Position numbers and translations under genes: made by a program
Source of the DNA: Nocardioides cavernae
GTDB lineage: Bacteria > Actinomycetota > Actinomycetes > Propionibacteriales > Nocardioidaceae
Direction: 5' to 3'
Assembly (NCBI RefSeq): GCF_016907475.1
Contig: NZ_JAFBCA010000001.1
Coordinates: 434,001 to 498,000, forward strand
DNA length: 64,000 nucleotides
Shown here: piece after piece, positions 1 to 64,000 of the stretch
Position numbering within the stretch: position 1 is the stretch's first letter
Layout of the letters: each line of letters opens with the position of its first letter
Notes under the pieces: model-generated
What the model saw: the letters and a program-made list of their open reading frames with translations, nothing else
What the model was told of the DNA's origin: nothing
Databases searched by the model: none

Positions 1-2393
1 GACCGGGCGGGTTCGCCGTTGCGCTCCGGCGCCTGCGCGAGTCGCGGTCGCTGACCCAGGAGGAGCTCGCCGAGCGGTCCGGCGTCACGGCCAAGGCCAT
101 CAGCGCCCTCGAGCGCGGCGAGCGGCGGCGCCCCTATCCCCACACGGTTCGCTCGCTCGCCGACGGGCTCCGTCTCGAGGACGACGAGCGCGCCGGCCTT
201 CTCGCGGCGGTCCCGTCCCGCTCGCCGATGTCGTCGCCGCCCGAGGTCGACGCCCCGCCACCCGCGCCGGAGCCGTCCGCCACTGCCGTGCCGTCACCGA
301 CCGGACCCACGTTCGGGCGCAGCGACGAGCTCCGCCGGATCCTCGACCTCGTCGCTGGGACCACAGGGACCGCAGGGACCGCCGAACGGCTCGTCACGCT
401 GACCGGGCCGGGCGGCGTGGGCAAGACCCGGCTGGCGACCGAGGTGCTGACGCGGGCCGGGGGGTCCTTCCCCGACGGCACCACGTTCGTCGACCTGTCG
501 CCCGTGCGCGACCCCGCCGTCGTCCTGCCCCGCATCGCGACGGCACTGGGCGTCGTGGAGGGTGCCCACGCCGCCGGGCTCGCCGACCACCTGGCCGCGC
601 ACCTCGCGGGGCGACGCGTCCTGGTGGTCCTCGACAACCTCGAGCAGGTCCTGGCCGCCGCTCCGGCGGTCGCCGACCTCCTGGCACGCGCCCCCGGGCT
701 GACCGTGGTCGCGACCAGTCGCGCCCCGTTGCGCGTCCGCGCCGAGCGCGAGGTCCCGGTCGGCCCGCTCGCACTGCCCGAGGACGACGAGCCCGCCTCC
801 GTCTCCGCGTCGCCCGCGATCTCGGTGTTCCTCGACCGCGCCGCGGCGACGGGCGTCCAGTGGGCAGTGACCCCGGAGACCGCGGCCACCCTCGCCGGGA
901 TCGTACGGCGCCTCGACGGCCTCCCCCTGGCGCTCGAGCTCGCCGCGGCCGGTGCTCGCGTCCTGCCGCCGGAGGCCTTGCTGGCCCGACTCGAGCATCG
1001 GGGGCTCGACCCCGGTCTCGGTGACGGACCTCGCGACCTCCCGGACCGCCAGCGGACGATGACGACCGTCCTCGACTGGAGTGCGGACCTCCTCGAGCCC
1101 GAGGAGTGGGACCTCCTCATGCGCCTGTCGGTCTTCTCGGGCGGCTTCTCGCTCGACTCGGTCGACGCTGTCGTCGGCAGTGCCGGCGGCGCGCAGGGCT
1201 CGGACGACGTCCTCCCGGCGCTGACGTCGCTGGTCGAGCAGTCACTCGTGGTGCCCGTGGCCGCACCGGACCGGATCCCGCGTTTCCGGCTGCTCGAGCC
1301 GGTGCGGCAGTACGCAGCCGTGCGGGCGCAGGCGGCGGGCGTCGCCCTCCCGACGGCCGAGGCCCACGCCGCGCACTTCCGCGAGCTGGCGGGCGAGGCC
1401 CACGGCCGGCTGCTGTCCAGCGGTATCGGGCACGTCCTCGACCGCCTCGACGCCGACCATGCGAACCTGCGCTCGGCCTACCTCCGGCTGCTCGAGCTCG
1501 ACCGCCACGCCGACGCGGCCGACCTCACCCATTCGTTGTGGCTGCACCTCGGCCTGCGGGGGTACGCGCGCGAGGGCCTGGGGTGGCTCGACGGCCTCGC
1601 CGGTGCCGGGACGGACGCCGCGGTCGTCCGCGCTGCGGTCGCCCGCATGGGGCTCATGCTCGTCGTCGGTGACGTCGCCGGCATGAGGCGCGAAGCCGCC
1701 GTGGCCCTGCCACTCGCGCACCGGGTCGGTGACCCGACGATCGAGGGCGAGGCGAGGGTGCTCGCCGGCCTGGCCGCGGTGTTCGCGGGTGACCTCGCCG
1801 CGGCGGCGGAGCTGCTGCGACCGGACCTGCAGCTGCCGGGGGGTGACGCCGGGCGCTGGATCTCCCTCCACTTCCTCATCGGGCTCGGCCAGCGGGCGCT
1901 CGTCGGCGGCGACGTCGACACGGCCCAGTCGCTGCTCCGAGATGCGCTCGCCGCCGCTCGAGAGCTCGGGAACGAGTTCGCCCTGGCGACCACCCTCAAC
2001 ACCGTGGCGACGCTGCGTGAGGTGCTCGGCGACGACCGCGGCGCGGCGATGCTCCTCGGGGAGTCCCTCCGCACCGCCTGGCCACTGCGGCTCACCTGGA
2101 CGATCGGGTACGCGGTGCCGGCGCTGGCGGGCGTGGCGGCACGGTCCGGCGACCACGAGGCCGCTGCCACGCTGTTCGGCGCCGCGGCGACCCTCGGTGC
2201 CGCCACCGCGGTCGACCCGCACTTCCCGCCGTCCCGCGAGACCGCCGACGCCGGCCTGGTGACGGCGCGGGACGCACTGGGCGAGCGCGCCTTCCTCGCT
2301 TCGTGGGAGGTCGGCCGGTCGATGACGGCCGTCCAGGTGGCGGAGCTCGCGGGGACGGTCGTCGCCGAGATCACCGACCGCGGACGCGGGTGA
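1..2393 (+). CDS. HTH-ATPase transcriptional regulator, 5' end missing
   Basis: A large intracellular regulator whose beginning lies outside the window; the frame is open from nucleotide 3 and 796 residues are visible. The first ~65 residues form an XRE-type helix-turn-helix (LTQEELAERSGVTAKAIS, then LERGERRRP). A P-loop, GPGGVGKT, sits near visible residues 135-142, and a Walker-B-like stretch (RRVLVVLDN) follows near residue 205. The remainder is helical and TPR-like. This is the architecture of COG3903-type predicted ATPase regulators, which are related to the AfsR/LuxR-ATPase group. An internal ATG at 228 is in frame but would remove the DNA-binding domain, so it is not the start. The 3' end overlaps the convergent hemerythrin gene by 23 bp. 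The target genes are unknown. Confidence 0.8.
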   Translation, partial: PGGFAVALRRLRESRSLTQEELAERSGVTAKAISALERGERRRPYPHTVRSLADGLRLEDDERAGLLAAVPSRSPMSSPPEVDAPPPAPEPSATAVPSPTGPTFGRSDELRRILDLVAGTTGTAGTAERLVTLTGPGGVGKTRLATEVLTRAGGSFPDGTTFVDLSPVRDPAVVLPRIATALGVVEGAHAAGLADHLAAHLAGRRVLVVLDNLEQVLAAAPAVADLLARAPGLTVVATSRAPLRVRAEREVPVGPLALPEDDEPASVSASPAISVFLDRAAATGVQWAVTPETAATLAGIVRRLDGLPLALELAAAGARVLPPEALLARLEHRGLDPGLGDGPRDLPDRQRTMTTVLDWSADLLEPEEWDLLMRLSVFSGGFSLDSVDAVVGSAGGAQGSDDVLPALTSLVEQSLVVPVAAPDRIPRFRLLEPVRQYAAVRAQAAGVALPTAEAHAAHFRELAGEAHGRLLSSGIGHVLDRLDADHANLRSAYLRLLELDRHADAADLTHSLWLHLGLRGYAREGLGWLDGLAGAGTDAAVVRAAVARMGLMLVVGDVAGMRREAAVALPLAHRVGDPTIEGEARVLAGLAAVFAGDLAAAAELLRPDLQLPGGDAGRWISLHFLIGLGQRALVGGDVDTAQSLLRDALAAARELGNEFALATTLNTVATLREVLGDDRGAAMLLGESLRTAWPLRLTWTIGYAVPALAGVAARSGDHEAAATLFGAAATLGAATAVDPHFPPSRETADAGLVTARDALGERAFLASWEVGRSMTAVQVAELAGTVVAEITDRGRG

Positions 2394-3045
2394 CGTAGCG
2401 CCGGTACTGCCACGCACCGACGGTCCGGACGACGAGGCGGACCGGCAGCGGGAGCTTCGCGAGCATCGCGCGACGCTCCTCGGGGGCGCACTCCTCGAGG
2501 ATCGCGCCGAAGATGATGGGCAGCTGCTTCTGGTCCATCTCGTCGATGCCCTGCTCGCCGAGGCTGTTCCACTCCGCGACGGTGACGTGGCGCTCCGCGA
2601 GCGGGAGGATCTCGCGCTCCTCGAGGTCGAGGTGCTCGACGAGGGCAGTGGCCAGGCGGTCGAGGAGGTCGGCGAGCTCGGCTCCGCGGGCTGTCGTCGG
2701 CGACTTCTCCCACGCCTGGAGGAGAGGCTCGACGCGTGCCATGTGGCCCTCGACGACCTCGTGCTGTGCCTGCATCGTCTCGACGAGCCCGGTGGACGGC
2801 GCCGCCCGCTCGAGGAGAGCCGGCCACAGGATCACGTCCTCACCGGTGTGGTGGTGGTGCAGACCGCCGAGGACGAGCCGCACCGCGCCGGCGAGCGTCG
2901 CCGCGCGCTTCGTGTCGTCGTCGCTGACCTCGCGGACGAGCCGCGGCAGGATCGTGAGCTCACGCCGGAAGACGCGATGGACGATGACCATCTCGTGCAC
3001 CCATGGGCGGTCGGCGGTCGGAGTGGTGCTGAAGGTGGTGGTCAT
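2371..3045 (-). CDS. Hemerythrin HHE-domain protein
   Basis: A 224-residue soluble protein with a hemerythrin-like four-helix di-iron fold. Likely iron ligands are the early His (WVHEM), the LHHHHTGED stretch near residue 62, QHEVVEGH near residue 93, and EHLDLEEREILP near residue 139. The last ~60 residues (EMDQKQLPIIFGAILEE onward) resemble the tail of hemerythrin-domain proteins annotated in actinobacteria. I place the start at the ATG at 3045 because GAGAGGG lies just upstream; the frame is open further upstream but reads as low-complexity translation. The ligand bound (O2, NO or another) cannot be read from sequence. It overlaps the end of the upstream regulator gene on the opposite strand. 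Confidence 0.82.
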   Translation of the reverse strand: MTTTFSTTPTADRPWVHEMVIVHRVFRRELTILPRLVREVSDDDTKRAATLAGAVRLVLGGLHHHHTGEDVILWPALLERAAPSTGLVETMQAQHEVVEGHMARVEPLLQAWEKSPTTARGAELADLLDRLATALVEHLDLEEREILPLAERHVTVAEWNSLGEQGIDEMDQKQLPIIFGAILEECAPEERRAMLAKLPLPVRLVVRTVGAWQYRRYVTRVRGR

Positions 3046-3206
3046 GGCTGGCCCTCTCGGCTCGGATGCTGTCGTCGACCAGCCTTCGACACCACCGCCA
3101 TCCATCCCACCCACGCCGGTCCTACACGACTCCCACAGTCGGGTGGTCCGGGACATGGGTGTCCCGTGCGCCGCCCGGGACGGGGCAGCGCACGGGACAG
3201 GACTCG

Positions 3207-4955
3207 CTAGCGGCGGACCGGGTTCCCGTGGCCGCGCCACTTGTAGTCAGGACCGGACCTGCCGGCCTTGGCCGCCCTGGCCGCCTTGCGGGCCTTGTGG
3301 ACCTTCGCGCTGAAGGGGTCCTTCGAGGCAGCGAAGTAGTAGACGGCGTAGCTGGCCGCGGCCGAGAGCTCGGTGAGGCTCTTGATCGCTCCCCCTGCCA
3401 TCGCCCGCTGCGCAGCGCGCTTCTCGGCCTCTGTCCCACCGGGTGCCAGACCGTCGGCGTCGAGCGCCGGGACTCCGGTCAGCACCGTGATCAGGTTGTC
3501 GCAGAGCTGGTGGTAGCACGGGTCGAACCACGAGCCTGCTGCCCCGCCGTAGATGGCAGCCTCCTCGGCCGTCTTGACTCCCTCGGCGCCGGCGAAGATG
3601 CCTCCCGACGGGATCCCGCGCTCGGTGAAGCCCACGTAGTCGGACCGACCGTCGAACGCCCGCCGGGTGCTCTCGAGCCCCTGCGCGCTGAACCAGTCGT
3701 CGAAGACCTGCTCGACCTTCCCCGAGCCCTCCGGTCCGGTGGGGTTGCCGGGGGCGGCGTTGCCGTCACCGTCGTAGACCCCGCGGATGTAGTTGGCGGA
3801 AGCGAGCATGTCGTAGTCGAGCATCACGTCGATCTTGTCCACCTCGCTCTGGCTGAGGTTGTGGGCGTAGTAGGACGAGCCGACCAGCCCGTTCTCCTCG
3901 GCGCCGAACCACATGAACCGGATCTTGTTGCGGAGCTTGTAGTGGCCCTGCGCGACCTCCTCGGCCTGGGCGAGCAGCGTCGCCGTGCCGGAGCCGTCGT
4001 CGTTGATGCCCGGACCCGCCGGCACGGAGTCGAGGTGCGCGCCGACCACGACGACGTGGTTGGGGTCGCCGCCACGTGTCTCGGCGATCACCTGCGGCAG
4101 GAAGCGGTCCGTGAAGTCCCCGTAGACCTTGAAGTCGACGGTCGGGTTCTGGCCCAGCTTGTAGGCCTGCAGCAGCTCGTTGCCGAGGGTGTAGCTCGTG
4201 ATCACTGCCGCGATCGTCGCGGGGACGTCCGGCTGGTTGTCCACGAAGAGCGGGTTCTGCCGGGCGGGCGTGTTGCCCTCGTTGTAGATGATCACGCCCG
4301 TGGCGCCGGCCGCCTGGGCCAACCCCCACTTCGCGACGAAGGAACACGTGCCGCGCTGGACGAGCGCGACCTTGCCGGAGACGCCGGCGTAATCACCCGC
4401 CGCGCAGCCGCTGGCCGAGCCGCCCGTGGGCGGGTCGACGATGCCGCCGACGGGGAACACGGGAGCGTTGGTGAGCTCCACGGTCGGCGAGTTGGCCATG
4501 GTGATGAAGTCGGCCGTGGGCAGGTCGTTGTCCTCGGCATCGCCCGGGACGTACGTCTTGGGCGTCGGCGCGACCATGTTGAGGACCGGTGGTTGCGTCT
4601 CCTCCCAGAACGGGAAGTTGAACTGGTCGACCTCGGGTTGGTAGCCGGCGGCGCGCAGCGTCGACACGACGTAGTCGAGCGACTCCTGGTAGCCGTTCGA
4701 GAACACCTCGCGGGTGTCGTTGTTGAGGGACGCGATCTGCTGCAGGGCGACCTGGTGCTCGGTGATCTCCGGGACGGAGACACCCTTCACGAACTTCTTG
4801 GCCTGCGGGTTGCTCGGGGTGACACTGTGGGCCGAGTGGCCCGGGTGTGCCTTGGTGGTGACGGTCTGGACGGCCCCGGATCCGGACGAGGCAGCCGCGG
4901 TGGCGAGCAGGACGGAGGTCGTGCTCGCGATCAACAGCTTGGACGCAGTCTTCAT
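3207..4955 (-). CDS. Secreted M28-family aminopeptidase with PA domain
   Basis: A 582-residue exported zinc aminopeptidase. The N-terminus MKTASKLLIASTTSVLLATA is a Sec-type signal peptide. A protease-associated (PA) domain spans about residues 155-280 (VALVQRGTCSFVAKW, then GATGVIIYNEGN). The M28 catalytic domain follows with the full ligand set: His307 (GAHLDS), Asp319 (INDDGSG), Glu353/Glu354 (GAEENG), Asp382 (DYDM) and His482 (CYHQLCD). This is the Streptomyces griseus aminopeptidase type, which removes N-terminal hydrophobic residues. The C-terminus is basic (HKARKAARAAKAGR) and may hold the enzyme at the cell surface. ATG 4955 is preceded by GAGGGAGCG, which decides against the ATG 24 nt upstream. 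Probably a single-gene transcript. Confidence 0.9.
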   Translation of the reverse strand: MKTASKLLIASTTSVLLATAAASSGSGAVQTVTTKAHPGHSAHSVTPSNPQAKKFVKGVSVPEITEHQVALQQIASLNNDTREVFSNGYQESLDYVVSTLRAAGYQPEVDQFNFPFWEETQPPVLNMVAPTPKTYVPGDAEDNDLPTADFITMANSPTVELTNAPVFPVGGIVDPPTGGSASGCAAGDYAGVSGKVALVQRGTCSFVAKWGLAQAAGATGVIIYNEGNTPARQNPLFVDNQPDVPATIAAVITSYTLGNELLQAYKLGQNPTVDFKVYGDFTDRFLPQVIAETRGGDPNHVVVVGAHLDSVPAGPGINDDGSGTATLLAQAEEVAQGHYKLRNKIRFMWFGAEENGLVGSSYYAHNLSQSEVDKIDVMLDYDMLASANYIRGVYDGDGNAAPGNPTGPEGSGKVEQVFDDWFSAQGLESTRRAFDGRSDYVGFTERGIPSGGIFAGAEGVKTAEEAAIYGGAAGSWFDPCYHQLCDNLITVLTGVPALDADGLAPGGTEAEKRAAQRAMAGGAIKSLTELSAAASYAVYYFAASKDPFSAKVHKARKAARAAKAGRSGPDYKWRGHGNPVRR

Positions 4956-5133
4956 CGCTCCCTCTCGGGCGGCCGGCACCCACGTTCGACCCGATGCCGA
5001 AAGCGGTCGGCTGCCAACCTCCTGAACCTAGTGACGGCCCGCGGACGCGCGGTATCCCCTCGTTGAGGCAACTTGGGGCAACGCGAGGCAAGGTGGGGCA
5101 ACTCGGCGCGGGGCCGCCCGTAGGCTCGGCCGC

Positions 5134-5697
5134 GTGCCGCCCATCGATGACGCCACCCGACCACGCGTCGCGGGCTCGGTCGAGCTGGAGCCGCGCCAGC
5201 GCGCGGCCGGCGACCACCTGCGGATGGTCCACGACCACTTCCGCCGCCAGCTGGAGACCCTGACCCGGGCCGTCGAGACCCTGCAGGACGCGGCAGGTGA
5301 CGGCGCAGCCGACGGGGCGAGCGAGGTGGAGGCCGTCCGCGCCGGGATCCACGGGCTGGCGCCGTCGCTGACGACCCAGCAGGTCGCCGGGCTGTGCGGG
5401 CAGGTCTGCCGCTTCCTGACGATGCACCACACCATCGAGGACCAGAACATGTTCCCCGCGGTCGCGACGATCCAGGCCTACGCGCCCGTCGCGGCACGCC
5501 TGGCCGAGGAGCACCTGGTCGTCCATGCCCACCTCGAGCGGGTCGACGACCTGGCGGTGGCCGTGCGGACCGACGCCGGACGGATCGGCGAGCTGGTGGC
5601 CGCCGTCGCGGACCTCCGGGCCGACCTCGAGTCGCACTTCGCGTACGAGGAGACCGAGATGTCCGAGCCGTTGGGGCTGCTCGGGCTCGGCATCTAG
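5134..5697 (+). CDS. Hemerythrin domain-containing protein
   Basis: A 187-residue cytoplasmic protein with hemerythrin-type iron ligands: DHLRMVHDHFRRQ near residues 27-39, FLTMHHTIEDQNMFP near 94-108, EEHLVVHAHLE near 124-134, and HFAYEETEM near 167-175. It shares the fold, but little sequence, with the hemerythrin gene 2 kb upstream. The start is a GTG at 5134 with no Shine-Dalgarno; TAGGCT at 5121-5126 ends 7 nt before it, so the mRNA is probably leaderless. The 3' end lies 15 bp from the end of the convergent MarR gene. The substrate or ligand is unknown. Confidence 0.82.
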   Translation: MPPIDDATRPRVAGSVELEPRQRAAGDHLRMVHDHFRRQLETLTRAVETLQDAAGDGAADGASEVEAVRAGIHGLAPSLTTQQVAGLCGQVCRFLTMHHTIEDQNMFPAVATIQAYAPVAARLAEEHLVVHAHLERVDDLAVAVRTDAGRIGELVAAVADLRADLESHFAYEETEMSEPLGLLGLGI

Positions 5698-5712
5698 CCG
5701 GTCAGGCGCAGC

Positions 5713-6207
5713 TCAGCCGGCCCGCTCCGGGTCGTAGAGCGCGGTCATCCGCCCGTCGGGGTCGAGCCGGGACAGGAGCGCGTCGCCGATCTCCTTGAGC
5801 TGGCCGAGCTGCTCGCGGGTGAGCGGGTCGAGGACGTGGTGTCGCACGGTGTCGACGTGCCCCGGCGCGGCGGCGACCACCGCCTCCCAGCCGGGCCCGG
5901 TGAGGCGGGCGTTGGTGGCGCGGCCGTCCTCCGGGCAGGGGAACCGCTCGACGAGCGCGCGGTCCTCGAGGCGTCGTACGACGTGGGAGAGACGCGGCAG
6001 CGTGGCGTTGGTGCGCTGGGCCAGGGCCGTCATGCGCAGGGTCCGGTCGGGAGCCTCCGAGAGCATCGCGAGCACGAGGTACTCGAAGTGGGTCACCCCC
6101 GACGAGCTGCGCAGCTGGGTGTCGAGCACCCCCGGGAGCAGCTCGACCACTGCGATCAGGCGCAGCCAGGCCTCCCGCTCGGTCTGGTCGAGCCATTGGG
6201 TCTCCAT
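5713..6207 (-). CDS. MarR-family transcriptional repressor
   Basis: A 164-residue winged-helix regulator with the MarR layout: an N-terminal helix, then HFEYLVLAMLSEAPDRTLRMTAL, the recognition helix region (RTNATLPRLSHVVRRLE), and the wing (VERFPCPEDGRATNARLT). It probably represses the divergent reductase-VOC-hydrolase operon and itself. Two near-identical 21-bp boxes lie between the genes (6224-6277). The ATG at 6207 is 6 nt from TATCCT (read on the minus strand) with no Shine-Dalgarno, so leaderless expression is likely, and the first box sits over this promoter's -35 region. By analogy with MhqR/YusO-type MarR proteins the signal may be a quinone or another electrophile. That is inference; Cys91 is the only obvious cysteine. 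Confidence 0.88.
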   Translation of the reverse strand: METQWLDQTEREAWLRLIAVVELLPGVLDTQLRSSSGVTHFEYLVLAMLSEAPDRTLRMTALAQRTNATLPRLSHVVRRLEDRALVERFPCPEDGRATNARLTGPGWEAVVAAAPGHVDTVRHHVLDPLTREQLGQLKEIGDALLSRLDPDGRMTALYDPERAG

Positions 6208-6223
6208 GGCACAAGGATAGCGT

Positions 6224-6277
6224 TTACTTGACGGAACAACCAAAGCCTGTAGGGTGTTACTTGAAGTGACAACCAAA
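6224..6277. promoter_or_regulatory. Tandem 21-bp operator boxes, probably for the adjacent MarR protein
   Basis: Two direct copies of a 21-bp box lie at 6224-6244 and 6257-6277. They match at 18 of 21 positions, share the ends TTACTTGA and ACAACCAAA, and start 33 bp apart, about three helical turns, so bound dimers would sit on one face of the DNA. The second copy contains a perfect ACTT-G-AAGT dyad. For the plus-strand operon, TTGACG (6228-6233) and TAGGGT (6250-6255) with a 16-bp spacer can act as -35 and -10, so the boxes flank and cover both divergent promoters. Confidence 0.65.
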
Positions 6278-6312
6278 TGGTTGCCGCACCACCACCCCTC
6301 AAGGAGCGCACC

Positions 6313-6888
6313 ATGACGAACCTCAGCATCATCGGCACCGGCAACATGAGCCAGGCCATCGCCTCGATCGCGGCCAAGGGCGGCCACAGCGTCCAGCAGC
6401 TCGGCCAGAGCGACGTCGACACCGCCATCTCGGGTGACGTCGTCGTCCTCGCCGTCCCCTACCCCGCCGTCGGCGACGTCATCGCCAAGCGCGGCGAGCA
6501 GCTCGCCGGCAAGGTCGTCGTCGACATCACGAACCCCCTCGACTTCGAGACCTTCGACTCCCTCGTCGTCCCGGCCGACGGCTCCGCCGCCGCCGAGATC
6601 GCCGCCGCCCTGCCGGACTCCAAGGTCCTCAAGGCCTTCAACACCACCTTCGCGGGCACCCTCGCCGCCGGCACCGTCGGCCCCCTGACCACCACGGTCC
6701 TGATCGCCGGAGACGACGCCGACGCCAAGTCGACCCTCGCCGCAATCGTCACCTCCGGTGGCGTCCAGGCCGTCGACGCCGGCTCCCTCAAGCGCGCCCG
6801 CGAGCTCGAGGCCCTCGGCTTCCTCCAGCTCACCCTCGCCGCCAGCGAGAAGATCTCCTGGACCGGCGGCTTCGGCGCCGTCGCCTGA
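6313..6888 (+). CDS. NADP(H)/F420-dependent oxidoreductase-like Rossmann protein
   Basis: A 191-residue soluble protein of the NADP-oxidoreductase, coenzyme-F420-dependent family. The N-terminus LSIIGTGNMSQAIASIAAKGG is a classic dinucleotide-binding turn. VVVLAVPYPAVGDV and VVDITNPLDFE are the next conserved strands, and LKAFNTTFAGTL matches the substrate-side motif of this family. The family is short and often works on F420 or as an uncharacterised reductase; the real substrate here is unknown. ATG 6313 has AAGGAG at 6301-6306. It is first in an operon with the VOC and hydrolase genes and sits downstream of the MarR operators, which suggests a role in reductive detoxification. Confidence 0.8.
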   Translation: MTNLSIIGTGNMSQAIASIAAKGGHSVQQLGQSDVDTAISGDVVVLAVPYPAVGDVIAKRGEQLAGKVVVDITNPLDFETFDSLVVPADGSAAAEIAAALPDSKVLKAFNTTFAGTLAAGTVGPLTTTVLIAGDDADAKSTLAAIVTSGGVQAVDAGSLKRARELEALGFLQLTLAASEKISWTGGFGAVA

Positions 6889-6944
6889 CCGCCAGGCCCC
6901 ATCCCCCACCGAGAACCCACAGCACCACCAGAGGAAGCGCACCC

Positions 6945-7463
6945 ATGACCGTCAACGCCGTCCGCCTCAACCACGCCGTCCTGTACGTGTCGGACCTGGA
7001 GCAGAGCATCTCGTTCTACTCCCGGGCGTTCGGCATGTCGGTGATGGCGCGCGAGCCCCGCGCGAACGCTGCCTTCCTGCGGCTCCCCCGCTCGGGCAAC
7101 CACCACGACCTCGGCCTGTTCGGGGTCGGCGCCCAGCCGCCGCGGCCCCGCGGCGGCCTGGGGCTCTACCACCTCGCCTGGCAGGTCGACACGATCGACG
7201 AGCTCGAGCAGGCCCGCGTCACGCTGGCCGAGCTCGACTCCTACACCGGCGAGTCGAGCCACGGCGCCACCAAGAGCGTCTACGGCAAGGACCCGGACGG
7301 CAACGAGTTCGAGGTGATGTGGATGCTGCCCCGCGCCGAGTGGGGCGCCTACGCCGACGCTGCGCCCGTCGAGCGCCTCGACCTCCCCGGCGACGTACGC
7401 CGCTGGGGTGGGGTCCGCACCGCCGGTGAGCTGGTCCCGCTGGCCGAGGAGGACGTGCGATGA
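6945..7463 (+). CDS. VOC-family ring-cleavage dioxygenase-like protein
   Basis: A 172-residue vicinal-oxygen-chelate protein with paired beta-alpha-beta-beta-beta modules. The 2-His-1-carboxylate metal set is visible: His10 (LNHAVLYVSD), His76 (GLYHLAW) and Glu123 (EFEVMW, after KDPDGN). This pattern is shared with type I extradiol dioxygenases and with the B. subtilis MhqA/MhqO proteins, which act on catechols and hydroquinones. GAGGAA precedes the ATG. The stop codon overlaps the next start (ATGA), so it is translationally coupled to the hydrolase. The substrate is inferred from context only; a glyoxalase-like role is the alternative. Confidence 0.82.
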   Translation: MTVNAVRLNHAVLYVSDLEQSISFYSRAFGMSVMAREPRANAAFLRLPRSGNHHDLGLFGVGAQPPRPRGGLGLYHLAWQVDTIDELEQARVTLAELDSYTGESSHGATKSVYGKDPDGNEFEVMWMLPRAEWGAYADAAPVERLDLPGDVRRWGGVRTAGELVPLAEEDVR

Positions 7464-8623
7464 GCACGACCGTCTTCGCCCGTCCGGTGGTCGCCGTGCA
7501 CGGCTCCACCGACCCGGCAGCGCCGCTGGTCGTGCTGCTGCACGGCCGCGGCTCCGACGAGGCCCAGATCCTCGGCCTCGCCGCGCACCTGCCGGCCGGG
7601 CCGGCGTACGCCGCGGTGCGGGCGCCGATCGCCGAGGGCGGCGGCTACGCGTGGTTCGCCAACCGCGGCATCGGGCGCCCGGTCCAGGAGTCGCTGCGCA
7701 GCACGATGGACTGGTTCCGCTCGTGGCTCGACGAGGTCGCGCCCGTGGGACGTCCCGTGCTCCTCGTGGGCTTCAGCGGGGGCGCGGCCTTCGCCGGCGG
7801 CCTCGTGCTCGACGACCCGGCCCGGTTCGCCGGGGCCGCGATCCTCTACGGCACCCTCCCCTTCGGGGCGGGCCTCGCGACCGACCCCGGGCGACTGGCC
7901 CACCTGCCGGTCTTCGTCGCCCAGGGCGAGGGGGACCACGTCATCCCGCGCGAGCTGCTGGACCGCACCTGGCACTACCTGTTGTCCGAGTCCGGTGCCC
8001 CGACCGTCGCCCACCGCGGGCGCGGCGGCCACCAGCTCACGGCCGACGCCGTCCACCAGCTCGGCGACTGGATCTCCCACCGCCTGACCCACGTGACCGA
8101 GCTCGGTGCCACACCGGCCGGCCTCCGGTCGGACGTCCGCTGGGTCACGCTGCCCGACGGCGAGCTGCCGCAGCGGGCGGGCGACCGCCCCGAGGTGAGC
8201 TGGACCATCCCGCAGCAGCAGGAGTCCCAGAACGCCTCCGCGCACCTGCAGGAGCGTCTCTTCGACGAGCTTCGCACCCTGGCCGGCGTGGAGGTCGGGC
8301 CGTCCCGCATCTCCGTGCCCGGTGCGCGGGGCCTCACCCTCAGCGAGGGCTCGCCCGACCCGCGGGCGTGGCTCGTGCCGCAGGTCGGCGAGTTCGCCCA
8401 CCTGCACCCGGAGCACGACGGGTCGATGCACCTCGTCCTGCCGCCCGACCTGGCAGCGGACCTCGTCACCCAGGGCTGGGGCCGGCCGCACATGTGGGCG
8501 GGATCGCGCCTCTCCCCCGGCTTCGTGATGGTGTTCGGCCCGCGCGACGACGCCGAGCTCGCCGTCGTCCTCGGCATCGTGGCTGCCAGCCACGCCTACG
8601 CCACCGAGGCCCCGGCCGCGTGA
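7460..8623 (+). CDS. Alpha/beta hydrolase (carboxylesterase type) fused to a DUF5519 luciferase-like domain
   Basis: A 387-residue two-domain protein. Residues 1-215 form a phospholipase/carboxylesterase-type alpha/beta hydrolase like B. subtilis MhqD, with an oxyanion region LLHGRGSDE, nucleophile Ser106 (GFSGG), Asp159 (QGEGDH) and His191 (RGGHQL). Residues ~225-380 match the small DUF5519 domain found as stand-alone luciferase-family proteins (VPGARGLTLSEG, FAHLHPEHDGSMHL, GWGRPHMW). The ATG overlaps the VOC stop codon. Coupling to a dioxygenase-like gene suggests hydrolysis of a ring-cleavage product or ester, but no substrate is known. The fusion is the unusual part. A 14-bp hairpin follows the gene. 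Confidence 0.82.
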   Translation: MSTTVFARPVVAVHGSTDPAAPLVVLLHGRGSDEAQILGLAAHLPAGPAYAAVRAPIAEGGGYAWFANRGIGRPVQESLRSTMDWFRSWLDEVAPVGRPVLLVGFSGGAAFAGGLVLDDPARFAGAAILYGTLPFGAGLATDPGRLAHLPVFVAQGEGDHVIPRELLDRTWHYLLSESGAPTVAHRGRGGHQLTADAVHQLGDWISHRLTHVTELGATPAGLRSDVRWVTLPDGELPQRAGDRPEVSWTIPQQQESQNASAHLQERLFDELRTLAGVEVGPSRISVPGARGLTLSEGSPDPRAWLVPQVGEFAHLHPEHDGSMHLVLPPDLAADLVTQGWGRPHMWAGSRLSPGFVMVFGPRDDAELAVVLGIVAASHAYATEAPAA

Positions 8624-8638
8624 CGTCGTCCGTCCGGC

Positions 8639-8690
8639 CGGGACGTCATGGCGAGCGGCTGCTCCGACGACCACCGGCCATGACGTCCCG
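8639..8690. terminator. Long hairpin, probable bidirectional terminator
   Basis: A perfect 14-bp stem (8639-8652 with 8677-8690; core GGGACGTCATGG) closes a 24-nt loop. It lies between the converging hydrolase gene and the small membrane protein gene. There is no T-tract, as is common in high-GC actinobacteria. Confidence 0.6.
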
Positions 8691-8717
8691 CCCGACGTCA
8701 GGGCGAGCGGTCGATCG

Positions 8718-11391
<2,674 letters not shown>

Positions 11392-11398
11392 CGCGCAC

Positions 11399-11430
11399 GA
11401 CGGGCCCGGACACACGCGTCCGGGCCCGTC
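11399..11430. terminator. Bidirectional terminator hairpin
   Basis: A perfect 13-bp stem (GACGGGCCCGGAC at 11399-11411 with its complement at 11418-11430) closes a 6-nt loop. It lies 7 bp after dgdA and 12 bp from the end of the convergent sulfatase gene, so it can serve both. Confidence 0.8.
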
Positions 11431-11442
11431 GAGGTGGGGCCG

Positions 11443-13191
11443 CTACGGGCGGGGCAGCACGAACGGGACCGGCTGGCCCGCGGTGACGGTGATCGTCTCG
11501 CCGCGACGTCGGGTGATCGTGCCGTTGGCGTACGTCTCGCCGCTGACGTCCTCGATCACGCGGGGCGGCTGCCCCTGGCGCAGCGTCGCGAGCGGCGCGT
11601 CGGTCTCGTCGAGCCAGGCGATCAGCTTCTGGCCGAGGCGGTGCACCTGGCCGGGCCGGTCGGCCGCGAGGTCGGTGGTCTCGCCGAGGTCGGCCTTGAG
11701 GTCGTAGAGCTCGAAGGAGCCGTCGGTGTACTCGTAGTAGAGCTTCCAGCGGCCGTCGCGGACGCTGGAGAACGGTCGCGACTGCACCTGTCCGCCGAAC
11801 CGGACGTAGCCGGGGACGTGGTGGAAGTGGTCGCGGTTGATCGTCGTGCCCTTGCTGAACGCCGGCTTCAGGTCGACGCCGTCGAGCGGGACGCCGGCGG
11901 GCAGCTCGGCCTGCGCGTAGGACGCGAGGGTCGTGTAGAGGTCGGTGCTGTTGACGATCGTCTCGTTGGTGCGCCCGCCACCGCGGACGAGGTCGGAGCC
12001 ACCGCTCCACACGATCCACGGGACGCGCACGCCGCCCTCGTACATGAAGCCCTTGTCCTCACGGAGCGGGCCGTTGTAGGCGCCCGCATCGATCGGGTCC
12101 TCCTCGCCGCCGTTGTCGGAGGTGAAGATGACGAGGGTGTTGTCGGCGAGCGGCTTGCCGCCGTTGCGCGGGTCGGGCGTGGTCTCGAGGTAGTCGACGA
12201 TGCGGGCCACCGACTGGTCGACGGCCTCGGTGAGCGCGGCGTACGACGGCTTCGCGGGGGCTGAGCCCGGCGCCTTCGCGCGGTACTTCGCGAGCAGGTC
12301 CGAGCGGGCCTGGGCGTCGTTGACCGGGAAGTGCGGCGCGAACTCGCTGACGAAGGCGAAGAACGGCTCGTCCTTGCTGCGGTCGATGAAGTCGATGGCC
12401 GCATCGGTCTGGGCGTCGGTCACGTGCTTGTCGGTGCCGACGAGGGCGTCGAGCTGGGCGTCGCTCACACCGTGGCTGTAGGGCGCGATGTTCTCGTCGA
12501 CGTAGTCCTGGGTGTAGTCCGCCGCGAACTGGTCGAGGCTCGGCGAGACCGAGTCGTTGAACTGGTCGTTCGTCGCGAAGTAGTAGGTCGCGTGCGAGTT
12601 CTGGCTGCCGCCCCAGTTCTCGTCGAAGCCGTGGCTGGCGACGATCTCGGCAGCGGACCCGGCGACGTGGAACTTGCCCGAGTAGCCGGTGGCGTAGCCG
12701 GCGCCCTGCAGGGTCTCGCCGACGGTCGGGTAGCCGACCGGGACCGCCGAGCGGCCGTCCTCGGGCCGACCGTGCGGCGCCCCGAGCAGGGGATCGCTGG
12801 GCAGGCCGGCGATCCCGCTCACCGCGTACGTGTTGTTGGTCGGGCGGGTGGCGTACTGGCCGGTGTGGAGCGCGGTGCGGGTGGGGCTGCACTGCACGGA
12901 GGCGTACGCCTCGGTGAAGCTCTGTCCCTCCGCCGCGAGCCGGTCGAGCTGCGGGGTCTCGTTGTAGTCGTTGGCGTAGCCGCCGTTGGGCAGGCCGCTG
13001 CTGAGGTCGGCCCAGCCGAGGTCGTCGGCCATGACGAAGACGAGGTTGGGGCGCGGCGCCTGCGACGAGGCGGCCTTGGCGGGCGCGGCGCTGGCGGTGC
13101 CGGCCTGCGTGCCGCCGAGGGCGGGGGCGACGCTGGCCAGGGTCAGGACGGCTGGCGCGGCGATCGCCGTGAGCAGCTTCCGAGAGGGCAT
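11443..13191 (-). CDS. Secreted arylsulfatase-type sulfatase
   Basis: A 582-residue exported sulfatase. The N-terminus MPSRKLLTAIAAPAVLTLA is a signal peptide, with an Ala/Pro-rich linker to about residue 47. The catalytic domain opens with NLVFVMADDLGWADLS (Asp56 and Asp57, metal ligands). The type I sulfatase signature CSPTRTALHTG starts at Cys101, which must be oxidised to formylglycine. The second metal site is at FTSDNGGEEDPID. The formylglycine-generating enzyme is encoded divergently next door. The sulfate ester cleaved, glycan or otherwise, is not evident. AAGGAAA precedes ATG 13191. The upstream stretch 13210-13255 is unusually A/T-rich and probably holds the promoter. Confidence 0.9.
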   Translation of the reverse strand: MPSRKLLTAIAAPAVLTLASVAPALGGTQAGTASAAPAKAASSQAPRPNLVFVMADDLGWADLSSGLPNGGYANDYNETPQLDRLAAEGQSFTEAYASVQCSPTRTALHTGQYATRPTNNTYAVSGIAGLPSDPLLGAPHGRPEDGRSAVPVGYPTVGETLQGAGYATGYSGKFHVAGSAAEIVASHGFDENWGGSQNSHATYYFATNDQFNDSVSPSLDQFAADYTQDYVDENIAPYSHGVSDAQLDALVGTDKHVTDAQTDAAIDFIDRSKDEPFFAFVSEFAPHFPVNDAQARSDLLAKYRAKAPGSAPAKPSYAALTEAVDQSVARIVDYLETTPDPRNGGKPLADNTLVIFTSDNGGEEDPIDAGAYNGPLREDKGFMYEGGVRVPWIVWSGGSDLVRGGGRTNETIVNSTDLYTTLASYAQAELPAGVPLDGVDLKPAFSKGTTINRDHFHHVPGYVRFGGQVQSRPFSSVRDGRWKLYYEYTDGSFELYDLKADLGETTDLAADRPGQVHRLGQKLIAWLDETDAPLATLRQGQPPRVIEDVSGETYANGTITRRRGETITVTAGQPVPFVLPRP

Positions 13192-13339
13192 CGGGGGTTT
13201 CCTTCTGTCGACGTGAGGTTAATACGTGTTTTCCAGTCAACTTAATGCCTTAGGCCCCGTCGGTCGTCACCCGTCCGAGGAGTGGGTGACCGGCGCGACC
13301 CACTACGCCCGTTCAACTCGACTGACCTACTGTGGTTTC

Positions 13340-14383
13340 GTGACCACGCCGAACGACGCCGGTGAGCGCCGCCCGCTGCTCCCCCTGGTGGAGGGCGCAC
13401 ACGGTCCCGGCACGACGCACGGCGACTCCTGCTGCGCCCCCACGGCCGGACGGCCCGAGGTCGAGCCGGCGGCAGCCACCTTCCCACCGGGCGAGCGGAG
13501 CACCCGCGGCCAGGTCCGGATCCCGGGAGCGACGTTCTGGATGGGCGACAGTCACGGTGACGGCTACGTCACCGACGGGGAGGGCCCCGTGCACGCGGTC
13601 CGCGTGTCGCCGTACCTCATCGACACCAAGGCGGTGACCAACGCGCAGTTCGCCACCTTCGTGAAGGCCACGGGCCACGTGACCGAGGCGGAGCGCGACG
13701 GCGTGTCCGCGGTGTTCCACCTCGCCGTGCAGGCCGCACCGGCCGACGTCCTCCAGCGGGCCGCCGGCGTGCCGTGGTGGCTGGCCGTGCGTGGTGCCGA
13801 CTGGCGCCACCCGGCCGGGCCGCGGTCGGACATCGGCGACCTGCAGAACCATCCGGTCGTGCACGTCTCCTGGCGCGACGCCCAGGCCTACTGCCGCTGG
13901 GCCGGCAAGCGTCTGCCCACCGAGGCCGAGTGGGAGCACGCCGCCCGCGGCGGCCTCGACCGCGCGCGCTACCCCTGGGGCGACGAGCTCACCCACGGCG
14001 GCCGCTGGCGCTGCAACATCTGGCAGGGCGACTTCCCCCGGCACAACACGCTCGAGGACGGCCACCTCACCACCGCGCCCGCGACCGCGTTCCAGCCCAA
14101 CGGCTACGGGCTGCACAACACCGTCGGCAACGTGTGGGAGTGGTGCCAGGACGCGTTCCGCCCGACGGAGTACGCCGACCGCGCCGGCGAGGACCCGGTC
14201 GCCGACCCGCTCGCGGCGGAGCCGGACGACACCGCCGACGGCCTCGTCAGCCGGGTCATGCGCGGCGGGTCCTACCTCTGCCACGACAGCTACTGCAACC
14301 GCTATCGCGTCGCGGCGCGCTCCTCGAACACCGCCGAGTCCTCCTCGGGCAACATCGGCTTCCGCTGCGCCAACGACGCCTGA
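13340..14383 (+). CDS. Formylglycine-generating enzyme (sulfatase-modifying factor)
   Basis: A 347-residue FGE of the SUMF1 family, which uses O2 and copper to turn the CxPxR cysteine of sulfatases into formylglycine. It matches M. tuberculosis Rv0712 in blocks: VRIPGATFWMGDS, KAVTNAQFATFVKATGHVT, GKRLPTEAEWEHAARGG, GNVWEWCQD and IGFRC. The catalytic, copper-binding cysteines are Cys314 and Cys319 (GGSYLCHDSYCNRYR). An N-terminal DSCCAP motif is typical of the actinobacterial branch. I choose GTG 13340: TACTGT at 13328-13333 ends 6 nt before it and no Shine-Dalgarno is present, so it is probably leaderless. An ATG at 13226 is in frame but begins with unrelated sequence. Its obvious client is the divergent sulfatase. 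Confidence 0.92.
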   Translation: MTTPNDAGERRPLLPLVEGAHGPGTTHGDSCCAPTAGRPEVEPAAATFPPGERSTRGQVRIPGATFWMGDSHGDGYVTDGEGPVHAVRVSPYLIDTKAVTNAQFATFVKATGHVTEAERDGVSAVFHLAVQAAPADVLQRAAGVPWWLAVRGADWRHPAGPRSDIGDLQNHPVVHVSWRDAQAYCRWAGKRLPTEAEWEHAARGGLDRARYPWGDELTHGGRWRCNIWQGDFPRHNTLEDGHLTTAPATAFQPNGYGLHNTVGNVWEWCQDAFRPTEYADRAGEDPVADPLAAEPDDTADGLVSRVMRGGSYLCHDSYCNRYRVAARSSNTAESSSGNIGFRCANDA

Positions 14384-14481
14384 CCGCGTGTACCTGTGCT
14401 GCCCTTCGGGGGGTGGCGGCAGATCGCAGGTCCGACGGCACCTCCGGTGCGATGTGCCGCCACCACCGACGGCGACCCCGG

Positions 14482-15612
14482 CTACCAGTCGCCGAGCGCC
14501 GCGAACCGCTCGCCGATGAGCCGGTGGGTGGCCGAGTCGGGGTGGAGGTTGTCGGGAAGCGGCAGCCGCTCGGCGTCCGCCCGGCCGTAGAGCTCGAGCC
14601 CGTCGACGTACGACAGGTGGGGGTCGTCGCGCCGGTCGACGACCTCGGCGAGGACCTCGCGCACCACCTCGAGGGTCAGCGCGCCGCGGGCCACGGCCTC
14701 CGGGTCGCCGGCGGCGACGAAGGCGACGCGGCCCTCGGCGAGCGCCTGCATGTCGGGTCCGGTCGGTCCTGGGACGCTCTCGTGGATGCCGCAGAAGACG
14801 GACGAGACGAGGCGGATCGGCGTGGTCGGGTGGCCGTCGCGGATCGTGTCGAGCCAGCCGTGGACGGCGGGTCCGAGGGCGCGACGACGCAGCAGGTCCT
14901 GGTTGACCAGGTTGATCCCGATCTTGAGGCTGATCACGTCGGCCGGGGCGTCGCGGACGGTGCGCGCGACGAACGGGTCCAGCAGGGCGCTGCCACCGAG
15001 GCCGAGGTTGACCAGGTCGAGCCCCGCCAGCCGGGCGGCGACGACCGGCCACGGCTCGGTCGGGTGGACCGCGACGGAGCCGTGGCTGACCGAGCTGCCG
15101 TGGTGCACCCAGCGGCGGCGGTCGTCCTCGACCGGGACCACCGGGGCGTCCGCCCGGAGGGCGATCAGCTCGGTCTGCTCGTCATGGGGCAGCCAGACCT
15201 CGACGTCAGCCCCACCCGGCGGCAGCGCGATGACGAGGGTCGTCGGCTCACCGGCCGTGAAGGTGCTGGCGCCGGTCATCATGTCGACGTCGAGCACGTT
15301 GCCGCCGGGCGCCTGGTGCCGCTCGACGAGCTCGCCCCCGACCAGCACGTCGTACCAGCCGTCGGGCCGCGCCGGCGCCCCGATGTAGCGCCGCTTGGTG
15401 GGAAGCACGTCCAGCTCGAGGCGGGTGGCAGTGGTGCGCAGCGCGAGGCGTACGCCGGCAGGCTGGGCCTCGACGAGGTGCAGCTGCGGGTCGTCGGACT
15501 GGCGCCGCGCCCACGCGGGCAGCCGGTGGGGCAGCAGGCCGCGACCGGTGCGCTCGAGCTCGAGGGACCCCTTCACGAGGGCAGCCAGGGCGTCGAGGGA
15601 CAGGTCGGTCAT
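14482..15612 (-). CDS. SGNH/GDSL-type hydrolase
   Basis: A 376-residue probable esterase. An N-terminal beta-rich domain of about 165 residues is followed by an SGNH hydrolase domain. Its motifs are GSSVSHGS (nucleophile block, in place of GDS), NLGLGGSALLD (block II Gly), LKIGINLVN (block III Asn) and DNLHPDSATH (the Asp/His pair of block V). No signal peptide is seen, so it is likely cytoplasmic. The ATG overlaps the stop codon of the TetR gene upstream (ATGA at 15609-15612), so the regulator and enzyme are one translationally coupled unit. The substrate is unknown; acetylated sugars or lipids are usual for the family. Confidence 0.82.
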   Translation of the reverse strand: MTDLSLDALAALVKGSLELERTGRGLLPHRLPAWARRQSDDPQLHLVEAQPAGVRLALRTTATRLELDVLPTKRRYIGAPARPDGWYDVLVGGELVERHQAPGGNVLDVDMMTGASTFTAGEPTTLVIALPPGGADVEVWLPHDEQTELIALRADAPVVPVEDDRRRWVHHGSSVSHGSVAVHPTEPWPVVAARLAGLDLVNLGLGGSALLDPFVARTVRDAPADVISLKIGINLVNQDLLRRRALGPAVHGWLDTIRDGHPTTPIRLVSSVFCGIHESVPGPTGPDMQALAEGRVAFVAAGDPEAVARGALTLEVVREVLAEVVDRRDDPHLSYVDGLELYGRADAERLPLPDNLHPDSATHRLIGERFAALGDW

Positions 15613-16187
15613 CGGGTCTCCCAGGAGCGGAGCAGGGTGTCGAGGCCGTCGATCACGCGCTCCCACGTGTCGTCGGACGCGGGCACGGACGGCCCGCCGT
15701 GGCTGAAGGCGCCGGCCGCGTCGAGCGCGGCGTAGCCGTGGAAGGTGGCGCCGAGCAGGCGCACGGCGTGCGTCTCGTCGTCGCCGGACAGGGCGTAGCC
15801 CCGGAGCGCCGCGCGCGACAGCTCAGCGTGGCGCGGGCCGGCGCTGGCGGCGGCGGTCGACGCGTCGAGCGGCAGCCGGGTGGCGGCGTAGCGGCCGGGG
15901 TGCCGGCGGGCGTAGCCGCGCCAGACGCCGCCGACGGCCGCCAGCGCGGAGCGGCCGCTGACCCCGGCCAGGGCGTCGGAGACCAGGTCGGCGGTCTCGT
16001 CGAGGGCCAGCAGCGCCACCCGGGTGCGGACGTCGGCGCCGCTGCGCACGTGCGTGTAGAGGCTGGGGGTCGCGACCCCGAAGTGCTTGGCGAGCGCCGT
16101 CAGCGTCACCCCGTCGAGCCCGACGTCGTCGGCGAGGTCGGCGGCGGCCTCCGCCACCCGGGCGCTCGTGAGTCCTGCACGTGGCAC
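15609..16187 (-). CDS. TetR/AcrR-family regulator with WHG-type C-terminal domain
   Basis: A 192-residue repressor-type protein. The N-terminal helix-turn-helix reads VGLDGVTLTALAKHFGVATP SLYTHV (residues ~24-48). The C-terminal part (WRGYARRHPGRYAATR, then LLGATFHGYAALDAAGAF) matches the TetR C-terminal domain called WHG. The GTG start is preceded by GGAGGGAG. A 36-bp imperfect inverted repeat at 16199-16234 lies directly upstream and is the likely autoregulatory operator. The gene is translationally coupled to the SGNH hydrolase, which is the probable target along with itself. The ligand is unknown. Confidence 0.86.
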   Translation of the reverse strand: MPRAGLTSARVAEAAADLADDVGLDGVTLTALAKHFGVATPSLYTHVRSGADVRTRVALLALDETADLVSDALAGVSGRSALAAVGGVWRGYARRHPGRYAATRLPLDASTAAASAGPRHAELSRAALRGYALSGDDETHAVRLLGATFHGYAALDAAGAFSHGGPSVPASDDTWERVIDGLDTLLRSWETR

Positions 16188-16198
16188 GGCGACTCCCT

Positions 16199-16234
16199 CC
16201 TGATGATCTGAGGATTTAACCTTAGATCATTAGG
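16199..16234. promoter_or_regulatory. Inverted-repeat operator upstream of TetR
   Basis: Two 15-bp arms, CCTGATGATCTGAGG (16199-16213) and CCTTAGATCATTAGG (16220-16234), are inverted repeats matching at 13 of 15 positions around a 6-bp A/T centre. The element lies 12 bp upstream of the TetR start codon, in the only space available for its promoter. Confidence 0.7.
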
Positions 16235-16251
16235 TTAGGAGAGCCAAGCCG

Positions 16252-17742
16252 TCAGTGGTGGGCGTCGTCCAGGGTGAGGTCGGCCGGCACCAGCCGCCAG
16301 ACGGCGTACGCCGACACGCCCGCGAGCACGGCCCCGACCGCTCCGACCGAGGCGAAGGCGATGACGAACGCGTCGGCGGCCTCGGCGAACCACGGTCCGC
16401 CGACGGCGCCCGCGACGGACTCGCGCGCGGCGCCGTCCGCGCCGGCAGGGAGCCCGGCTCGGTAGACCGCACCGACCAGGCTGCCCAAGAAGGTGATGCC
16501 CAGGACGGCGCCGAGCTCGTAGGTGATCTCCTCGACCGCCGCCGCGGAGCCGGCCTGGTCGTCGGTGGCCGCGCCCATGATGAGGGCGGAGCCGAGACCC
16601 AGGGACGAGGTGCCGAGCCCGACGACGCCGAAGGCCACCGCGACCCAGACGTACGTCGTCGGCACGACGGCGAGCAGCCCGAGCCCGATCGCGAGCACGA
16701 GCAGGCCGCCGGACAGCACGATGCGCGGACTGGTCCGCTCTGCCAGCGCGGGCGCGAAGGGCGACGCGACCATCGCGCCGACCGCGAGCGGCAGCAGCGC
16801 GAGGCCCGCCTCCAGCGGGCTCCACCCCTCGACGAGCTGCAGCCACTGGCTGCCCACGAAGAGCACCGCGGCCATCGCGGCACTGCTGGCCAGCGCGGCC
16901 ACGACGCCGGCGCGGAGCACGGGCTGGGCGAACAGGCGGACGTCGAGCATCGGACGGTCGGAGGTGAGCGCCGTGCGGGCGAAGGCGGCCAGCATCCCGA
17001 CGCCCAGCGCCAGCAGCGCGAGGGTGGGGAGCTCGGGGCCGTGCTTGCCCAGCAGCTTGGCGGCGTAGACGAACGCCGTCATGCCGCCGGCCGACAGAAG
17101 CACCCCGACGAGGTCGATGCGGCCGGGGCGGGCCGACCGGTTCTCCCGCAGAAGCCATGCGGCGGCCGCGATCGCGACCACCATGAGCGGCACGTTGACC
17201 AGGAAGGCGGCGTGCCAGCTGAACCGCTCCAGCAGGGCACCGCCGACCACGGGTCCGACGGCCGCACCGAGCGCGGCCGTGGCGCCCCAGATGCTGAGGG
17301 CGAGGGTGCGCTCGCGGGCGTCGGTGAAGACGGCACGGATCAGCGACAGTGTCGAGGGCATCACCATCGCGCCGCCGATGCCGAGCAGGGCACGGATCGC
17401 GATGACGGCGGCGGCGCTGTCCGCCCAGAGGATGGCGATCGAGCCGACGGCGAAGGCGGCGTAGCCGGTCAGCAGCATCCGCTTGCGTCCCCAGCGGTCG
17501 CCGAGCGCGGTGACCGGGATGAGCAGGCCGGCCAGCGCGAGGGCGTACGCGTCGACGACCCACAGCTGGGAGACCGAGGTGAGGTGCAGCTCGGCGGCCA
17601 TCTCGGGCAGGGCGACGTTGAGGATGGTCATGTCCATCACGACCACCAGCAGGCTGGCGGCCAGGACGGCGAGTGCCCACCAGCGTCGGGGGTCGAGCGC
17701 CACCCGTGGCGGGTCGAGGCGCGCGTGCCGGTGCGTGGTCAT
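16252..17742 (-). CDS. DHA2-type (14-TM) MFS drug efflux transporter
   Basis: A 496-residue integral membrane proton antiporter of the EmrB/QacA group. TM1 carries LLVVVMDMTILNVALPEMA, the DHA2 motif D1, with Asp37 inside the helix. Motif A is LGDRWGRKRMLL and motif C is GAAVGPVVGGALLERFSW. The total length and the number of hydrophobic blocks fit 14 helices, ending in a short cytoplasmic tail. The ATG overlaps the stop codon of the upstream TetR gene (17739-17742), so regulator and pump are co-translated. The substrate is unknown; the family commonly exports cationic dyes, antiseptics or antibiotics. Confidence 0.9.
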   Translation of the reverse strand: MTTHRHARLDPPRVALDPRRWWALAVLAASLLVVVMDMTILNVALPEMAAELHLTSVSQLWVVDAYALALAGLLIPVTALGDRWGRKRMLLTGYAAFAVGSIAILWADSAAAVIAIRALLGIGGAMVMPSTLSLIRAVFTDARERTLALSIWGATAALGAAVGPVVGGALLERFSWHAAFLVNVPLMVVAIAAAAWLLRENRSARPGRIDLVGVLLSAGGMTAFVYAAKLLGKHGPELPTLALLALGVGMLAAFARTALTSDRPMLDVRLFAQPVLRAGVVAALASSAAMAAVLFVGSQWLQLVEGWSPLEAGLALLPLAVGAMVASPFAPALAERTSPRIVLSGGLLVLAIGLGLLAVVPTTYVWVAVAFGVVGLGTSSLGLGSALIMGAATDDQAGSAAAVEEITYELGAVLGITFLGSLVGAVYRAGLPAGADGAARESVAGAVGGPWFAEAADAFVIAFASVGAVGAVLAGVSAYAVWRLVPADLTLDDAHH

Positions 17743-18299
17743 GGCGTGGCCACGCCGGCGAGCAGGGACGACAGCACGAGATGCCCGGCGTCGCGCCGGG
17801 CGATGTCGCCGATGCGGACTGCCTCGCGGGCCGCGACCAGGAGGCCGTACGCCATGTGGCCGAACCAGCGCAGGGGCAGGTCGCGGCGCAGCACCCCGGC
17901 CTCCTGCGCGGCGGCGACCAGCACCGCCTCGCGGTCGGCGAGGACCTGCGTCCGCTCCTCGAGCGCCGCGTTCGCGAGGATGACGTGGTCGGTCAGCGCG
18001 AAGCCGAACGTGTCGGAGTCGTCGACGTAGGCGAGCACGAGCGTCTCGAGCGCCGCGCGCAGGCGAGTCGCGTCGCCCTCGGCCGCGAGCGCCTCGACGT
18101 CGGCCTCGTCGAGGCGCTGCTCCCACCGGTCGAGCGATCGCGTGCCGAGCTCGACGAGGAGCGCCTCACGGGACTCGAAGTGCCGGTGCATCGTGGCGCG
18201 GCTGATGCCGACCGCCTCGGCGATCCCGGCCATCGACGCCCCCGGGTCGGCGTTGAGCATGCGCTGGGCCGCGCCCAGCACGTCGTCGCGGTTCGGCAT
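17739..18299 (-). CDS. TetR/AcrR-family repressor of the adjacent MFS pump
   Basis: A 186-residue regulator. The HTH is PGASMAGIAEAVGISRATMHRHFESREALL (residues ~19-48), followed by an all-helical ligand domain. I start it at ATG 18299, which has AAGGAG 7 nt upstream. The longer reading from ATG 18323 would place the start codon inside the operator. Two perfect TGAGACA-N4-TGTCTCA dyads lie 17-54 bp upstream (18316-18353) and are the expected binding sites. The stop codon overlaps the pump start, so repressor and pump share one transcript. The inducing compound is not evident. Confidence 0.88.
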   Translation of the reverse strand: MPNRDDVLGAAQRMLNADPGASMAGIAEAVGISRATMHRHFESREALLVELGTRSLDRWEQRLDEADVEALAAEGDATRLRAALETLVLAYVDDSDTFGFALTDHVILANAALEERTQVLADREAVLVAAAQEAGVLRRDLPLRWFGHMAYGLLVAAREAVRIGDIARRDAGHLVLSSLLAGVATP

Positions 18300-18315
18300 G
18301 ACACTCTCCTTCGAT

Positions 18316-18353
18316 TGAGACATCAGTGTCTCACATGAGACACCGCTGTCTCA
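18316..18353. promoter_or_regulatory. Two tandem TetR operators, TGAGACA-N4-TGTCTCA
   Basis: The sites at 18316-18333 and 18336-18353 are each an 18-bp dyad with perfect 7-bp arms; only the 4-bp centres differ (TCAG and CCGC). They start 20 bp apart, about two helical turns. They cover the promoter region of the TetR-MFS operon. Confidence 0.85.
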
Positions 18354-18384
18354 ACCGCGATGAGGACCCACCGAACAGCGCCCG

Positions 18385-18849
18385 TCAGCTGCGGCTCGCG
18401 ACCCGCCTCGGCAGCACGACCAGCAGGCCCGCGAGCACGACCACGGCGCCCACGGCTCCCGCGGCGGCAGCCTTGCGGTCGAAGACCATGTCGACGACGA
18501 GGAAGAAGATCCCGCCCATCAGCACGGCGATCATCCCGAGGGCCACGCTGGTCAGCCGGTGACCGGCCTGGACGAGCTCCGGCTTGGCGTCGGACTGGAA
18601 CACGCGCCGGTGGATGGCCACGGGCGCGAGCATCACGCCGACGGTGCTCAACGCGAGTGCCAGCAGGCAGACGTACCAGACCCGCTGGAAGGAGTCGAGC
18701 TCCTCGAACCGCGACTGGAACGGGAGCGTGACCAGGAAGCCGGCGAGCACCTGGACGCCGGTCTGGCTCACCCGGAGCTCCTGCAGCAGCTCGTTCCAGT
18801 TGCGGTCCGCCCGCTCCTGTGGGGTCTCGTCACGTGCCTGGTCAGCCAC
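18385..18849 (-). CDS. DUF6328-like membrane protein
   Basis: A 154-residue integral membrane protein. The polar N-terminus (WNELLQELRVSQTGVQVLAGFLVTLPFQSRF) leads into about four hydrophobic helices: WYVCLLALALSTVGVML, LTSVALGMIAVLMGGIFFLV, and AGAVGAVVVLAGLLVVL as the last. This matches the actinobacterial family I know as DUF6328; the function is unknown. The start is a GTG at 18849 without a Shine-Dalgarno, and TAGCGT ends 6 nt upstream on the minus strand, so it is probably leaderless. It sits just upstream of the TetR-MFS unit on the same strand but is separated from it by the operators. Confidence 0.75.
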   Translation of the reverse strand: MADQARDETPQERADRNWNELLQELRVSQTGVQVLAGFLVTLPFQSRFEELDSFQRVWYVCLLALALSTVGVMLAPVAIHRRVFQSDAKPELVQAGHRLTSVALGMIAVLMGGIFFLVVDMVFDRKAAAAGAVGAVVVLAGLLVVLPRRVASRS

Positions 18850-18982
18850 CTCTCGACGCTACTCCCGGCGCGGCGCGCGCCCACCCCCTGACGGGTGAGC
18901 AGCCCCGGGAGTCGCGGTGGGCGAGCTGGCCGACGCGCCCCCCAGCCGATGAAGCCGCTGGAGGGCCACCGTGCGACCTCCG

Positions 18983-19831
18983 TCAGCGGGGGTCGAGCTC
19001 GGCGAGCGCGCGCAGCCAGGTGCGGTCGGCGTCGACCGCGGACGTCGCCCGCACCGGAGCGGCCACGTCGAGGAGCCGCGCCGCCACCGGGGGTACATCA
19101 CCCCCGGCCGCGCGCACGACGCCGGCGAGCACCCGGCCGGCCGCCGTCGTGGCACCGCGGTGGGTGCTGATGACTGCTTCGTAGGTCGGCGGGCCCGTCG
19201 CCGCCGGCACCTCCCACGCGACCACCAGGGCGGCGTACGACTCGCTGAGGCAGACCACGGCCCACTCCCGCCTGAGCGGCGAGTCACCCGGAAGCTGGCA
19301 GCGCACCGGGGAGGCGGCGAGGTCGGCGTCGAGGTCGGTGCCGGCGTCGAAGTCCGCCACGACCGCGGCCCAGGACGCGGTGCGGCCGAGCTCCTCCCAG
19401 CGCTGCCGCGAGGACGCGTAGCGGTGACCGAGCTGGAAGGCGCCCAGCACCACCGCCCGGTCGCCACGCGCCAGGCACTCGTCCTCGACCGCGTGGGAGG
19501 CGGCGATCAGCGCGCGCCGGTGCAGGCGGAGCGGACGTACGCCGGCGACGGCTTCCGCGGCGGCGGCGAACGCCGACCGCTGCTCGCCCGCCTCCTGCGC
19601 CCGCACCACGGAGTCGATCGCCACCTGGAGCGGGAGGCCCGAGTCACGCACCTCGAGGACCTGTCGCACCAGCGCCACGTCGACGTCGGAGAAGCGACGG
19701 TGACCGGAGGCCGAGCGCTCTCCGCGGGGAAACCCGAACCTGTTCTCCCAGGTGCGCAGCACCCCCGGCGTCACGCCCGCGCGCGCCGCCAGCACACCGA
19801 TGCTGAACCCTTCCGCGACCCCGTCCGCCAC
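18983..19831 (-). CDS. MerR-type regulator with DICT sensory domain
   Basis: A 282-residue protein. Residues ~9-75 form a MerR HTH (FSIGVLAARAGVTPGVLRTWENRFGFPRGE, RFSDVDVALVRQVLEVRDSG). Residues ~100-260 fit a DICT domain, a sensory module usually found with MerR HTHs, receivers or cyclases (AASHAVEDECLARGD, VVLGAFQLGHRYASS RQRWEELGRTASW). The ligand is unknown; DICT is thought to respond to light or other signals in some bacteria. GAGGAGG precedes the GTG start. It is divergent from a small membrane protein gene, with 119 bp between the starts, and that region contains a strong promoter carrying a dyad. I expect it to regulate that promoter. Confidence 0.8.
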   Translation of the reverse strand: MADGVAEGFSIGVLAARAGVTPGVLRTWENRFGFPRGERSASGHRRFSDVDVALVRQVLEVRDSGLPLQVAIDSVVRAQEAGEQRSAFAAAAEAVAGVRPLRLHRRALIAASHAVEDECLARGDRAVVLGAFQLGHRYASSRQRWEELGRTASWAAVVADFDAGTDLDADLAASPVRCQLPGDSPLRREWAVVCLSESYAALVVAWEVPAATGPPTYEAVISTHRGATTAAGRVLAGVVRAAGGDVPPVAARLLDVAAPVRATSAVDADRTWLRALAELDPR

Positions 19832-19862
19832 GTGCCCTCCTCAGAAAGTGCAGGGCCCGACC

Positions 19863-19894
19863 TTGTCAGACCTGCGCGCATAACTTATACAAGT
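19863..19894 (+). promoter_or_regulatory. Promoter with overlapping dyad, divergent from MerR-DICT
   Basis: TTGTCA (19863-19868) and TATACA (19886-19891) are separated by 17 bp and form a good vegetative-type promoter toward the small gene at 19951. A dyad ACTT-ATAC-AAGT (19883-19894) overlaps the -10. An operator inside the promoter is usual for MerR-type regulators, although their dyad more often lies in the spacer. Confidence 0.55.
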
Positions 19895-19950
19895 ATGTAG
19901 AGGTTTTGTCGCATCTCTCCAGTGGAACCACCGGACGTCAGGAGACTCCC

Positions 19951-20127
19951 ATGGTCAGCGTGATCCTCATCAGCACCGCCGCCCTCCTCGTCGCGATCGT
20001 CGGCTGCGCCGTCATCTGGCGGATGGACGCGCTCCGGGCGGACGAGATCGAGCACACCCCGCCCCCGGAGCCCAAGCAGCCCGGGGGGCCGAACGGCTCC
20101 CTCCCCGCGTCACCGCGATCGTCCTGA
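19951..20127 (+). CDS. Small membrane protein of unknown function
   Basis: A 58-residue protein with one N-terminal transmembrane helix (MVSVILISTAALLVAIVGCAVIW) and a short polar, proline-rich cytoplasmic tail (PPPEPKQPGG). I do not recognise the family. The ATG at 19951 has CAGGAG 9 nt upstream. It is preceded by the promoter at 19863-19891 and followed by a strong hairpin at 20155-20192, so it is a complete monocistronic unit despite its size. Likely under control of the divergent MerR-DICT regulator. Confidence 0.65.
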   Translation: MVSVILISTAALLVAIVGCAVIWRMDALRADEIEHTPPPEPKQPGGPNGSLPASPRSS

Positions 20128-20154
20128 CCCTTCCGCGATCGCGGCTGACGACCC

Positions 20155-20192
20155 CGGGTGGGCCGGTTCCTCTCGGAGGCCCGGTCCACCCG
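20155..20192 (+). terminator. Terminator hairpin
   Basis: A 12-bp stem (CGGGTGGGCCGG at 20155-20166 with CCGGTCCACCCG at 20181-20192; one G-U pair) closes a 14-nt loop. It follows the small membrane gene and precedes the CsbD-like gene. Confidence 0.6.
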
Positions 20193-20279
20193 CACGGGTG
20201 TGGCGTGCACCCACCCCCGTGGCAGGTTGGATGACAGGACCACCTGGTCCGCCCCGACGACACACCAGGAGGAACGACG

Positions 20280-20453
20280 ATGGGTCTGGACGACAAGTTC
20301 GACAACAAGACCGACGAGCTCAAGGGCAAGGCGAAGGAAGCCACCGGCAAGGCGACCGACGACGAGAAGCTCGAGGCCGAGGGCCGGAGCGACCAGGCCG
20401 GCGCCAACGTCAAGCAGGCCGGCGAGAAGATCAAGGACGCCTTCAAGAGCTGA
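20280..20453 (+). CDS. CsbD-like small stress protein
   Basis: A 57-residue, highly charged, soluble protein, shorter than most ORF cut-offs. The sequence MGLDDKFDNKTDELKGKAKEATGK continues with a second Lys/Asp-rich half ending VKQAGEKIKDAFKS. Both halves follow the CsbD pattern (KGKxKExxGKxTxDEKLEAEG). CsbD proteins are general-stress proteins, sigma-B dependent in Bacillus; their molecular role is unknown. GGAGG lies 7 nt upstream of the ATG. The 3' end overlaps the end of the convergent lipoprotein gene by 11 bp. I do not see a clear stress-sigma promoter. Confidence 0.85.
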   Translation: MGLDDKFDNKTDELKGKAKEATGKATDDEKLEAEGRSDQAGANVKQAGEKIKDAFKS

Positions 20454-21633
20454 CGGGCGATCCTGCCCACACGTGCCCTCCGTCGCCCGCATCGGCGACG
20501 ACCAGCACCTCGCCGCCGGCGGCCACCATCAACGTGTGGTCGCCGGCGGTCTGTGGTTCGAGGGGGACCTCGACCCGCTGCCACTCCCGACCGTCGACGG
20601 TGTGCCACAGCTCGTAGTGGTCGCCGGTGCTGACGCTCGCCAGCACCCCGACCGGCGTGGTCGCCAGCGAGGCGACGTACGGCGCCCCACGCCACGAGTC
20701 CGCGATCCGGCCGAACTCCGCCGGGTCCTGCCAGCCGTCGTCGTCGCGCACCCAGGCGGCGTACGCGTCGTCGCTGCGGCCCACGGCCAGCACGCGTCCG
20801 TCGTCGAGCCGTGTCACGCGGTGCGCGTCCTGCGCCCCGGGGGTCGCCGGCATCTCCTCCGGCGTCCACGACAGGCCGTCGGGCGAGGTCCAGGCGAGCG
20901 GGTCCGGGTCGAGGTGGCGGCCCGTTCGGGCGCCCGCACCGACCACGAGCCACTCCTCACCGGTCCAGCCCGCGCCCTGCGCGAGCGACTCCAGGTCGCC
21001 GTCGTCGGTCAGGCCGGGCTCGGCCTCGACCAGGGTGAACTCGCGCGGGTCGTCGGTGACCCACACCCCGGGCCCCGAGAGCCGGTTGCCCGTGATCAGC
21101 CAGCCGGCCGGCCCGCCCGCGATCGGACCGACGTTGGTCGCGCTGACGCCGCCGTACTGCGTGAACACCGTGCGTACGTCAACCAGCGTGTCGCCGTCCA
21201 GCCAGAAGGTCGTCACCCGCGGGTTGCCGTGGGCCCCGCCGGAGCGGGCCCCCACCACGGCGATCCGGTCGCGCGAGCAGGCGATCGAGTTGAGGATCGC
21301 CCGGCGGCCCCAGTAGGTGCCGGCCTCGATCGGCACCGGCTCCCACCGCTCGCGGTCGGGGGAGAACCACAGCGCCGGACGGGTGTCGCGGGTCTCGGTC
21401 GGCCGGTCGAGGAACACCGCCCCGGCGACCCACCACCCCTCGCCGCACTCGACGGCGTCGCGCACGACCGTACGACCGGGCGGGCCCGGGTGCGCGGGCA
21501 GCGGGTGCTCCACCCAGGTCATCTCCAGGCGCTCTGGCGGGGGCGGCTCGTCCTCGCAGGCGACGAGGGGCAGGGCGCCGACCAGCGCCACCACGACGAG
21601 GGCCAGGCTGCGCACGCACCGATCATGGCGCAT
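20443..21633 (-). CDS. Lipoprotein with predicted beta-propeller (SPDG-W repeats)
   Basis: A 396-residue secreted lipoprotein. The signal sequence MRHDRCVRSLALVVVALVGA ends in the lipobox LVAC, so Cys27 would be lipidated. The mature part carries recurring blade-like motifs, LWFSPDRERWEPVP, AWTSPDGLSWTPEEMP and LWHTVDGREWQRVEVP, like the BNR/Asp-box repeats of sialidase-like propellers. No catalytic sialidase residues are apparent, so a binding or surface role is more likely than an enzyme. I chose ATG 21633 because it gives a proper signal peptide. The gene is divergent from recC, with 77 bp between starts. Confidence 0.78.
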   Translation of the reverse strand: MRHDRCVRSLALVVVALVGALPLVACEDEPPPPERLEMTWVEHPLPAHPGPPGRTVVRDAVECGEGWWVAGAVFLDRPTETRDTRPALWFSPDRERWEPVPIEAGTYWGRRAILNSIACSRDRIAVVGARSGGAHGNPRVTTFWLDGDTLVDVRTVFTQYGGVSATNVGPIAGGPAGWLITGNRLSGPGVWVTDDPREFTLVEAEPGLTDDGDLESLAQGAGWTGEEWLVVGAGARTGRHLDPDPLAWTSPDGLSWTPEEMPATPGAQDAHRVTRLDDGRVLAVGRSDDAYAAWVRDDDGWQDPAEFGRIADSWRGAPYVASLATTPVGVLASVSTGDHYELWHTVDGREWQRVEVPLEPQTAGDHTLMVAAGGEVLVVADAGDGGHVWAGSPVSS

Positions 21634-21710
21634 CGCCCGCTGACCGGTTCCCGTCCACAGCCGGCCGCGCCGCCCGCGCGGGTGTCGGTCGCCGCTCATA
21701 GGGTGGCGCC

Positions 21711-24700
21711 GTGACCCTGCACCTCCACGCCGCCGAGCGCACCGACGCGCTCGCCGACGGCCTCGCGGACCTGCTGGTCACCCCGCTCCCCGACCCGTTC
21801 GCGCGTGAGGTCGTCGTCGTGCCCGCGCGCGGCGTGGAGCGGTGGCTCACCCAGCGGCTCTCGCACCGACTGGGCGTGGGCGCCCGAGGCGGTGACGGCG
21901 TGTGCGCCGGCGTCGACTTCGGGACGCCCCACTCGCTGGTGTCGATGCTGCTCGACCGCGACGCCGAGGACCCCTGGAGCCCCGACCGGCTGGCGTGGCC
22001 GCTGCTCGAGGTGGTCGACGAGGCGATGGGCGTGCCGGGCTTCGAGGACCTCACCACCCACCTCGGCGGCGGTGACCCGGCCGACGAGCGGTCCGCCCGT
22101 CGCTACGCCGTGGCACGGCGGCTGGCGGGGCTCTTCTCGTCCTACGCCGTCCAGCGGCCGCAGCTCGTCCGCGACTGGCGGGCGGGCGACGACACCGACG
22201 GGGGAGGCGGCACGCTCGACCCCGACCTGCGGTGGCAGGCCGAGCTGTGGCGACGGCTCGTCGTCCGCGTCGAGGCGCCCGCACCCGACCTGCGCCACGC
22301 GGACACCGTCGCCCGGCTGCGCGACGGTGGCGACGGCCTCGACCTGCCCGCCCGGCTCTCCCTGTTCGGCCACACCCGCCTGCCCGTGACCGAGGTCGAG
22401 CTGCTGCGTGCGCTCGGTGAGCACCGTGACGTCCACCTGTGGCTGCCGCAGCCGTCCCCCGCGCTGTGGGAGGCGCTGGCGCCGACGGCCGCCGTGGGGC
22501 CGGTGGCGCGCGCCGACGACCGGTCCGCCGACGTGGTCGGACACCCCCTGCTCGCCTCCCTCGGTCGCGACTCCCGCGAGCTGCGCCGCACGCTCGGCGA
22601 CCTGGCTGCCGAGCAGCACCCCGCGGGTCACGCCGACCCGGCCACCCTGCTCGGCTGGCTGCAGGCCGACCTCCGCGCCAACCGGGTGCCCGACCCTGCC
22701 GAGGCCACCACCCGCGTGCGCGCGGGCGCCGACCTGTCGGTGCAGGTCCACGCCTGCCACGGGACCGCACGACAGGTCGACGTGCTCCGCGAGGTGCTGG
22801 TCGGGCTCCTCGAGGACGACCCGACGCTGGAGCCGCGCGACATCCTCGTGATGTGCCCCGACATCGAGACCTACGCGCCGCTCATCTCGGCCGGCTTCGG
22901 CCTCGCCGACGTGGCCCGTGAGGACGTCGGGCACCCGGCCCACCGGCTCCGCGTCCGCCTCGCCGACCGGTCGCCCGGTGCCACCAACCCGCTCCTCGGC
23001 GTCGCGGCCGACCTCGTGGAGCTGGCGGCCGGCCGGATGACCGCCACCTCCGTCCTCGACCTCGCGGCGACCGAGCCGGTGCGCGCCCGCTTCGGCTTCA
23101 CCGACGACCACCTCGAGCGGATGGCGCGGTGGGTCGACCAGGCGGCCATCCGCTGGGGCTACGACCGCGACCACCGGGCGGCGTTCGGCCTCGACCTCGA
23201 TGCCAACACCTGGCTCTCGGGCCTGCAGCGCGTCCTCCTCGGTGCGGCGATGTCCGGCGAGGGACACCGGTTCGTGGGCAGCACGCTCCCGCTCGACGAC
23301 GTCGGCGACGGCCACCTCGACCTCGTCGGCAGCTTCGCGGAGATGGTCGACCGCCTCCACACCTTCGTGCGCGCGGCCGCGTCCGCCACCTCCGTCGCCG
23401 ACTGGACGACCGCCCTCGGCCGCGCGGTGCACGGGCTCACCCTCAGCGGGTCCGACGACGCGTGGCGCGTGGCGCAGTTCGACCGCGAGCTGGCCCGCAT
23501 CTCGGCCGGCGTCGGCGACCACGAGACCCGCCTGCGCCACGCCGACGTACGCGCCCTGCTGCGCCACCGGCTGCGCGGGCGGCCGACGCGGAGCAACTTC
23601 CGCACCGGCACCCTCACCGTGTGCACGATGGTGCCGATGCGCTCGGTCCCCCACCGCGTGGTGTGCCTCGTCGGGCTCGACGACGGCGTGTTCCCCCGCC
23701 TCGAGGCCGTCGACGGCGACGACGTCCTGGCCCGGCGGCCGATGACCGGCGAGCGCGACGTCCGCTCCGAGGACCGGCAGCTGCTCCTCGACGCGATCGG
23801 TGCGGCGACCGAGACGCTGGTCGTGACCTACGCCGGCCGCGGCGAGCACACCAACGACGACAAGCCGCCCGCGGTCCCGCTCGGCGAGCTCCTCGACGCG
23901 CTCGACCGCACGAGCAGCGCGCCCGTGCGCGACGACGTGCTGGTGCACCACCCGCTCCAGCCCTTCGACGAGGCCAACCTGACCGCCGGCGCGCTGGTGG
24001 GCGCGCTCGACCGCCCGTTCTCCTTCGATCGCACCGCGCTCGCCGGCGCCCTGGCCGCGCGGGCCCCGCAGCCGGCGCCGCGCTCGCTCGTGCCCAGGCC
24101 CCTGCCGCCACCCGAGCCCGTCCAGGAGGTGACGCTCGCCGACCTCCACGACTTCTTCGCCCACCCCGTACGCAGCTTCCTGCGCCAGCAGCTGCGCGTC
24201 ACCACGCCCTACGACGTCGACGAGACCAAGGACGCCATCCCGATCACCCTCGACGGCCTGGAGAAGTGGGACGTCGGCGACCGGCTGGTGCGCGACGTGC
24301 TCAGCGGCGGCGACCCGCAGTCCGCGATGACTGCCGAGCAGCTGCGCGGGCTGCTGCCCCCGCTCGACCTGGGCTCGGCGATGCTCACGAGCATCGTCAC
24401 CAACGTGAAGCCCCTCGTCGAGGCCGCGGTCCCCCTGCGCACCGGGCCCGCGCGCACCCTCGACGTCGACATCGACCTCGGTGACCGCCGGCTGACCGGC
24501 ACCGTCGGCAACGTCTTCGGCAACAACCTCGTCTCGGTGAGCTACTCCAGCCTGGGGGCCAAGCACCGGCTGGCCGCGTGGCTCGACGCGCTCGCACTCG
24601 CCGCTGGCCACCCCGACGAGAACTGGACCGCCCACACCATCGGGCGCTGGGGCCGGTCCGGCCGGCGCGCGCTCCTGTCGCCGATGCCCGACGTCGACGC

Positions 24701-25070
24701 CCGCACCCACCTGCGCGACCTGGTCGCCATCATGGAGCGCGGCCACCGCGAGCCGCTGCCCCTGCCGATCAAGACCAGCCTGGCCTACGCGGAGGAGTTC
24801 AAGATCGGCGCGCAGGGACAGGCCGACCCCGACGTCAAGGCCAGCGCCGAGTGGGTGACCCCGCGGTTCAACGAGACCGGGTTCCCCAAGGAGGACGGCG
24901 ACCAGTGGCACGTCCGCGCCTGGGGGGAGCAGGCCCCCTACGACCTCCTCGCCGCGCCGCTGCTGGCCGACGACGAAGTGGGCGACGCTCCGGCGCCGCA
25001 CCGCCTGGGCCACTACGCGCTGCGCGTCTGGTCGCCGCTGCTCGCGACCGAGCTGGTGCGGGGGATCTGA
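21711..25070 (+). CDS. recC: Exodeoxyribonuclease V subunit gamma (RecC)
   Basis: A 1119-residue subunit of the RecBCD helicase-nuclease that processes double-strand breaks for recombination. The N-terminus is typical (LHLHAAERTDALADGLADLL, then REVVVVPARGVERWLTQRLSHRLG). Later conserved blocks are HACHGTARQVDVLREVLVGLL, DILVMCPDIETYAPLI, MVPMRSVPHRVVCLVGLDDGVFPR and, near the C-terminus, a degenerate nuclease fold. RecC has no working P-loop and reads Chi-like sites in E. coli. The start is GTG 21711, 6 nt after TAGGGT (21699-21704), with no Shine-Dalgarno, so it is likely leaderless. It is the first gene of recC-recB-recD. Confidence 0.95.
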   Translation: MTLHLHAAERTDALADGLADLLVTPLPDPFAREVVVVPARGVERWLTQRLSHRLGVGARGGDGVCAGVDFGTPHSLVSMLLDRDAEDPWSPDRLAWPLLEVVDEAMGVPGFEDLTTHLGGGDPADERSARRYAVARRLAGLFSSYAVQRPQLVRDWRAGDDTDGGGGTLDPDLRWQAELWRRLVVRVEAPAPDLRHADTVARLRDGGDGLDLPARLSLFGHTRLPVTEVELLRALGEHRDVHLWLPQPSPALWEALAPTAAVGPVARADDRSADVVGHPLLASLGRDSRELRRTLGDLAAEQHPAGHADPATLLGWLQADLRANRVPDPAEATTRVRAGADLSVQVHACHGTARQVDVLREVLVGLLEDDPTLEPRDILVMCPDIETYAPLISAGFGLADVAREDVGHPAHRLRVRLADRSPGATNPLLGVAADLVELAAGRMTATSVLDLAATEPVRARFGFTDDHLERMARWVDQAAIRWGYDRDHRAAFGLDLDANTWLSGLQRVLLGAAMSGEGHRFVGSTLPLDDVGDGHLDLVGSFAEMVDRLHTFVRAAASATSVADWTTALGRAVHGLTLSGSDDAWRVAQFDRELARISAGVGDHETRLRHADVRALLRHRLRGRPTRSNFRTGTLTVCTMVPMRSVPHRVVCLVGLDDGVFPRLEAVDGDDVLARRPMTGERDVRSEDRQLLLDAIGAATETLVVTYAGRGEHTNDDKPPAVPLGELLDALDRTSSAPVRDDVLVHHPLQPFDEANLTAGALVGALDRPFSFDRTALAGALAARAPQPAPRSLVPRPLPPPEPVQEVTLADLHDFFAHPVRSFLRQQLRVTTPYDVDETKDAIPITLDGLEKWDVGDRLVRDVLSGGDPQSAMTAEQLRGLLPPLDLGSAMLTSIVTNVKPLVEAAVPLRTGPARTLDVDIDLGDRRLTGTVGNVFGNNLVSVSYSSLGAKHRLAAWLDALALAAGHPDENWTAHTIGRWGRSGRRALLSPMPDVDARTHLRDLVAIMERGHREPLPLPIKTSLAYAEEFKIGAQGQADPDVKASAEWVTPRFNETGFPKEDGDQWHVRAWGEQAPYDLLAAPLLADDEVGDAPAPHRLGHYALRVWSPLLATELVRGI

Positions 25071-25071
25071 C

Positions 25072-28000
25072 GTGACCGAGCTGCCCAGCCACCTCCCCGT
25101 CGACCTGCCCGTCATGGACACCTTCGACATCTGCGGTCCGCTGCCCACCGGGACGACGTTGCTCGAGGCGAGCGCCGGCACCGGCAAGACCTGGACGATC
25201 GCCGCGTTGGTGACGCGCTACCTCGTCGAGGGCGTCGCCACCCTGGAGGAGATGCTCGTCGTCACCTTCACGCGCGCGGCCAGCCAGGAGCTGCGTGACC
25301 GCGTACGCCGCCAGCTCGACGACGCCGCGGCCGTGCTGGCCGACCCCGCGACCGCCGACCCCGCCAACCGCCTGCACGACTGGCTGCTCGACGCAGACGA
25401 CGAGGAGCGGGCCGTCCGGCTCGCACGGCTCACCGACGCGCTGACGTCGTTCGACGCCGCCACGATCGCGACCATCCACCAGTTCTGCCAGCTCGTCCTG
25501 CGCAGCCTCGGCGTCGCCGGGGACACCGACACCGGCGCCGTCCTGGTGGAGGACCTCGAGCAGCTGACCACCGAGGTCACCGACGACCGCTACCTCGGCC
25601 TCTTCGCCCGCGAGCAGCAGGCCGCGTGGAGCCGCGAGGACGCCCTCGGCATCGCCCGCGCGGTCGTCGGCGATCCGCGTGCGCGGGTGGCCCCGCAGGA
25701 GGCGCTCGCCGAGGACCCCGACGGCCAGGCCGCCGCACGGGTGCGCTTCGCGTGCGGCGTGCTGGACGAGATCGACCGGCGCAAGCGGCGGCTCGGCGTC
25801 CTCTCCTACGACGACCTCCTCGGCCAGCTCGCCGACGCGCTCGCCGACGACGACGCCCCGGCCCGCGCCCGGATGCGCCAGCGGTGGAAGGTCGCGCTGA
25901 TCGACGAGTTCCAGGACACCGACCCCGTGCAGTGGCAGGTCTTCGAGCGCGCCTTCCACGGCGTCGCCACGCTGGTCCTGATCGGTGACCCCAAGCAGGC
26001 GATCTACGCCTTCCGCGGCGGCGACATCGTCACCTACCTCGACGCGGCGGAGCAGGCCACGACCCGGCAGACGCTCGGCGTCAACTGGCGCGCCGACCAG
26101 CCGCTCCTCGACTCCCTGCAGGTGCTCGTCGAGGGTGCCGCCCTCGGCGACCAGCGCATCGCCGTCCACCCGGTGAGCGCCCACCACGCTGCGTCCCGGC
26201 TCGAGGGAGCCGGTCCTCCGTTCCGGTTGCGGGTGGTGCGCCACGAGGAGCTCGGCCGCCGACGGCCACGCATCGGCGACTGGCGCCAGCACGTCCTCAC
26301 CGACCTCGCCGCCGACGTCAAGCGCCTGCTGACGAGCGGCGCGACCGTCGGGGCGGGCGACGACGCGCGACCGGTCGAGCCCAAGGACGTCGCGGTGCTC
26401 GCCGCCCGCAGGGCCGACCTGCTCGCCGCGCAGGACGCCCTGGCCGCGGTCGGCGTACCTGCCGTGCTCAACGCCGGCGGGTCGGTCTTCAAGACTGCTG
26501 CGGCCACCCAGTGGCTGACGCTCCTGGAGGCGCTCGAGCAGCCCCACCGCGCCGACCGGGTGCGCGCGGCCGCGCTGACCGACTTCTTCGGACGCACCGC
26601 GGAGGACCTCCAGGCCGAGCCCGACCCGACCGACGGGCTGAGCGAGCACGTACGCCGCCTCGCCGACGTCTTCGCGGCCCGCGGGGTCGCGGCCGTGCTG
26701 GAGAGCGCCGTGCTCGACGGGCTGATCGCCCGGGTGCTGGGGCGGGTCGGTGGCGAGCGCACGCTCACCGACCTCCGCCACGTCGGCGAGGCCCTGCACA
26801 AGGTCGCCGTCAGCGAGCGCTTCGGAGTGGTCGGGCTGCTCGGCTGGCTGCGGACGCAGGTGGCCGACGACAAGATCGAGGTCGCCTCCGAGCGGACCCG
26901 CCGGCTCGACTCCGACGCGGCCGCGGTCCAGCTGGTGACGATCCACGGCAGCAAGGGTCTGGAGTACCCCGTCGTCTACCTCCCGACCCTGTGGGACCGG
27001 TGGGTGCGCGACGAGGACGTCCCCCTCTTCCACGACACCGACGGCGAGCGCTGCCGCGACGTGGGAGGACCGAGCCGGTGGCGCGACGCCGCCGTCGCCG
27101 CGAGCCGCCACGAGGACGCCGGAGAGTCGCTCCGACTGCTCTACGTCGCCCTCACCCGGGCGCAGTCGCAGGTCGTCGCGTGGTACTGCCCGACCGCCAA
27201 CAACACCGCGTCCGCGCCGCTCCACCGCATGCTGTTCGGGCGTGCCCCGGGACATGCCCGCGTCCACGACGAGCAGCCGGTCGTCGGTGACGAGGAGCTC
27301 GTCGACATCCTGGGCCGCTGGAAGTCGGCCGGCGGGCCGCAGCCCGAGGTGGCGGCGCTCGTGCCGGTCGACACGACACCCATCCAGCGCGACCTGCCGC
27401 CCCTGGCGGTGCGGACCTTCGACCGCGACGTCGACACCGACTGGCGTCGCACCTCCTACTCCGCCCTGTCCGCCGCCGGCGCGCCCCATGCCGGCGCGCC
27501 CGACCGGGTGCTGTCCGAGCCCGACGACGCACCCGACCTCGACGACGCCGACCTCGAGCCGCTCGACGACGCGACCGCGCCCGAGCCCGACCTCGAACTG
27601 GCGGCGGTGCCGTCGCCGATGGCCGACCTGCCCGTGGGCGCCGAGTTCGGCTCCCTCGTCCACGAGGTCCTCGAGCACACCGACCCGGCTGCGCCCGACC
27701 TCCGCGCCGAGCTGCTCGCGCAGGTCGAGGAGCACCGCGCCTGGTGGGCGGTCGAGGTCGACGCCGAGGAGCTGGCCGACGCCCTCGTGGCGGTCTGCGA
27801 CTCCCCGCTGGGTCCGCTGGCGGGCGGCCTGACCCTGCGCGAGATCCTCCTCCCCGACCGGCTGCGCGAGCTCGACTTCGAGGTGCCCCTGGCCGGTGGC
27901 GACCTGGCGGCGGCGCGCGACGCGGCGTCGGTCGTGCTGGGCGACCTCGCCCCCCTGCTCCGCGAGCACCTGCCCGACGGCGACCCGCTCCTGGCGTTCG

Positions 28001-28449
28001 CCGTCACCCTCGAGGGCGACCCCGACCTCGCCGGCCAGCGGCTGCTCGGCTACCTCACCGGGTCGATCGACGTCGTGGTCCGGGTGCCGGTCGAGGGTCG
28101 CACCCGCTACCTGACCATCGACTACAAGACCAACTGGCTCGGCGACCGCGCCGCGCCGGCGACGGCGTGGGACTACCGACCGGCCGTCCTCGACGAGGCG
28201 ATGGGCCACTCCGACTACCCGCTCCAGGCGCTGCTCTACACGGTCGTGCTCCACCGCTACCTGCGTTGGCGGCTGCCGGGCTACGACCCTCACCTGCACC
28301 TCGGCGGCGTGCTCTACCTCTACCTGCGCGGCATGTGCGGGCCCGCGACGCCAATGGTCGACGGCCGGCCGTGCGGGGTGTTCTCGTGGGAGCCGCCGGT
28401 CGCGCTGGTGACGGCCCTCTCCGACCTGCTGGACGGAGTCGCCCAGTGA
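25072..28449 (+). CDS. recB: Exodeoxyribonuclease V subunit beta (RecB)
   Basis: A 1125-residue UvrD-family 3'-5' helicase with a C-terminal nuclease. The Walker A motif is EASAGTGKTWTIA near residues 28-40; helicase motif II is ALIDEFQDTDPVQW; motif III is LIGDPKQAIYAFRGGD; motif V/VI regions are TIHGSKGLEYPVVYLP and RLLYVALTRAQSQV. The nuclease domain starts at GAEFGSLVHEVLEHTD and contains the catalytic LTIDYKTNWL motif. GTG 25072 follows the recC stop by one nucleotide, and the recD start overlaps the recB stop, so the three subunits are translated in a coupled set. Confidence 0.96.
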   Translation: MTELPSHLPVDLPVMDTFDICGPLPTGTTLLEASAGTGKTWTIAALVTRYLVEGVATLEEMLVVTFTRAASQELRDRVRRQLDDAAAVLADPATADPANRLHDWLLDADDEERAVRLARLTDALTSFDAATIATIHQFCQLVLRSLGVAGDTDTGAVLVEDLEQLTTEVTDDRYLGLFAREQQAAWSREDALGIARAVVGDPRARVAPQEALAEDPDGQAAARVRFACGVLDEIDRRKRRLGVLSYDDLLGQLADALADDDAPARARMRQRWKVALIDEFQDTDPVQWQVFERAFHGVATLVLIGDPKQAIYAFRGGDIVTYLDAAEQATTRQTLGVNWRADQPLLDSLQVLVEGAALGDQRIAVHPVSAHHAASRLEGAGPPFRLRVVRHEELGRRRPRIGDWRQHVLTDLAADVKRLLTSGATVGAGDDARPVEPKDVAVLAARRADLLAAQDALAAVGVPAVLNAGGSVFKTAAATQWLTLLEALEQPHRADRVRAAALTDFFGRTAEDLQAEPDPTDGLSEHVRRLADVFAARGVAAVLESAVLDGLIARVLGRVGGERTLTDLRHVGEALHKVAVSERFGVVGLLGWLRTQVADDKIEVASERTRRLDSDAAAVQLVTIHGSKGLEYPVVYLPTLWDRWVRDEDVPLFHDTDGERCRDVGGPSRWRDAAVAASRHEDAGESLRLLYVALTRAQSQVVAWYCPTANNTASAPLHRMLFGRAPGHARVHDEQPVVGDEELVDILGRWKSAGGPQPEVAALVPVDTTPIQRDLPPLAVRTFDRDVDTDWRRTSYSALSAAGAPHAGAPDRVLSEPDDAPDLDDADLEPLDDATAPEPDLELAAVPSPMADLPVGAEFGSLVHEVLEHTDPAAPDLRAELLAQVEEHRAWWAVEVDAEELADALVAVCDSPLGPLAGGLTLREILLPDRLRELDFEVPLAGGDLAAARDAASVVLGDLAPLLREHLPDGDPLLAFAVTLEGDPDLAGQRLLGYLTGSIDVVVRVPVEGRTRYLTIDYKTNWLGDRAAPATAWDYRPAVLDEAMGHSDYPLQALLYTVVLHRYLRWRLPGYDPHLHLGGVLYLYLRGMCGPATPMVDGRPCGVFSWEPPVALVTALSDLLDGVAQ

Positions 28450-30275
28450 CCGACCTCTTCGAACCGATCGACGCCACCGACGCCCGCCTCGCGCTGGGCG
28501 CCACCGGGCTGCTCGGCGCCTTCAACGCCGCGGGAGTGCTGACGAGCGCCGACGTCCACGTCGCGAGCGCCCTCGGCCGGCTGGGCCGCGAGAGCGACGA
28601 GCGGGTGCTGCTCGCGGTCGCCCTCGCCGTGCGCGCGGTGCGCGGCGGGTCGGTCTGCGTCGACCTGGCGACCGTCGCGGACCCGCCCGACCTTCCCTGG
28701 CCCGAGGCCGACGACTGGTCGAGCGCCGTGGCGGCCAGCCCCCTGGTGACGGCGGGCCTGGTCCGCTGGGACAACGACCTGCTCTATCTCGACCGCTACC
28801 ACGAGCAGGAGACCCAGGTCGTCGACGACCTGCTGTCGCGCGCCGCCACCGCTCCCGACCACGACCCCGCGCTGATGCGGGCCTCGCTGGACCGCGTGGT
28901 CACGGCCATGCAGGCGGCGGCCGTCGCCGACGGCCGTCCGCGTCCGTCGTACGACGAGCAGGTCGCGGCGTGCCTCGCCGCGGCCGGCCAGTGGACGACC
29001 GTGCTCACCGGCGGCCCGGGCACCGGCAAGACCACCGCGGTCGCCTCGCTGCTCGTCGGGCTGCTCGACCAGCACCCGGGCGGGCTGCGCATCGCGCTGG
29101 CCGCCCCGACCGGCAAGGCCGCCGCCCGCATTCAGCAGGCGGTGCACCAGGAGGCCGAGGCCTTCGAGGAGGCCGACCGCGTCCGCCTCGCGGGGGTGAC
29201 CGCCTCGACGCTGCACCGGCTGCTGCGACCCGATCCGGGCAACTCCACCCGCTTCCGCCACCACCGCGGCAACCGGCTCCCCCATGACGTGGTCGTCGTG
29301 GACGAGTCGTCGATGGTGTCGCTGACCCAGATGGCCCGCCTGCTCGAGGCGGTGCGCCCCGACGCGCGGCTCGTGCTGGTGGGCGACCCCCACCAGCTGT
29401 CGTCGGTCGAGGCCGGTGCCGTGCTGAGCGACGTGGTCCGCGGCTTCCAGGGCCGCGCCGACTCGCCGGTCGCGGCGCTGCAGTCCACGCACCGCTTCGG
29501 GCCGGAGATCCGCGCGCTCGCCGAGGCGCTTCGCACGGGTGACGCCGACGGCGCCCTGGCGGTCCTCTCGGCAGGTCACGACGAGGTGGAGTGGGTCGAC
29601 GAGGCCGACCCCGCGTCCCGCGTCCGCACGACCGCGCTCGACGCTGCCCTCGGTGTCCGTGACGCGGCCGAGCGGGGCGACGTCACCGGCGCCCTCGCGG
29701 CGCTCGACCGCCACCGCCTGCTCTGCGCGCACCGCGACGGCCCCTACGGCGTACGCCACTGGAACCGTCGCATCGAGCACTGGCTCACCGCCGTCACCGG
29801 CGACCCCCTCCACGAGCGCGCCTACGTCGGCCGGCCGCTGCTGGTGACCGCCAACGACCACCAGCTCGGCGTCTACAACGGCGACAGCGGGGTGATCGTG
29901 CTGACGCCGGCCGGCCCGCGCGCGGTGATCGCGGCCAGCGACGGCCCCCGCGACCTCGCGCCCTCGCGGCTCGGCGACGTCGAGACGATGCACGCGATGA
30001 CCATCCACAAGTCGCAGGGCTCGCAGGCCGACGTCGTCACCGTGCTGCTGCCCGACGAGGACTCCCGGCTGCTGTCGCGCGAGCTCTTCTACACCGCCGT
30101 CACGCGCGCGCGCTCGCAGGTGCGGGTCGTGGGATCGGAGGCGGCGATCCGGGCGGCGATAGGCCGACGTGCGCAGCGCGCGAGCGGGCTCGCCGTACGT
30201 CTCGCGGCGGCCCCACGGTCCGACGCCGTTCCACCGACGCGCGAGCGAAACGCCGACGACACAGATCCCCGCTAG
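28446..30275 (+). CDS. recD: Exodeoxyribonuclease V subunit alpha (RecD)
   Basis: A 609-residue SF1B 5'-3' helicase subunit. Walker A is LTGGPGTGKTTAVASLL near residues 187-203, Walker B is VVVVDESSMVSL, and further motifs are VLVGDPHQLSSVEAGAVL and, near the C-terminus, AMTIHKSQGSQADVV and LFYTAVTRARSQV. The start GTG overlaps the recB stop (GTGA). The C-terminal 30 residues are Ala/Arg-rich without conservation. With RecB and RecC it forms the complete RecBCD enzyme; no other recombination genes are next to it. Confidence 0.95.
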   Translation: MTDLFEPIDATDARLALGATGLLGAFNAAGVLTSADVHVASALGRLGRESDERVLLAVALAVRAVRGGSVCVDLATVADPPDLPWPEADDWSSAVAASPLVTAGLVRWDNDLLYLDRYHEQETQVVDDLLSRAATAPDHDPALMRASLDRVVTAMQAAAVADGRPRPSYDEQVAACLAAAGQWTTVLTGGPGTGKTTAVASLLVGLLDQHPGGLRIALAAPTGKAAARIQQAVHQEAEAFEEADRVRLAGVTASTLHRLLRPDPGNSTRFRHHRGNRLPHDVVVVDESSMVSLTQMARLLEAVRPDARLVLVGDPHQLSSVEAGAVLSDVVRGFQGRADSPVAALQSTHRFGPEIRALAEALRTGDADGALAVLSAGHDEVEWVDEADPASRVRTTALDAALGVRDAAERGDVTGALAALDRHRLLCAHRDGPYGVRHWNRRIEHWLTAVTGDPLHERAYVGRPLLVTANDHQLGVYNGDSGVIVLTPAGPRAVIAASDGPRDLAPSRLGDVETMHAMTIHKSQGSQADVVTVLLPDEDSRLLSRELFYTAVTRARSQVRVVGSEAAIRAAIGRRAQRASGLAVRLAAAPRSDAVPPTRERNADDTDPR

Positions 30276-30284
30276 CCTCCTCGC

Positions 30285-30899
30285 ATGCCCTACCTGATGC
30301 GAGTCGAGCTCCCGGACGTCCCCGGGTCGCTGGGTCGCGTCGCGAGCGCGATCGGTGAGGCCGGGGGCGACATCGACGCGATCGAGATCGTCGAGAAGCG
30401 CGACGGCTTCGCCGTCGACGACGTGCTCCTCGAGATGTCGCCCGGCACCATGCCCGACTCCGTGGTCTCGGCCTGCGGCACGCTCGACGGCGTCAGCGTG
30501 CTCTGGATCAACCGCTACGCCGCCGGGGGCAACCTCTTCCTCGACCTCGAGGTCGTCGAGGCCCTCACCGAGGACCCCGCGTCCGCGCGCGACCGCCTGA
30601 TCGACCTGCTGCCCATCGCCTTCCGAGTCGACTGGGCCGCCCGCGTCACCCCGGGCACCGACGGTGTGGGCGCCAAGGTCGTCCACGCCACCGACGCCGC
30701 CCCGTCGGCGTACGACATCGACCGCGACCGCGTACCCGTGCCGACCCGCCTGCCCGGCGACGAGGTCTACGTCGAGTGCGCCGCACCCTTCGGTGACGAC
30801 CTCGTCCTCCTGGGCCGCCGCGGCGGTCCGGAGTTCCTCGACTCCGAGCTCGCCCGCCTCGAGCACCTCGTCGGGCTCGCGATGACCATCAGCCACTGA
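30285..30899 (+). CDS. ACT domain-containing protein
   Basis: A 204-residue cytoplasmic protein. The N-terminal ~75 residues form an ACT domain (MRVELPDVPGSLGRVASAIGEAGGDIDAIEIVE), a small-ligand, usually amino-acid, binding fold. The remaining ~120 residues contain a GAF-like end (ECAAPFGDDLVLLGRRGGPEFLDSELARLEHLVGLA). No catalytic domain is attached, so it is probably a sensor or regulatory partner. ATG 30285 lacks a Shine-Dalgarno; TAGCCT (30273-30278) ends 6 nt before it, so leaderless expression is likely. That start signal lies between recD and this gene, so it need not depend on the rec promoter. A hairpin follows. Confidence 0.78.
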   Translation: MPYLMRVELPDVPGSLGRVASAIGEAGGDIDAIEIVEKRDGFAVDDVLLEMSPGTMPDSVVSACGTLDGVSVLWINRYAAGGNLFLDLEVVEALTEDPASARDRLIDLLPIAFRVDWAARVTPGTDGVGAKVVHATDAAPSAYDIDRDRVPVPTRLPGDEVYVECAAPFGDDLVLLGRRGGPEFLDSELARLEHLVGLAMTISH

Positions 30900-30900
30900 G

Positions 30901-30938
30901 CGGGCACTTCCTCGCGCTGAGACACGCTGAAGTGCCCG
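30901..30938. terminator. Bidirectional hairpin between converging genes
   Basis: A perfect 10-bp stem (CGGGCACTTC at 30901-30910 with GAAGTGCCCG at 30929-30938) closes an 18-nt loop. It fills the 40-bp gap between the ACT gene and the end of the MFS gene. Confidence 0.65.
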
Positions 30939-30939
30939 G

Positions 30940-32256
30940 TCAGGCGACCGAGCGGATGCGGGTCACGAAGACCGAGCCGAGGACGCAGAGCACGAAGCCG
31001 ACGAGGTAGACCACGCCGTAGCCGAGCGACCAGCCGTCGCCGTGGGTGGCGACGGAGCCGCCGAGCTCGCGTACGACGACCAGGATGAGGCCGGCGATGG
31101 CGGGGGCGAGCACCTGCGGCAGCGCGGAGGCGATGTTGATGATGCCGAGGTCCTTGGCCCGGTCGCCGGCGCCGGGGAGCACCTGGGTGATGAGCGCGAA
31201 GTCGACGGCCTGGTAGACGCCGAACCCGGCGCCCAGCACGACGGCCGCCAGCAGCGCACCCGGCCAGTCCTGCCACAGGCCGAGCACGAGCGAGCTGGCC
31301 CCGATGAGCACCCCGGACCAGATGACGAAGATCTTGCGCCGCCCCACGCGGTCGCTCCAGTGACCGACGACGACGGTGGTGGCGACCGTGCACACACCGT
31401 AGATCAGGACGAGCGTGCCGAGCTTCGCAGTGGCGTCGTCGTCGCCGAACCCGAGGCCGTCGGTGAGGAAGTAGTAGAGGTAGTTGAGCGCGATCCAGTT
31501 GCCGAGGTTGACCAGCAGGCGCGTCAGCCATGCCCACGCGAAGTCGGGGTGCTCGCGCGGCGAGACCCAGAACGAGCGGACCAGCCGCTTCCAGTCCATC
31601 GGCTCGAGCGGGTGGTCGGCCGGCAGCGCGAGGTCGCGGGAGCCGACGAGGTAGGGCACAGACAGCACCAGCATCACGACCGCGGTCACCAGGTAGCCCT
31701 GGGCGATCGAGCCGGTGACCTCCGCGATCTTGATGCCGACCAGCACGCCGACGGTGCCGGCGATGGCGACGAGGCCGCCGATCAGCCCCCGGCGCTCGAC
31801 GGGCACCTGGTCGGGCACGGCCGCGACCCCGCCGGCCCACGCAGCGTTGAGCGCGAGCTGCACGAGGCTCCAGGCGATGATCATCGACGCGGCGCTGTCG
31901 GCGACGGACAGCAGCAGCAGTGACGCGGCGCCGAGGACCACCCCGCCGAGCACCCACGGCACCCGTCGTCCCAGGCGCGAGCGCGTACGGTCGCTGAAGG
32001 CGCCCCACACCGGGTTGGCGAACATCGACACCGCGGCGCCGCTGAACAGCACGACCGCGAGCAGCGCCTCCTTGCTCATCCCGCCGGGCTCGGCGGCGGC
32101 GACCCGGTCCGCCTGCTGGGCGAGCAGGACCTGGATCGGTCCGAACCACCCGGCCATCACGCCGAGGTTGAGCAGCACCAGTGCGCCGACCCAGCGCGCC
32201 GGCGGGTTCTCGACGGGCTCGTCGAAGGCCGAACGGGTCGGCAGCGTGGTCGTCAC
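30940..32256 (-). CDS. MFS transporter (SLC45/GPH-like)
   Basis: A 438-residue integral membrane carrier with about 12 hydrophobic segments. Early features are VLLNLGVMAGWFGPIQVLLAQQ and WGAFSDRTRSRLGRRVPWVLGG; the D-RTR-S-GRR-P motif is characteristic of the sugar-transporter-like branch (SLC45/GPH) of the superfamily. The second half repeats the pattern with VVVGHWSDRVGRRKIFVIW. The substrate is unknown; sugars are the family norm. I start it at GTG 32256 because CACAAT ends 6 nt upstream on the minus strand, a leaderless arrangement also seen at 63345-63357. No regulator or enzyme is adjacent to indicate its cargo. Confidence 0.83.
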   Translation of the reverse strand: MTTTLPTRSAFDEPVENPPARWVGALVLLNLGVMAGWFGPIQVLLAQQADRVAAAEPGGMSKEALLAVVLFSGAAVSMFANPVWGAFSDRTRSRLGRRVPWVLGGVVLGAASLLLLSVADSAASMIIAWSLVQLALNAAWAGGVAAVPDQVPVERRGLIGGLVAIAGTVGVLVGIKIAEVTGSIAQGYLVTAVVMLVLSVPYLVGSRDLALPADHPLEPMDWKRLVRSFWVSPREHPDFAWAWLTRLLVNLGNWIALNYLYYFLTDGLGFGDDDATAKLGTLVLIYGVCTVATTVVVGHWSDRVGRRKIFVIWSGVLIGASSLVLGLWQDWPGALLAAVVLGAGFGVYQAVDFALITQVLPGAGDRAKDLGIINIASALPQVLAPAIAGLILVVVRELGGSVATHGDGWSLGYGVVYLVGFVLCVLGSVFVTRIRSVA

Positions 32257-32353
32257 GGCGTCATTGTGGGGCCAACCGGGCCCGCGTGACAGCAAAGGTT
32301 CGGACCGGTGCATGGAGCTCGGGGGCGACCCGGCCCGCAAGGGCCGAGCCGGG

Positions 32354-32794
32354 TCAGGCGCGTTCGAGGAGGAAGAGCGGGATCTCCCGGTCGGTCTTCT
32401 CCTGGTAGGAGGCGTACGTCGGCCACGTGGCGACGGCGTGCTCCCACCAGTCGGCGCGCTCGTCGCCGTCCAGGATCCGGGCCTTGTAGAGGTGCGGCTC
32501 CGCGCCGTCCTGCACCTCGACCTCGGGGTGGGCGACGAAGTTGTAGTACCACTCCGGGTTGTCCGGCGCGCCGCCCTTGGACGCAACCGCGAGGTAGGCG
32601 CCGTCTCGCTCGACGCGCATCACCGGGTTCTTGCGGAGGTTGCCCGACTTCGCACCGACGGACGTGACGACGACGATCGGGTACTTCGTGCCCGGCAGCG
32701 TGTTGGCCTTCTCGCCGCCGCTGCCCTCGTACTGCTCCACCTGCTTGCGTACCCACTCGGCCTTGCTCGGGACATAGGTTCCAGTCAGTGCCAT
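32354..32794 (-). CDS. Deazaflavin (F420)-dependent nitroreductase-family protein
   Basis: A 146-residue split-beta-barrel protein of the Ddn family, found almost only in F420-producing actinobacteria and relatives. Conserved blocks are LTGTYVPSKAEWVRKQVEQYE near the N-terminus, PIVVVTSVGAKSGNLRKNPVMRVE (the F420 phosphate-binding region), YLAVASKGGAPDNPEWYYNFVAHPEVEVQ, and YASYQEKTDREIPLFLLE at the end. Ddn homologues use reduced F420 to reduce quinones or nitro compounds. The ATG at 32794 gives the normal family length; an upstream in-frame start would add an unrelated basic stretch. It is divergent from menB, which makes a menaquinone precursor, so a link to quinone reduction is plausible but inferred. 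Confidence 0.86.
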   Translation of the reverse strand: MALTGTYVPSKAEWVRKQVEQYEGSGGEKANTLPGTKYPIVVVTSVGAKSGNLRKNPVMRVERDGAYLAVASKGGAPDNPEWYYNFVAHPEVEVQDGAEPHLYKARILDGDERADWWEHAVATWPTYASYQEKTDREIPLFLLERA

Positions 32795-32855
32795 GCCTGC
32801 CACAACACCACGGCCGGCAGTCCTCTTCCACACCCGCACGGATAGCCTCCGGACC

Positions 32856-33800
32856 ATGAGTGCGATCGAGGGCGTCAGCGAGATCTTCGACCCCGAGGCC
32901 TGGGACGTGGTGCCCGGCTTCGACGACCTCTCCGACCTGACCTACCACCGCGCCCGCGAGCACGGAACGGTCCGGATCGCCTTCGACCGGCCCGATGTGC
33001 TCAACGCGTTCCGCCCCCACACGGTCGACGAGCTGCTGCGCACGCTCGAGCACGCGCGTACGGCGGCCGACGTCGGCTGCGTGATCCTCACCGGCAACGG
33101 CCCGAGCGCCAAGAACGGCAAGTGGGCCTTCTGCACGGGCGGCGACCAGCGGATCCGCGGCAGGGCCGGCTACCAGTACGAGGACACGTCGGCCGGCGCC
33201 GCCGACACCGGGGCCGAGGAGCCGAGCCCCATCGACAAGGCGAGGCTCGCCCGCCTCCACATCCTCGAGTGCCAGCGGCTGATCCGCTTCATGCCCAAGA
33301 TCGTCATCTGCGTCGTCCCCGGCTGGGCGGCCGGCGGCGGGCACAGCCTGCACGTCATCGCGGACCTCACCCTCGCCAGCCGCGAGCACGCCCGCTTCAA
33401 GCAGACCGACGCCGACGTCGGCTCCTTCGACGGCGGCTACGGCTCGGCGTACCTCGCCCGCCAGGTCGGGCAGAAGTTCGCCCGCGAGATCTTCTTCCTC
33501 GCCGACGAGTACGACGCCGAGGAGATGCACCGGATGGGCGCGGTCAACCGCGTCGTCGAGCACGCCGACCTCGAGAAGGTCGCCCTCGACTGGGGCCGGA
33601 AGATCAACGGCAAGTCGCCGACCGCCCAGCGGATGCTGAAGTACTCCTTCAACCTGCTCGACGACGGCCTGGTCGGCCAACAGCTCTTCGCCGGCGAGAC
33701 CACCCGCCTGGCCTACATGACCGACGAGGCGCAGGAGGGGCGCGACCAGTTCCTCGAGAAGCGCGAGCCCGACTGGTCGCCCTACCCCTGGTACTACTGA
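32856..33800 (+). CDS. menB: 1,4-dihydroxy-2-naphthoyl-CoA synthase
   Basis: A 314-residue crotonase-fold enzyme that closes the ring of o-succinylbenzoyl-CoA in menaquinone biosynthesis. It matches M. tuberculosis MenB over long blocks, as I recall that sequence: FCTGGDQRIRGRAGYQY, RLHILECQRLIRFMPKIVIC, PGWAAGGGHSLHVIADLTLA, FKQTDADVGSFDGGYGSAYL, ARQVGQKFAREIFFL and PDWSPYPWYY. The GGDQR oxyanion/bicarbonate region and the conserved Asp of DADVGSFDGGYGS are intact. The start is ATG 32856, 7 nt after TAGCCT (32843-32848), without a Shine-Dalgarno. No other men gene is in the window. A nested hairpin follows. Confidence 0.96.
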   Translation: MSAIEGVSEIFDPEAWDVVPGFDDLSDLTYHRAREHGTVRIAFDRPDVLNAFRPHTVDELLRTLEHARTAADVGCVILTGNGPSAKNGKWAFCTGGDQRIRGRAGYQYEDTSAGAADTGAEEPSPIDKARLARLHILECQRLIRFMPKIVICVVPGWAAGGGHSLHVIADLTLASREHARFKQTDADVGSFDGGYGSAYLARQVGQKFAREIFFLADEYDAEEMHRMGAVNRVVEHADLEKVALDWGRKINGKSPTAQRMLKYSFNLLDDGLVGQQLFAGETTRLAYMTDEAQEGRDQFLEKREPDWSPYPWYY

Positions 33801-33807
33801 GCCGACA

Positions 33808-33862
33808 CCTGAGGACGCGGCGTACGGGATCCGGCTCCGGATCCGTCCACCACGTCCTCAGG
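33808..33862. terminator. Nested hairpin terminator
   Basis: The outer 10-bp stem is CCTGAGGACG (33808-33817) with CGTCCTCAGG (33853-33862). Inside it a second 8-bp stem, GGATCCGG (33827-33834) with CCGGATCC (33837-33844), forms a tight hairpin. The element lies between menB and the converging ATP-grasp gene. Confidence 0.6.
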
Positions 33863-33877
33863 CACGTGCTGGAGGGG

Positions 33878-34918
33878 TCAGCTGGTCGCGAGGGTGTGGT
33901 TGTCGATCTCCGGGTAGTGCCTGCGGATGTTCACCTTGCGCTCGAGCTCGGCGATGATCGCGGGCGCGAAGTTGACCTCGTAGAGGCTGTGGGCGCTGCC
34001 GAGGCCGCCGGGGCTGAAGACGTTGATCTCCATCAGCTTGTCGCCGACGATGTCGAGGCCCACGAGGAACATCCCGTCGGCGACCAGCTTGGGCCGGACG
34101 ACCTCGACCATCTGCAGCATCTCGTCGGTGATCTTGACCTTCTCGGCCTTGCCCCCGGCGGACATGTTGCTGCGGATGTCCTTCGTGGACGGCGTACGCC
34201 GGAAGGCGGCGTACTCGCCGTCGACGACCAGCGGCTGGCCGTTCATCACGAACATCCGGACGTCGCCCTTGGCCGCCTCGGGGAGGTACTCCTGCGCCAC
34301 CACGTAGCCGTCGCGCGAGATCGCCTCGATGATCTGCTTGAGGTTCGGCGCCTCCTTGCGGTCGACCAGGAAGACGCCCGCGCCGCCCGAGCCCTGGAGC
34401 GGCTTGAGGACCGCCTTGCCGCCGAGGTCCTTGATGAACTCCTCGATGCTGTCCTCGTCGCGCGAGATGAGCGTGCGCGGGCGGACGATCTCGGGGAAGT
34501 GCTGGAAGTAGGCCTTCGACAGCGCGTTGGCGAGGCTGGTCGGGTCGTTGACCACCAGCACACCGCTGGAGGCGATCAGCTGGCCGAAGGCGACGCCGGC
34601 GTTGTTGCGCCACGGGTCGGTCTCGGCGTCGTCGGCGGGGTCGTTGCGCAGCATCACCACGTCGAACTCGTCCAGGCCGATGGCCTGCTCGACGTCGGGC
34701 TTCTGGACGTCGGCCATGTGCCGCTCGAGGGAGCGGTAGGTCTTGGCGTGGCCGGCGCGGGCCTTGGTGCTCAACGAGCCGTCGGGCTCGTAGGCGAAGT
34801 CGCCGATGCCCATGTACCAGGCCTCGTGCCCCATCTCCTTCGCGGCCAGGGCGAGGCGGTTGGTGGTGTACTCCGCCTTCTCCGTCTCGATGTCGTTGAC
34901 GACGAATCCGATCTTCAT
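33878..34918 (-). CDS. Glutathione-synthase-like ATP-grasp ligase
   Basis: A 346-residue cytoplasmic ATP-grasp enzyme of the GshB/RimK type, which joins a carboxylate (as acyl-phosphate) to an amine. An N-terminal pre-ATP domain starts MKIGFVVNDIETEKAEYTTN. The ATP-grasp core has Lys172 and the glycine-rich loop KPLQGSGGAGVFLV (172-185), GDVRMFVM (218-225), GLDIVGDKLMEINV (287-300; Asp289, Glu297 and Asn299 bind Mg-ATP). It lacks the gamma-glutamylcysteine partner GshA, so true glutathione synthesis is doubtful; actinobacteria usually make mycothiol. It is the last of three coupled genes, and its ATG overlaps the stop of the DUF1704 peptidase. A peptide or amino-acid ligase role is the best inference. 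Confidence 0.83.
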   Translation of the reverse strand: MKIGFVVNDIETEKAEYTTNRLALAAKEMGHEAWYMGIGDFAYEPDGSLSTKARAGHAKTYRSLERHMADVQKPDVEQAIGLDEFDVVMLRNDPADDAETDPWRNNAGVAFGQLIASSGVLVVNDPTSLANALSKAYFQHFPEIVRPRTLISRDEDSIEEFIKDLGGKAVLKPLQGSGGAGVFLVDRKEAPNLKQIIEAISRDGYVVAQEYLPEAAKGDVRMFVMNGQPLVVDGEYAAFRRTPSTKDIRSNMSAGGKAEKVKITDEMLQMVEVVRPKLVADGMFLVGLDIVGDKLMEINVFSPGGLGSAHSLYEVNFAPAIIAELERKVNIRRHYPEIDNHTLATS

Positions 34919-36102
34919 GCGTGTCCCTCCAAGAGTGTGCTGAGGTCTTCGGTGCCGGCCGCGCGGGCGAGGTTGTCGTGCGCGGACGGGTCGTGCAGGT
35001 ATCGGGGCAGGACGCGGGGCGGTCGCAGCAGGCCTCGGGACTCGAGGTCACCGATGAGCGGCAGGTCGCGCAGGGAGAACTTGCCGAGCCACAGCTGGTC
35101 GAGCGGGCCGCCCGCGCCGAGGTGCTCGAGCAGCTCGACGAGCCCGCGCAGGTAGATCGCGTCCTTGGTCATCCCGCCGGACCGGTAGACCCGCATCACG
35201 GTGGTCCACGCGCTGCCGCTCGGGAAGTCGTCGGCGACCAGCGCCTCGTGGGCCTCGGCGAACGTCGCCCCCGCGACGAGGCGGTGGACGGTGACGACCC
35301 GGCTGGCGAGCTGGCGGAGGCGGAAGGCGGTCAGCCCGCCGCACGCGATCTCGGCGAGGACGGCAAGGCCCTCCTGCGTCTCGTCGTAGCCCGCGAGCCC
35401 GACGCCGAGGACCTTGATCGGCTGGTGGCTGCCGTTGGCCTGGGTGACGAGGTGCGTGCCCACCTCGTGGTGGAGCAGCGCCTGGGCGCGCGCCTGCTGG
35501 ACCTTGGTCTCGGGGCCGATCAGCAGCACGTCGCCCGAGACCATGACGCCGTTGACGTCCGGGCGGATCTCAGCGTGCATGTCGAGGTCGGGGTCCTCGT
35601 CGTGGTAGCGCGCGATCTCGGCCTCGGCCAGCTCGAGGAACGCCTCGGCGTCGAGCGGCTCGTCGGTCGGCTCGGTGCGGGTGATGCCGGACAGCAGCGC
35701 CTCGGCCTGCTTGCGCAGCGCCGGCGACACCCCGCCGTACAGCTCCACGCTCAGCGGCAGGAAGTCCTCGGTGCCACGCGCCTCCAGCATGTCGAGCTGG
35801 AGCTCCATCTCGCGGTGCTTGGCGCGCAGCAGCTGCCCGAGGACGGGGTCCTCGACGGTCGTGAGGTCGATGTCGTCGAGCTCGGCGCGTACGACGGCGG
35901 GGTCCGTCTCGAGCGCGCGGTAGGTGAACGGCGGATCGGGCTCGCGACCCTCCAGGAAGTCGTCGCGCAGGTCGTCGGCGTCGACCGGCGTGATGTCGAG
36001 CAGGAAGCGGAAGCTCTGGGCGAGCAGGGACAGACGGTGGTCCACGGCCAGGTCGGTGGCGCTGAGCTCCACACCCGGCTCCACTGGGCCGCCGTCGGTC
36101 AC
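34915..36102 (-). CDS. DUF1704/MATCAP-like metallopeptidase (QEGLA family)
   Basis: A 395-residue protein of the family named for its QEGLA motif. The zinc site is readable: H212-E213-V-G-T-H217 in LLHHEVGTHLVTQ and Glu244 in DETQEGLAVLAE, a HExxxH-E arrangement. The same family includes the animal MATCAP (KIAA0895) tubulin tyrosine carboxypeptidases, which remove a C-terminal residue. Bacterial members have no established substrate, and the database name about flavohemoglobin expression is historical. The start GTG overlaps the stop of the amidohydrolase gene (GTGA at 36099-36102), and the stop overlaps the ATP-grasp start (ATGA). It is likely cytoplasmic, as no signal peptide is visible. 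Confidence 0.85.
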   Translation of the reverse strand: MTDGGPVEPGVELSATDLAVDHRLSLLAQSFRFLLDITPVDADDLRDDFLEGREPDPPFTYRALETDPAVVRAELDDIDLTTVEDPVLGQLLRAKHREMELQLDMLEARGTEDFLPLSVELYGGVSPALRKQAEALLSGITRTEPTDEPLDAEAFLELAEAEIARYHDEDPDLDMHAEIRPDVNGVMVSGDVLLIGPETKVQQARAQALLHHEVGTHLVTQANGSHQPIKVLGVGLAGYDETQEGLAVLAEIACGGLTAFRLRQLASRVVTVHRLVAGATFAEAHEALVADDFPSGSAWTTVMRVYRSGGMTKDAIYLRGLVELLEHLGAGGPLDQLWLGKFSLRDLPLIGDLESRGLLRPPRVLPRYLHDPSAHDNLARAAGTEDLSTLLEGHA

Positions 36103-36902
36103 CGCAGCTTCTCGAGCTCGATGTGCAGGCCGGGCAGTGCCGCGGCGAGGCCCTGCTGCGCGGAGCGGAGGCGGTCGTTGTGCAGCTTGCCGGTCCACTC
36201 GTCCATGAAGGTCTTCTTGAACTCGAGAGCCAGCACGCAGCCCACCCGCGGGTAGCGGTCGTGGACCCACCAGGCGAGGTTGCGGCCCTCGAAGGCGACG
36301 TTCTCCCGCGCGTCGATCGGGCCGCAGCCCAGCGAGGCGTCGCGCAGGTCACCCATGAACCGCTCCACGAGCGGGCCGAAGACGTCGTCCTCCACGGTGC
36401 CGGTGCCGACGTTGACCTCGGGGTTCTCCGAGGCCGGGGCCGGCGGCTCGTCGGCGCCGTCGCGCCGGTGGTTGTAGGAGTGCACGTCGAGCAGCACGAA
36501 GGGGCCGCGCTCGGCCAAGGCGTCGAGCCGCGGTGCGAGGGCGTCGTAGAAGGCGTCGTACGTCGCCAGGCTGCCCTCGAAGAGCTCGTCGGACAGCTCG
36601 CCGTCGCGCCACACCTCGAGCCCCCAGCAGTCGTCGGGCTTGCGGTAGACCGCCTCGCGGCGGGGCCGGTTGAGGTCGGCCTCGAAGCGGGAGCGCGACG
36701 TGATGACGTGGTCGGGGACCACAGCAGCGAGCCGGTCGGTGAACGGGTCCTCCTCGCGGAAGCGTTCCGCCCGGTCGAGCACCATCGCCTCGGCGATCTC
36801 GGGCCGCAGGTCGTGCCCCGCGTGCACTGAGGTCGCCACGACGGGCCCGTCCCATTCACCGACGAACGCAACAGCGTCCGACGTCCCTCCCACGTCAGTC
36901 AT
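36099..36902 (-). CDS. N-formylglutamate amidohydrolase-family protein
   Basis: A 267-residue zinc amidohydrolase-like protein. The family motifs are present: SVHAGHDLRPE (residues 26-36), the diagnostic FEADLNRPR (73-81) and LLDVHSYNH (137-145), with EFKK near the C-terminus. Classic members (HutG type) split N-formylglutamate to formate and glutamate in histidine breakdown, but no hut gene is nearby. Here it is the first gene of a coupled trio with a peptidase and an ATP-grasp ligase, which suggests a different N-acyl-amino-acid or peptide substrate. ATG 36902 gives the normal family length. The divergent sirtuin gene starts 91 bp away. Confidence 0.82.
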   Translation of the reverse strand: MTDVGGTSDAVAFVGEWDGPVVATSVHAGHDLRPEIAEAMVLDRAERFREEDPFTDRLAAVVPDHVITSRSRFEADLNRPRREAVYRKPDDCWGLEVWRDGELSDELFEGSLATYDAFYDALAPRLDALAERGPFVLLDVHSYNHRRDGADEPPAPASENPEVNVGTGTVEDDVFGPLVERFMGDLRDASLGCGPIDARENVAFEGRNLAWWVHDRYPRVGCVLALEFKKTFMDEWTGKLHNDRLRSAQQGLAAALPGLHIELEKLR

Positions 36903-36993
36903 GGCGGCCTGTCTACCCGAGTGGGCACGCCACCTCCACCTGACGCGCACCCCTATGGGTGGTCGGCTGGCCGGACTGGGGTAGGACTGGAGC

Positions 36994-37671
36994 ATGCGGA
37001 TCGTCGTCCTGACCGGTGCCGGGATCTCCGCCGAGAGCGGCCTCACCACGTTCCGCGACTCCGGCGGCCTCTGGGAGGGCCACGACCCGATGCAGGTCGC
37101 CACCCCGGAGGCGTACGCCGACGACCCGGGCCTCGTCCAGCGGTTCTACGACGCCCGGCGGGCGGCGCTGTCGCGGGTCGAGCCCAACGCTGCGCACCAC
37201 GCGCTCGTACGCCTCGAGGACGCCCTCGGCGACGACCTGCTCGTCGTGACCCAGAACGTCGACGACCTGCACGAGCGTGCCGGCTCCCGACGGGTGCACC
37301 ACATCCACGGACGGCTGCAATCGGCCTGGTGCACGCGCTGCGGCGAGCGCCACGAGTGGTACGGCGCACTGGCGGACGGACCCGCCTGCCCCTCGTGCGG
37401 CGTGGCCGACCTGCGCCCCGACATCGTGTGGTTCGGCGAGATCCCCTACGGCATGGACCTCGTCGAGCAGGCGCTGGAGGAGTGCGACCTCTTCGTCTCG
37501 ATCGGCACGTCGGGAGTCGTCTACCCGGCCGCGGCGTTCGTGCACTGGGCGCGCGGCGCCACCCTCGAGCTCAACCTCGAGCCCAGCGCCGGCGCCACCG
37601 ACTTCGCCGAGTCCCGGCAGGGTCCGGCCACCCGCCTCGTGCCCGCCTGGGTCGACGAGCTGCTCGCCTGA
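36994..37671 (+). CDS. cobB: NAD-dependent protein deacylase, sirtuin class III
   Basis: A 225-residue sirtuin. NAD-binding GAGISAESGLTTFRD (residues 8-22), Gln/Asn/Asp in TQNVDDLHERAG and catalytic His105 (HHIHG) are present, with a structural zinc site Cys113, Cys116, Cys132 and Cys135. Tyr52 and Arg55 (FYDARR) are the pair that marks desuccinylase activity in SIRT5/CobB-type enzymes. It probably removes acetyl and succinyl groups from lysines of metabolic enzymes. The ATG at 36994 follows TAGGAC by 6 nt with no good Shine-Dalgarno. The divergent neighbour starts the amidohydrolase-peptidase-ligase operon. Confidence 0.92.
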   Translation: MRIVVLTGAGISAESGLTTFRDSGGLWEGHDPMQVATPEAYADDPGLVQRFYDARRAALSRVEPNAAHHALVRLEDALGDDLLVVTQNVDDLHERAGSRRVHHIHGRLQSAWCTRCGERHEWYGALADGPACPSCGVADLRPDIVWFGEIPYGMDLVEQALEECDLFVSIGTSGVVYPAAAFVHWARGATLELNLEPSAGATDFAESRQGPATRLVPAWVDELLA

Positions 37672-37739
37672 CTTCCCCGTTCGCCTGCGCCCCGCCGCGG
37701 GCCGTGGTGTGATCGTCCGGCTCAGGACGAGGGGACACC

Positions 37740-38459
37740 ATGCGAACGATCCGGGGCGTGGCAACGGCCGTCACGCTGGCCGTAGCCGTCAGCGGCTGCA
37801 GCGTGTACGACGACCTCACCACCAGCGACTTCGCCAAGCAGGACGGCGAGGCGATCGTCGCTGCCGCCGGCGAGGCGATGCAGGACGTGACGAGCCTGCG
37901 CCTGACCGGTCAGGTCAGGGAGGCGGGCGAGCAGTACTTCGTCGACCTCAGCGTGGACCGGGACGACCGGTGCACCGGGACCCTCCGGATCGGCGGCAGC
38001 CACCTCGACGTCCGCCGGCTCGGCGACCGGGCATGGGTCAAGGGCGAGGCCGGCGCGTTCAACCGCCTCGGCGGCGGTTCGATCCCCCGGAGCGCGCTCC
38101 AGCGCCTGAGCACCTCGTGGCTCCCGCTCGAGGGCAAGGCGGCCGCGTCGCTCTGCGACTTCGACAAGCTGCTGAAGACCTTCGAGGTCGTCGACTTCGA
38201 CGAGAAGGGCGGCGACCGGGAGGACATCCCGGCCACCGTGGGCGAGGAGAGCAGCGTCGACGGGCAGACGGTGGTCCAGCTCAGTGCCTCACCCGGCGGT
38301 GCGCACGACGAGATGGTCTGGGTTCGGAGCGAGGCGCCCCACCACGTCGTGAGGATCGAGTCCACGGCCACCCAGGACGGCGGCACCATCGCCTTCTCCG
38401 AGTTCGACGAGGACGTCGAGGTGGAGGCGCCGGCCCCGAAGGACGTCCTGCGCCCCTGA
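37740..38459 (+). CDS. LppX/LprG-like lipoprotein
   Basis: A 239-residue surface lipoprotein. The signal sequence MRTIRGVATAVTLAVAVSGC ends in a lipobox, with lipidation at Cys20. The mature part (AIVAAAGEAMQDVTSLRLTGQV, FVDLSVDRDDRCTGTLRIGG, ARVKG-type strands, a central hydrophobic run around STSWLPL) resembles the LppX/LprAFG half-barrel fold that carries lipids in mycobacteria and relatives, but the similarity is only of pattern. GAGGGGA lies just upstream of the ATG. It converges with the first histidine kinase, with 5 bp between the stops. The role is unknown. Confidence 0.75.
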   Translation: MRTIRGVATAVTLAVAVSGCSVYDDLTTSDFAKQDGEAIVAAAGEAMQDVTSLRLTGQVREAGEQYFVDLSVDRDDRCTGTLRIGGSHLDVRRLGDRAWVKGEAGAFNRLGGGSIPRSALQRLSTSWLPLEGKAAASLCDFDKLLKTFEVVDFDEKGGDREDIPATVGEESSVDGQTVVQLSASPGGAHDEMVWVRSEAPHHVVRIESTATQDGGTIAFSEFDEDVEVEAPAPKDVLRP

Positions 38460-38464
38460 CGCCG

Positions 38465-40267
38465 TCAGGAACCTGAGCCGGCTCGAGGCACGAGCGGCCG
38501 GAAGTTCAGGCGGACGCGGGTGCCGCGACCGAGCGTCGACTCGACCTCGATGCCGCCGCCGTGGCGCTGCATGATCTCCCGCACGATGCCGAGGCCGAGA
38601 CCCGTGCCGGGCCGCATCAGCGCCGCCTCGTTGGTCGAGCGGAACAGCGGGGCGAAGAGGTTGGCCTGGTCGGCCTCGGAGATGCCGAGTCCCTCGTCGT
38701 TGCAGACGAAGGACAGCCCGCCGTCCGGCCGGTGCTCGACGCCGATCCACACCTCGTGGCCGGCGTCGGAGTACTTCACCGCGTTGTCGACGAGGTTGGA
38801 CACCGCGCTGGCGATCTCGCGCGGGTCGCCCAGGACGACAGCCTCGCCGAGGTCGCCGACGAGGTGGAGCGTGATTCCGGAGCGCTCGGCGACGGCGGTC
38901 ATCGCCGCGAGCGTCTCCTCGACGACCGGGACCAGGTCGACCTGCTGCATGGCAGGCGGCTGCTGCGGGTCGCTGACCTGCGACAGCATCGACAGCCCCT
39001 GGAGCAGGTCGCCCAGCCGCTCGCTGGCCCGCAGGATGGCCTGGGCACGCCGCTGGTCGCGCTCGTCGATGGTCTCGCTCGACGCGAGGAACTCGGCGTT
39101 GGCGGCGATGACCGTCATCGGGTTGTTGATCTCGTGGGTCAGCTCGCGGAGGAACCAGTGCCGCGCCACCTCGAGCTCGCGCAGCTCCTCGAGCAGGCGG
39201 CGCTCGCGCTGGGTGGCCTGCGCGTTGGCGATGGCGCGTCCGAGGTCGTGTCCGAGCTCCAGCGCGGCGACGCCCTCGCCGTCGGTCCAGCGGCGCGAGC
39301 CCGTGCGCCGCGCGCACATCAGCATGCCGAGCACCGTGTCGTCTACGCCGACGGGAGCGACGACGACCGCCTCGAATCCGGCCTTGTCGAGCGCGGTGGT
39401 GAACCAGTCGGCGTACGCCGCGAGCTCGGGGTCGCCCCAGACGTGCCCGGGCTCGATGATGAGCACCCGCTGGTGGGTCCACGCACGCGCCGCTGCCCCG
39501 TCGAGCGCTCGCCGCACCTCGGGCGCCATCTTGAGCCCCAGGCTGTCGGGGCTGCCGGTGTCCTCGTCGATGAAGACCCGGATCTCCAGCTCGTCGACGT
39601 ACAGCGCCCCGAGCAGGGTCGATCGGGCCTCACGCAGCAGGTGGTTGACGTCGTGGCGGGCGGGGTTGGACCGCGCGAGTCGGCGGGTGGCCCGGATGAC
39701 CCGCATGTGGTCGGCGTACTCCTCGCGCTCGACCACCGTGAGGATCGAGCGCAGGATCGTGGCGAGCTCGTCGCTGACGTCGAGGAGTCGCGCGCCGTCG
39801 GGTCGTGCGAGGTCGTGCGGCACGTCGAGGTAGAGCAGCGCGCGCAGGTCGCCGCGCTCGTCGTCGATCCGGGCGACGAGCATGTCCATGGGGTGCCAGT
39901 CGCCCTGCTCGCCGTCGGTCGGGAGGTCGGGGACGACGATCACGCCGTCGATGCGCTCGCGGATCTCCTCGGAGAGGTTCTCGAACGGGATCCAGAGGAA
40001 GTGGCCGTGCTCCTCGCCCTGGGCGAAGACGAGCTGCATGTCGGACAGGCGCGACGCCGTGCCTAGGCGCTCCTCGGCGCTGGCCGGGTCGCCGTGGATC
40101 GCGACGAACTCGAGCAGGCCCTTGGGCCGCACCACCTCGATCGCACACACGCGGAAGCCCGTGCGGGCGGCGGCGTCGCCGGCCAGGGCGTGCATGAGCG
40201 CGCGCGCCCGCGCGTCACCCCAGCTGAGGTCGCGCGTCCTGCGCTCCCCTGTCCGCACCTGCTCCAT
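38465..40267 (-). CDS. Soluble sensor histidine kinase, paralogue A
   Basis: A 600-residue cytoplasmic kinase without transmembrane helices. The N-terminal ~150-residue domain (ALMHALAGDAAARTGFRVCAIEVVRPKGLLEFVAIHGD) is shared with the next gene. A GAF-like domain follows at ~205-350. The dimerisation/phosphoacceptor box is FLRELTHEINNPMTV with His378. The ATPase has N box SNLVDNAVKYSD, G1 NDEGLGIS and G2 GTGLGLGIV. The overall design is that of a kinase reading a diffusible cytoplasmic signal. No response regulator is adjacent. ATG 40267 has a GGGAGG about 11 nt upstream. The gene lies 116 bp downstream of its paralogue on the same strand. Confidence 0.88.
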   Translation of the reverse strand: MEQVRTGERRTRDLSWGDARARALMHALAGDAAARTGFRVCAIEVVRPKGLLEFVAIHGDPASAEERLGTASRLSDMQLVFAQGEEHGHFLWIPFENLSEEIRERIDGVIVVPDLPTDGEQGDWHPMDMLVARIDDERGDLRALLYLDVPHDLARPDGARLLDVSDELATILRSILTVVEREEYADHMRVIRATRRLARSNPARHDVNHLLREARSTLLGALYVDELEIRVFIDEDTGSPDSLGLKMAPEVRRALDGAAARAWTHQRVLIIEPGHVWGDPELAAYADWFTTALDKAGFEAVVVAPVGVDDTVLGMLMCARRTGSRRWTDGEGVAALELGHDLGRAIANAQATQRERRLLEELRELEVARHWFLRELTHEINNPMTVIAANAEFLASSETIDERDQRRAQAILRASERLGDLLQGLSMLSQVSDPQQPPAMQQVDLVPVVEETLAAMTAVAERSGITLHLVGDLGEAVVLGDPREIASAVSNLVDNAVKYSDAGHEVWIGVEHRPDGGLSFVCNDEGLGISEADQANLFAPLFRSTNEAALMRPGTGLGLGIVREIMQRHGGGIEVESTLGRGTRVRLNFRPLVPRAGSGS

Positions 40268-40383
40268 GGCGTCTCGCCCTCCCACCGCCACGTGGATCGT
40301 AGGCGGGCGAAGGTGGACACCGGACCGTTTTCCGCAGGTTGCGGCCTGCACTGTGGACGAGCCGTTGCCGGGTGGACGACGCG

Positions 40384-42153
40384 TCAGCGCGCCGCGCGCG
40401 GGCGGCCGACCGGCAACCACACGGTGAACGTCGTCCCCTCGCCGAGCACCGACTCAACCTCGACCGTCCCGTCGTGGCCGGTCACGACACGCTCGATGAT
40501 CGCGAGTCCGAGGCCGGTGCCCGGGCGCTTGCGCGCCTCGGGGCTGCTCGAACGGAAGAAGGGAGCGAACACCTTGTCGACCTCGGCGGCGGAGATGCCG
40601 ATGCCGGTGTCGGTGCAGGTGATCAGCACCCCCGCGACCCCGTCCACCGCGCGGCGCGAGACGTCCATCGCGACCCGCCCACCCTCGGGGGTGTACTTGA
40701 CCCCGTTGGACAGGAGGTTGGAGACCATCCGCTGCAGCCCCGCCGACTCGCCGGTCACCACGAGGTCGTCCGCGACGACCGTCCGCATCGCCACGCCGGC
40801 CCTCGCCGCCATGGGGGCGAGGAAGTCGCTCGTCTCCCGCACCAGGTCGGACAGGTCGACCTCGCCCATCGGGGCGCCCCGGTCGGGATCGCTGACCGAG
40901 GCGAGGGTCATCAGGTCCGCCACCATGTCCTCGATGCGCCGCGCCGCCCGGTCGAGCGCCTCGAGCGAGTGGCTCGACTCCTCGGAGTGCGTCTCGAGGC
41001 CCAGCAGCTCGAGGTGGGAGAACAGCACGCTGACGGGGTTGCGCAGCTCGTGGGCGAGGGTCAGGACCATGTCGCGGCGGTAGTCGTTGACGTCGCGGAG
41101 CTCCACGTTGAGCGCGCGCTGACGCTCCATCAGCCGCCCCTCCAGCAGCAGCCGGGCCAGGTCGGAGGCGACGGTCGTGGCGGCGTTGATCTCGGAGGCG
41201 TTCCAGCTCGGTGCGTCGGGCGCCCGACCCATCGACAGCGTGCCGAGGTACTCCTCGCCGGCGCCGATCGGCACCAGCAGGCCCGACCCGAGGGCGTACG
41301 TGTCGAGCAGGCGCGTGAGCGAGGGTGGGGTCTCGATCGACTCCTCCTTCATGCTCCACGTGTGCTGTCGCTCGACGACCACGTGGCCGCGCCGCGCCCA
41401 CTGCCCGCGCATCAGCTCCGTCACGTGGAGCCGGTCCGCTTCGATGCCGGGCACGTCGGAGCCCGCCACGATCACGTCGACGGTCGCGACGTCCATCGCC
41501 TCGACCATGGCTCGTGACAGCTCCCTCGACAGGTCCTGCACGCCCAGCCCCGGTCGTACGCTCTCGATCGCGCGCCGCGCCTGGGTGACCATCCGCACCT
41601 GCTCGCCGTAGAGCTCGCGCTCGACGATGCTGATGACCGCCTCGAACAACACCCCGGCCTCGGCGTTGATCGCCGCCGCGCCCTCCGGAGTGGGACGCAG
41701 CCCGGACCACGGCTCGTCGAGGTAGAGCAGCCCGCGCAGCTCGCCGTCCTCGTTCTCCAGCAGGCGCACCATCTGGTCGTCGGGGTCCCAGCCGTTGGGG
41801 AGGCCCGAGGCCGGCACGTCCGGCTTGTGGCCGTACTCGTCGAGCCAGGCGCGCGTCTCGTCGTCGAGCCGCTCGCTCGGGATGTGCCTCCAGCCGGCCA
41901 GCTCCACACCGAGCTCGCGGATGTGGTCGAGGGCGAGCGGCGAGGCCTGGCCGAGCATCTTGTCGCGGGCGGCGTCGTCACCGGCGATCGCCACGAACTC
42001 CAGGTAGCCGTCGGAGCGCAGCGCCTCGATCGCCACCACCTTGTGGTGGGTGCGCTTGGCGAGGTCCTCGGCGATGGCGTGCAGCACCGCGCGCTGGGCC
42101 TCGTTCCCCCATGCGCGTCCCCGCGGGCGTACCCACAGCCCGTCGTCGTCCAT
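40384..42153 (-). CDS. Soluble sensor histidine kinase, paralogue B
   Basis: A 589-residue cytoplasmic kinase. The N-terminal domain VLHAIAEDLAKRTHHKVVAIEALRSDGYLEFVAIAGDD aligns without gaps to the first domain of the neighbouring kinase, including LEFVAI-GD. A GAF-like region spans ~200-340. The phosphoacceptor is His368 in VLTLAHELRNPVSVLF. The N box is VSNLLSNGVKYTPEGG, with G1 TDTGIGIS and G2 GTGLGLAI. The two kinases are clearly a tandem duplication that has diverged in the sensor middle. No partner receiver is adjacent, so the target must be encoded elsewhere. It is divergent from an acyl-CoA dehydrogenase gene. Confidence 0.88.
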   Translation of the reverse strand: MDDDGLWVRPRGRAWGNEAQRAVLHAIAEDLAKRTHHKVVAIEALRSDGYLEFVAIAGDDAARDKMLGQASPLALDHIRELGVELAGWRHIPSERLDDETRAWLDEYGHKPDVPASGLPNGWDPDDQMVRLLENEDGELRGLLYLDEPWSGLRPTPEGAAAINAEAGVLFEAVISIVERELYGEQVRMVTQARRAIESVRPGLGVQDLSRELSRAMVEAMDVATVDVIVAGSDVPGIEADRLHVTELMRGQWARRGHVVVERQHTWSMKEESIETPPSLTRLLDTYALGSGLLVPIGAGEEYLGTLSMGRAPDAPSWNASEINAATTVASDLARLLLEGRLMERQRALNVELRDVNDYRRDMVLTLAHELRNPVSVLFSHLELLGLETHSEESSHSLEALDRAARRIEDMVADLMTLASVSDPDRGAPMGEVDLSDLVRETSDFLAPMAARAGVAMRTVVADDLVVTGESAGLQRMVSNLLSNGVKYTPEGGRVAMDVSRRAVDGVAGVLITCTDTGIGISAAEVDKVFAPFFRSSSPEARKRPGTGLGLAIIERVVTGHDGTVEVESVLGEGTTFTVWLPVGRPRAAR

Positions 42154-42271
42154 CACCGTTCCCACCGCCCGTCCCGAGCCCGACGACCGCGACGTTACGC
42201 TGAATCCGGTCGTCCCGGACCCTCTTCCGGGTGATGGGCACGGCTTGGTGACTCGCGGGTAACATAGCGGC

Positions 42272-43417
42272 ATGAAGCGTGAGATCTACGACGAGGACCA
42301 CGAGGCCTTCCGCGCCTCGGTCAAGCAGTTCCTGGACCGCGAGGTCACCCCCCAGCTCGAGACGTACGCCGGCAACCACGGGCTCGACCGCGACTTCTGG
42401 CTCGCCGCCGGCAAGCAGGGCTTCCTCGGCCTCGAGATCCCGGAGGAGCACGGCGGCTCCGAGGCCGGCGACTACCGGTTCAACGCCGTCCTCACCGAGG
42501 AGCTCGCCAAGGTCAACATGACCCTCCCGAGCTGTGTCGGCATCCACGCCGACATCACGGTCCCCTACCTCGTCCACCTCACCAACGACGAGCAGCGGGC
42601 ACGCTGGCTGCCGCGGGCCGCGACCGGCGAGCTCGTCACGGCCATCGGCATGACCGAGCCCGGCGGCGGCTCCGACCTCGCCAGCCTCCGGACCACCGCC
42701 GTCCGTGACGGGGACGACTGGGTGATCAACGGGTCCAAGACCTTCATCACCAACGGCGGCTCGGCCGACCTCGTGCTCGTCGCGGCCCGCACCAGCCCGG
42801 AGAAGAAGGCCAAGGGCATCTCGCTCTTCGCCGTCGACACCACGCTGGACGGCTTCAGCGTCGGCCGCGTGCTCGACAAGGTCGGCCAGGACGACTCCGA
42901 CACCGCCGAGCTGTCCTTCGAGGACGTGCGCGTCAGCAACGACGACCTCGTCGGCCCGCTGGACACCGGCTTCATCTCGATGATGCAGTTCCTCCCGCAG
43001 GAGCGCCTCGGCTCGGCGATCACCAACCTCGCCCACGCCAAGCAGATCCTCGAGGAGACGATCCAGTACGCCAAGGACCGGCAGGCGTTCGGCCAGGCCA
43101 TCGGCTCGTTCCAGAACACCCAGTTCCTGCTCGCCGACCTCGTGACCCGCGTCGACGTCACCCAGGCGTTCGTCGACCAGTGCGTCGTCGCGCACACCAA
43201 GAAGGAGCTGACACCCGTCGACGCCGCCAAGGCCAAGTGGTGGACCTCGCAGGTGCAGAACGACGTGCTCGACCACTGCGTGCAGGTGCACGGTGGCTAC
43301 GGCTACATGAACGAGTACCGCGTGGCCCGCGCCTGGCGCGACGCCCGCGTGACCAAGATCTGGGCGGGCTCCAACGAGATCATGAAGATGCTGATCGGCC
43401 GCGACCTCGGGCTGTGA
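42272..43417 (+). CDS. Acyl-CoA dehydrogenase
   Basis: A 381-residue FAD enzyme that introduces the alpha-beta double bond in acyl-CoA. Signature 1 is AIGMTEPGGGSDLASLRTTA (FAD and substrate binding). The catalytic base region is WAGSNEIMKMLIGRDLGL near the C-terminus, preceded by QVHGGYGYMNEYRVARAWRDARV (signature 2). The Glu is thus at the late (isovaleryl-type) or standard position; chain length and branching of the substrate cannot be read with confidence. The start is ATG 42272, 6 nt after TAACAT (42260-42265), with no Shine-Dalgarno, so leaderless. No electron-transfer flavoprotein gene is nearby. Confidence 0.9.
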   Translation: MKREIYDEDHEAFRASVKQFLDREVTPQLETYAGNHGLDRDFWLAAGKQGFLGLEIPEEHGGSEAGDYRFNAVLTEELAKVNMTLPSCVGIHADITVPYLVHLTNDEQRARWLPRAATGELVTAIGMTEPGGGSDLASLRTTAVRDGDDWVINGSKTFITNGGSADLVLVAARTSPEKKAKGISLFAVDTTLDGFSVGRVLDKVGQDDSDTAELSFEDVRVSNDDLVGPLDTGFISMMQFLPQERLGSAITNLAHAKQILEETIQYAKDRQAFGQAIGSFQNTQFLLADLVTRVDVTQAFVDQCVVAHTKKELTPVDAAKAKWWTSQVQNDVLDHCVQVHGGYGYMNEYRVARAWRDARVTKIWAGSNEIMKMLIGRDLGL

Positions 43418-43474
43418 GACGAGCGGTGCCGTCCGAGGCACGAGGACGCCGCGTGGGCTCGGCCAGGTCGAGTG

Positions 43475-43508
43475 GGCCCGCGACTGAGGCACGTAGTCGC
43501 GTCGGGCC
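43475..43508 (+). terminator. Bulged hairpin after the acyl-CoA dehydrogenase gene
   Basis: GGCCCGCGACT (43475-43485) pairs with AGTCGCG (43495-43501) and, after a 3-nt bulge, GGCC (43505-43508), around a 9-nt loop. It lies between the dehydrogenase and ThpR genes and is a possible terminator. Confidence 0.4.
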
Positions 43509-43523
43509 GTGTCGAGACAAGCC

Positions 43524-44084
43524 ATGACGCGGATGTTCGTGGCGGTCGTGCCGCCCGAGGAGGTCGTGGAGGACCTCGAGGCGTTCCTGTCGGCGCGGCG
43601 CGAGGCGGCGTCGTTCCGCTGGTCCGCCACGGAGCAGTGGCACGTGACGCTGGCCTTCGCCGGGTCGGTGCCGGAGCGGGCGCTCGACGGGCTCGACGAG
43701 CTGCTGGCACTGGCGGCGGAACGGCGCACGTCGTTCGGGATGCGCGTCACCGGCGGCGGCGCCTTCCCGCACCCCGACGCGGCGCGCGTCCTGTGGTCCG
43801 GTCTGGAGGTCGACGACGAGGCGGGCCTCGACGGGCTCGCCGCGTCGTGCCGGGCCGCGATGTCCCGTGCGGGCGCCCGCGTCGACGGCCAGCGGTTCCA
43901 CCCGCACCTGACCCTCGGCCGGCTCGGTCGGCCGGCCAACGTCACGTCGTGGGTGCGGCTGCTCGACGCCTACGAAGGCCCCCGCTGGCAGGTCGACGAG
44001 GTCGCGCTCGTGGCGTCGTACCTCGGTGAGGGCGCCCGCCGCCGACCGCGGCACGAGGTCGTCCGGACGTACGCGCTCGGCTGA
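43524..44084 (+). CDS. thpR: RNA 2',3'-cyclic phosphodiesterase (ThpR/LigT)
   Basis: A 186-residue member of the 2H phosphoesterase family. The two catalytic HxT motifs are His40-Val-Thr42 (QWHVTLAFAG) and His128-Leu-Thr130 (FHPHLTLGR). The N-terminal MFVAVVPPEEV is typical. The enzyme opens 2',3'-cyclic phosphates at RNA ends and may ligate tRNA halves in vitro. I use ATG 43524; a GTG at 43509 and an ATG at 43533 are in-frame alternatives, and none has a clear Shine-Dalgarno. The gene stands alone between the dehydrogenase and the metal transporter. Confidence 0.9.
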   Translation: MTRMFVAVVPPEEVVEDLEAFLSARREAASFRWSATEQWHVTLAFAGSVPERALDGLDELLALAAERRTSFGMRVTGGGAFPHPDAARVLWSGLEVDDEAGLDGLAASCRAAMSRAGARVDGQRFHPHLTLGRLGRPANVTSWVRLLDAYEGPRWQVDEVALVASYLGEGARRRPRHEVVRTYALG

Positions 44085-44097
44085 CGTCGTACGCCAC

Positions 44098-44116
44098 GCA
44101 GCCAAGCCTCACCTTC
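44098..44116. promoter_or_regulatory. Weak candidate iron box (DtxR/IdeR-like)
   Basis: The stretch AGCCAAGCCTCACCTT (44100-44115) matches the right half of the actinobacterial iron box (AGGCTCACCT) well and the left half poorly. It lies 116 bp upstream of a VIT1/CCC1-type Fe/Mn transporter, the only reason to record it. Confidence 0.25.
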
Positions 44117-44200
44117 GTTGCGCGGTGCACCACTGCGAGCGACGATCAAGGCGTGAGTGAGCGACGCGAGCGAGCCATTCGACACAGTGCCCGGGTGCCT

Positions 44201-44234
44201 CATGCGTGCACGGAGCGAAGCGAGTACGTGCATG
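44201..44234 (+). promoter_or_regulatory. Hairpin enclosing the start codon of the metal transporter gene
   Basis: CATGCGTGCAC (44201-44211) can pair with GTACGTGCATG (44224-44234) at 10 of 11 positions, counting two G-U pairs. The 12-nt loop is GGAGCGAAGCGA. The start codon ATG 44232-44234 lies in the stem and a GGAG in the loop, so the fold could limit translation. The upstream stretch 44136-44176 is rich in GAGCGA-type repeats. Confidence 0.35.
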
Positions 44235-44966
44235 AGTTTTGAGATCGGAACCGACGAGGATCCCCGGCACTTCCACGAGGAGCTGGGTGACAACGTCGGC
44301 ACGCGGCTCAACTGGCTGCGGGCCGCGGTGCTCGGCGCCAACGACGGCATAGTCTCCACCGCCGGCGTCGTGATGGGTGTGGCCGGTGCCACCGACGACA
44401 GCGGCGCGATCGTGATCGCCGGCATCGCGGCCCTGACCGCCGGCGCCCTCAGCATGGGAGCCGGCGAGTACGTCTCGGTCAGCACCCAGCGCGACTCCGA
44501 GAGGTCGATCCTCGGCCTCGAGGCCGCGGAGCTGCGGCAGATGCCGAAGACCGAGGAGCGCGAGCTCGCCGCGATGTACGTCGAGAAGGGCCTGTCGCCG
44601 GAGACGGCCGAGAAGGTCGCCCGCGAGCTGACCGAGCACGACGCACTCCGCGCGCACGCCGACATCGAGTTCGGCATCGACCCCGACAACCTGACCAACC
44701 CGTGGCACGCCGCCTGGGCGTCCATGCTCGCCTTCACGGTCGGGGCGCTGCTGCCGCTGCTGATCGTGGCGTTCGTCCCCGACAGCGTCCGGGTGCTGGT
44801 GACCGTCCTCAGCGTCGTCGCGGCGCTGGCTCTCACCGGGTTCGTCAGCGCGCGCATCGGCTACAGCCCGCGCCTGCCTGCTGTCCTTCGCAACGTGTCC
44901 GGCGGTCTGCTCGCCATGGGGGTCACCTACCTCATCGGCACGCTCGCCGGCACCACGCTCGGCTGA
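44232..44966 (+). CDS. VIT1/CCC1-family Fe/Mn transporter
   Basis: A 244-residue membrane protein. The signature TM1 region is NWLRAAVLGANDGIVSTAGVVMGVAGA, with Asp in the GANDG motif, followed by GALSMGAGEYVSVSTQRDSE in TM2. A cytoplasmic helical segment (EERELAAMYVEKGLSPETAEKVARELTEHDALR) is the metal-binding domain of the family. Three further helices complete the five-helix fold. Relatives move Fe2+ or Mn2+ out of the cytoplasm, into vacuoles in eukaryotes. ATG 44232 lies inside a possible hairpin; an in-frame ATG at 44202 is an alternative. It converges with pntB. Confidence 0.88.
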   Translation: MSFEIGTDEDPRHFHEELGDNVGTRLNWLRAAVLGANDGIVSTAGVVMGVAGATDDSGAIVIAGIAALTAGALSMGAGEYVSVSTQRDSERSILGLEAAELRQMPKTEERELAAMYVEKGLSPETAEKVARELTEHDALRAHADIEFGIDPDNLTNPWHAAWASMLAFTVGALLPLLIVAFVPDSVRVLVTVLSVVAALALTGFVSARIGYSPRLPAVLRNVSGGLLAMGVTYLIGTLAGTTLG

Positions 44967-45002
44967 CCGGTCCGTCGCCGGTCGAGGGGTCGCCGGGGAT
45001 GA

Positions 45003-46439
45003 TCAACCAAGCGCGGCGACGATCTCGTTGACCTTGTCCTTGGCGTCGCCGAAGAGCATCTGGGTGTTGTCCTTGAAGAACAGCGGGTTCTGCACGCCGG
45101 CGTAGCCCGTGGCCATCGACCGCTTGAAGACGATGACCTCGCGGGCGTTCCAGACCTCGAGCACGGGCATCCCGGCGATCGGCGAGCCGGGCTCCTCGAG
45201 CGCGGCCGGGTTGACCGTGTCGTTGGCCCCGATCACGAGGACGACGTCGGTGTCCGGGAAGTCGTCGTTGACCTCGTCCATCTCCAGCACGATGTCGTAC
45301 GGCACCCTGGCCTCGGCGAGCAGCACGTTCATGTGGCCGGGCAGCCGGCCAGCGACGGGGTGGATGCCGAAGCGGACGTCGACGCCCTTGTCGCGCAGCT
45401 TCTTCGTCATCTCCGCCACAGGGTACTGCGCCTGCGCCACGGCCATCCCGTAGCCGGGGGTGATCACGACCGAGGACGCGTGGGCGAGCAGGTCGGCCAC
45501 GTCGTCGGCCTGGATCTCCCGGTGCTCGCCGTAGTCGCGGGCCTCTCCGGAGACGGCGCCGTCGGAGCCGAAGCCGCCGGCGATGACGCTCACGAACGAG
45601 CGGTTCATCGCCTTGCACATGATGTAGCTGAGGATCGCACCCGACGAGCCGACGAGCGCGCCGGTGATGATCAGCAGGTCGTTGCCCAGCATGAAGCCCG
45701 CGGCGGCCGCCGCCCAGCCGGAGTAGCTGTTGAGCATCGACACGACGACGGGCATGTCGCCGCCGCCGATGGCGGCGACGAGGTGGAAGCCGAGTACGAG
45801 CGCGAGGACGGTCATGACCGCCAGTGGCGCCATGCCGACCCAGCCGTCGGTGAGCATGAACCACACCAACAGCACGGCCGACACCACGAGGATGCCCAGG
45901 TTGAGCAGGTGGCGCCCGGGCAGCGCGATGGGCGCGGACCTCATCCGCGCGCTCAGCTTGAGGTTGGCGACGATCGAGCCGGTGAAGGTCACCGCGCCGA
46001 TGAAGACGCCGATGAACACCTCGGCGTTGTGGACCGCGTCGGACTCCAGGCCCACGTTGCTGTGGGCGGAGGCGACCTCGATGAACGTGTTGTAGCCGAC
46101 GAGCACGGCGGCGAGGCCGACGAAGCTGTGCATCATCGCGATCAGCTCGGGCATGCCGGTCATCTCGACGCCCCGAGCCAGCCGGATGCCGATCACGGCG
46201 CCCACCGTGCCGGCGACCAGGATGATGACGAGCCCGACCACGATCGGGGTCTTGTCGACGATGAGGTCGTCGGTGAGGTAGTCGAGGACGAGCAGCAGCG
46301 TCGCGACCACGGCGAGCGCCATGCCGGCCATGCCGAACGCATTGCCGCGGCGGGCCGTCTCGTGCTTGCTCAGGCCGGCGAGCGCGAGGATGAACAGGAG
46401 CGCCGCGAGGATGTAGGCGCCCGTGACGAACGAGACCAC
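45003..46439 (-). CDS. pntB: NAD(P) transhydrogenase subunit beta
   Basis: A 478-residue subunit of the proton-pumping transhydrogenase. About eight or nine transmembrane helices (from [19 protein letters not shown] to [23 protein letters not shown]) form part of the proton path. The C-terminal domain III binds NADP(H): [74 protein letters not shown]. It couples hydride transfer from NADH to NADP+ to proton movement. The start is the GTG at 46439, four nucleotides after the pntA stop, so they are co-translated. Confidence 0.95.
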
Positions 46440-46443
46440 TGGC

Positions 46444-47994
46444 TCAGCCCTTCTGGAACATGTTGAGCATCCGCCGGGTGACGAGGAAGCCACCGAAGAC
46501 GTTGATGCTGGCGAGCAGGATGGCCACCCCGGCGATCACCTGGACCGCGAGGTTGTCGATCGGTGCCTGCAGGATCGCGCCGACCACGATGATCCCGCTG
46601 ATCGCGTTGGTGACGCTCATGAGCGGCGTGTGCAGCGCGTGGTGCACGTTGCCGATGACGTAGAAGCCGATCACCACCGCGAGCACGAACACGGTGAGGC
46701 TGGGCAGGAAGCTGGGCGGCGCGAGGGTCGCGAGCGCGAGGAAGACCACGGCGCCCAGCCCGGCGGCGTACAGCCTGCGGCGCGGGTCGGGCGGCGCGTG
46801 CGGCACCTCCGCCGCGGGCATCACCTGGGTCGACTCTGCGGGCGCGGCCGAGACCTGGACGGGCGGCGGCGGCCACATCACCTCAGCAGTCGCGCCACCC
46901 CCTTCCACACTGCGCGTGACCGTGATGCCGCGCTGGACGACGTCGTCCATGTCGAGGGTGAGGACGCCGTCCTTCCCGGGGGTGAGCAGCTTGAGGAGGT
47001 TGACGACGTTGGTGCCGTAGAGCTGGCTGGTCTGCGCGGCCAGCCGGCCGGCGAGGTCGGTGTAGCCGAGCACGGTCACGCCGTTGGCGGTGACGACGCG
47101 CTCGTCCTTGACGGTGGCGGCGACGTTGCCGCCGTTGGCGGCGGCCATGTCGACCACGACCGAGCCGGGACGCATCGCCGCGACCGTCTCCGCGGTGACG
47201 AGCAGCGGGGCGGGGCGGCCGGGGATCAGCGCGGTGGTGATGACGATGTCGGCGGCGCGCGCCTCCTCGTCGTACATCGCGGCGGTGGCGGCCTCCTGCT
47301 CGGCGGTCATCTCCTTGGCGTAGCCGTCGGAGGAGACCTCCTGCTCCATGTCGACGGTGACGAACTCCGCGCCCATCGACTCGACCTGCTCGGCGACCTC
47401 TGGGCGTACGTCGAAGGCCCGCACGATCGCGCCCAGCGATCCGGCCGCACCGATGGCGGCCAGCCCGGCGACGCCGGCCCCCACGACGAAGACGCGGGCC
47501 GGGGGCACCTTGCCCGCAGCGGTGACCTGGCCGGTGAAGAGACGACCGAACTCGTGGGCCGACTCGATCACCGCGCGGTAGCCGGCGACGTTGGCCATCG
47601 ACGACAGCACGTCCATCGACTGGGCGCGCGAGATGCGCGGCACGGCGTCCATCGCCAGCGCGGTCACGCCGGCGGTGCTGAGCCGCTCAACCAGCTCCGG
47701 GCTGCGGGCGGGCGCCATCAGGCTGATGACCGTCGCGCCCGGGCGTAGCCGGCCGACCTCGTCGTCCGTCGGGGCGTTGACCTTGACCACGACGTCGCTC
47801 GACCACACCTCGTCGGCCGGTACGACGCGCACGCCGGCGTCGGTGAAGGCGACGTCGGGCTGGTCGGCCGCTGCGCCCGCGCCCTGCTCGACCACGACGT
47901 CGTACCCGAGCGCGGCGAGCTGGGACGCGGTCTTCGCCGTCGCGGCGACCAGCGTCTCGCCGGGCCTGGACTCACGGGGGATGCCGATGCGCAC
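46444..47994 (-). CDS. pntA: NAD(P) transhydrogenase subunit alpha, fused form
   Basis: A 516-residue subunit. Domain I (residues ~1-370) binds NAD(H): [20 protein letters not shown], then the Rossmann turn [20 protein letters not shown], and [15 protein letters not shown] low-complexity linker ([16 protein letters not shown]) leads to four transmembrane helices ([18 protein letters not shown] to [20 protein letters not shown]), the part encoded separately as pntAB in some bacteria. GTG 47994 has AGGAGG 5 nt upstream. It works with PntB to make NADPH. Confidence 0.95.
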
Positions 47995-48181
47995 TGCTGC
48001 CTCCTGGGAGGACGCTCGATGTCTGGGGCTGACCTGCGGGGGTGTGGCCGGGCACAACGTACCGAACAGGTGACCCGCGTCACCGCTGTCTCAGGCGACG
48101 CGCGTCACACCCGGGCAGGTCGAGACGGCGCGTCCTGCCAGCCCAGAGAGGTCGAGCCGGCCCGTCCTGCCCGTCCTCGAA

Positions 48182-48233
48182 TCAGGATGCGCCGACTCGA
48201 CACCGATCCGGCGTCAGGATGCGCCGACTCGAC
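48182..48233. repeat. Two copies of a 20-bp direct repeat
   Basis: TCAGGATGCGCCGACTCGAC occurs exactly at 48182-48201 and 48214-48233, start-to-start distance 32 bp, in the 246-bp gap between pntA and upp. Similar cytosine-rich words (GTCCTGCC, CCCGTCCT) lie at 48130-48178. Apart from these repeats I see nothing else in the gap; no gene is supported. Confidence 0.7.
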
Positions 48234-48240
48234 GCGAGCG

Positions 48241-48882
48241 TCAGTGCGCGACGCCGTACAGCCTGTCGCCGGCGTCGCCGAGGCCGGGGACGATGTAGCC
48301 CTTGTCGTTGAGCTTCTCGTCGAGCGCCGCGGTCACGACGGTGACCGGCACCTCGAGCCCGTCGAGGGCCTTCTCGAGGTTGTCGACGCCCTCGGGCGCG
48401 GCCAGCAGGCAGATCGCGGTGATGTCGTCGGCGCCCCGGTCGGTGAGGAAGCGGATGGCCGCGGCGAGCGTGCCGCCCGTCGCGAGCATCGGGTCGAGCA
48501 CGTAGCACTGGCGGCCCGAGAGGTCCTCGGGGAGGCGCTCGGCGTAGGTCGAGGCCTCGAGGGTCTCCTCGTTGCGGACCATGCCGAGGAAGCCCACCTC
48601 GGCCGTCGGCAGCAGCCGCATCATGCCGTCGAGCATGCCGAGCCCGGCGCGCAGGATCGGGACCACCATCGGCTTCGGCTGGGCGAGGTAGACCCCGGTC
48701 GTCGGGCCGACGGGCGTGGTGATCGGCCGAGGGTCGACGCGTACCTCGCGGGTCGCCTCGTAGGCCAGCAGGGTCACCAGCTCGTCGGTCAGCCGACGGA
48801 ACGTCGGCGAGTCGGTGTCCTCGTCACGCAGGACGGTGAGCTTGTGGGAGACGAGCGGGTGGTTCACCACGTGCAGGCGCAT
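48241..48882 (-). CDS. upp: Uracil phosphoribosyltransferase
   Basis: A 213-residue enzyme that makes UMP from uracil and PRPP in pyrimidine salvage. The length is standard for the family. Conserved blocks are [47 protein letters not shown], the PRPP loop DPMLATGGT (residues 130-138) and the uracil-binding [16 protein letters not shown] at the C-terminus. The start is ATG 48882; on the minus strand TAGGGT (48890-48895) ends 7 nt before it and there is no Shine-Dalgarno, so it is probably leaderless. It is divergent from the TadA-associated gene. Confidence 0.96.
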
Positions 48883-48993
48883 GGGGGTCACCCTAGTGGG
48901 GAAGCAGCTCACCGATCGAGACGCCGGAGAGGGTTGGCGGTCCCCCTCCTTTCTGCGACATTGGACGAGGGACTGGACGAGGGAGGTGTGGGG

Positions 48994-49479
48994 ATGTCCG
49001 AGCAGTCTGGCGAGGTCGACTTCGCGCTGGCTGCGTTCCGCGAGGACGGGGCGTGGCAGGTGCAGGAGATCGCCTCACCCGCCTTCGACTCCGTCGACTC
49101 CCTCAGCCACGCGCTCCGCCAGGTCGCGCGAGACGAAGGCGCGGTGGGCATGGTCGCCGTCGACGAGGACTTCTTCGTGCTCGTCCGCGTGACGGGTGCG
49201 AGCACGCGCGCGCTGCTCTCCGACGTCACCGCCGCCGACGAGTGGGAGATCGCCCAGTCGGTGATCGACTTCCTCGGCCTGCCGCCGCCGGAGGACGACG
49301 ACGTCGAGGTGCCGGCCGGCGACCTCGGCCTGCTCGACGACCTCGGCCTCCACGCCATCGACCTCGGCGCGCTCCTCGACGACGTCGAGCTCTACCCTGA
49401 CGAGATGCTCTCCGAGATCGCCCGCCGCCTCGGCTTCGGCGAGCTCTTCGACGACGCGGTCGGCCTCACCTCCGCATGA
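48994..49479 (+). CDS. tRNA adenosine deaminase-associated protein
   Basis: A 161-residue acidic, soluble protein of the actinobacterial family named for its place directly before tadA. It starts [22 protein letters not shown]; the middle holds [25 protein letters not shown]; the C-terminal half is strongly acidic ([26 protein letters not shown]). No catalytic motif is visible. GGGAGG lies about 9 nt before the ATG. The stop overlaps the tadA start (ATGA at 49476-49479), so the two products are made together, possibly as a complex. The molecular role is unknown. Confidence 0.88.
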
Positions 49480-49952
49480 CGCAGACCGGCCCCTGGGACG
49501 ACGCGATGCGCCTGGCCCTGACCGAGGCGCAGGCTGCGCAGGCAGCCGACGACGTACCTGTCGGTGCCGTCGTCCTCGACGCCTCGGGCGCGGTCGTCGG
49601 CACGGGCCACAACACCCGCGAGTCCCACCACGACCCCACCGGCCACGCGGAGGTCGTCGCCCTCCGTGCCGCCGCGGCCGCCCGCGGCGAGTGGCGGCTC
49701 TCCGGCTGCACGCTCGTCGTCACGCTCGAGCCGTGCACGATGTGCGCCGGCGCCGTCGTGCTCGCCCGGGTCGACCGCCTCGTCTTCGGGGCGTACGACG
49801 ACAAGCTGGGCGCGGTGGGCTCGCTGTGGGACGTCGTGCGCGACCGTCGGCTCAACCACCGTCCCGAGGTGGTCGCCGGGGTGCTGGCCGACGAGTCCAC
49901 CGCCCTCCTCGACGGCTTCTTCGCCCGGCACCGCTCGGCGGGCCTCCGGTGA
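49476..49952 (+). CDS. tadA: tRNA-specific adenosine deaminase
   Basis: A 158-residue zinc deaminase that converts A34 to inosine in tRNA-Arg(ACG). The active site is complete: His57-Ala-Glu59 (TGHAEVVALR; Glu59 proton shuttle) and Pro86-Cys87-Thr-Met-Cys90 (LEPCTMCAGA). Other family features are DVPVGAVVLD and FGAYDDKLGAVGSLWDVVRD. It lies between its associated-protein gene and a GNAT gene, with overlaps on both sides (ATGA and GTGA), so the three form one operon. Confidence 0.95.
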   Translation: MTQTGPWDDAMRLALTEAQAAQAADDVPVGAVVLDASGAVVGTGHNTRESHHDPTGHAEVVALRAAAAARGEWRLSGCTLVVTLEPCTMCAGAVVLARVDRLVFGAYDDKLGAVGSLWDVVRDRRLNHRPEVVAGVLADESTALLDGFFARHRSAGLR

Positions 49953-50413
49953 GCACCGTCCGCCGCGCCACGACCGAGGACGCGGCCGTCCTGGGCCGGT
50001 TGCTGTGGGACTTCAACACCGAGTTCGAGACCGAGACCGACGACGCCGACGTGCTGGCCGGTCGGTTCGCGCGGATCCTCGCGCTGCCCGAGATCGTGGC
50101 CGTCCTCGCCGAGGAAGACGGCGAGGCGGTGGGGTTCGCCCTGGTGAGCCTGCGGCCGGCCATCTGGTTCGACGGCCCCGTCTCCCAGCTCGAGGAGCTC
50201 TACGTCGTGCCCGCCCTCCGCTCCGGCGGCATCGGCACGCAGGTCCTCGCCCTGTGCCGCCGGCTCGTCCAGGACCTGGGGTCGCCCGAGATGCACATCA
50301 ACGTCGACGAGGTCGACGTCGACACCCGCCGCTTCTACGAGCGGCACGGCTTCGTCAACATCGAGGACGGGGTCGACTACCGGATGCTCTGCTACATCGG
50401 CCCGACGAACTGA
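49949..50413 (+). CDS. GNAT-family N-acetyltransferase
   Basis: A 154-residue acyl-CoA-dependent acetyltransferase. The acetyl-CoA-binding motif A is LEELYVVPALRSGGIGTQVLALCRRL (residues ~82-107); motif B follows as MHINVDEVDVDTRRFYERHGFVN. The start GTG overlaps the tadA stop. The acceptor substrate is unknown; co-expression with tadA does not by itself define it. The stop lies 4 bp from the stop of the convergent acyltransferase gene. Confidence 0.87.
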   Translation: MSTVRRATTEDAAVLGRLLWDFNTEFETETDDADVLAGRFARILALPEIVAVLAEEDGEAVGFALVSLRPAIWFDGPVSQLEELYVVPALRSGGIGTQVLALCRRLVQDLGSPEMHINVDEVDVDTRRFYERHGFVNIEDGVDYRMLCYIGPTN

Positions 50414-50417
50414 CGCG

Positions 50418-51815
50418 TCACCCGGCGAAGGCGGCGACTTCCTCCGCGAGGCACTCGGCGAGCCCGGCCAGGTCGGCGACCGCGCTCGCGTCGACGTTGA
50501 CGCCGATGCAGGCGGTGTCGCCGCAGGTCACCAGGCAGACGGTGAGCGCGGCGCCGGGCAGCGGCCCGAGGACGTACATCCCCTGCACCTCGGCGCCGGC
50601 CATGTAGCGCCGGCGCGGCGGCCCGGGCAGCGTGAGGACGAAGGCGTCGGGCGCCTCGGCGGTGCGTAGCGCGGAGGCCCCCACGAAGGACGGCATCCGG
50701 TTCAGCAGGGGCGCGGCGGCGTCGAGCACCTCGAGGGCACGCTCGGTGTGCAGCGACAGCACCTCGCCCCGCACGGCGGCGACCCGGTCCACGGGGTCCT
50801 CGATGGCGAGGGGACCGGAGATCAGCGCGCCGGCGAAGCGGTTGCCGAGGTCGTCGGCGCGGTCGAGCGAGACGCGGACCCCGACGGGGATCTCGGCGAC
50901 CGTGCTGTCGCGGCGGGCGTGGTAGCGCCGCAGCCCGCCGAGGACCAGCGCCACGGCTGCGTCGTCGAGGGTGCCGCCTCCGAGCCTGGCGACCGAGCGG
51001 AGCGACTCGAGGGGTGCGTCGAGGGTGAGGAACGACCACATGCGCCCGGTGCGGGGCGTCAGCTCGGGCGAGGGCGGTGCGGCCTGGGTGAGCAGCCGCC
51101 GCACGGACGCGCCGTAGCGCAGGGCCGAGCCCACCACGACCTGCGGCCTCGTCGCGGCGAGCCCGACGCGGCGGGCGGTCGCCCGCGCGGTCCCGGGCAG
51201 CGACGCGACGCCGGTGCGGAACCCGGTGACGGCGAGGTCGACCGGGTCGGGCTCCACCGGCGCCACGACCTCGTCGCCCAGCGGCTTGCGCGGCGTGTGG
51301 GCGCGCTGCCCCGACTGGAGCATCGACAGCAGCTGGACCGTGCCCAAGGGGTCGGCGAGCGCGTGGTGGATCTTGAGGACGTACGCCGCCCCGCCCGGCA
51401 TCCCCTCGAAGAGCACGCCCTCCCAGAGCGGGCGGGTGCGGTCGAAGGGTCGCAGCGCGATCTGGGCGGCGTGCACGAGCATCTCCTCGCGGCTCGCGAC
51501 GTGCTCGCGGCGCAGGTGGTAGGCGAGGTCGAAGGTCGGGTCGTCGGCCCACGTCGGTGCGGCGGTCGGCACGACCGGCTCGACGACGCGCTGTCGCAGG
51601 CGGCGTACGAGCCGGGTGCCCCACTCGGTGGCGGCGACGAAACGGTCCCAGTCGGGCGCCCGGTCCAGGTCGATCACGACGGTCGAGGTCGAGGACTGCA
51701 CCGGGTGGCGCTCCGCACGCCACAGCAGCGTCTGCATCGACGTCAGCTCGGGCGCGGCAGCCCACCCCGCCGCGCCGGACCAGCGCTCGACGTCCTCGTC
51801 GCTGACGTCGCTCAT
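50418..51815 (-). CDS. WS/DGAT-family acyltransferase
   Basis: A 465-residue wax ester synthase/diacylglycerol acyltransferase-like protein. The catalytic HHxxxD motif is His150-His151-Ala-Leu-Ala-Asp155 (LKIHHALADPLGTV). Later conserved blocks are PVGVRVSLDRADDLGNRFAGALI (the PLW/NDVVLA-like region) and SNVPG-type PLPGAALTVCLVTCGDT. Such enzymes make triacylglycerol or wax esters, but many actinobacterial members have weak or unknown activity. The ATG overlaps the plsC stop, so it is the third gene of plsB-plsC-WS/DGAT. It likely uses the acyl-glycerol products made by the upstream two enzymes. Confidence 0.88.
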   Translation of the reverse strand: MSDVSDEDVERWSGAAGWAAAPELTSMQTLLWRAERHPVQSSTSTVVIDLDRAPDWDRFVAATEWGTRLVRRLRQRVVEPVVPTAAPTWADDPTFDLAYHLRREHVASREEMLVHAAQIALRPFDRTRPLWEGVLFEGMPGGAAYVLKIHHALADPLGTVQLLSMLQSGQRAHTPRKPLGDEVVAPVEPDPVDLAVTGFRTGVASLPGTARATARRVGLAATRPQVVVGSALRYGASVRRLLTQAAPPSPELTPRTGRMWSFLTLDAPLESLRSVARLGGGTLDDAAVALVLGGLRRYHARRDSTVAEIPVGVRVSLDRADDLGNRFAGALISGPLAIEDPVDRVAAVRGEVLSLHTERALEVLDAAAPLLNRMPSFVGASALRTAEAPDAFVLTLPGPPRRRYMAGAEVQGMYVLGPLPGAALTVCLVTCGDTACIGVNVDASAVADLAGLAECLAEEVAAFAG

Positions 51816-53245
51816 AGGGGCCACCTCGCGAGGGTCTCCTCGAACTTCGTGCGCAGCGCCGCGATGCGCTCGCTCATGTCGTCCACGCTCCAGTCGGTCT
51901 CGGGCTCCAGCACGCACACGTCCACGACGCCGGGGTTGAGCACCAGCGAGCTGCGCCGCATCAGCTCGCCGGTGTTGCGCAGCACGACCGGCACGACGGG
52001 TACGCCGGCCTGCGCCGCGAGGTGGAAGGCGCCCTTGCGGAACGGGCCGAGCACCGGCGTCGCCGAGCGGGTGCCCTCCGGGAAGATCATCAGCGACGTG
52101 CCGGAGCGGATCCGCTCGACGACGCCGTCGAGCGTCGCGCGGGCGGACTCCGAGTCGGAGCGGTCGATGTACGCGGGGTCGATGACGACCGAGCCGACCA
52201 CCGCCCGCGGGTCCCAGCGGGCCTCCTTCTTGGCGACGATCGTGAAGTCCCGCTCGAGCAGCCGGCCGAGGACCGGGATGTCGAGCGAGCTCTGGTGGTT
52301 GGCGACGAAGATCGCGGGGCGGTGGGTCCAGAGCCGCTCCTGGTGGAGCACGTTCATCGACACGCCCGCCAGCGCCATCGGCAGGTGGGTGGCGAGGCGG
52401 ATCGCGGCGTTTCGGCCCTCGTGCATGTCGCCACGCGCGAGCCCGTAGGCCAGGCCGAGGCCGACACCCGCGTTCATGCCGGCGAGCGCCACCGCCGTAC
52501 GACCTGCTGCGAGCAGCGAGCCGCCGACGGGGTCGCTGAGGTCGAGCGCGGGCCAGCCGAGGCGCGCGGCCGCGGCGCGCAGGTCGCGGTGCGGGTTGAG
52601 CGCAGTGGGGTGGCCGACGGAGGACAGGAAGGCGACGTCCTCGTAGCCGTTGCCGTAGCCGTAGGACTGGGCGAGGTCCACCGCGTGCTCGCGGGCGAAG
52701 GCCCGGACGCCGCTGGCCTTGTGGCGCCCCCACAGCATGGGGCCGTCGGTGGCGCCGGTGAACTGGCCGTCCTCGACGACCAGCTGGGTGCACACGAGGT
52801 GCTCGACGCCGAGGTCGCGGGCGACGGGGGCGATCTGGTACTTCGTGGCCGCCGACGCGACGGCGACGGTGTGGCCGGCCCGCTGGTGCGCCAGCACGAG
52901 CGCGCGGGACTCGCGTCGGATGGTGCCGGCGATCTTGGATCGGAAGAGCCGCTCTCCGAGGTCGGCGAAGGCCTCCTCCGACTCCCCGCGCATGGCCGAG
53001 AAGGCGACGTGGGCGATGCGGGTCGGGTCGCCGCCGAGCTCGCCGTCCACGGCGGTGACGACGGTGCGCAGGAACTCCGCCGGCGAGACGTCGCGCCCCT
53101 TGAGCCGGTCGCCGTAGAAGGTGGCGGCGGTGTAGCCGGCGACGAGCGTGCCGTCGAGGTCGAAGAACGCCCCGACCGACGGCCCCTGGGGTCCTGCCTC
53201 GATGGCCGCGATGGCGTCGCTGACCGCGGTGGACAACCCGCTCAC
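51812..53245 (-). CDS. plsC: Bifunctional HAD hydrolase and lysophosphatidate acyltransferase (PlsC)
   Basis: A 477-residue fusion. The N-terminal HAD-IB phosphatase domain starts FFDLDGTLVAGYTAA (Asp29 and Asp31) and has GYGNGYEDVAFL near residue 200. The C-terminal 1-acylglycerol-3-phosphate acyltransferase domain has NHQSSLD (316-322; His317, Asp322) and FPEGTRS (388-394). It would make phosphatidic acid; the HAD part could dephosphorylate it to diacylglycerol, the substrate for the next enzyme, although that activity is inferred. M. tuberculosis Rv2483c has the same fusion. The start is a GTG overlapping the plsB stop; the stop overlaps the WS/DGAT start. Confidence 0.92.
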   Translation of the reverse strand: MSGLSTAVSDAIAAIEAGPQGPSVGAFFDLDGTLVAGYTAATFYGDRLKGRDVSPAEFLRTVVTAVDGELGGDPTRIAHVAFSAMRGESEEAFADLGERLFRSKIAGTIRRESRALVLAHQRAGHTVAVASAATKYQIAPVARDLGVEHLVCTQLVVEDGQFTGATDGPMLWGRHKASGVRAFAREHAVDLAQSYGYGNGYEDVAFLSSVGHPTALNPHRDLRAAAARLGWPALDLSDPVGGSLLAAGRTAVALAGMNAGVGLGLAYGLARGDMHEGRNAAIRLATHLPMALAGVSMNVLHQERLWTHRPAIFVANHQSSLDIPVLGRLLERDFTIVAKKEARWDPRAVVGSVVIDPAYIDRSDSESARATLDGVVERIRSGTSLMIFPEGTRSATPVLGPFRKGAFHLAAQAGVPVVPVVLRNTGELMRRSSLVLNPGVVDVCVLEPETDWSVDDMSERIAALRTKFEETLARWPL

Positions 53246-55182
53246 GTGCGCTCCTGCCGCGGATCGGGCACCGGGCGGCGCTGGGGCTCGGGATGACCCA
53301 CGGGGGTCGTCTCACCGGCGATCTCGCCGATGATGTTGACCCGGCGCACGGAGTCGCGCAGCTCGACGGCGAACGCCTCGCGCGCCGACCCGACGCCCTC
53401 GCCGCCCTCGAGGAGGCCCTTGTGGCGGGCGAGCGCCAGGGCGGTGCGGAACAGCTCGAGCGAGATGGACTCCTCGCTGGCCACCCGCCGCTGCAGGGCC
53501 CACTGCTGGCCGACGGCCAGGGAGTCGGCGAGCAGGTCGGCCTCGTCGACCGGGCCGTCCCCGCGGTCGGCGAGCCGGTCCGCGACGACGAGGTAGGCGT
53601 CGAGGAAGGGCCGCAGCACCAGGTGGGCGAGGTGGGGGCGGGCACCGACGAGCAGCTCGCGCGCCTTGGCCGGCGTCATCTCGGTGACCCCCTCGCCGAC
53701 CAGCAGCCTCAGCTCGGTGCGGAGGTCGTCCTCGAAGCCGGCGCGGGAGGGGAAGAAGAACTCGAACTTCAACAGGTCGCGCATCCGCTTCGCCTCCTCC
53801 CAGCCCACCTGCAGCTCGCCGCCGGGCGGCAGCTCCGCACCTGGCTCGAGCTCGCTGACGGTGAGCAGCGCGAGCTCGCCGATGGCTCGCTCGACGAGGA
53901 TGTGGATGACGGTGTTGCGGTAGAACGCGGCGACCAGGTGCTGGTCGTCGCCGATCTTCCAGACCGGCTCGGTGCCCCGGTCGTACGCCGTCAGCACGCC
54001 GCTGCGGGTCAGGTCGGCGAGCGCCCGACGGATGGTCGAGCGGTCGCGGAGGTCGGCGGCACCCGCGACGGGCCACTGGCGCGCGTCGACGTAGGCGGCG
54101 AGCGGCTCGACGGTGTCGAGGACCTCGTCGACCGTCAGCGCGCGGTCGGCACCGAGGAGGGCGAGCGAGATGATCGCGGTGGTGGTGACCGGGGTGGCCC
54201 GGTTGAGCCGGTGGGAGATGTCGAGGGCGACCCGCTCGACGGCCTGGTGGCCGGTGACGCCCTCGGCGGCCAGCTCCGCCATCCGCTCCCGCAGCGAGAA
54301 CGGCTCGCCGACGGTCAGGTAGGCCCGGCCGAGCCGGTTGCGCTGCAGCCGCGCGAAGCGCACCAGCCAGCGCCAGTCCTCCGGCGTCTTGTTGGCCCCG
54401 CGCGCCTCCTCGGTCATCAGCGACACCTCGTGCAGCTGGTCGTAGACAACCGACAGCGGCACCACCTGCACGTCGGGGGCGTCCTGGCCGAAGGGGTCGC
54501 CGTCACCGTCGCCCTGCACCGTGTCGGTGAGGTACTTCAGGATCCCGTGGACCGGCGGGCGCAGCTTGCCCGTGCGGGTGCGGCCGCCCTCGATCGACCA
54601 GGCCAGGTTGCGCTTGTTGGTGACCATCTGCCGGATGTAGGACCGCAGCGCGAGGCGGTAGACCGGGATCTCCTGGGTCGCCCGCCGGATGAAGATCAGG
54701 CCGGTGCGACTGGCCACGGTGCCGATCACCGGCAGGTTCAGGTTGGCGCCGCCGAAGGTGTAGGTCGGCGAGAAGCGTCGCGACGACAGGGCGTTGGGGA
54801 TGACCATGCCGTCGAGGTAGGACCGGTGGCTGAACGCCAGCGCCAGGCTGTGCGAGCGGTCGAGGCGCCGCAGCTCCTGCATGTCGTCCTCGTCCACCAG
54901 GACGTCGTACGCCCTCAGGAACCAGTCGCCGAGACGCGCCCACCCCTGGGCGGTCCGGTCGTCGTGGGCGGCGGCCATCTCGTGGAGGTAGCCCTTGACC
55001 TCCGACCAGACCTCCTCCTCGTCGCGTCCCTGCTCCTCGGCCGCGGCGGCGACGGCGCGCTGGAAGCGCTTGTCGTGGAGCAGCTCGGTGACCTCCTGCG
55101 GCGGCGCGGCGGGGAGGCGCTCCCCCACGCTCCGGGGCAGGGCGGCACGGGCGAGGTCCCGGACACGACGGACGGCGGTCAC
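53242..55182 (-). CDS. plsB: Glycerol-3-phosphate 1-O-acyltransferase
   Basis: A 646-residue PlsB-type acyltransferase that puts the first acyl chain on glycerol-3-phosphate. Block I is His119-Arg-Ser-Tyr-Leu-Asp124 (AFSHRSYLDGMVIP), block II TGLIFIRRATQEIPVYRLALR, and block III is WSIEGGRTRTGKLRPP (Glu198). The order and size match M. tuberculosis Rv2482c (PlsB2). The ~300-residue C-terminal part is helical, as in other full-length PlsB proteins. The GTG start is preceded by GGAGGGACC. First gene of the plsB-plsC-WS/DGAT operon, with a GTGA overlap to plsC. Confidence 0.92.
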   Translation of the reverse strand: MTAVRRVRDLARAALPRSVGERLPAAPPQEVTELLHDKRFQRAVAAAAEEQGRDEEEVWSEVKGYLHEMAAAHDDRTAQGWARLGDWFLRAYDVLVDEDDMQELRRLDRSHSLALAFSHRSYLDGMVIPNALSSRRFSPTYTFGGANLNLPVIGTVASRTGLIFIRRATQEIPVYRLALRSYIRQMVTNKRNLAWSIEGGRTRTGKLRPPVHGILKYLTDTVQGDGDGDPFGQDAPDVQVVPLSVVYDQLHEVSLMTEEARGANKTPEDWRWLVRFARLQRNRLGRAYLTVGEPFSLRERMAELAAEGVTGHQAVERVALDISHRLNRATPVTTTAIISLALLGADRALTVDEVLDTVEPLAAYVDARQWPVAGAADLRDRSTIRRALADLTRSGVLTAYDRGTEPVWKIGDDQHLVAAFYRNTVIHILVERAIGELALLTVSELEPGAELPPGGELQVGWEEAKRMRDLLKFEFFFPSRAGFEDDLRTELRLLVGEGVTEMTPAKARELLVGARPHLAHLVLRPFLDAYLVVADRLADRGDGPVDEADLLADSLAVGQQWALQRRVASEESISLELFRTALALARHKGLLEGGEGVGSAREAFAVELRDSVRRVNIIGEIAGETTPVGHPEPQRRPVPDPRQERT

Positions 55183-55351
55183 GGTCCCTCCTTCCCGCCC
55201 CGGCTCGGCGCGAGCACGGGCGTGCGCCGAAGTTACCGTCGTACGCCGCCGCTGGCCATGGCTGCTCGACGACTGGTCCAGTGACGGGTGGACGACTGGT
55301 GCACCGTCGCCGGTTTCCGACTGACGCGTGCCCTCTAGTAACGTTCGGCGC

Positions 55352-55441
55352 GGTGGCGTGTCCGAGCGGCCGAAGGTGCATCACTCGAAATGATGTGTGG
55401 GGTCAAACCCACCGTGGGTTCAAATCCCACCGCCACCGCCA
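55352..55441 (+). tRNA. tRNA-Ser(CGA)
   Basis: A 90-nt type II tRNA including an encoded CCA. The acceptor stem is GGTGGCG/CGCCACC with discriminator G. The anticodon loop CTCGAAA gives anticodon CGA (Ser, UCG codons), closed by CATCA/TGATG. The long variable arm GTGGGGTCAAACCCAC and the T arm GTGGG-TTCAAAT-CCCAC are typical of tRNA-Ser. A possible promoter is TTCCGA (55315-55320) and TAACGT (55339-55344), 18 bp apart. Confidence 0.97.
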
Positions 55442-55475
55442 GCCGGGTCCTGACGAGCGCAGGGCCCAGGAGTGA

Positions 55476-55514
55476 CCGAATCCCGCCCAGGAGAGATCCC
55501 GGGCGGGATTTCGG
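55476..55514. terminator. Hairpin downstream of tRNA-Ser
   Basis: CCGAATCCCGCCC (55476-55488) pairs with GGGCGGGATT-T-CGG (55501-55514, one bulged T) around a 12-nt loop. It lies 35 bp after the tRNA and 46 bp from the end of the converging PepSY gene, so it may stop both transcripts. Confidence 0.65.
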
Positions 55515-55560
55515 CATTCGCGAGGCAGTCGCTGCGAGTCTGGACGACGGAGGCGCGATC

Positions 55561-55887
55561 TCACTCGGAGCCGGACTCCTCCGAGTCGTCCTCGATCACG
55601 ACGACCCCGTAGTTCTCGTCGAGGCGTACGTCGACGGTCGTGCCGTCGGGCCTGGTCACCTCGACCTCATAGGTGGCGCCGTCCTCGTCGTCCGTCTCGA
55701 CGCTGTTGGCCGTGCCCCCGCCCGTGGCCTCGAGGGCGGCCTTCGTGGCGGCATCGGCCTGCTCCTGGGTGTACTGCCGGCTGATGGGGCCGTCGTCACC
55801 ACCGTTGCCGGCCACTGCCACGCCGCCGACGACGGCGGCTCCCGCTGTTCCCAGCGCCATGCCCGCTGCCCAGGTCCGCTTGCGCAT
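55561..55887 (-). CDS. PepSY-domain exported small protein
   Basis: A 108-residue protein. An N-terminal signal or anchor helix (MRKRTWAAGMALGTAGAAVV) precedes one PepSY-type unit: SRQYTQEQADAATKAALEATGG, then ATYEVEVTRPDGTTVDVRLDENYGVVVIEDD. PepSY domains are thought to inhibit proteases or sense envelope conditions. The acidic tail (EDDSEESGSE) is notable. It is divergent from an OmpR-type regulator and kinase, a common pairing in actinobacteria, and the shared upstream region holds paired regulator boxes. It is likely a target of that two-component system. Confidence 0.8.
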   Translation of the reverse strand: MRKRTWAAGMALGTAGAAVVGGVAVAGNGGDDGPISRQYTQEQADAATKAALEATGGGTANSVETDDEDGATYEVEVTRPDGTTVDVRLDENYGVVVIEDDSEESGSE

Positions 55888-55938
55888 CTCGACTCCTCCA
55901 TCGTTCGTCGTTCCGTGCTCCCACTGTGCGCCCTCACT

Positions 55939-55980
55939 GCTGAAGCGGCGCTGAACGGGTTCTTCAGCCCGCCTTCAGCC
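55939..55980. promoter_or_regulatory. Paired 11-bp-spaced repeats, probable OmpR-type operator
   Basis: GCTGAA begins at 55939 and again at 55950; its complement, in CTTCAGCC, begins at 55962 and again at 55973. Each pair is a direct repeat with 11-bp spacing, one turn, as bound by OmpR/PhoB-type dimers, and the two pairs face in opposite directions. The block lies 52 bp from the PepSY start and 33 bp from the regulator start, so one pair can serve each gene. Confidence 0.7.
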
Positions 55981-56012
55981 GGCGTACAGGTGGCGTGTGG
56001 GACTCTCGCACG

Positions 56013-56687
56013 GTGCGCGTGCTGGTCGTCGAGGACGACAAACAGCTGGCCGCAGCCCTCCGTCGGGGGCTGGAGGCGGAGGGGTATGCGGTCGACACCG
56101 CTCTCGACGGGCGGGAGGGTGCCTGGCTCGCCGGCGAGAACGCCTACGACGCGCTCGTGCTCGACGTCATGGTGCCGCACGTGTCGGGTGACGAGATCTG
56201 TGCGCGTCGACGCGAGCAGGGCGACTGGACCCCGATCCTGATGCTCACCGCGCGCGCCGGACCGGAGCAGGAGGTGCGGGCGCTGGACGCCGGGGCGGAC
56301 GACTTCCTCGCGAAGCCGTTCTCGCTGTCGGTCCTCCTCGCGCGGCTCCGGGCGCTCGTGCGCCGGGGCAGCAGCGAGCGCCCGACGGTGCTGACAGTCG
56401 GCGACCTCGAGCTCGACCCGGCCGGACACCGGGTCTCGCGGGCCGGGACCGCCATCGACCTCACCCCACGCCAGTTCTCCATGCTCGAGTTCCTGATGCG
56501 GCGATCCGACGAGGTCGTGTCCAAGGCCACGATCCTCGACCACGTGTGGGACTTCGCCTTCGAGGGAGACCCCAACATCGTCGAGGTCTACGCGCGTCAG
56601 CTGCGCCAGCGCATCGACCACCCCTTCGGCAGGGCCAGCCTGCAGACGGTGCGGCTCGTGGGCTACCGGGTGGTCGACGACCGATGA
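56013..56687 (+). CDS. OmpR-family response regulator
   Basis: A 224-residue two-component regulator. The receiver has Glu7, Asp8 and Asp9 (VLVVEDD), phosphoacceptor Asp51 (ALVLDVMVPH), the Thr/Ala switch in LMLTARAG and the lysine in DDFLAKPF. The C-terminal winged helix reads LTPRQFSMLEFLMRRSDEVVSKATILDHVWD and IVEVYARQLRQRID. GTG 56013 gives the standard family start; GTG 55995, 18 nt upstream, is an alternative with an AGGTGG close before it. The stop overlaps the kinase start (ATGA). It probably binds the repeats at 55939-55980 and controls its own operon and the PepSY gene. Confidence 0.9.
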   Translation: MRVLVVEDDKQLAAALRRGLEAEGYAVDTALDGREGAWLAGENAYDALVLDVMVPHVSGDEICARRREQGDWTPILMLTARAGPEQEVRALDAGADDFLAKPFSLSVLLARLRALVRRGSSERPTVLTVGDLELDPAGHRVSRAGTAIDLTPRQFSMLEFLMRRSDEVVSKATILDHVWDFAFEGDPNIVEVYARQLRQRIDHPFGRASLQTVRLVGYRVVDDR

Positions 56688-58039
56688 GCAGGCTCGACGC
56701 GCTCTCCCTGCGAAGCCGTACGACGTTCACGGCGGTCGCACTGGTCGCGGTGGTGCTGGGCGCGGGAGCCTGGGTGCTCCTGACGACGCTCGACCGGCAG
56801 CTGGTCGCCGCCACCGACCTGACCTCCCGGGCCACGGCGCGCGACCTGGTCGAGATGGTCCGGACGGACCGCCTTCCGGACGTCCTGACCCAGGTGGGCG
56901 ACGACGGGGTCGCCCAGGTGTTCGCCGCGGACGGCACGGTGCTCGCGGCCTCCGCCAACATCACCGGTCGCGGCCCCATCACGGGGCCGGCGGAGTCGCC
57001 CGAGGCGCGACTGCGCACGTTCGACGGCCCGGACGACCAGGAGACCGAGACCTACCGGGCGTGGACCGTGGCGGGCGCCTCCCCTCGTGGCCAGGTCACC
57101 GTCGTCGTGGGGAACAGCCTCGAGGCCGTGCACGAGGCTTCCAGACGGCTTCGCGCGCTCCTGCTGATCGGCGTACCCCTGGCCGTGCTCGTGCTCGGCG
57201 GTGTGGTGTGGGTGCTGGTCGGGCGCGCGCTGGGCCGGCTCGACCGGATCCGCTCCGACGTGGACGCCATCGACCCCCGCCAGCTCGACCGGAGGGTGGT
57301 CGCGACCGGGCCGCGCGACGAGGTCGGCCGGCTCGCGGCCACCATGAACCGCATGCTGGCCCGGGTCGAGGCAGCGGTGACCAGGCAACGCCAGCTCGTC
57401 GCCGACGTCTCCCACGACCTGCAGAGCCCCTTGGCGACCCAGCGGCTCTCCCTCGAGGTCGCCCTGCGTGACCCGGGCGCCGTCGATGCCGACGAGCTCC
57501 GGTCCGGGGTCCTCGGCCCGGCGCAGGCGATGGAACGGCTCGTCGACGACCTCCTCGTCCTCGCGGCAGCCGACGAGCACGCACTTGCCACCGTGACCAG
57601 CGTCGACCTCGACGCCCTCGTCCTCGAGGAGGCGGAGCGCGCCCGCAGCAACAGCCACGTGCGCATCGACACCGCCCGCGTCTCGGCGGGCCCCGTCCGC
57701 GCCAACCCCTCGGAGATCAGGCGCGCGGTGCGCAACCTCGTCGACAACGCGGTCGCCTACGCCGCCTCCACCGTCGAGCTCGCCGTGACGACCATCGGGG
57801 AGGAGGTGGTGCTCGACGTGCTGGACGACGGCCCCGGGGTCCCTCCCGACGAGCGGGAACGCATCTTCGACCGGTTCCACCGGGGAGACCCGTCACGCCA
57901 GGGCGGCGTGTCGGGCAGCGGACTCGGCCTGTCCATCGCCCGCACCGCCACGGAGCGCGCGGGCGGGCGGCTCGACCTCGTCGACGGACCGGCCGGCGCG
58001 CACTTCCGGATGGTGCTCCCGGTCCTGCCGGTCGGGTAG
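56684..58039 (+). CDS. Membrane sensor histidine kinase
   Basis: A 451-residue kinase partnered with the overlapping regulator gene. TM1 is at residues ~13-35 and TM2 at ~158-180, enclosing a ~120-residue extracytoplasmic sensor without recognised fold. A HAMP domain (GRALGRLDRIRSDVDAI to RDEVGRLAATMNRMLARVE) follows. The phosphoacceptor is His244 (VADVSHDLQSPLATQRL), and the ATPase has NLVDNAVAYA, LDDGPGVPPDERERIFDRF and GSGLGLSIA. The signal is unknown; an envelope cue is likely given the PepSY neighbour. Confidence 0.91.
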   Translation: MSRLDALSLRSRTTFTAVALVAVVLGAGAWVLLTTLDRQLVAATDLTSRATARDLVEMVRTDRLPDVLTQVGDDGVAQVFAADGTVLAASANITGRGPITGPAESPEARLRTFDGPDDQETETYRAWTVAGASPRGQVTVVVGNSLEAVHEASRRLRALLLIGVPLAVLVLGGVVWVLVGRALGRLDRIRSDVDAIDPRQLDRRVVATGPRDEVGRLAATMNRMLARVEAAVTRQRQLVADVSHDLQSPLATQRLSLEVALRDPGAVDADELRSGVLGPAQAMERLVDDLLVLAAADEHALATVTSVDLDALVLEEAERARSNSHVRIDTARVSAGPVRANPSEIRRAVRNLVDNAVAYAASTVELAVTTIGEEVVLDVLDDGPGVPPDERERIFDRFHRGDPSRQGGVSGSGLGLSIARTATERAGGRLDLVDGPAGAHFRMVLPVLPVG

Positions 58040-58106
58040 CGCAGCACGCGCCGCTCCGGCCCGATCGTCGCCCCGGGGGCCGCGCGCTTCGTCGTACGCT
58101 CGTCGC

Positions 58107-58574
58107 GTGGACGACGACCACCCCGCGATCCGGGCCCTGGCCGCGTCGGGCATCGCGCACGAGGTCACCCGGCACGGCCGGGTGGGCTCGCTCGCCGAGG
58201 CAGCCGCTGCGCGCGGGGTCGAGCCGTCGGCGATCGTGAAGACGATGGTCGTGCGCCGAGGGGAGGGCGACCACCTGTTCGTCCTGGTGCCGGGCGACCG
58301 CGAGATCTCGTGGCCCAAGCTCCGCGCACTCCTCGGCATCAACCGCATGTCGATGCCGGCTGCCGACGCCGCGCGCGAGGTGACCGGCTACGAGCGCGGC
58401 ACCATCACGCCGTTCGGGTCGCGGACCGCGCTGCCCGTCGTCGCCGACGAGCGCCTCGTGGGCCGGACCGTCTCTCTCGGCGCGGGCGCCCACGGAGTCG
58501 CCGCGACGCTCGCCGCGGACGACGTCATCACCCATCTGGACGCACAGGTCGCGGACGTCACCGACCCCGCCTGA
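58107..58574 (+). CDS. YbaK/EbsC-family aminoacyl-tRNA deacylase
   Basis: A 155-residue stand-alone editing domain homologous to the INS domain of ProRS and to YbaK, which clears Cys-tRNA(Pro). The catalytic lysine lies in IVKTMVVRRGEGDHLFVLVPGD (near residue 45). The GAHGVAATL and GTITPFG segments are the conserved substrate loops. Whether it edits Cys, Ala or another residue is not determined from sequence. GTG 58107 follows TACGCT (58095-58100) by 6 nt without a Shine-Dalgarno, so it is probably leaderless. It is monocistronic as far as can be seen. Confidence 0.88.
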   Translation: MDDDHPAIRALAASGIAHEVTRHGRVGSLAEAAAARGVEPSAIVKTMVVRRGEGDHLFVLVPGDREISWPKLRALLGINRMSMPAADAAREVTGYERGTITPFGSRTALPVVADERLVGRTVSLGAGAHGVAATLAADDVITHLDAQVADVTDPA

Positions 58575-58628
58575 AATCCCTAGGAACGACTCTTGAACGT
58601 CCGGCACCCGGTTGTGCAGGATGCGTCC

Positions 58629-59315
58629 ATGCAACGGTCGACGGGAGATGGTTTCACGGCATCCGGCGCTGCCCTCGTCGGTCGGTACACCTACCGGCCC
58701 GACGACGACGAGTGGACCTGGTCGGACACGATGTTCTCGATCCACGGCTTCGAGCCGGGCACCGTGGTGCCGACGACGGCGCTCGTGATGCGGCACATCC
58801 ACCCGGAGGACGTCGCGGCGGCGTGGGAGTCGCGGGACGCCTTGGTGGAGCGCCACGAACCCTTCTCCTTCCTCCATCGCATCCACACCGCGCAGGGCGA
58901 TCTGCGCGTGGTCCTCGCGGCGGGTCACCTCGAGGACGAGGGCGGTACGCCGGTCGTGCACGGGCACCTCGTCGACATCACCGACCTGCGGCAGGACGCC
59001 GTCCACACCGAGGTCGACTCTGCGGTCGGGGACTTCGTCGAGCACCGCGCCGGTATCGAACAGGCGAAAGGCGTGCTGGTGCAGCTCTACAGCGTCGACG
59101 CCGACACGGCATGGGCGCTGCTGCGGGCCTTCTCCGCGGACACCAACCGCAAGGTCCGCGACATCGCGCGCGTGCTGGTCGATGCTGCGACCAGTGACCG
59201 CACGCCTTCCAAGAGCGGAACGGTGTCGGCCGACCTGATGCTCGAACGCCTCTACGACACGGCGTCCGCGACGGCGCCCGCGACGGCGCCCGCGATCGGG
59301 TCTGCCGCCGGCTGA
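58629..59315 (+). CDS. PAS-ANTAR RNA-binding regulator
   Basis: A 228-residue protein. A PAS fold occupies residues ~15-135 (YRPDDDEWTWSDTMFSIHGFEPG, MRHIHPEDVAAAWESRD, FSFLHRIHTAQGDLRVVLAAG). The ANTAR domain follows (FVEHRAGIEQAKGVLVQLYSVDADTAWALLRAFS, ending in NRKVRDIARVLVDA); ANTAR domains bind RNA hairpins and act as antiterminators. No phosphorylation domain is attached, so the PAS domain must sense the signal. The start is ATG 58629. TTGAAC (58593-58598) and CAGGAT (58617-58622) form a promoter with 18-bp spacing that ends 6 nt before it, so it is probably leaderless. A receiver-only gene follows. Confidence 0.86.
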   Translation: MQRSTGDGFTASGAALVGRYTYRPDDDEWTWSDTMFSIHGFEPGTVVPTTALVMRHIHPEDVAAAWESRDALVERHEPFSFLHRIHTAQGDLRVVLAAGHLEDEGGTPVVHGHLVDITDLRQDAVHTEVDSAVGDFVEHRAGIEQAKGVLVQLYSVDADTAWALLRAFSADTNRKVRDIARVLVDAATSDRTPSKSGTVSADLMLERLYDTASATAPATAPAIGSAAG

Positions 59316-59403
59316 CGTCCGCCGCACCGCGTGTGCGCGGCTCGATGAGGAAAAGTTCACCGTTCTGTGGGTGTGCCGTGTATTTCGCTTGTACCGTAGG
59401 GCC

Positions 59404-59784
59404 GTGCCCACCGTGCTGATCGTCGAGGACGAGCCCGACCTCGCACAGGTGATGGCCCTCGCGATCGGACGCGCCGGCTTCGACGTCCTCACCGTCGACA
59501 CCGGGGCCGACGCCCGAGCGACCGTCAGCCGCAGCGCTGTCGACGTCGTCGTGATGGATCGCGGCCTGCCCGACATGGACGGCCTCGAGGCCACGGCGTC
59601 GTTGCGCGAGGACGGGTTCCTCGGCGCGGTCGTGGTGACCTCCGGCCACGCCGGACCCGAGCACGTCGCTGCCTGCCTGGGCGCGGGCGCCGACGAGGTC
59701 CTGGGCAAGCCGTTCGGGCTCGCCGACCTGGTGGACCGCGTCCGCAGCTCCACCCAGCCGGCCACGGTCGCCGAGGCCGGCTGA
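59404..59784 (+). CDS. Single-domain response regulator (CheY-like)
   Basis: A 126-residue protein made of one receiver domain and no output domain. The acidic pocket is VEDEPD near residue 7, the phosphoacceptor is Asp50 in VDVVVMDRGLPDMDG, the switch region is VVVTSGHAG, and the conserved lysine is in EVLGKPFG. It may take phosphate from a kinase encoded elsewhere, for example the orphan kinases at 38-42 kb, but that is speculation. GTG 59404 follows TACCGT (59392-59397) by 6 nt. An in-frame start at 59371 would add a cysteine- and arginine-rich lead unlike any receiver. Confidence 0.84.
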   Translation: MPTVLIVEDEPDLAQVMALAIGRAGFDVLTVDTGADARATVSRSAVDVVVMDRGLPDMDGLEATASLREDGFLGAVVVTSGHAGPEHVAACLGAGADEVLGKPFGLADLVDRVRSSTQPATVAEAG

Positions 59785-59963
59785 CGACTCGGCAGGAATT
59801 TTTCTGCCAGAGCCGCGTCATGGGGCGTGACCATGCCCGTCCCATCACCGGTTGGGCACGACGGTCGCGTTCCGTCGCGCTCGTCACCGTCCCCGGACGT
59901 CGTCCTCCCGCCGACATCCGGTCCCCCCAGCGGCGGTGGAACCACGCATCACCAGCGCGACTG

Positions 59964-60000
59964 CGGCACGGCCCTCGCAGGGGCCGTGCCGTTTGTCTTT
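59964..60000 (+). terminator. Strong intrinsic terminator with T-tract
   Basis: An 11-bp perfect stem (59964-59974 with 59981-59991; GGCACGGCCC/GGGCCGTGCC core) closes the 6-nt loop TCGCAG and is followed by GTTTGTCTTT. It is the only classical U-tailed terminator in the window. It lies 180 bp after the receiver gene and 57 bp before the TetR gene. Confidence 0.85.
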
Positions 60001-60031
60001 CCACGGCACACGTCACCGATGCGGACACTAC

Positions 60032-60046
60032 TTGCACTGAGTGCAA
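60032..60046. promoter_or_regulatory. TetR operator TTGCACT-G-AGTGCAA
   Basis: A perfect 15-bp dyad with 7-bp arms around one central base. It ends 10 bp before the TetR start codon. AACAAT (60045-60050), 6 nt before the GTG, overlaps its edge and is a likely -10, so a bound repressor would block the TetR-MmpL promoter. Confidence 0.8.
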
Positions 60047-60056
60047 CAATGGATGG

Positions 60057-60716
60057 GTGACCACGACCCCGCGCACCGACGGCCGCAGCGCGCTGCGCGA
60101 GGAGCGGCGACGCGCCATCCTCGAGGCCGCCCGGACGCTGGCAACCGAGCACGGCGCCGACGGGTTCACCGTCGAGCAGGTCGCCTCGCGTGCGGGGGTG
60201 TCGAGGCGGACGGTCTTCAACCACGTCGCCGGGCTCGACCAGCTGCTGGTGGCGGTCTGCGAGCAGATCCTCGCCGAGGCCACGGTGGACCTGCTCGGCG
60301 AGGTCGAGCGGCGTACGTCCGACCTCCCCGCGGGCCGGGCCGGCGGCCGGGCCGCGCTCGACGCGGTGGCAGAGGCCACCCGCGGCGTCGACCTACCCAC
60401 CGCGATCGCGACGATCCACCGGGTCCTCGGCTCCCCCGAGATCGGGGACGAGCGGGCGCAGGGCATCTCCCGGACCGCCTTCGACCACGTCGGCGGGCGC
60501 CTGCGCGAGCAGCTCGTCCACCGCGCACCGGGCCTCGACCCGGTCGACCTGGAGATCGGCCTCGCGCTGCTCTTCAGCGGCATCGTGACCATCGCCGGTC
60601 TCTGGCTGGAGCAACACCCCGACCTGGCTCCGGACGTGCCACCCGAGGCGCGCGCCGACTGGGACGCGCTGCTCGACCGCGTCCTGCTGCGGCTCCGCAT
60701 CGGCCACGCCGAATGA
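60057..60716 (+). CDS. TetR-family repressor of the MmpL gene
   Basis: A 219-residue regulator. The HTH reads GADGFTVEQVASRAGVSRRTVFNHVAGLDQLL (residues ~37-68). The C-terminal ligand domain is helical and ends near ARADWDALLDRVLLRLR. The start is GTG 60057, 6 nt after AACAAT, without a Shine-Dalgarno. A perfect 15-bp dyad sits directly upstream. The exporter gene begins 54 bp after its stop, so the two are probably one transcript, giving self-limiting control of the pump. The inducer is unknown. Confidence 0.87.
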   Translation: MTTTPRTDGRSALREERRRAILEAARTLATEHGADGFTVEQVASRAGVSRRTVFNHVAGLDQLLVAVCEQILAEATVDLLGEVERRTSDLPAGRAGGRAALDAVAEATRGVDLPTAIATIHRVLGSPEIGDERAQGISRTAFDHVGGRLREQLVHRAPGLDPVDLEIGLALLFSGIVTIAGLWLEQHPDLAPDVPPEARADWDALLDRVLLRLRIGHAE

Positions 60717-60770
60717 CCCTCCTGACGTCCTCACCGACTTCCTCACTGCAACGAAAGGCACGCCGCCGCC

Positions 60771-63284
60771 ATGGCTGAGCTCCTCTACCGCATCGGTCGC
60801 TTCGCGGCCCGCCGCCACTGGGCCGTCGTCGGCGCGTGGCTGGCGGTCCTGGGCATCACCGTGGTGACCTACCTGTCCTTCGCCGGCGCCCTGTCGTCGA
60901 ACATCACGCTTCCGGACACCCCCACGACACGGGTCTCCCAGCAGCTCGAGCGCGACTTCGAGGGCGCCGGGGGCGGCAACGGCTCGATCGTCGCCGAGAC
61001 CACCGACGGCACCGCGTTGACCACTGCACAGCAGCGCGAGCTGGCCGCCCTGTTCGACCGGGTCGCGGAGGTCGAGTCCGTCGCCGACGTGTCCGACCCG
61101 TTCGCCACCCAGGAGCAGCTGGACGCGTCGGCGAAGCAGGTGGCCGACGGGCGCCAGCAGCTCGACGACGGCCTCGCCAAGCTGAAGGCGGGGCAGGCGC
61201 AGCTTGACGCCGGCCGCACCGCCCTGGCCGAGCAGCGGCAGCTGGCCCGCGAGGCCGGCACGCTCGCGGCCGTACGTCCGCAGCTGCGCGCCGCGGAGCA
61301 GCAGCTCGACGACGGGCAGGCCGAGATCGACCGGCAGCGCGCGAAGGTCGACGAGCAGGTGCCCCAGCTCGAGCAGGGCGCCACCCTGACCGAGCTGTCG
61401 TCCGGCTTCCGCACCGTGTCCGAGGACGGCAGCGCCGCAGTCGCCAACGTCACCTTCGACGTCTCGACCAACGAGGTCACCGCCGAGGTGAAGACCGAGA
61501 TCGAGGACATCGTCGCCGGCGCCGGCATCGAGGGGGTCGCCGTCCACCCCTCGCAGGACATCGCGCAGACCGTCCCGTCCATCCTCGGTCCCGGTGAGAT
61601 CGCCGGCGTGGTCGTCGCCGCGATCGTGCTCTTCGTCATGCTCGGGACCGTGCTCGGTGCCGCCCTGCCGCTCGTCACCGCCCTGCTCGGGGTCGGGGTC
61701 GCGTCGCTGGCGTCGCTGTCGTTCTCGGGGATGGTCGAGTTCGTGTCCGTCACGCCGGTGCTCGGAGTAATGCTCGGGCTCGCGGTCGGCATCGACTACT
61801 CGCTCTTCATCATCAACCGCCACCGTCGCCAGCTGATGCAGGGCGCCACGCTGCACGAGTCGATCGGCCTCGCCAACGGCACCTCGGGCAACGCCGTCGT
61901 GTTCGCCGGCGTCACCGTCATCGTGGCGCTGCTGGCGCTCAACGTCACGGGTGTCGGGTTCCTCGGCCTCATGGGCACGGTCGGTGGCGTGGCCGTGCTC
62001 GTGGCCATCCTGATGGCGATCACGCTCACCCCCGCGATCCTGTCGCTGGCCGGCATGCGCATCCTGCGGCGCCGCGAACGTGAGCGCCTGGAGACAGGCG
62101 AGCGCGCGCACGACGACGAGATCACCGACCGCGACCGGCCGATGAGCTCCACCCGGGCGTGGACCGTCCTCGGGCTGGGCGTCGCCGCACTGCTCGTCGT
62201 GGCCGCCCCGGCCACGCAGATGCGCCTCGGCCTCCCGGACGGCTCGACCCAGCCGCCGGACTCGGCCGGCTACCTGGCCCACGAGGTGCAGGCGAAGAAG
62301 TTCGGCGAGGGGTCCAACGGTCCGCTGCTGGTCGTCGCCGACCTGCCCTCAGCGATCGGCAAGGACGACGTCGTCGCCGAGCAGGCCGCCCTCGGCGAGC
62401 AGATCGGCAACGTCTGGAACGTCGAGGCGGTCGTGCCGATCGGTGCGTCGAAGGACCGGTCCGCACTGGCCTTTCAGGTCATCCCCAAGGGAGCACCGTC
62501 GAGCGCGGCAACCGCTGAGCTGGTGCAGAACCTTCGGACCTTGACCCCGGAGACGGCCTCCGGAGCTGACGCCACCCTCGGCGTGGCCGGGAACGCCAGT
62601 GCAGGGATCGACATCTCCGACAAGCTCTCCGACGTGCTGCCGACCTACCTCGCGCTGGTCGTCGGGCTCTCCCTGCTGATCCTGGTGCTGGTGTTCCGCT
62701 CGATCCTGGTGCCGCTCACGGCGACGCTCGGGTTCGTGCTGTCGCTGCTGGCGGCCTTCGGCGGCATCACCGCGATCTTCCAGATCGGCTTCCTCTCCGA
62801 CCTGTTCGGCGTCCACGCGCCGGGACCGGTGCTCAGCTTCCTGCCGATCATCGCGACCGGCATCCTCTTCGGCCTGGCGATGGACTACCAGCTGTTCCTG
62901 GTGTCCGGGATGCGTGAGGCGTACGCCCACGGCGCCCCGGCACGGGTCGCGGTGCAGCACGGCCTGCACGCCGGGCGCTCGGTCGTGACGGCTGCGGCGA
63001 TCATCATGATCTCCGTGTTCGCCGGCTTCATCTTCAGCCACGACGCGACCATCAAGCCGATCGGCTTCGGCCTGGCCTTCGGCGTGCTGCTCGACGCCTT
63101 CGTCGTACGGATGCTGCTGATCCCGGCGGCGATGCACCTCCTCGGCGAGAAGGCGTGGTGGCTGCCGCGCTGGCTGGACCGGATCCTGCCCGACGTCGAC
63201 GTCGAGGGCGCCAAGCTCGAGCGCAGCCACCCGGTCCACGAGGAGCAGGTCGACGAGCGCGCCAGCGCCCCCGCCGCACGGTGA
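60771..63284 (+). CDS. MMPL-family RND exporter
   Basis: An 837-residue inner-membrane transporter. TM1 follows the N-terminal RFAARRHWAVVGAWLAVLG. The first periplasmic loop contains a long Gln/Leu-rich coiled coil (about residues 120-205, with repeats like KQVADGRQQLDDGLAKLKAGQAQLDAG). The first MMPL core is VAAIVLFVMLGTVLGAALPLVTALLG and GVMLGLAVGIDYSLFIINRHR; the second half repeats it with LALVVGLSLLILVLVFRSILVPL and ATGILFGLAMDYQLFLVSGMREAY. The Asp-Tyr pairs (GIDYS, AMDYQ) are the proton-relay signature. The cargo is unknown; mycobacterial relatives export lipids. TetR-controlled. Confidence 0.92.
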   Translation: MAELLYRIGRFAARRHWAVVGAWLAVLGITVVTYLSFAGALSSNITLPDTPTTRVSQQLERDFEGAGGGNGSIVAETTDGTALTTAQQRELAALFDRVAEVESVADVSDPFATQEQLDASAKQVADGRQQLDDGLAKLKAGQAQLDAGRTALAEQRQLAREAGTLAAVRPQLRAAEQQLDDGQAEIDRQRAKVDEQVPQLEQGATLTELSSGFRTVSEDGSAAVANVTFDVSTNEVTAEVKTEIEDIVAGAGIEGVAVHPSQDIAQTVPSILGPGEIAGVVVAAIVLFVMLGTVLGAALPLVTALLGVGVASLASLSFSGMVEFVSVTPVLGVMLGLAVGIDYSLFIINRHRRQLMQGATLHESIGLANGTSGNAVVFAGVTVIVALLALNVTGVGFLGLMGTVGGVAVLVAILMAITLTPAILSLAGMRILRRRERERLETGERAHDDEITDRDRPMSSTRAWTVLGLGVAALLVVAAPATQMRLGLPDGSTQPPDSAGYLAHEVQAKKFGEGSNGPLLVVADLPSAIGKDDVVAEQAALGEQIGNVWNVEAVVPIGASKDRSALAFQVIPKGAPSSAATAELVQNLRTLTPETASGADATLGVAGNASAGIDISDKLSDVLPTYLALVVGLSLLILVLVFRSILVPLTATLGFVLSLLAAFGGITAIFQIGFLSDLFGVHAPGPVLSFLPIIATGILFGLAMDYQLFLVSGMREAYAHGAPARVAVQHGLHAGRSVVTAAAIIMISVFAGFIFSHDATIKPIGFGLAFGVLLDAFVVRMLLIPAAMHLLGEKAWWLPRWLDRILPDVDVEGAKLERSHPVHEEQVDERASAPAAR

Positions 63285-63290
63285 CGCGGC

Positions 63291-63330
63291 CGTCATGGGT
63301 CCTCCGGTCCGGGCCTGAGGACCCATGACG
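63291..63330. terminator. Terminator hairpin
   Basis: A perfect 14-bp stem (63291-63304 with 63317-63330; core GTCATGGGTCCT) closes a 12-nt loop just after the MmpL gene. The ACGTCATGG-like core resembles the hairpin at 8639-8690. Confidence 0.75.
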
Positions 63331-63356
63331 TCGCCGGCGTGCACCACAATGGTCCT

Positions 63357-64000
63357 GTGACCGAACCCCGCGCCGTCCACACCTGGCTCACCGACATGGA
63401 CGGCGTCCTCGTGCGCGAGGAGGACCCGATCCCCGGCGCGAAGGAGTTCATCGGCGCGCTGCGCGAGCAAGGCGTCCCGTTCCTGGTGCTCACCAACAAC
63501 TCGATCTTCACCCCGCGCGACCTGCGGGTGCGCCTGCTCCGCAGCAGCGGGATCGACGTGCCGGAGGAGTCGATCTGGACGTCGGCCCTCGCGACCGCGC
63601 AGTTCCTCGACGACCAGCGCCCGGGCGGTTCGGCGTACGTCGTCGGCGAGACGGGGCTGACCGCGGCGGTGCACGACATCGGCTACGTCATGACCGACCA
63701 GGACCCCGACTACGTCGTGCTCGGCGAGACCCGCACCTACTCGTTCGAGGCGATCACGCGCGCGATCCGGCTGATCAACGCCGGCGCGCGCTTCATCGCC
63801 ACCAACCCCGACCCCAGCGGGCCGAGCGCCCAGGGCATGCTGCCGGCGACCGGGTCCGTCGCGGCCCTGATCAGCACCGCGACGGGACGCCAGCCCTACT
63901 TCATCGGCAAGCCCAACCCGCTGATGATGCGCAGCGCGCTCAACCGGATCGACGCCCACTCCGAGACCACCGTGATGATCGGCGACCGGATGGACACCGA
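63357..64000 (+). CDS. HAD-IIA (NagD-like) hydrolase, 3' end beyond the window
   Basis: The first ~214 residues of a HAD-superfamily IIA phosphatase. Motif I is [19 protein letters not shown] with Asp13 and Asp15; motif II is LVLTNNS; the cap domain follows ([23 protein letters not shown], then [10 protein letters not shown]); motif III is [10 protein letters not shown], and motif IV begins MIGDRMDTD at the window edge. Relatives dephosphorylate UMP, phosphoglycolate or 4-nitrophenyl phosphate; the true substrate is unknown. GTG 63357 follows CACAAT (63345-63350) by 6 nt without a Shine-Dalgarno, so it is probably leaderless. The stop codon is not in the window. Confidence 0.88.

What the first reader, a model, noticed from the sequence alone, without database searches (positions are those of the whole stretch)
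33878..36902. Coupled trio: formylglutamate-amidohydrolase-like, MATCAP-like peptidase and ATP-grasp ligase
Seen: three genes joined by GTGA and ATGA overlaps. They encode an N-formylglutamate amidohydrolase-type protein (HAGH, DLNRP and DVHSYNH motifs), a DUF1704 metallopeptidase (HEVGTH plus QEGLA) and a GshB-like ATP-grasp ligase. Known: in animals DUF1704 members (MATCAP) strip the C-terminal tyrosine of tubulin, and an ATP-grasp enzyme (TTL) adds it back. Inference: this operon could be a bacterial add-and-remove cycle for an amino acid on a protein or peptide C-terminus, with the amidohydrolase trimming an N-acyl amino acid. No gshA and no hut gene is nearby, which argues against glutathione synthesis and histidine breakdown. 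The gene linkage may have been catalogued before; a function has not been established as far as I know.
Basis: partly seen in the sequence, partly recalled or inferred. Interest (0 to 1): 0.75.

Follow-up and report, generated by a model that had tools for sequence, protein, structure and literature searches.

The report
Conserved bacterial peptide trim-and-ligate cassette
Three neighbouring genes in a Nocardioides-like bacterium encode two likely amide-cutting enzymes and one amide-building enzyme; the set recurs in distant bacteria and one member is a relative of the human enzyme that clips tubulin tails, so it may be a bacterial add-and-remove system whose target is not yet known.

Summary
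The three overlapping genes are real and exactly placed. The set is a widespread cassette: 71 of 80 loci chosen by MATCAP similarity alone carry FGase, MATCAP and ATP-grasp ligase in that order (71 of the 75 not cut by a contig end), with full sets in eight phyla. In 296 Actinomycetota genomes the ligase family (over 300 bits) and trio-type MATCAP fall in the same 7 genomes. Three loci have FGase and MATCAP fused in one ORF. In loci L085-L110, 27 of 28 non-actinobacterial MATCAPs carry a Pfam-orphan N-domain that profile comparison marks as a decayed FGase, so the two hydrolases probably form one complex. The ligase, named glutathione synthetase by NCBI, forms its own branch (62 of 63 rows) with residues that differ from GshB. 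Against: five Pseudomonadota genomes with the cassette have a gshA-type match and no other GshB. In a published Photobacterium data set 'GshB' and the QEGLA gene with the next locus tag rise 38- and 27.5-fold in low salt. Best reading: a trim-and-ligate cassette acting on a peptide or protein carboxyl end. Substrate, residue and cycling are unproven.

The parts
36099..36902 (-). FGase-family amidohydrolase (PF05013), first gene of the operon; the family's conserved motifs (HxGH, REEDP, SRFExDxNR, DxHSYNHRR, RENVxFxG, EFKKxFMDEW) are present; which of them bind metal is assumed, not tested
   Evidence: TIGR02017 HutG only 18.7 bits against a cut-off of 278.75
34915..36102 (-). MATCAP/DUF1704 metallocarboxypeptidase-type protein (HEVGTH at residues 212-217, QEGLA at 243-247), GTG start, trio subfamily, short form without the decayed-FGase N-domain
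33878..34918 (-). ATP-grasp amide ligase of NCBI subfamily NF009110/PRK12458 ('glutathione synthetase'), phylogenetically apart from GshB
36099..36102 (-). GTGA stop-start overlap, FGase to MATCAP
   Evidence: sequence
34915..34918 (-). ATGA stop-start overlap, MATCAP to ligase
   Evidence: sequence

Best explanation
The operon encodes a trim-and-ligate cassette. The MATCAP protein is a metal-dependent carboxypeptidase that removes a C-terminal residue; the ATP-grasp protein activates a carboxylate as acyl phosphate and joins an amine to it; the FGase-type protein is a metal-dependent amidohydrolase of an N-acyl or side-chain amide. MATCAP and ligase work on the same carboxyl end of one peptide or protein substrate, so that the end residue can be removed and replaced, and the FGase is held in the same complex as MATCAP (by covalent fusion in some lineages, probably by pairing with a decayed FGase domain on MATCAP in others). 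Shown by computation: gene set, order, overlaps, co-occurrence, fusions, likely decayed FGase domain, intact family motifs, separation from GshB. Inferred from family knowledge: the enzyme activities. Inferred: shared substrate, complex, direction and reversibility. Unknown: the substrate and the residue.
For: Order FGase-MATCAP-ligase in 71 of 80 loci chosen by MATCAP similarity alone, full sets in eight phyla by record title. Ligase family (over 300 bits) and trio-type MATCAP in the same 7 of 296 Actinomycetota genomes, adjacent in all 7. FGase fused to MATCAP, with the FGase motifs kept, in Tessaracoccus sp. SD287 (L068), an unnamed Pseudomonadota genome (L192, HAGE in place of HxGH) and Photobacterium sp. 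DA100 (L266). Decayed FGase N-domain: hhalign 95.8%, E 7e-9, score 66.5 with a balanced FGase set; 60 column-shuffled controls at most 20.2. Catalytic residues conserved: H, E and H of HEVGTH, E of QEGLA, matching HExxxH plus EEG of human TMCP1/MATCAP1 (passages of PMC10499314; alignment). Multiplied modules in Planctomycetota (FGase-MATCAP-ligase-ligase-MATCAP-ligase in 4 loci). Precedent for a bacterial ligase/protease pair including a hybrid enzyme: RimK/RimB (abstract and outline of PMC11957791).
Against: No other gene, and so no substrate gene, is conserved beside the trio. Co-transcription of a ligase and two hydrolases fits small-molecule metabolism as well. Four Actinomycetota loci have MATCAP and ligase without a neighbouring FGase (L023, L027, L089, L098), as has L196 up to its contig end; in L194 and L198 the FGase lies 1.4-2 kb off. 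One Magnetococcales paralogue (L107 = L193) has neither partner, and L189 has none either. The decayed-domain match depends on the profile: 83% with the first FGase set, 33% with query and template exchanged, 4.8% (same register) with an actinobacteria-heavy FGase set, 95.8% with the balanced set that I made after that weak result; Pfam finds no PF05013 in any of the 23 domain sequences. No structure could be predicted.
Confidence: 0.4

Rival explanations
1. Small-peptide metabolite pathway: the ligase builds an N-acylated or otherwise blocked di- or tripeptide (possibly an osmolyte or redox compound), FGase removes the acyl cap and MATCAP trims the end when it is recycled; no protein is modified.
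For: Ligase is GshB-like in both domains and length; FGase-family enzymes act on N-acyl amino acids (N-formylglutamate; general knowledge); the ligase paralogues of Planctomycetota clusters fit stepwise peptide building; strong low-salinity induction of the ligase and QEGLA genes in Photobacterium damselae (passages of PMC10308900) fits osmolyte turnover.
Against: No transporter or biosynthetic gene is conserved with the trio; the characterised relatives of MATCAP act on tubulin tails (passages of PMC10499314).
Confidence: 0.33
2. The ligase is a working glutathione (or gamma-glutamylcysteine-derived thiol) synthetase, and the two hydrolases recycle the thiol or its conjugates.
For: NCBI names the subfamily glutathione synthetase. 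Five cassette-bearing Pseudomonadota genomes (G312, G323, G354, G426, G486) have a PF04107 match of 250-283 bits but no GshB over the TIGR01380 cut-off and no PF03917 synthetase, so the trio ligase is their only candidate seen. The own genome has a YbdK-family protein over an NCBI glutamate--cysteine ligase cut-off.
Against: Separate branch and group-specific residues; the seven ligases of the five genomes named carry the trio residues at all seven positions checked. 6 of 28 cassette genomes have neither PF04107 nor PF04262. G559 keeps GshB, a PF04262 gshA and a PF03917 synthetase besides its divergent trio ligase. In none of the 28 is a gshA-type match next to the cassette.
Confidence: 0.12
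3. Scavenging module: the two hydrolases break down imported or damaged blocked peptides and the ligase merely detoxifies or stores one product.
For: Two hydrolases to one ligase in the basic set; patchy distribution (12 of 296 Actinomycetota and 28 of 299 Pseudomonadota genomes with any PF08014); found on plasmids of rhizobia.
Against: Peptidase and ligase are the least separable pair (ligase in 77 of 80 loci); no uptake gene conserved.
Confidence: 0.1
4. Part of histidine breakdown (HutG-like N-formylglutamate hydrolysis).
For: FGase family membership only.
Against: HutG model 18.7 bits against a cut-off of 278.75 (24.4 bits in a Calditrichota relative); no other neighbour family is conserved.
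Confidence: 0.02

Closest known systems
RimK/RimB (RimABK) ribosomal S6 polyglutamylation system
   Same: Bacterial ATP-grasp ligase that adds amino acids to a protein, working with a protease that removes them; a hybrid ligase-protease enzyme exists (abstract and outline of PMC11957791)
   Different: RimB is a retropepsin-like aspartic protease; here a MATCAP metallopeptidase and an FGase. The trio ligase scores higher with GshB models (195-216 bits) than with the RimK family model (84 bits)
Human MATCAP1/TMCP1 (KIAA0895L) and the tubulin tyrosine ligase cycle
   Same: Same peptidase family with the same HExxxH plus (E/Q)EG motif; trio profile matches PDB 7z5g at 5.6e-14; in both cases an ATP-grasp ligase stands opposite (TTL: general knowledge)
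   Different: No tubulin or other protein shown as target; the bacterial ligase has GshB-type domains and was not compared with TTL here; I know of no FGase partner in the tubulin system (recalled)
Glutathione synthetase GshB (TIGR01380)
   Same: Both Pfam domains, length and ATP-grasp core residues
   Different: Below the equivalog cut-offs (195 against 299.05 bits), own branch, different residues at e.g. the NVTSPTC to NVFSPGG and RGN to RSN positions
Solo bacterial QEGLA proteins (TIGR02421 'flavohemoglobin expression-modulating')
   Same: Same peptidase family and catalytic motifs
   Different: Separate branch (13 of 14 solo rows, support 99), and no trio partners in the 22 such loci among 32 Pseudomonadota loci examined

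Membership tests
MATCAP / DUF1704 (PF08014) | Pfam model over cut-off | tested here: met
   271.7 bits, cut-off 27
MATCAP / DUF1704 (PF08014) | HExxxH and downstream EG metal ligand | tested here: met
   H212 E213 H217 E244, invariant in A5; compare passages of PMC10499314
MATCAP / DUF1704 (PF08014) | Carboxypeptidase activity on C-terminal residues | not testable with these tools
   No assay; no model could be made
TIGR02421 QEGLA equivalog | Score over curated cut-off 338.65 | tested here: not met
   306.3 bits for the window protein; 342.1 for a Calditrichota relative of the same trio type
GshB glutathione synthase | Score over TIGR01380 or NF003573 cut-off | tested here: not met
   195 against 299.05; 216.1 against 272
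GshB glutathione synthase | Groups with GshB in a tree | tested here: not met
   62 of 63 trio ligases one branch, 98; 12 GshB rows one branch, 99
GshB glutathione synthase | Partner gshA in the genome | tested here: inconclusive
   PF04107 in 21 of 28 (many of YbdK-like length), PF04262 in 1 of 28, neither in 6 of 28; own genome:
NF009110 (PRK12458) subfamily | Score over cut-off 408 | tested here: met
   449.3 bits
FGase PF05013 | Pfam cut-off and conserved motifs | tested here: met
   69.3 bits against 28.9; motifs
HutG N-formylglutamate deformylase | TIGR02017 cut-off | tested here: not met
   18.7 against 278.75
RimK/RimB type add-remove system | Ligase and protease encoded together | tested here: met
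RimK/RimB type add-remove system | Ligase belongs to the RimK family (TIGR00768) | tested here: not met
   84.1 against 143.4 bits
RimK/RimB type add-remove system | Protein substrate whose C-terminus is extended and trimmed | not testable with these tools
   needs proteomics

The most novel reading that the evidence does not exclude
The cassette is a bacterial C-terminal tagging cycle from whose peptidase the MATCAP arm of the eukaryotic tubulin code was drawn: the ligase adds and MATCAP removes an aromatic or other end residue on a bacterial protein, with an FGase (and, in many lineages, a dead FGase copy fused to MATCAP as docking domain) as third subunit, and the cycle is switched by osmotic conditions.
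Probability: 0.14. Interest if true: 0.9.

Novelty: new variant of a known kind. Interest (0 to 1): 0.62.

Why it matters
A Photobacterium transcriptome paper discussed the 38-fold induced 'GshB' as glutathione synthetase (passage of PMC10308900). If the cassette edits protein or peptide ends, it is a further bacterial ligase/peptidase tagging system besides RimK/RimB, and it offers bacterial partners for asking what MATCAP enzymes did before tubulin. The question becomes testable with three proteins and clean deletions.

Tried and rejected
Considered and rejected or set aside: histidine pathway (HutG score far below cut-off); RiPP-type or larger cassette (all-against-all BLAST of 325 flanking ORFs of at least 100 aa from 36 of the 80 loci found no family in more than 4 loci; shorter precursor genes were not searched for); phage gene (one phage record, 26.3% identity over 80% of the query); defence system (padloc was not run). 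Solved structures: FGase profile A3 and N-domain profile A2 hit nothing in the PDB sequences. The first enriched profile test of the decayed-FGase domain was weak (4.8%), I think because that FGase set was mostly actinobacterial; the balanced set of 37, which also holds the FGase parts of two fusions, gave 95.8%. Consensus promoter and terminator scan found none (uninformative in an actinobacterium). Paper searches: DUF1704, 1 paper; QEGLA, 1; 361 papers, 20 titles seen; COG3930, COG3931, TIGR02421, PRK12458; 2; 284 papers, 25 titles seen; 63 papers, 25 seen; gshB2, 2; 3; 1. None of what I saw describes the trio; the capped listings were not seen in full. Two papers that may matter, Iyer et al. 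2009 on amidoligase operons and Landskron et al. 2022 on MATCAP, are not held; what I know of them is recalled, and Iyer et al. may have listed the linkage.
Full report
Observation. Searches confirm three ORFs on the minus strand of the window at the stated coordinates, with GTGA and ATGA stop-start overlaps. Families: FGase PF05013, MATCAP PF08014 and a GshB-domain ATP-grasp protein. NCBIfam puts the ligase in NF009110/PRK12458 over cut-off and below the GshB and RimK cut-offs, the FGase far below the HutG cut-off, and the peptidase below that of TIGR02421. The closest listed MATCAP is 95% identical and named from Nocardioides pinisoli, so the genome (4.85 Mb, one contig) is a Nocardioides or close kin. 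The neighbours are a divergent sirtuin-like gene (36994-37671) and a convergent enoyl-CoA-hydratase-like gene (32793-33800) (names by inspection).

Linkage in Actinomycetota. PF08014 is present in 12 of 296 genomes. With the window proteins as queries, 7 of these 12 (own included) have the ligase directly adjacent and 5 of the 7 have the FGase too; the other five (L020, L021, L022, L024, L030) have neither in the stretch read. The ligase family at over 300 bits occurs in 7 of the same 296 genomes, and they are the same seven; the next best score is 89 bits. The genomes are related, so I give no P value.

Linkage elsewhere. With the profile thresholds, 71 of 80 have FGase, MATCAP and ligase. 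Of the nine others five are cut by a contig end (L073, L088, L093, L100, L102), L074 has split-looking genes and no ligase hit, L089 and L098 lack the FGase, and L107 lacks both. Full sets occur in Actinomycetota, Planctomycetota, Bacteroidota, Acidobacteriota, Calditrichota, Gemmatimonadota, Chloroflexota and Pseudomonadota by record title, several of them metagenome bins. The 80 are those most like the window's protein, so Nocardioides and kin are overweighted. In Pseudomonadota PF08014 is in 28 of 299 genomes. Of 32 loci fetched from them (one short fragment of G426 was not fetched), 10 score over 250 bits with the trio MATCAP profile: 8 of these have the ligase next to it and 5 an FGase (one fused, two at 1.4-2 kb), while L189 and L193 have neither; L197 and L199 are cut on the FGase side. 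The other 22 score 97-158 and have no partner above 52 bits. Annotated plasmid records of Sinorhizobium meliloti, Mesorhizobium and Aminobacter show N-formylglutamate amidohydrolase, QEGLA protein and glutathione synthase or synthetase in a row. No further neighbour family is conserved in the 36 loci compared.

Two MATCAP subfamilies. In a quick maximum-likelihood tree of 76 rows, 13 of 14 solo proteins form one branch (99); the fourteenth, L030, is a very long branch. Fifty-seven of the 59 rows labelled trio, with two identical unlinked Magnetococcales rows inside (L107 and L193, one protein), form one branch (93); the other two trio rows (L192, L266) join the unlinked L189 in a separate branch (99). 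A trio profile matches human MATCAP1 (7z5g) at 5.6e-14 (55.3 bits) and a solo profile at 7.7e-11 (44.7 bits); single sequences give 3.7e-5 and 1.1e-4 for two trio proteins and no match for one solo protein. This hints, no more, that the trio type is the nearer relative of the human enzyme.

Fusions and the decayed FGase domain. Pfam finds FGase and MATCAP in one ORF in L068 (662 aa) and L192 (661 aa), and profiles do so in Photobacterium sp. DA100 L266 (662 aa), right after the ligase. The FGase motifs are present in all three, with HAGE for HxGH in L192. Apart from these, 28 long MATCAPs from 22 loci carry about 260 residues in front of the peptidase; they are 27 of the 28 non-actinobacterial MATCAP ORFs of L085-L110 (the exception is L093) and L100 (counted). 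The 23 aligned match no Pfam family in a consistent way and nothing in the PDB. Profile comparison with FGase gave 83% and E 9e-6, 33% with query and template exchanged, only 4.8% with 71 domain sequences against an actinobacteria-heavy FGase set, and 95.8% and E 7e-9 against 37 balanced FGases, 92.9% when exchanged. Column-shuffled domains scored at most 25.1 in 150 trials, 22.1 in 60 and 20.2 and 21.2 in 60 each, against 45.4, 25.5 and 66.5 and 62.0 for the true order; the ligase control gave about 1%. In the global alignment the domain starts past the FGase HxGH motif and has ExW where FGase has DxHSYN, so it should be inactive. Nineteen of the 22 loci have an FGase gene; L088 and L102 are cut at the edge and L107 has none. 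My reading: the dead copy pairs with the live FGase and ties the two hydrolases together. The window's MATCAP lacks the domain.

The ligase is not GshB by sequence. ATP-grasp core residues are shared with GshB (K135, K172, D219, R221, R241, R249, N251, D289, E297, N299) while other positions differ in a group-specific way between 103 trio and 12 GshB sequences (all 12 from Pseudomonadota): N8 for D, R240 for A, S250 for G, and F301, G304 and G305 for T, T and C. That these lie on the acceptor side is my recollection of the GshB fold, not a test. A tree of 86 rows (63 of the 103 trio ligases, 12 GshB, 11 RimK-like) puts 62 of 63 trio ligases in one branch (98); L192's ligase is a long outlier. 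Genome content: GshB over the TIGR01380 cut-off is found in 0 of 23 cassette genomes (three of them, G297, G301 and G306, with no FGase seen). Of 17 of the 28 Pseudomonadota genomes, it is found in 1 of 6 with the cassette and in 11 of 11 without it. PF04107 is in 21 of 28 cassette genomes, PF04262 in 1 of 28, and 6 of 28 have neither. PF03917 was sought in 22 of these 28 and found in one, G559. Against my reading, G312, G323, G354, G426 and G486 have a strong PF04107 match, no GshB and no PF03917, so the trio ligase might serve as glutathione synthetase there, although their seven ligases carry the trio residues. The own genome has a protein of 644.6 bits against a cut-off of 437 for an NCBI glutamate--cysteine ligase model, which is also over the YbdK subfamily cut-off.

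Expression. In Photobacterium damselae, A0J47_RS17020 (named GshB) is up 38.42-fold and A0J47_RS17025 (QEGLA) 27.51-fold at 1% NaCl (passages of PMC10308900). The locus tags are consecutive and the order, ligase then FGase-MATCAP fusion, would be that of L266; that the P. damselae pair is this cassette is inferred from names, tags and the relative, since its DNA was not read. In Vibrio vulnificus COG3930 and 'glutathione synthetase' are consecutive tags VV2_1203 and VV2_1204 and vary between strains (passages of PMC3091676 and PMC6667273). A review of lactic acid bacteria uses PRK12458 as a GshB marker (passages of PMC3462692), which shows how the name spreads.

Mechanism. Shown: constant gene set, fusions, likely decayed FGase domain, intact motifs, ligase distinct from GshB. 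Inferred: MATCAP removes an end residue and the ligase adds one to the same end, FGase acts in the same complex on an acyl or side-chain amide. RimK/RimB shows that bacteria use such ligase/protease pairs, even as hybrids (abstract and outline of PMC11957791). I prefer a peptide or protein carboxyl end as substrate at 0.4, a small peptide metabolite at 0.33, a glutathione-type role at 0.12. Membership: it belongs to the MATCAP, FGase and PRK12458 families; it is not GshB, HutG or RimK by the tested features; that it works like RimK/RimB or the tubulin cycle is untested.

Limits. No structures could be predicted, so pockets were not compared; activity statements rest on family knowledge. Gene-order counts come from profiles that I built from the loci themselves, and many ORF starts are too long. 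From PMC10499314 and PMC12393276 I saw passages only, from PMC4431377 and PMC8315932 passages that did not bear on the trio.

Noticed in passing
L085, L086, L087, L105 (Planctomycetota): Expanded clusters FGase-MATCAP-ligase-ligase-MATCAP-ligase; the ligase paralogues fall in separate branches, as if each handled a different residue.
   Followed up: partly
L023, L027, L089, L098: Actinobacterial variant with MATCAP and ligase only, no FGase next door; the four MATCAPs form one branch, as do the ligases of L023, L027 and L098 (L089 was not in that tree); neighbours listed.
   Followed up: partly
L107/L193 (Magnetococcales, G312): A second, long-form MATCAP paralogue without ligase or FGase nearby.
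   Followed up: no
L192 and L266: Variant with a divergent ligase followed by an FGase-MATCAP fusion; in L266 (Photobacterium) a LysR-type gene lies divergently upstream (name by inspection).
   Followed up: partly
window 36994-37671: Sirtuin-like gene divergent from the trio; next to it in 10 of 11 Nocardioides loci L031-L041, further off in L041, L045, L048 and L083, and not detected in the rest of the 80 loci.
   Followed up: partly
window 38465-42273: Two tandem histidine-kinase-like genes of similar make-up near the trio (by inspection).
   Followed up: no
genome G297 (Kribbella), contig C19: A GshB-like match (245 bits, below cut-off) lies beside a weak PF04107 match, away from that genome's MATCAP-ligase pair: possibly a separate small thiol pathway.
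   Followed up: no
solo QEGLA proteins, e.g. L175, L267: A partnerless bacterial MATCAP subfamily of unknown role, in 22 of the 32 Pseudomonadota loci read; the 10 such genomes given, and G583 with the unlinked L189, all have true GshB.
   Followed up: partly
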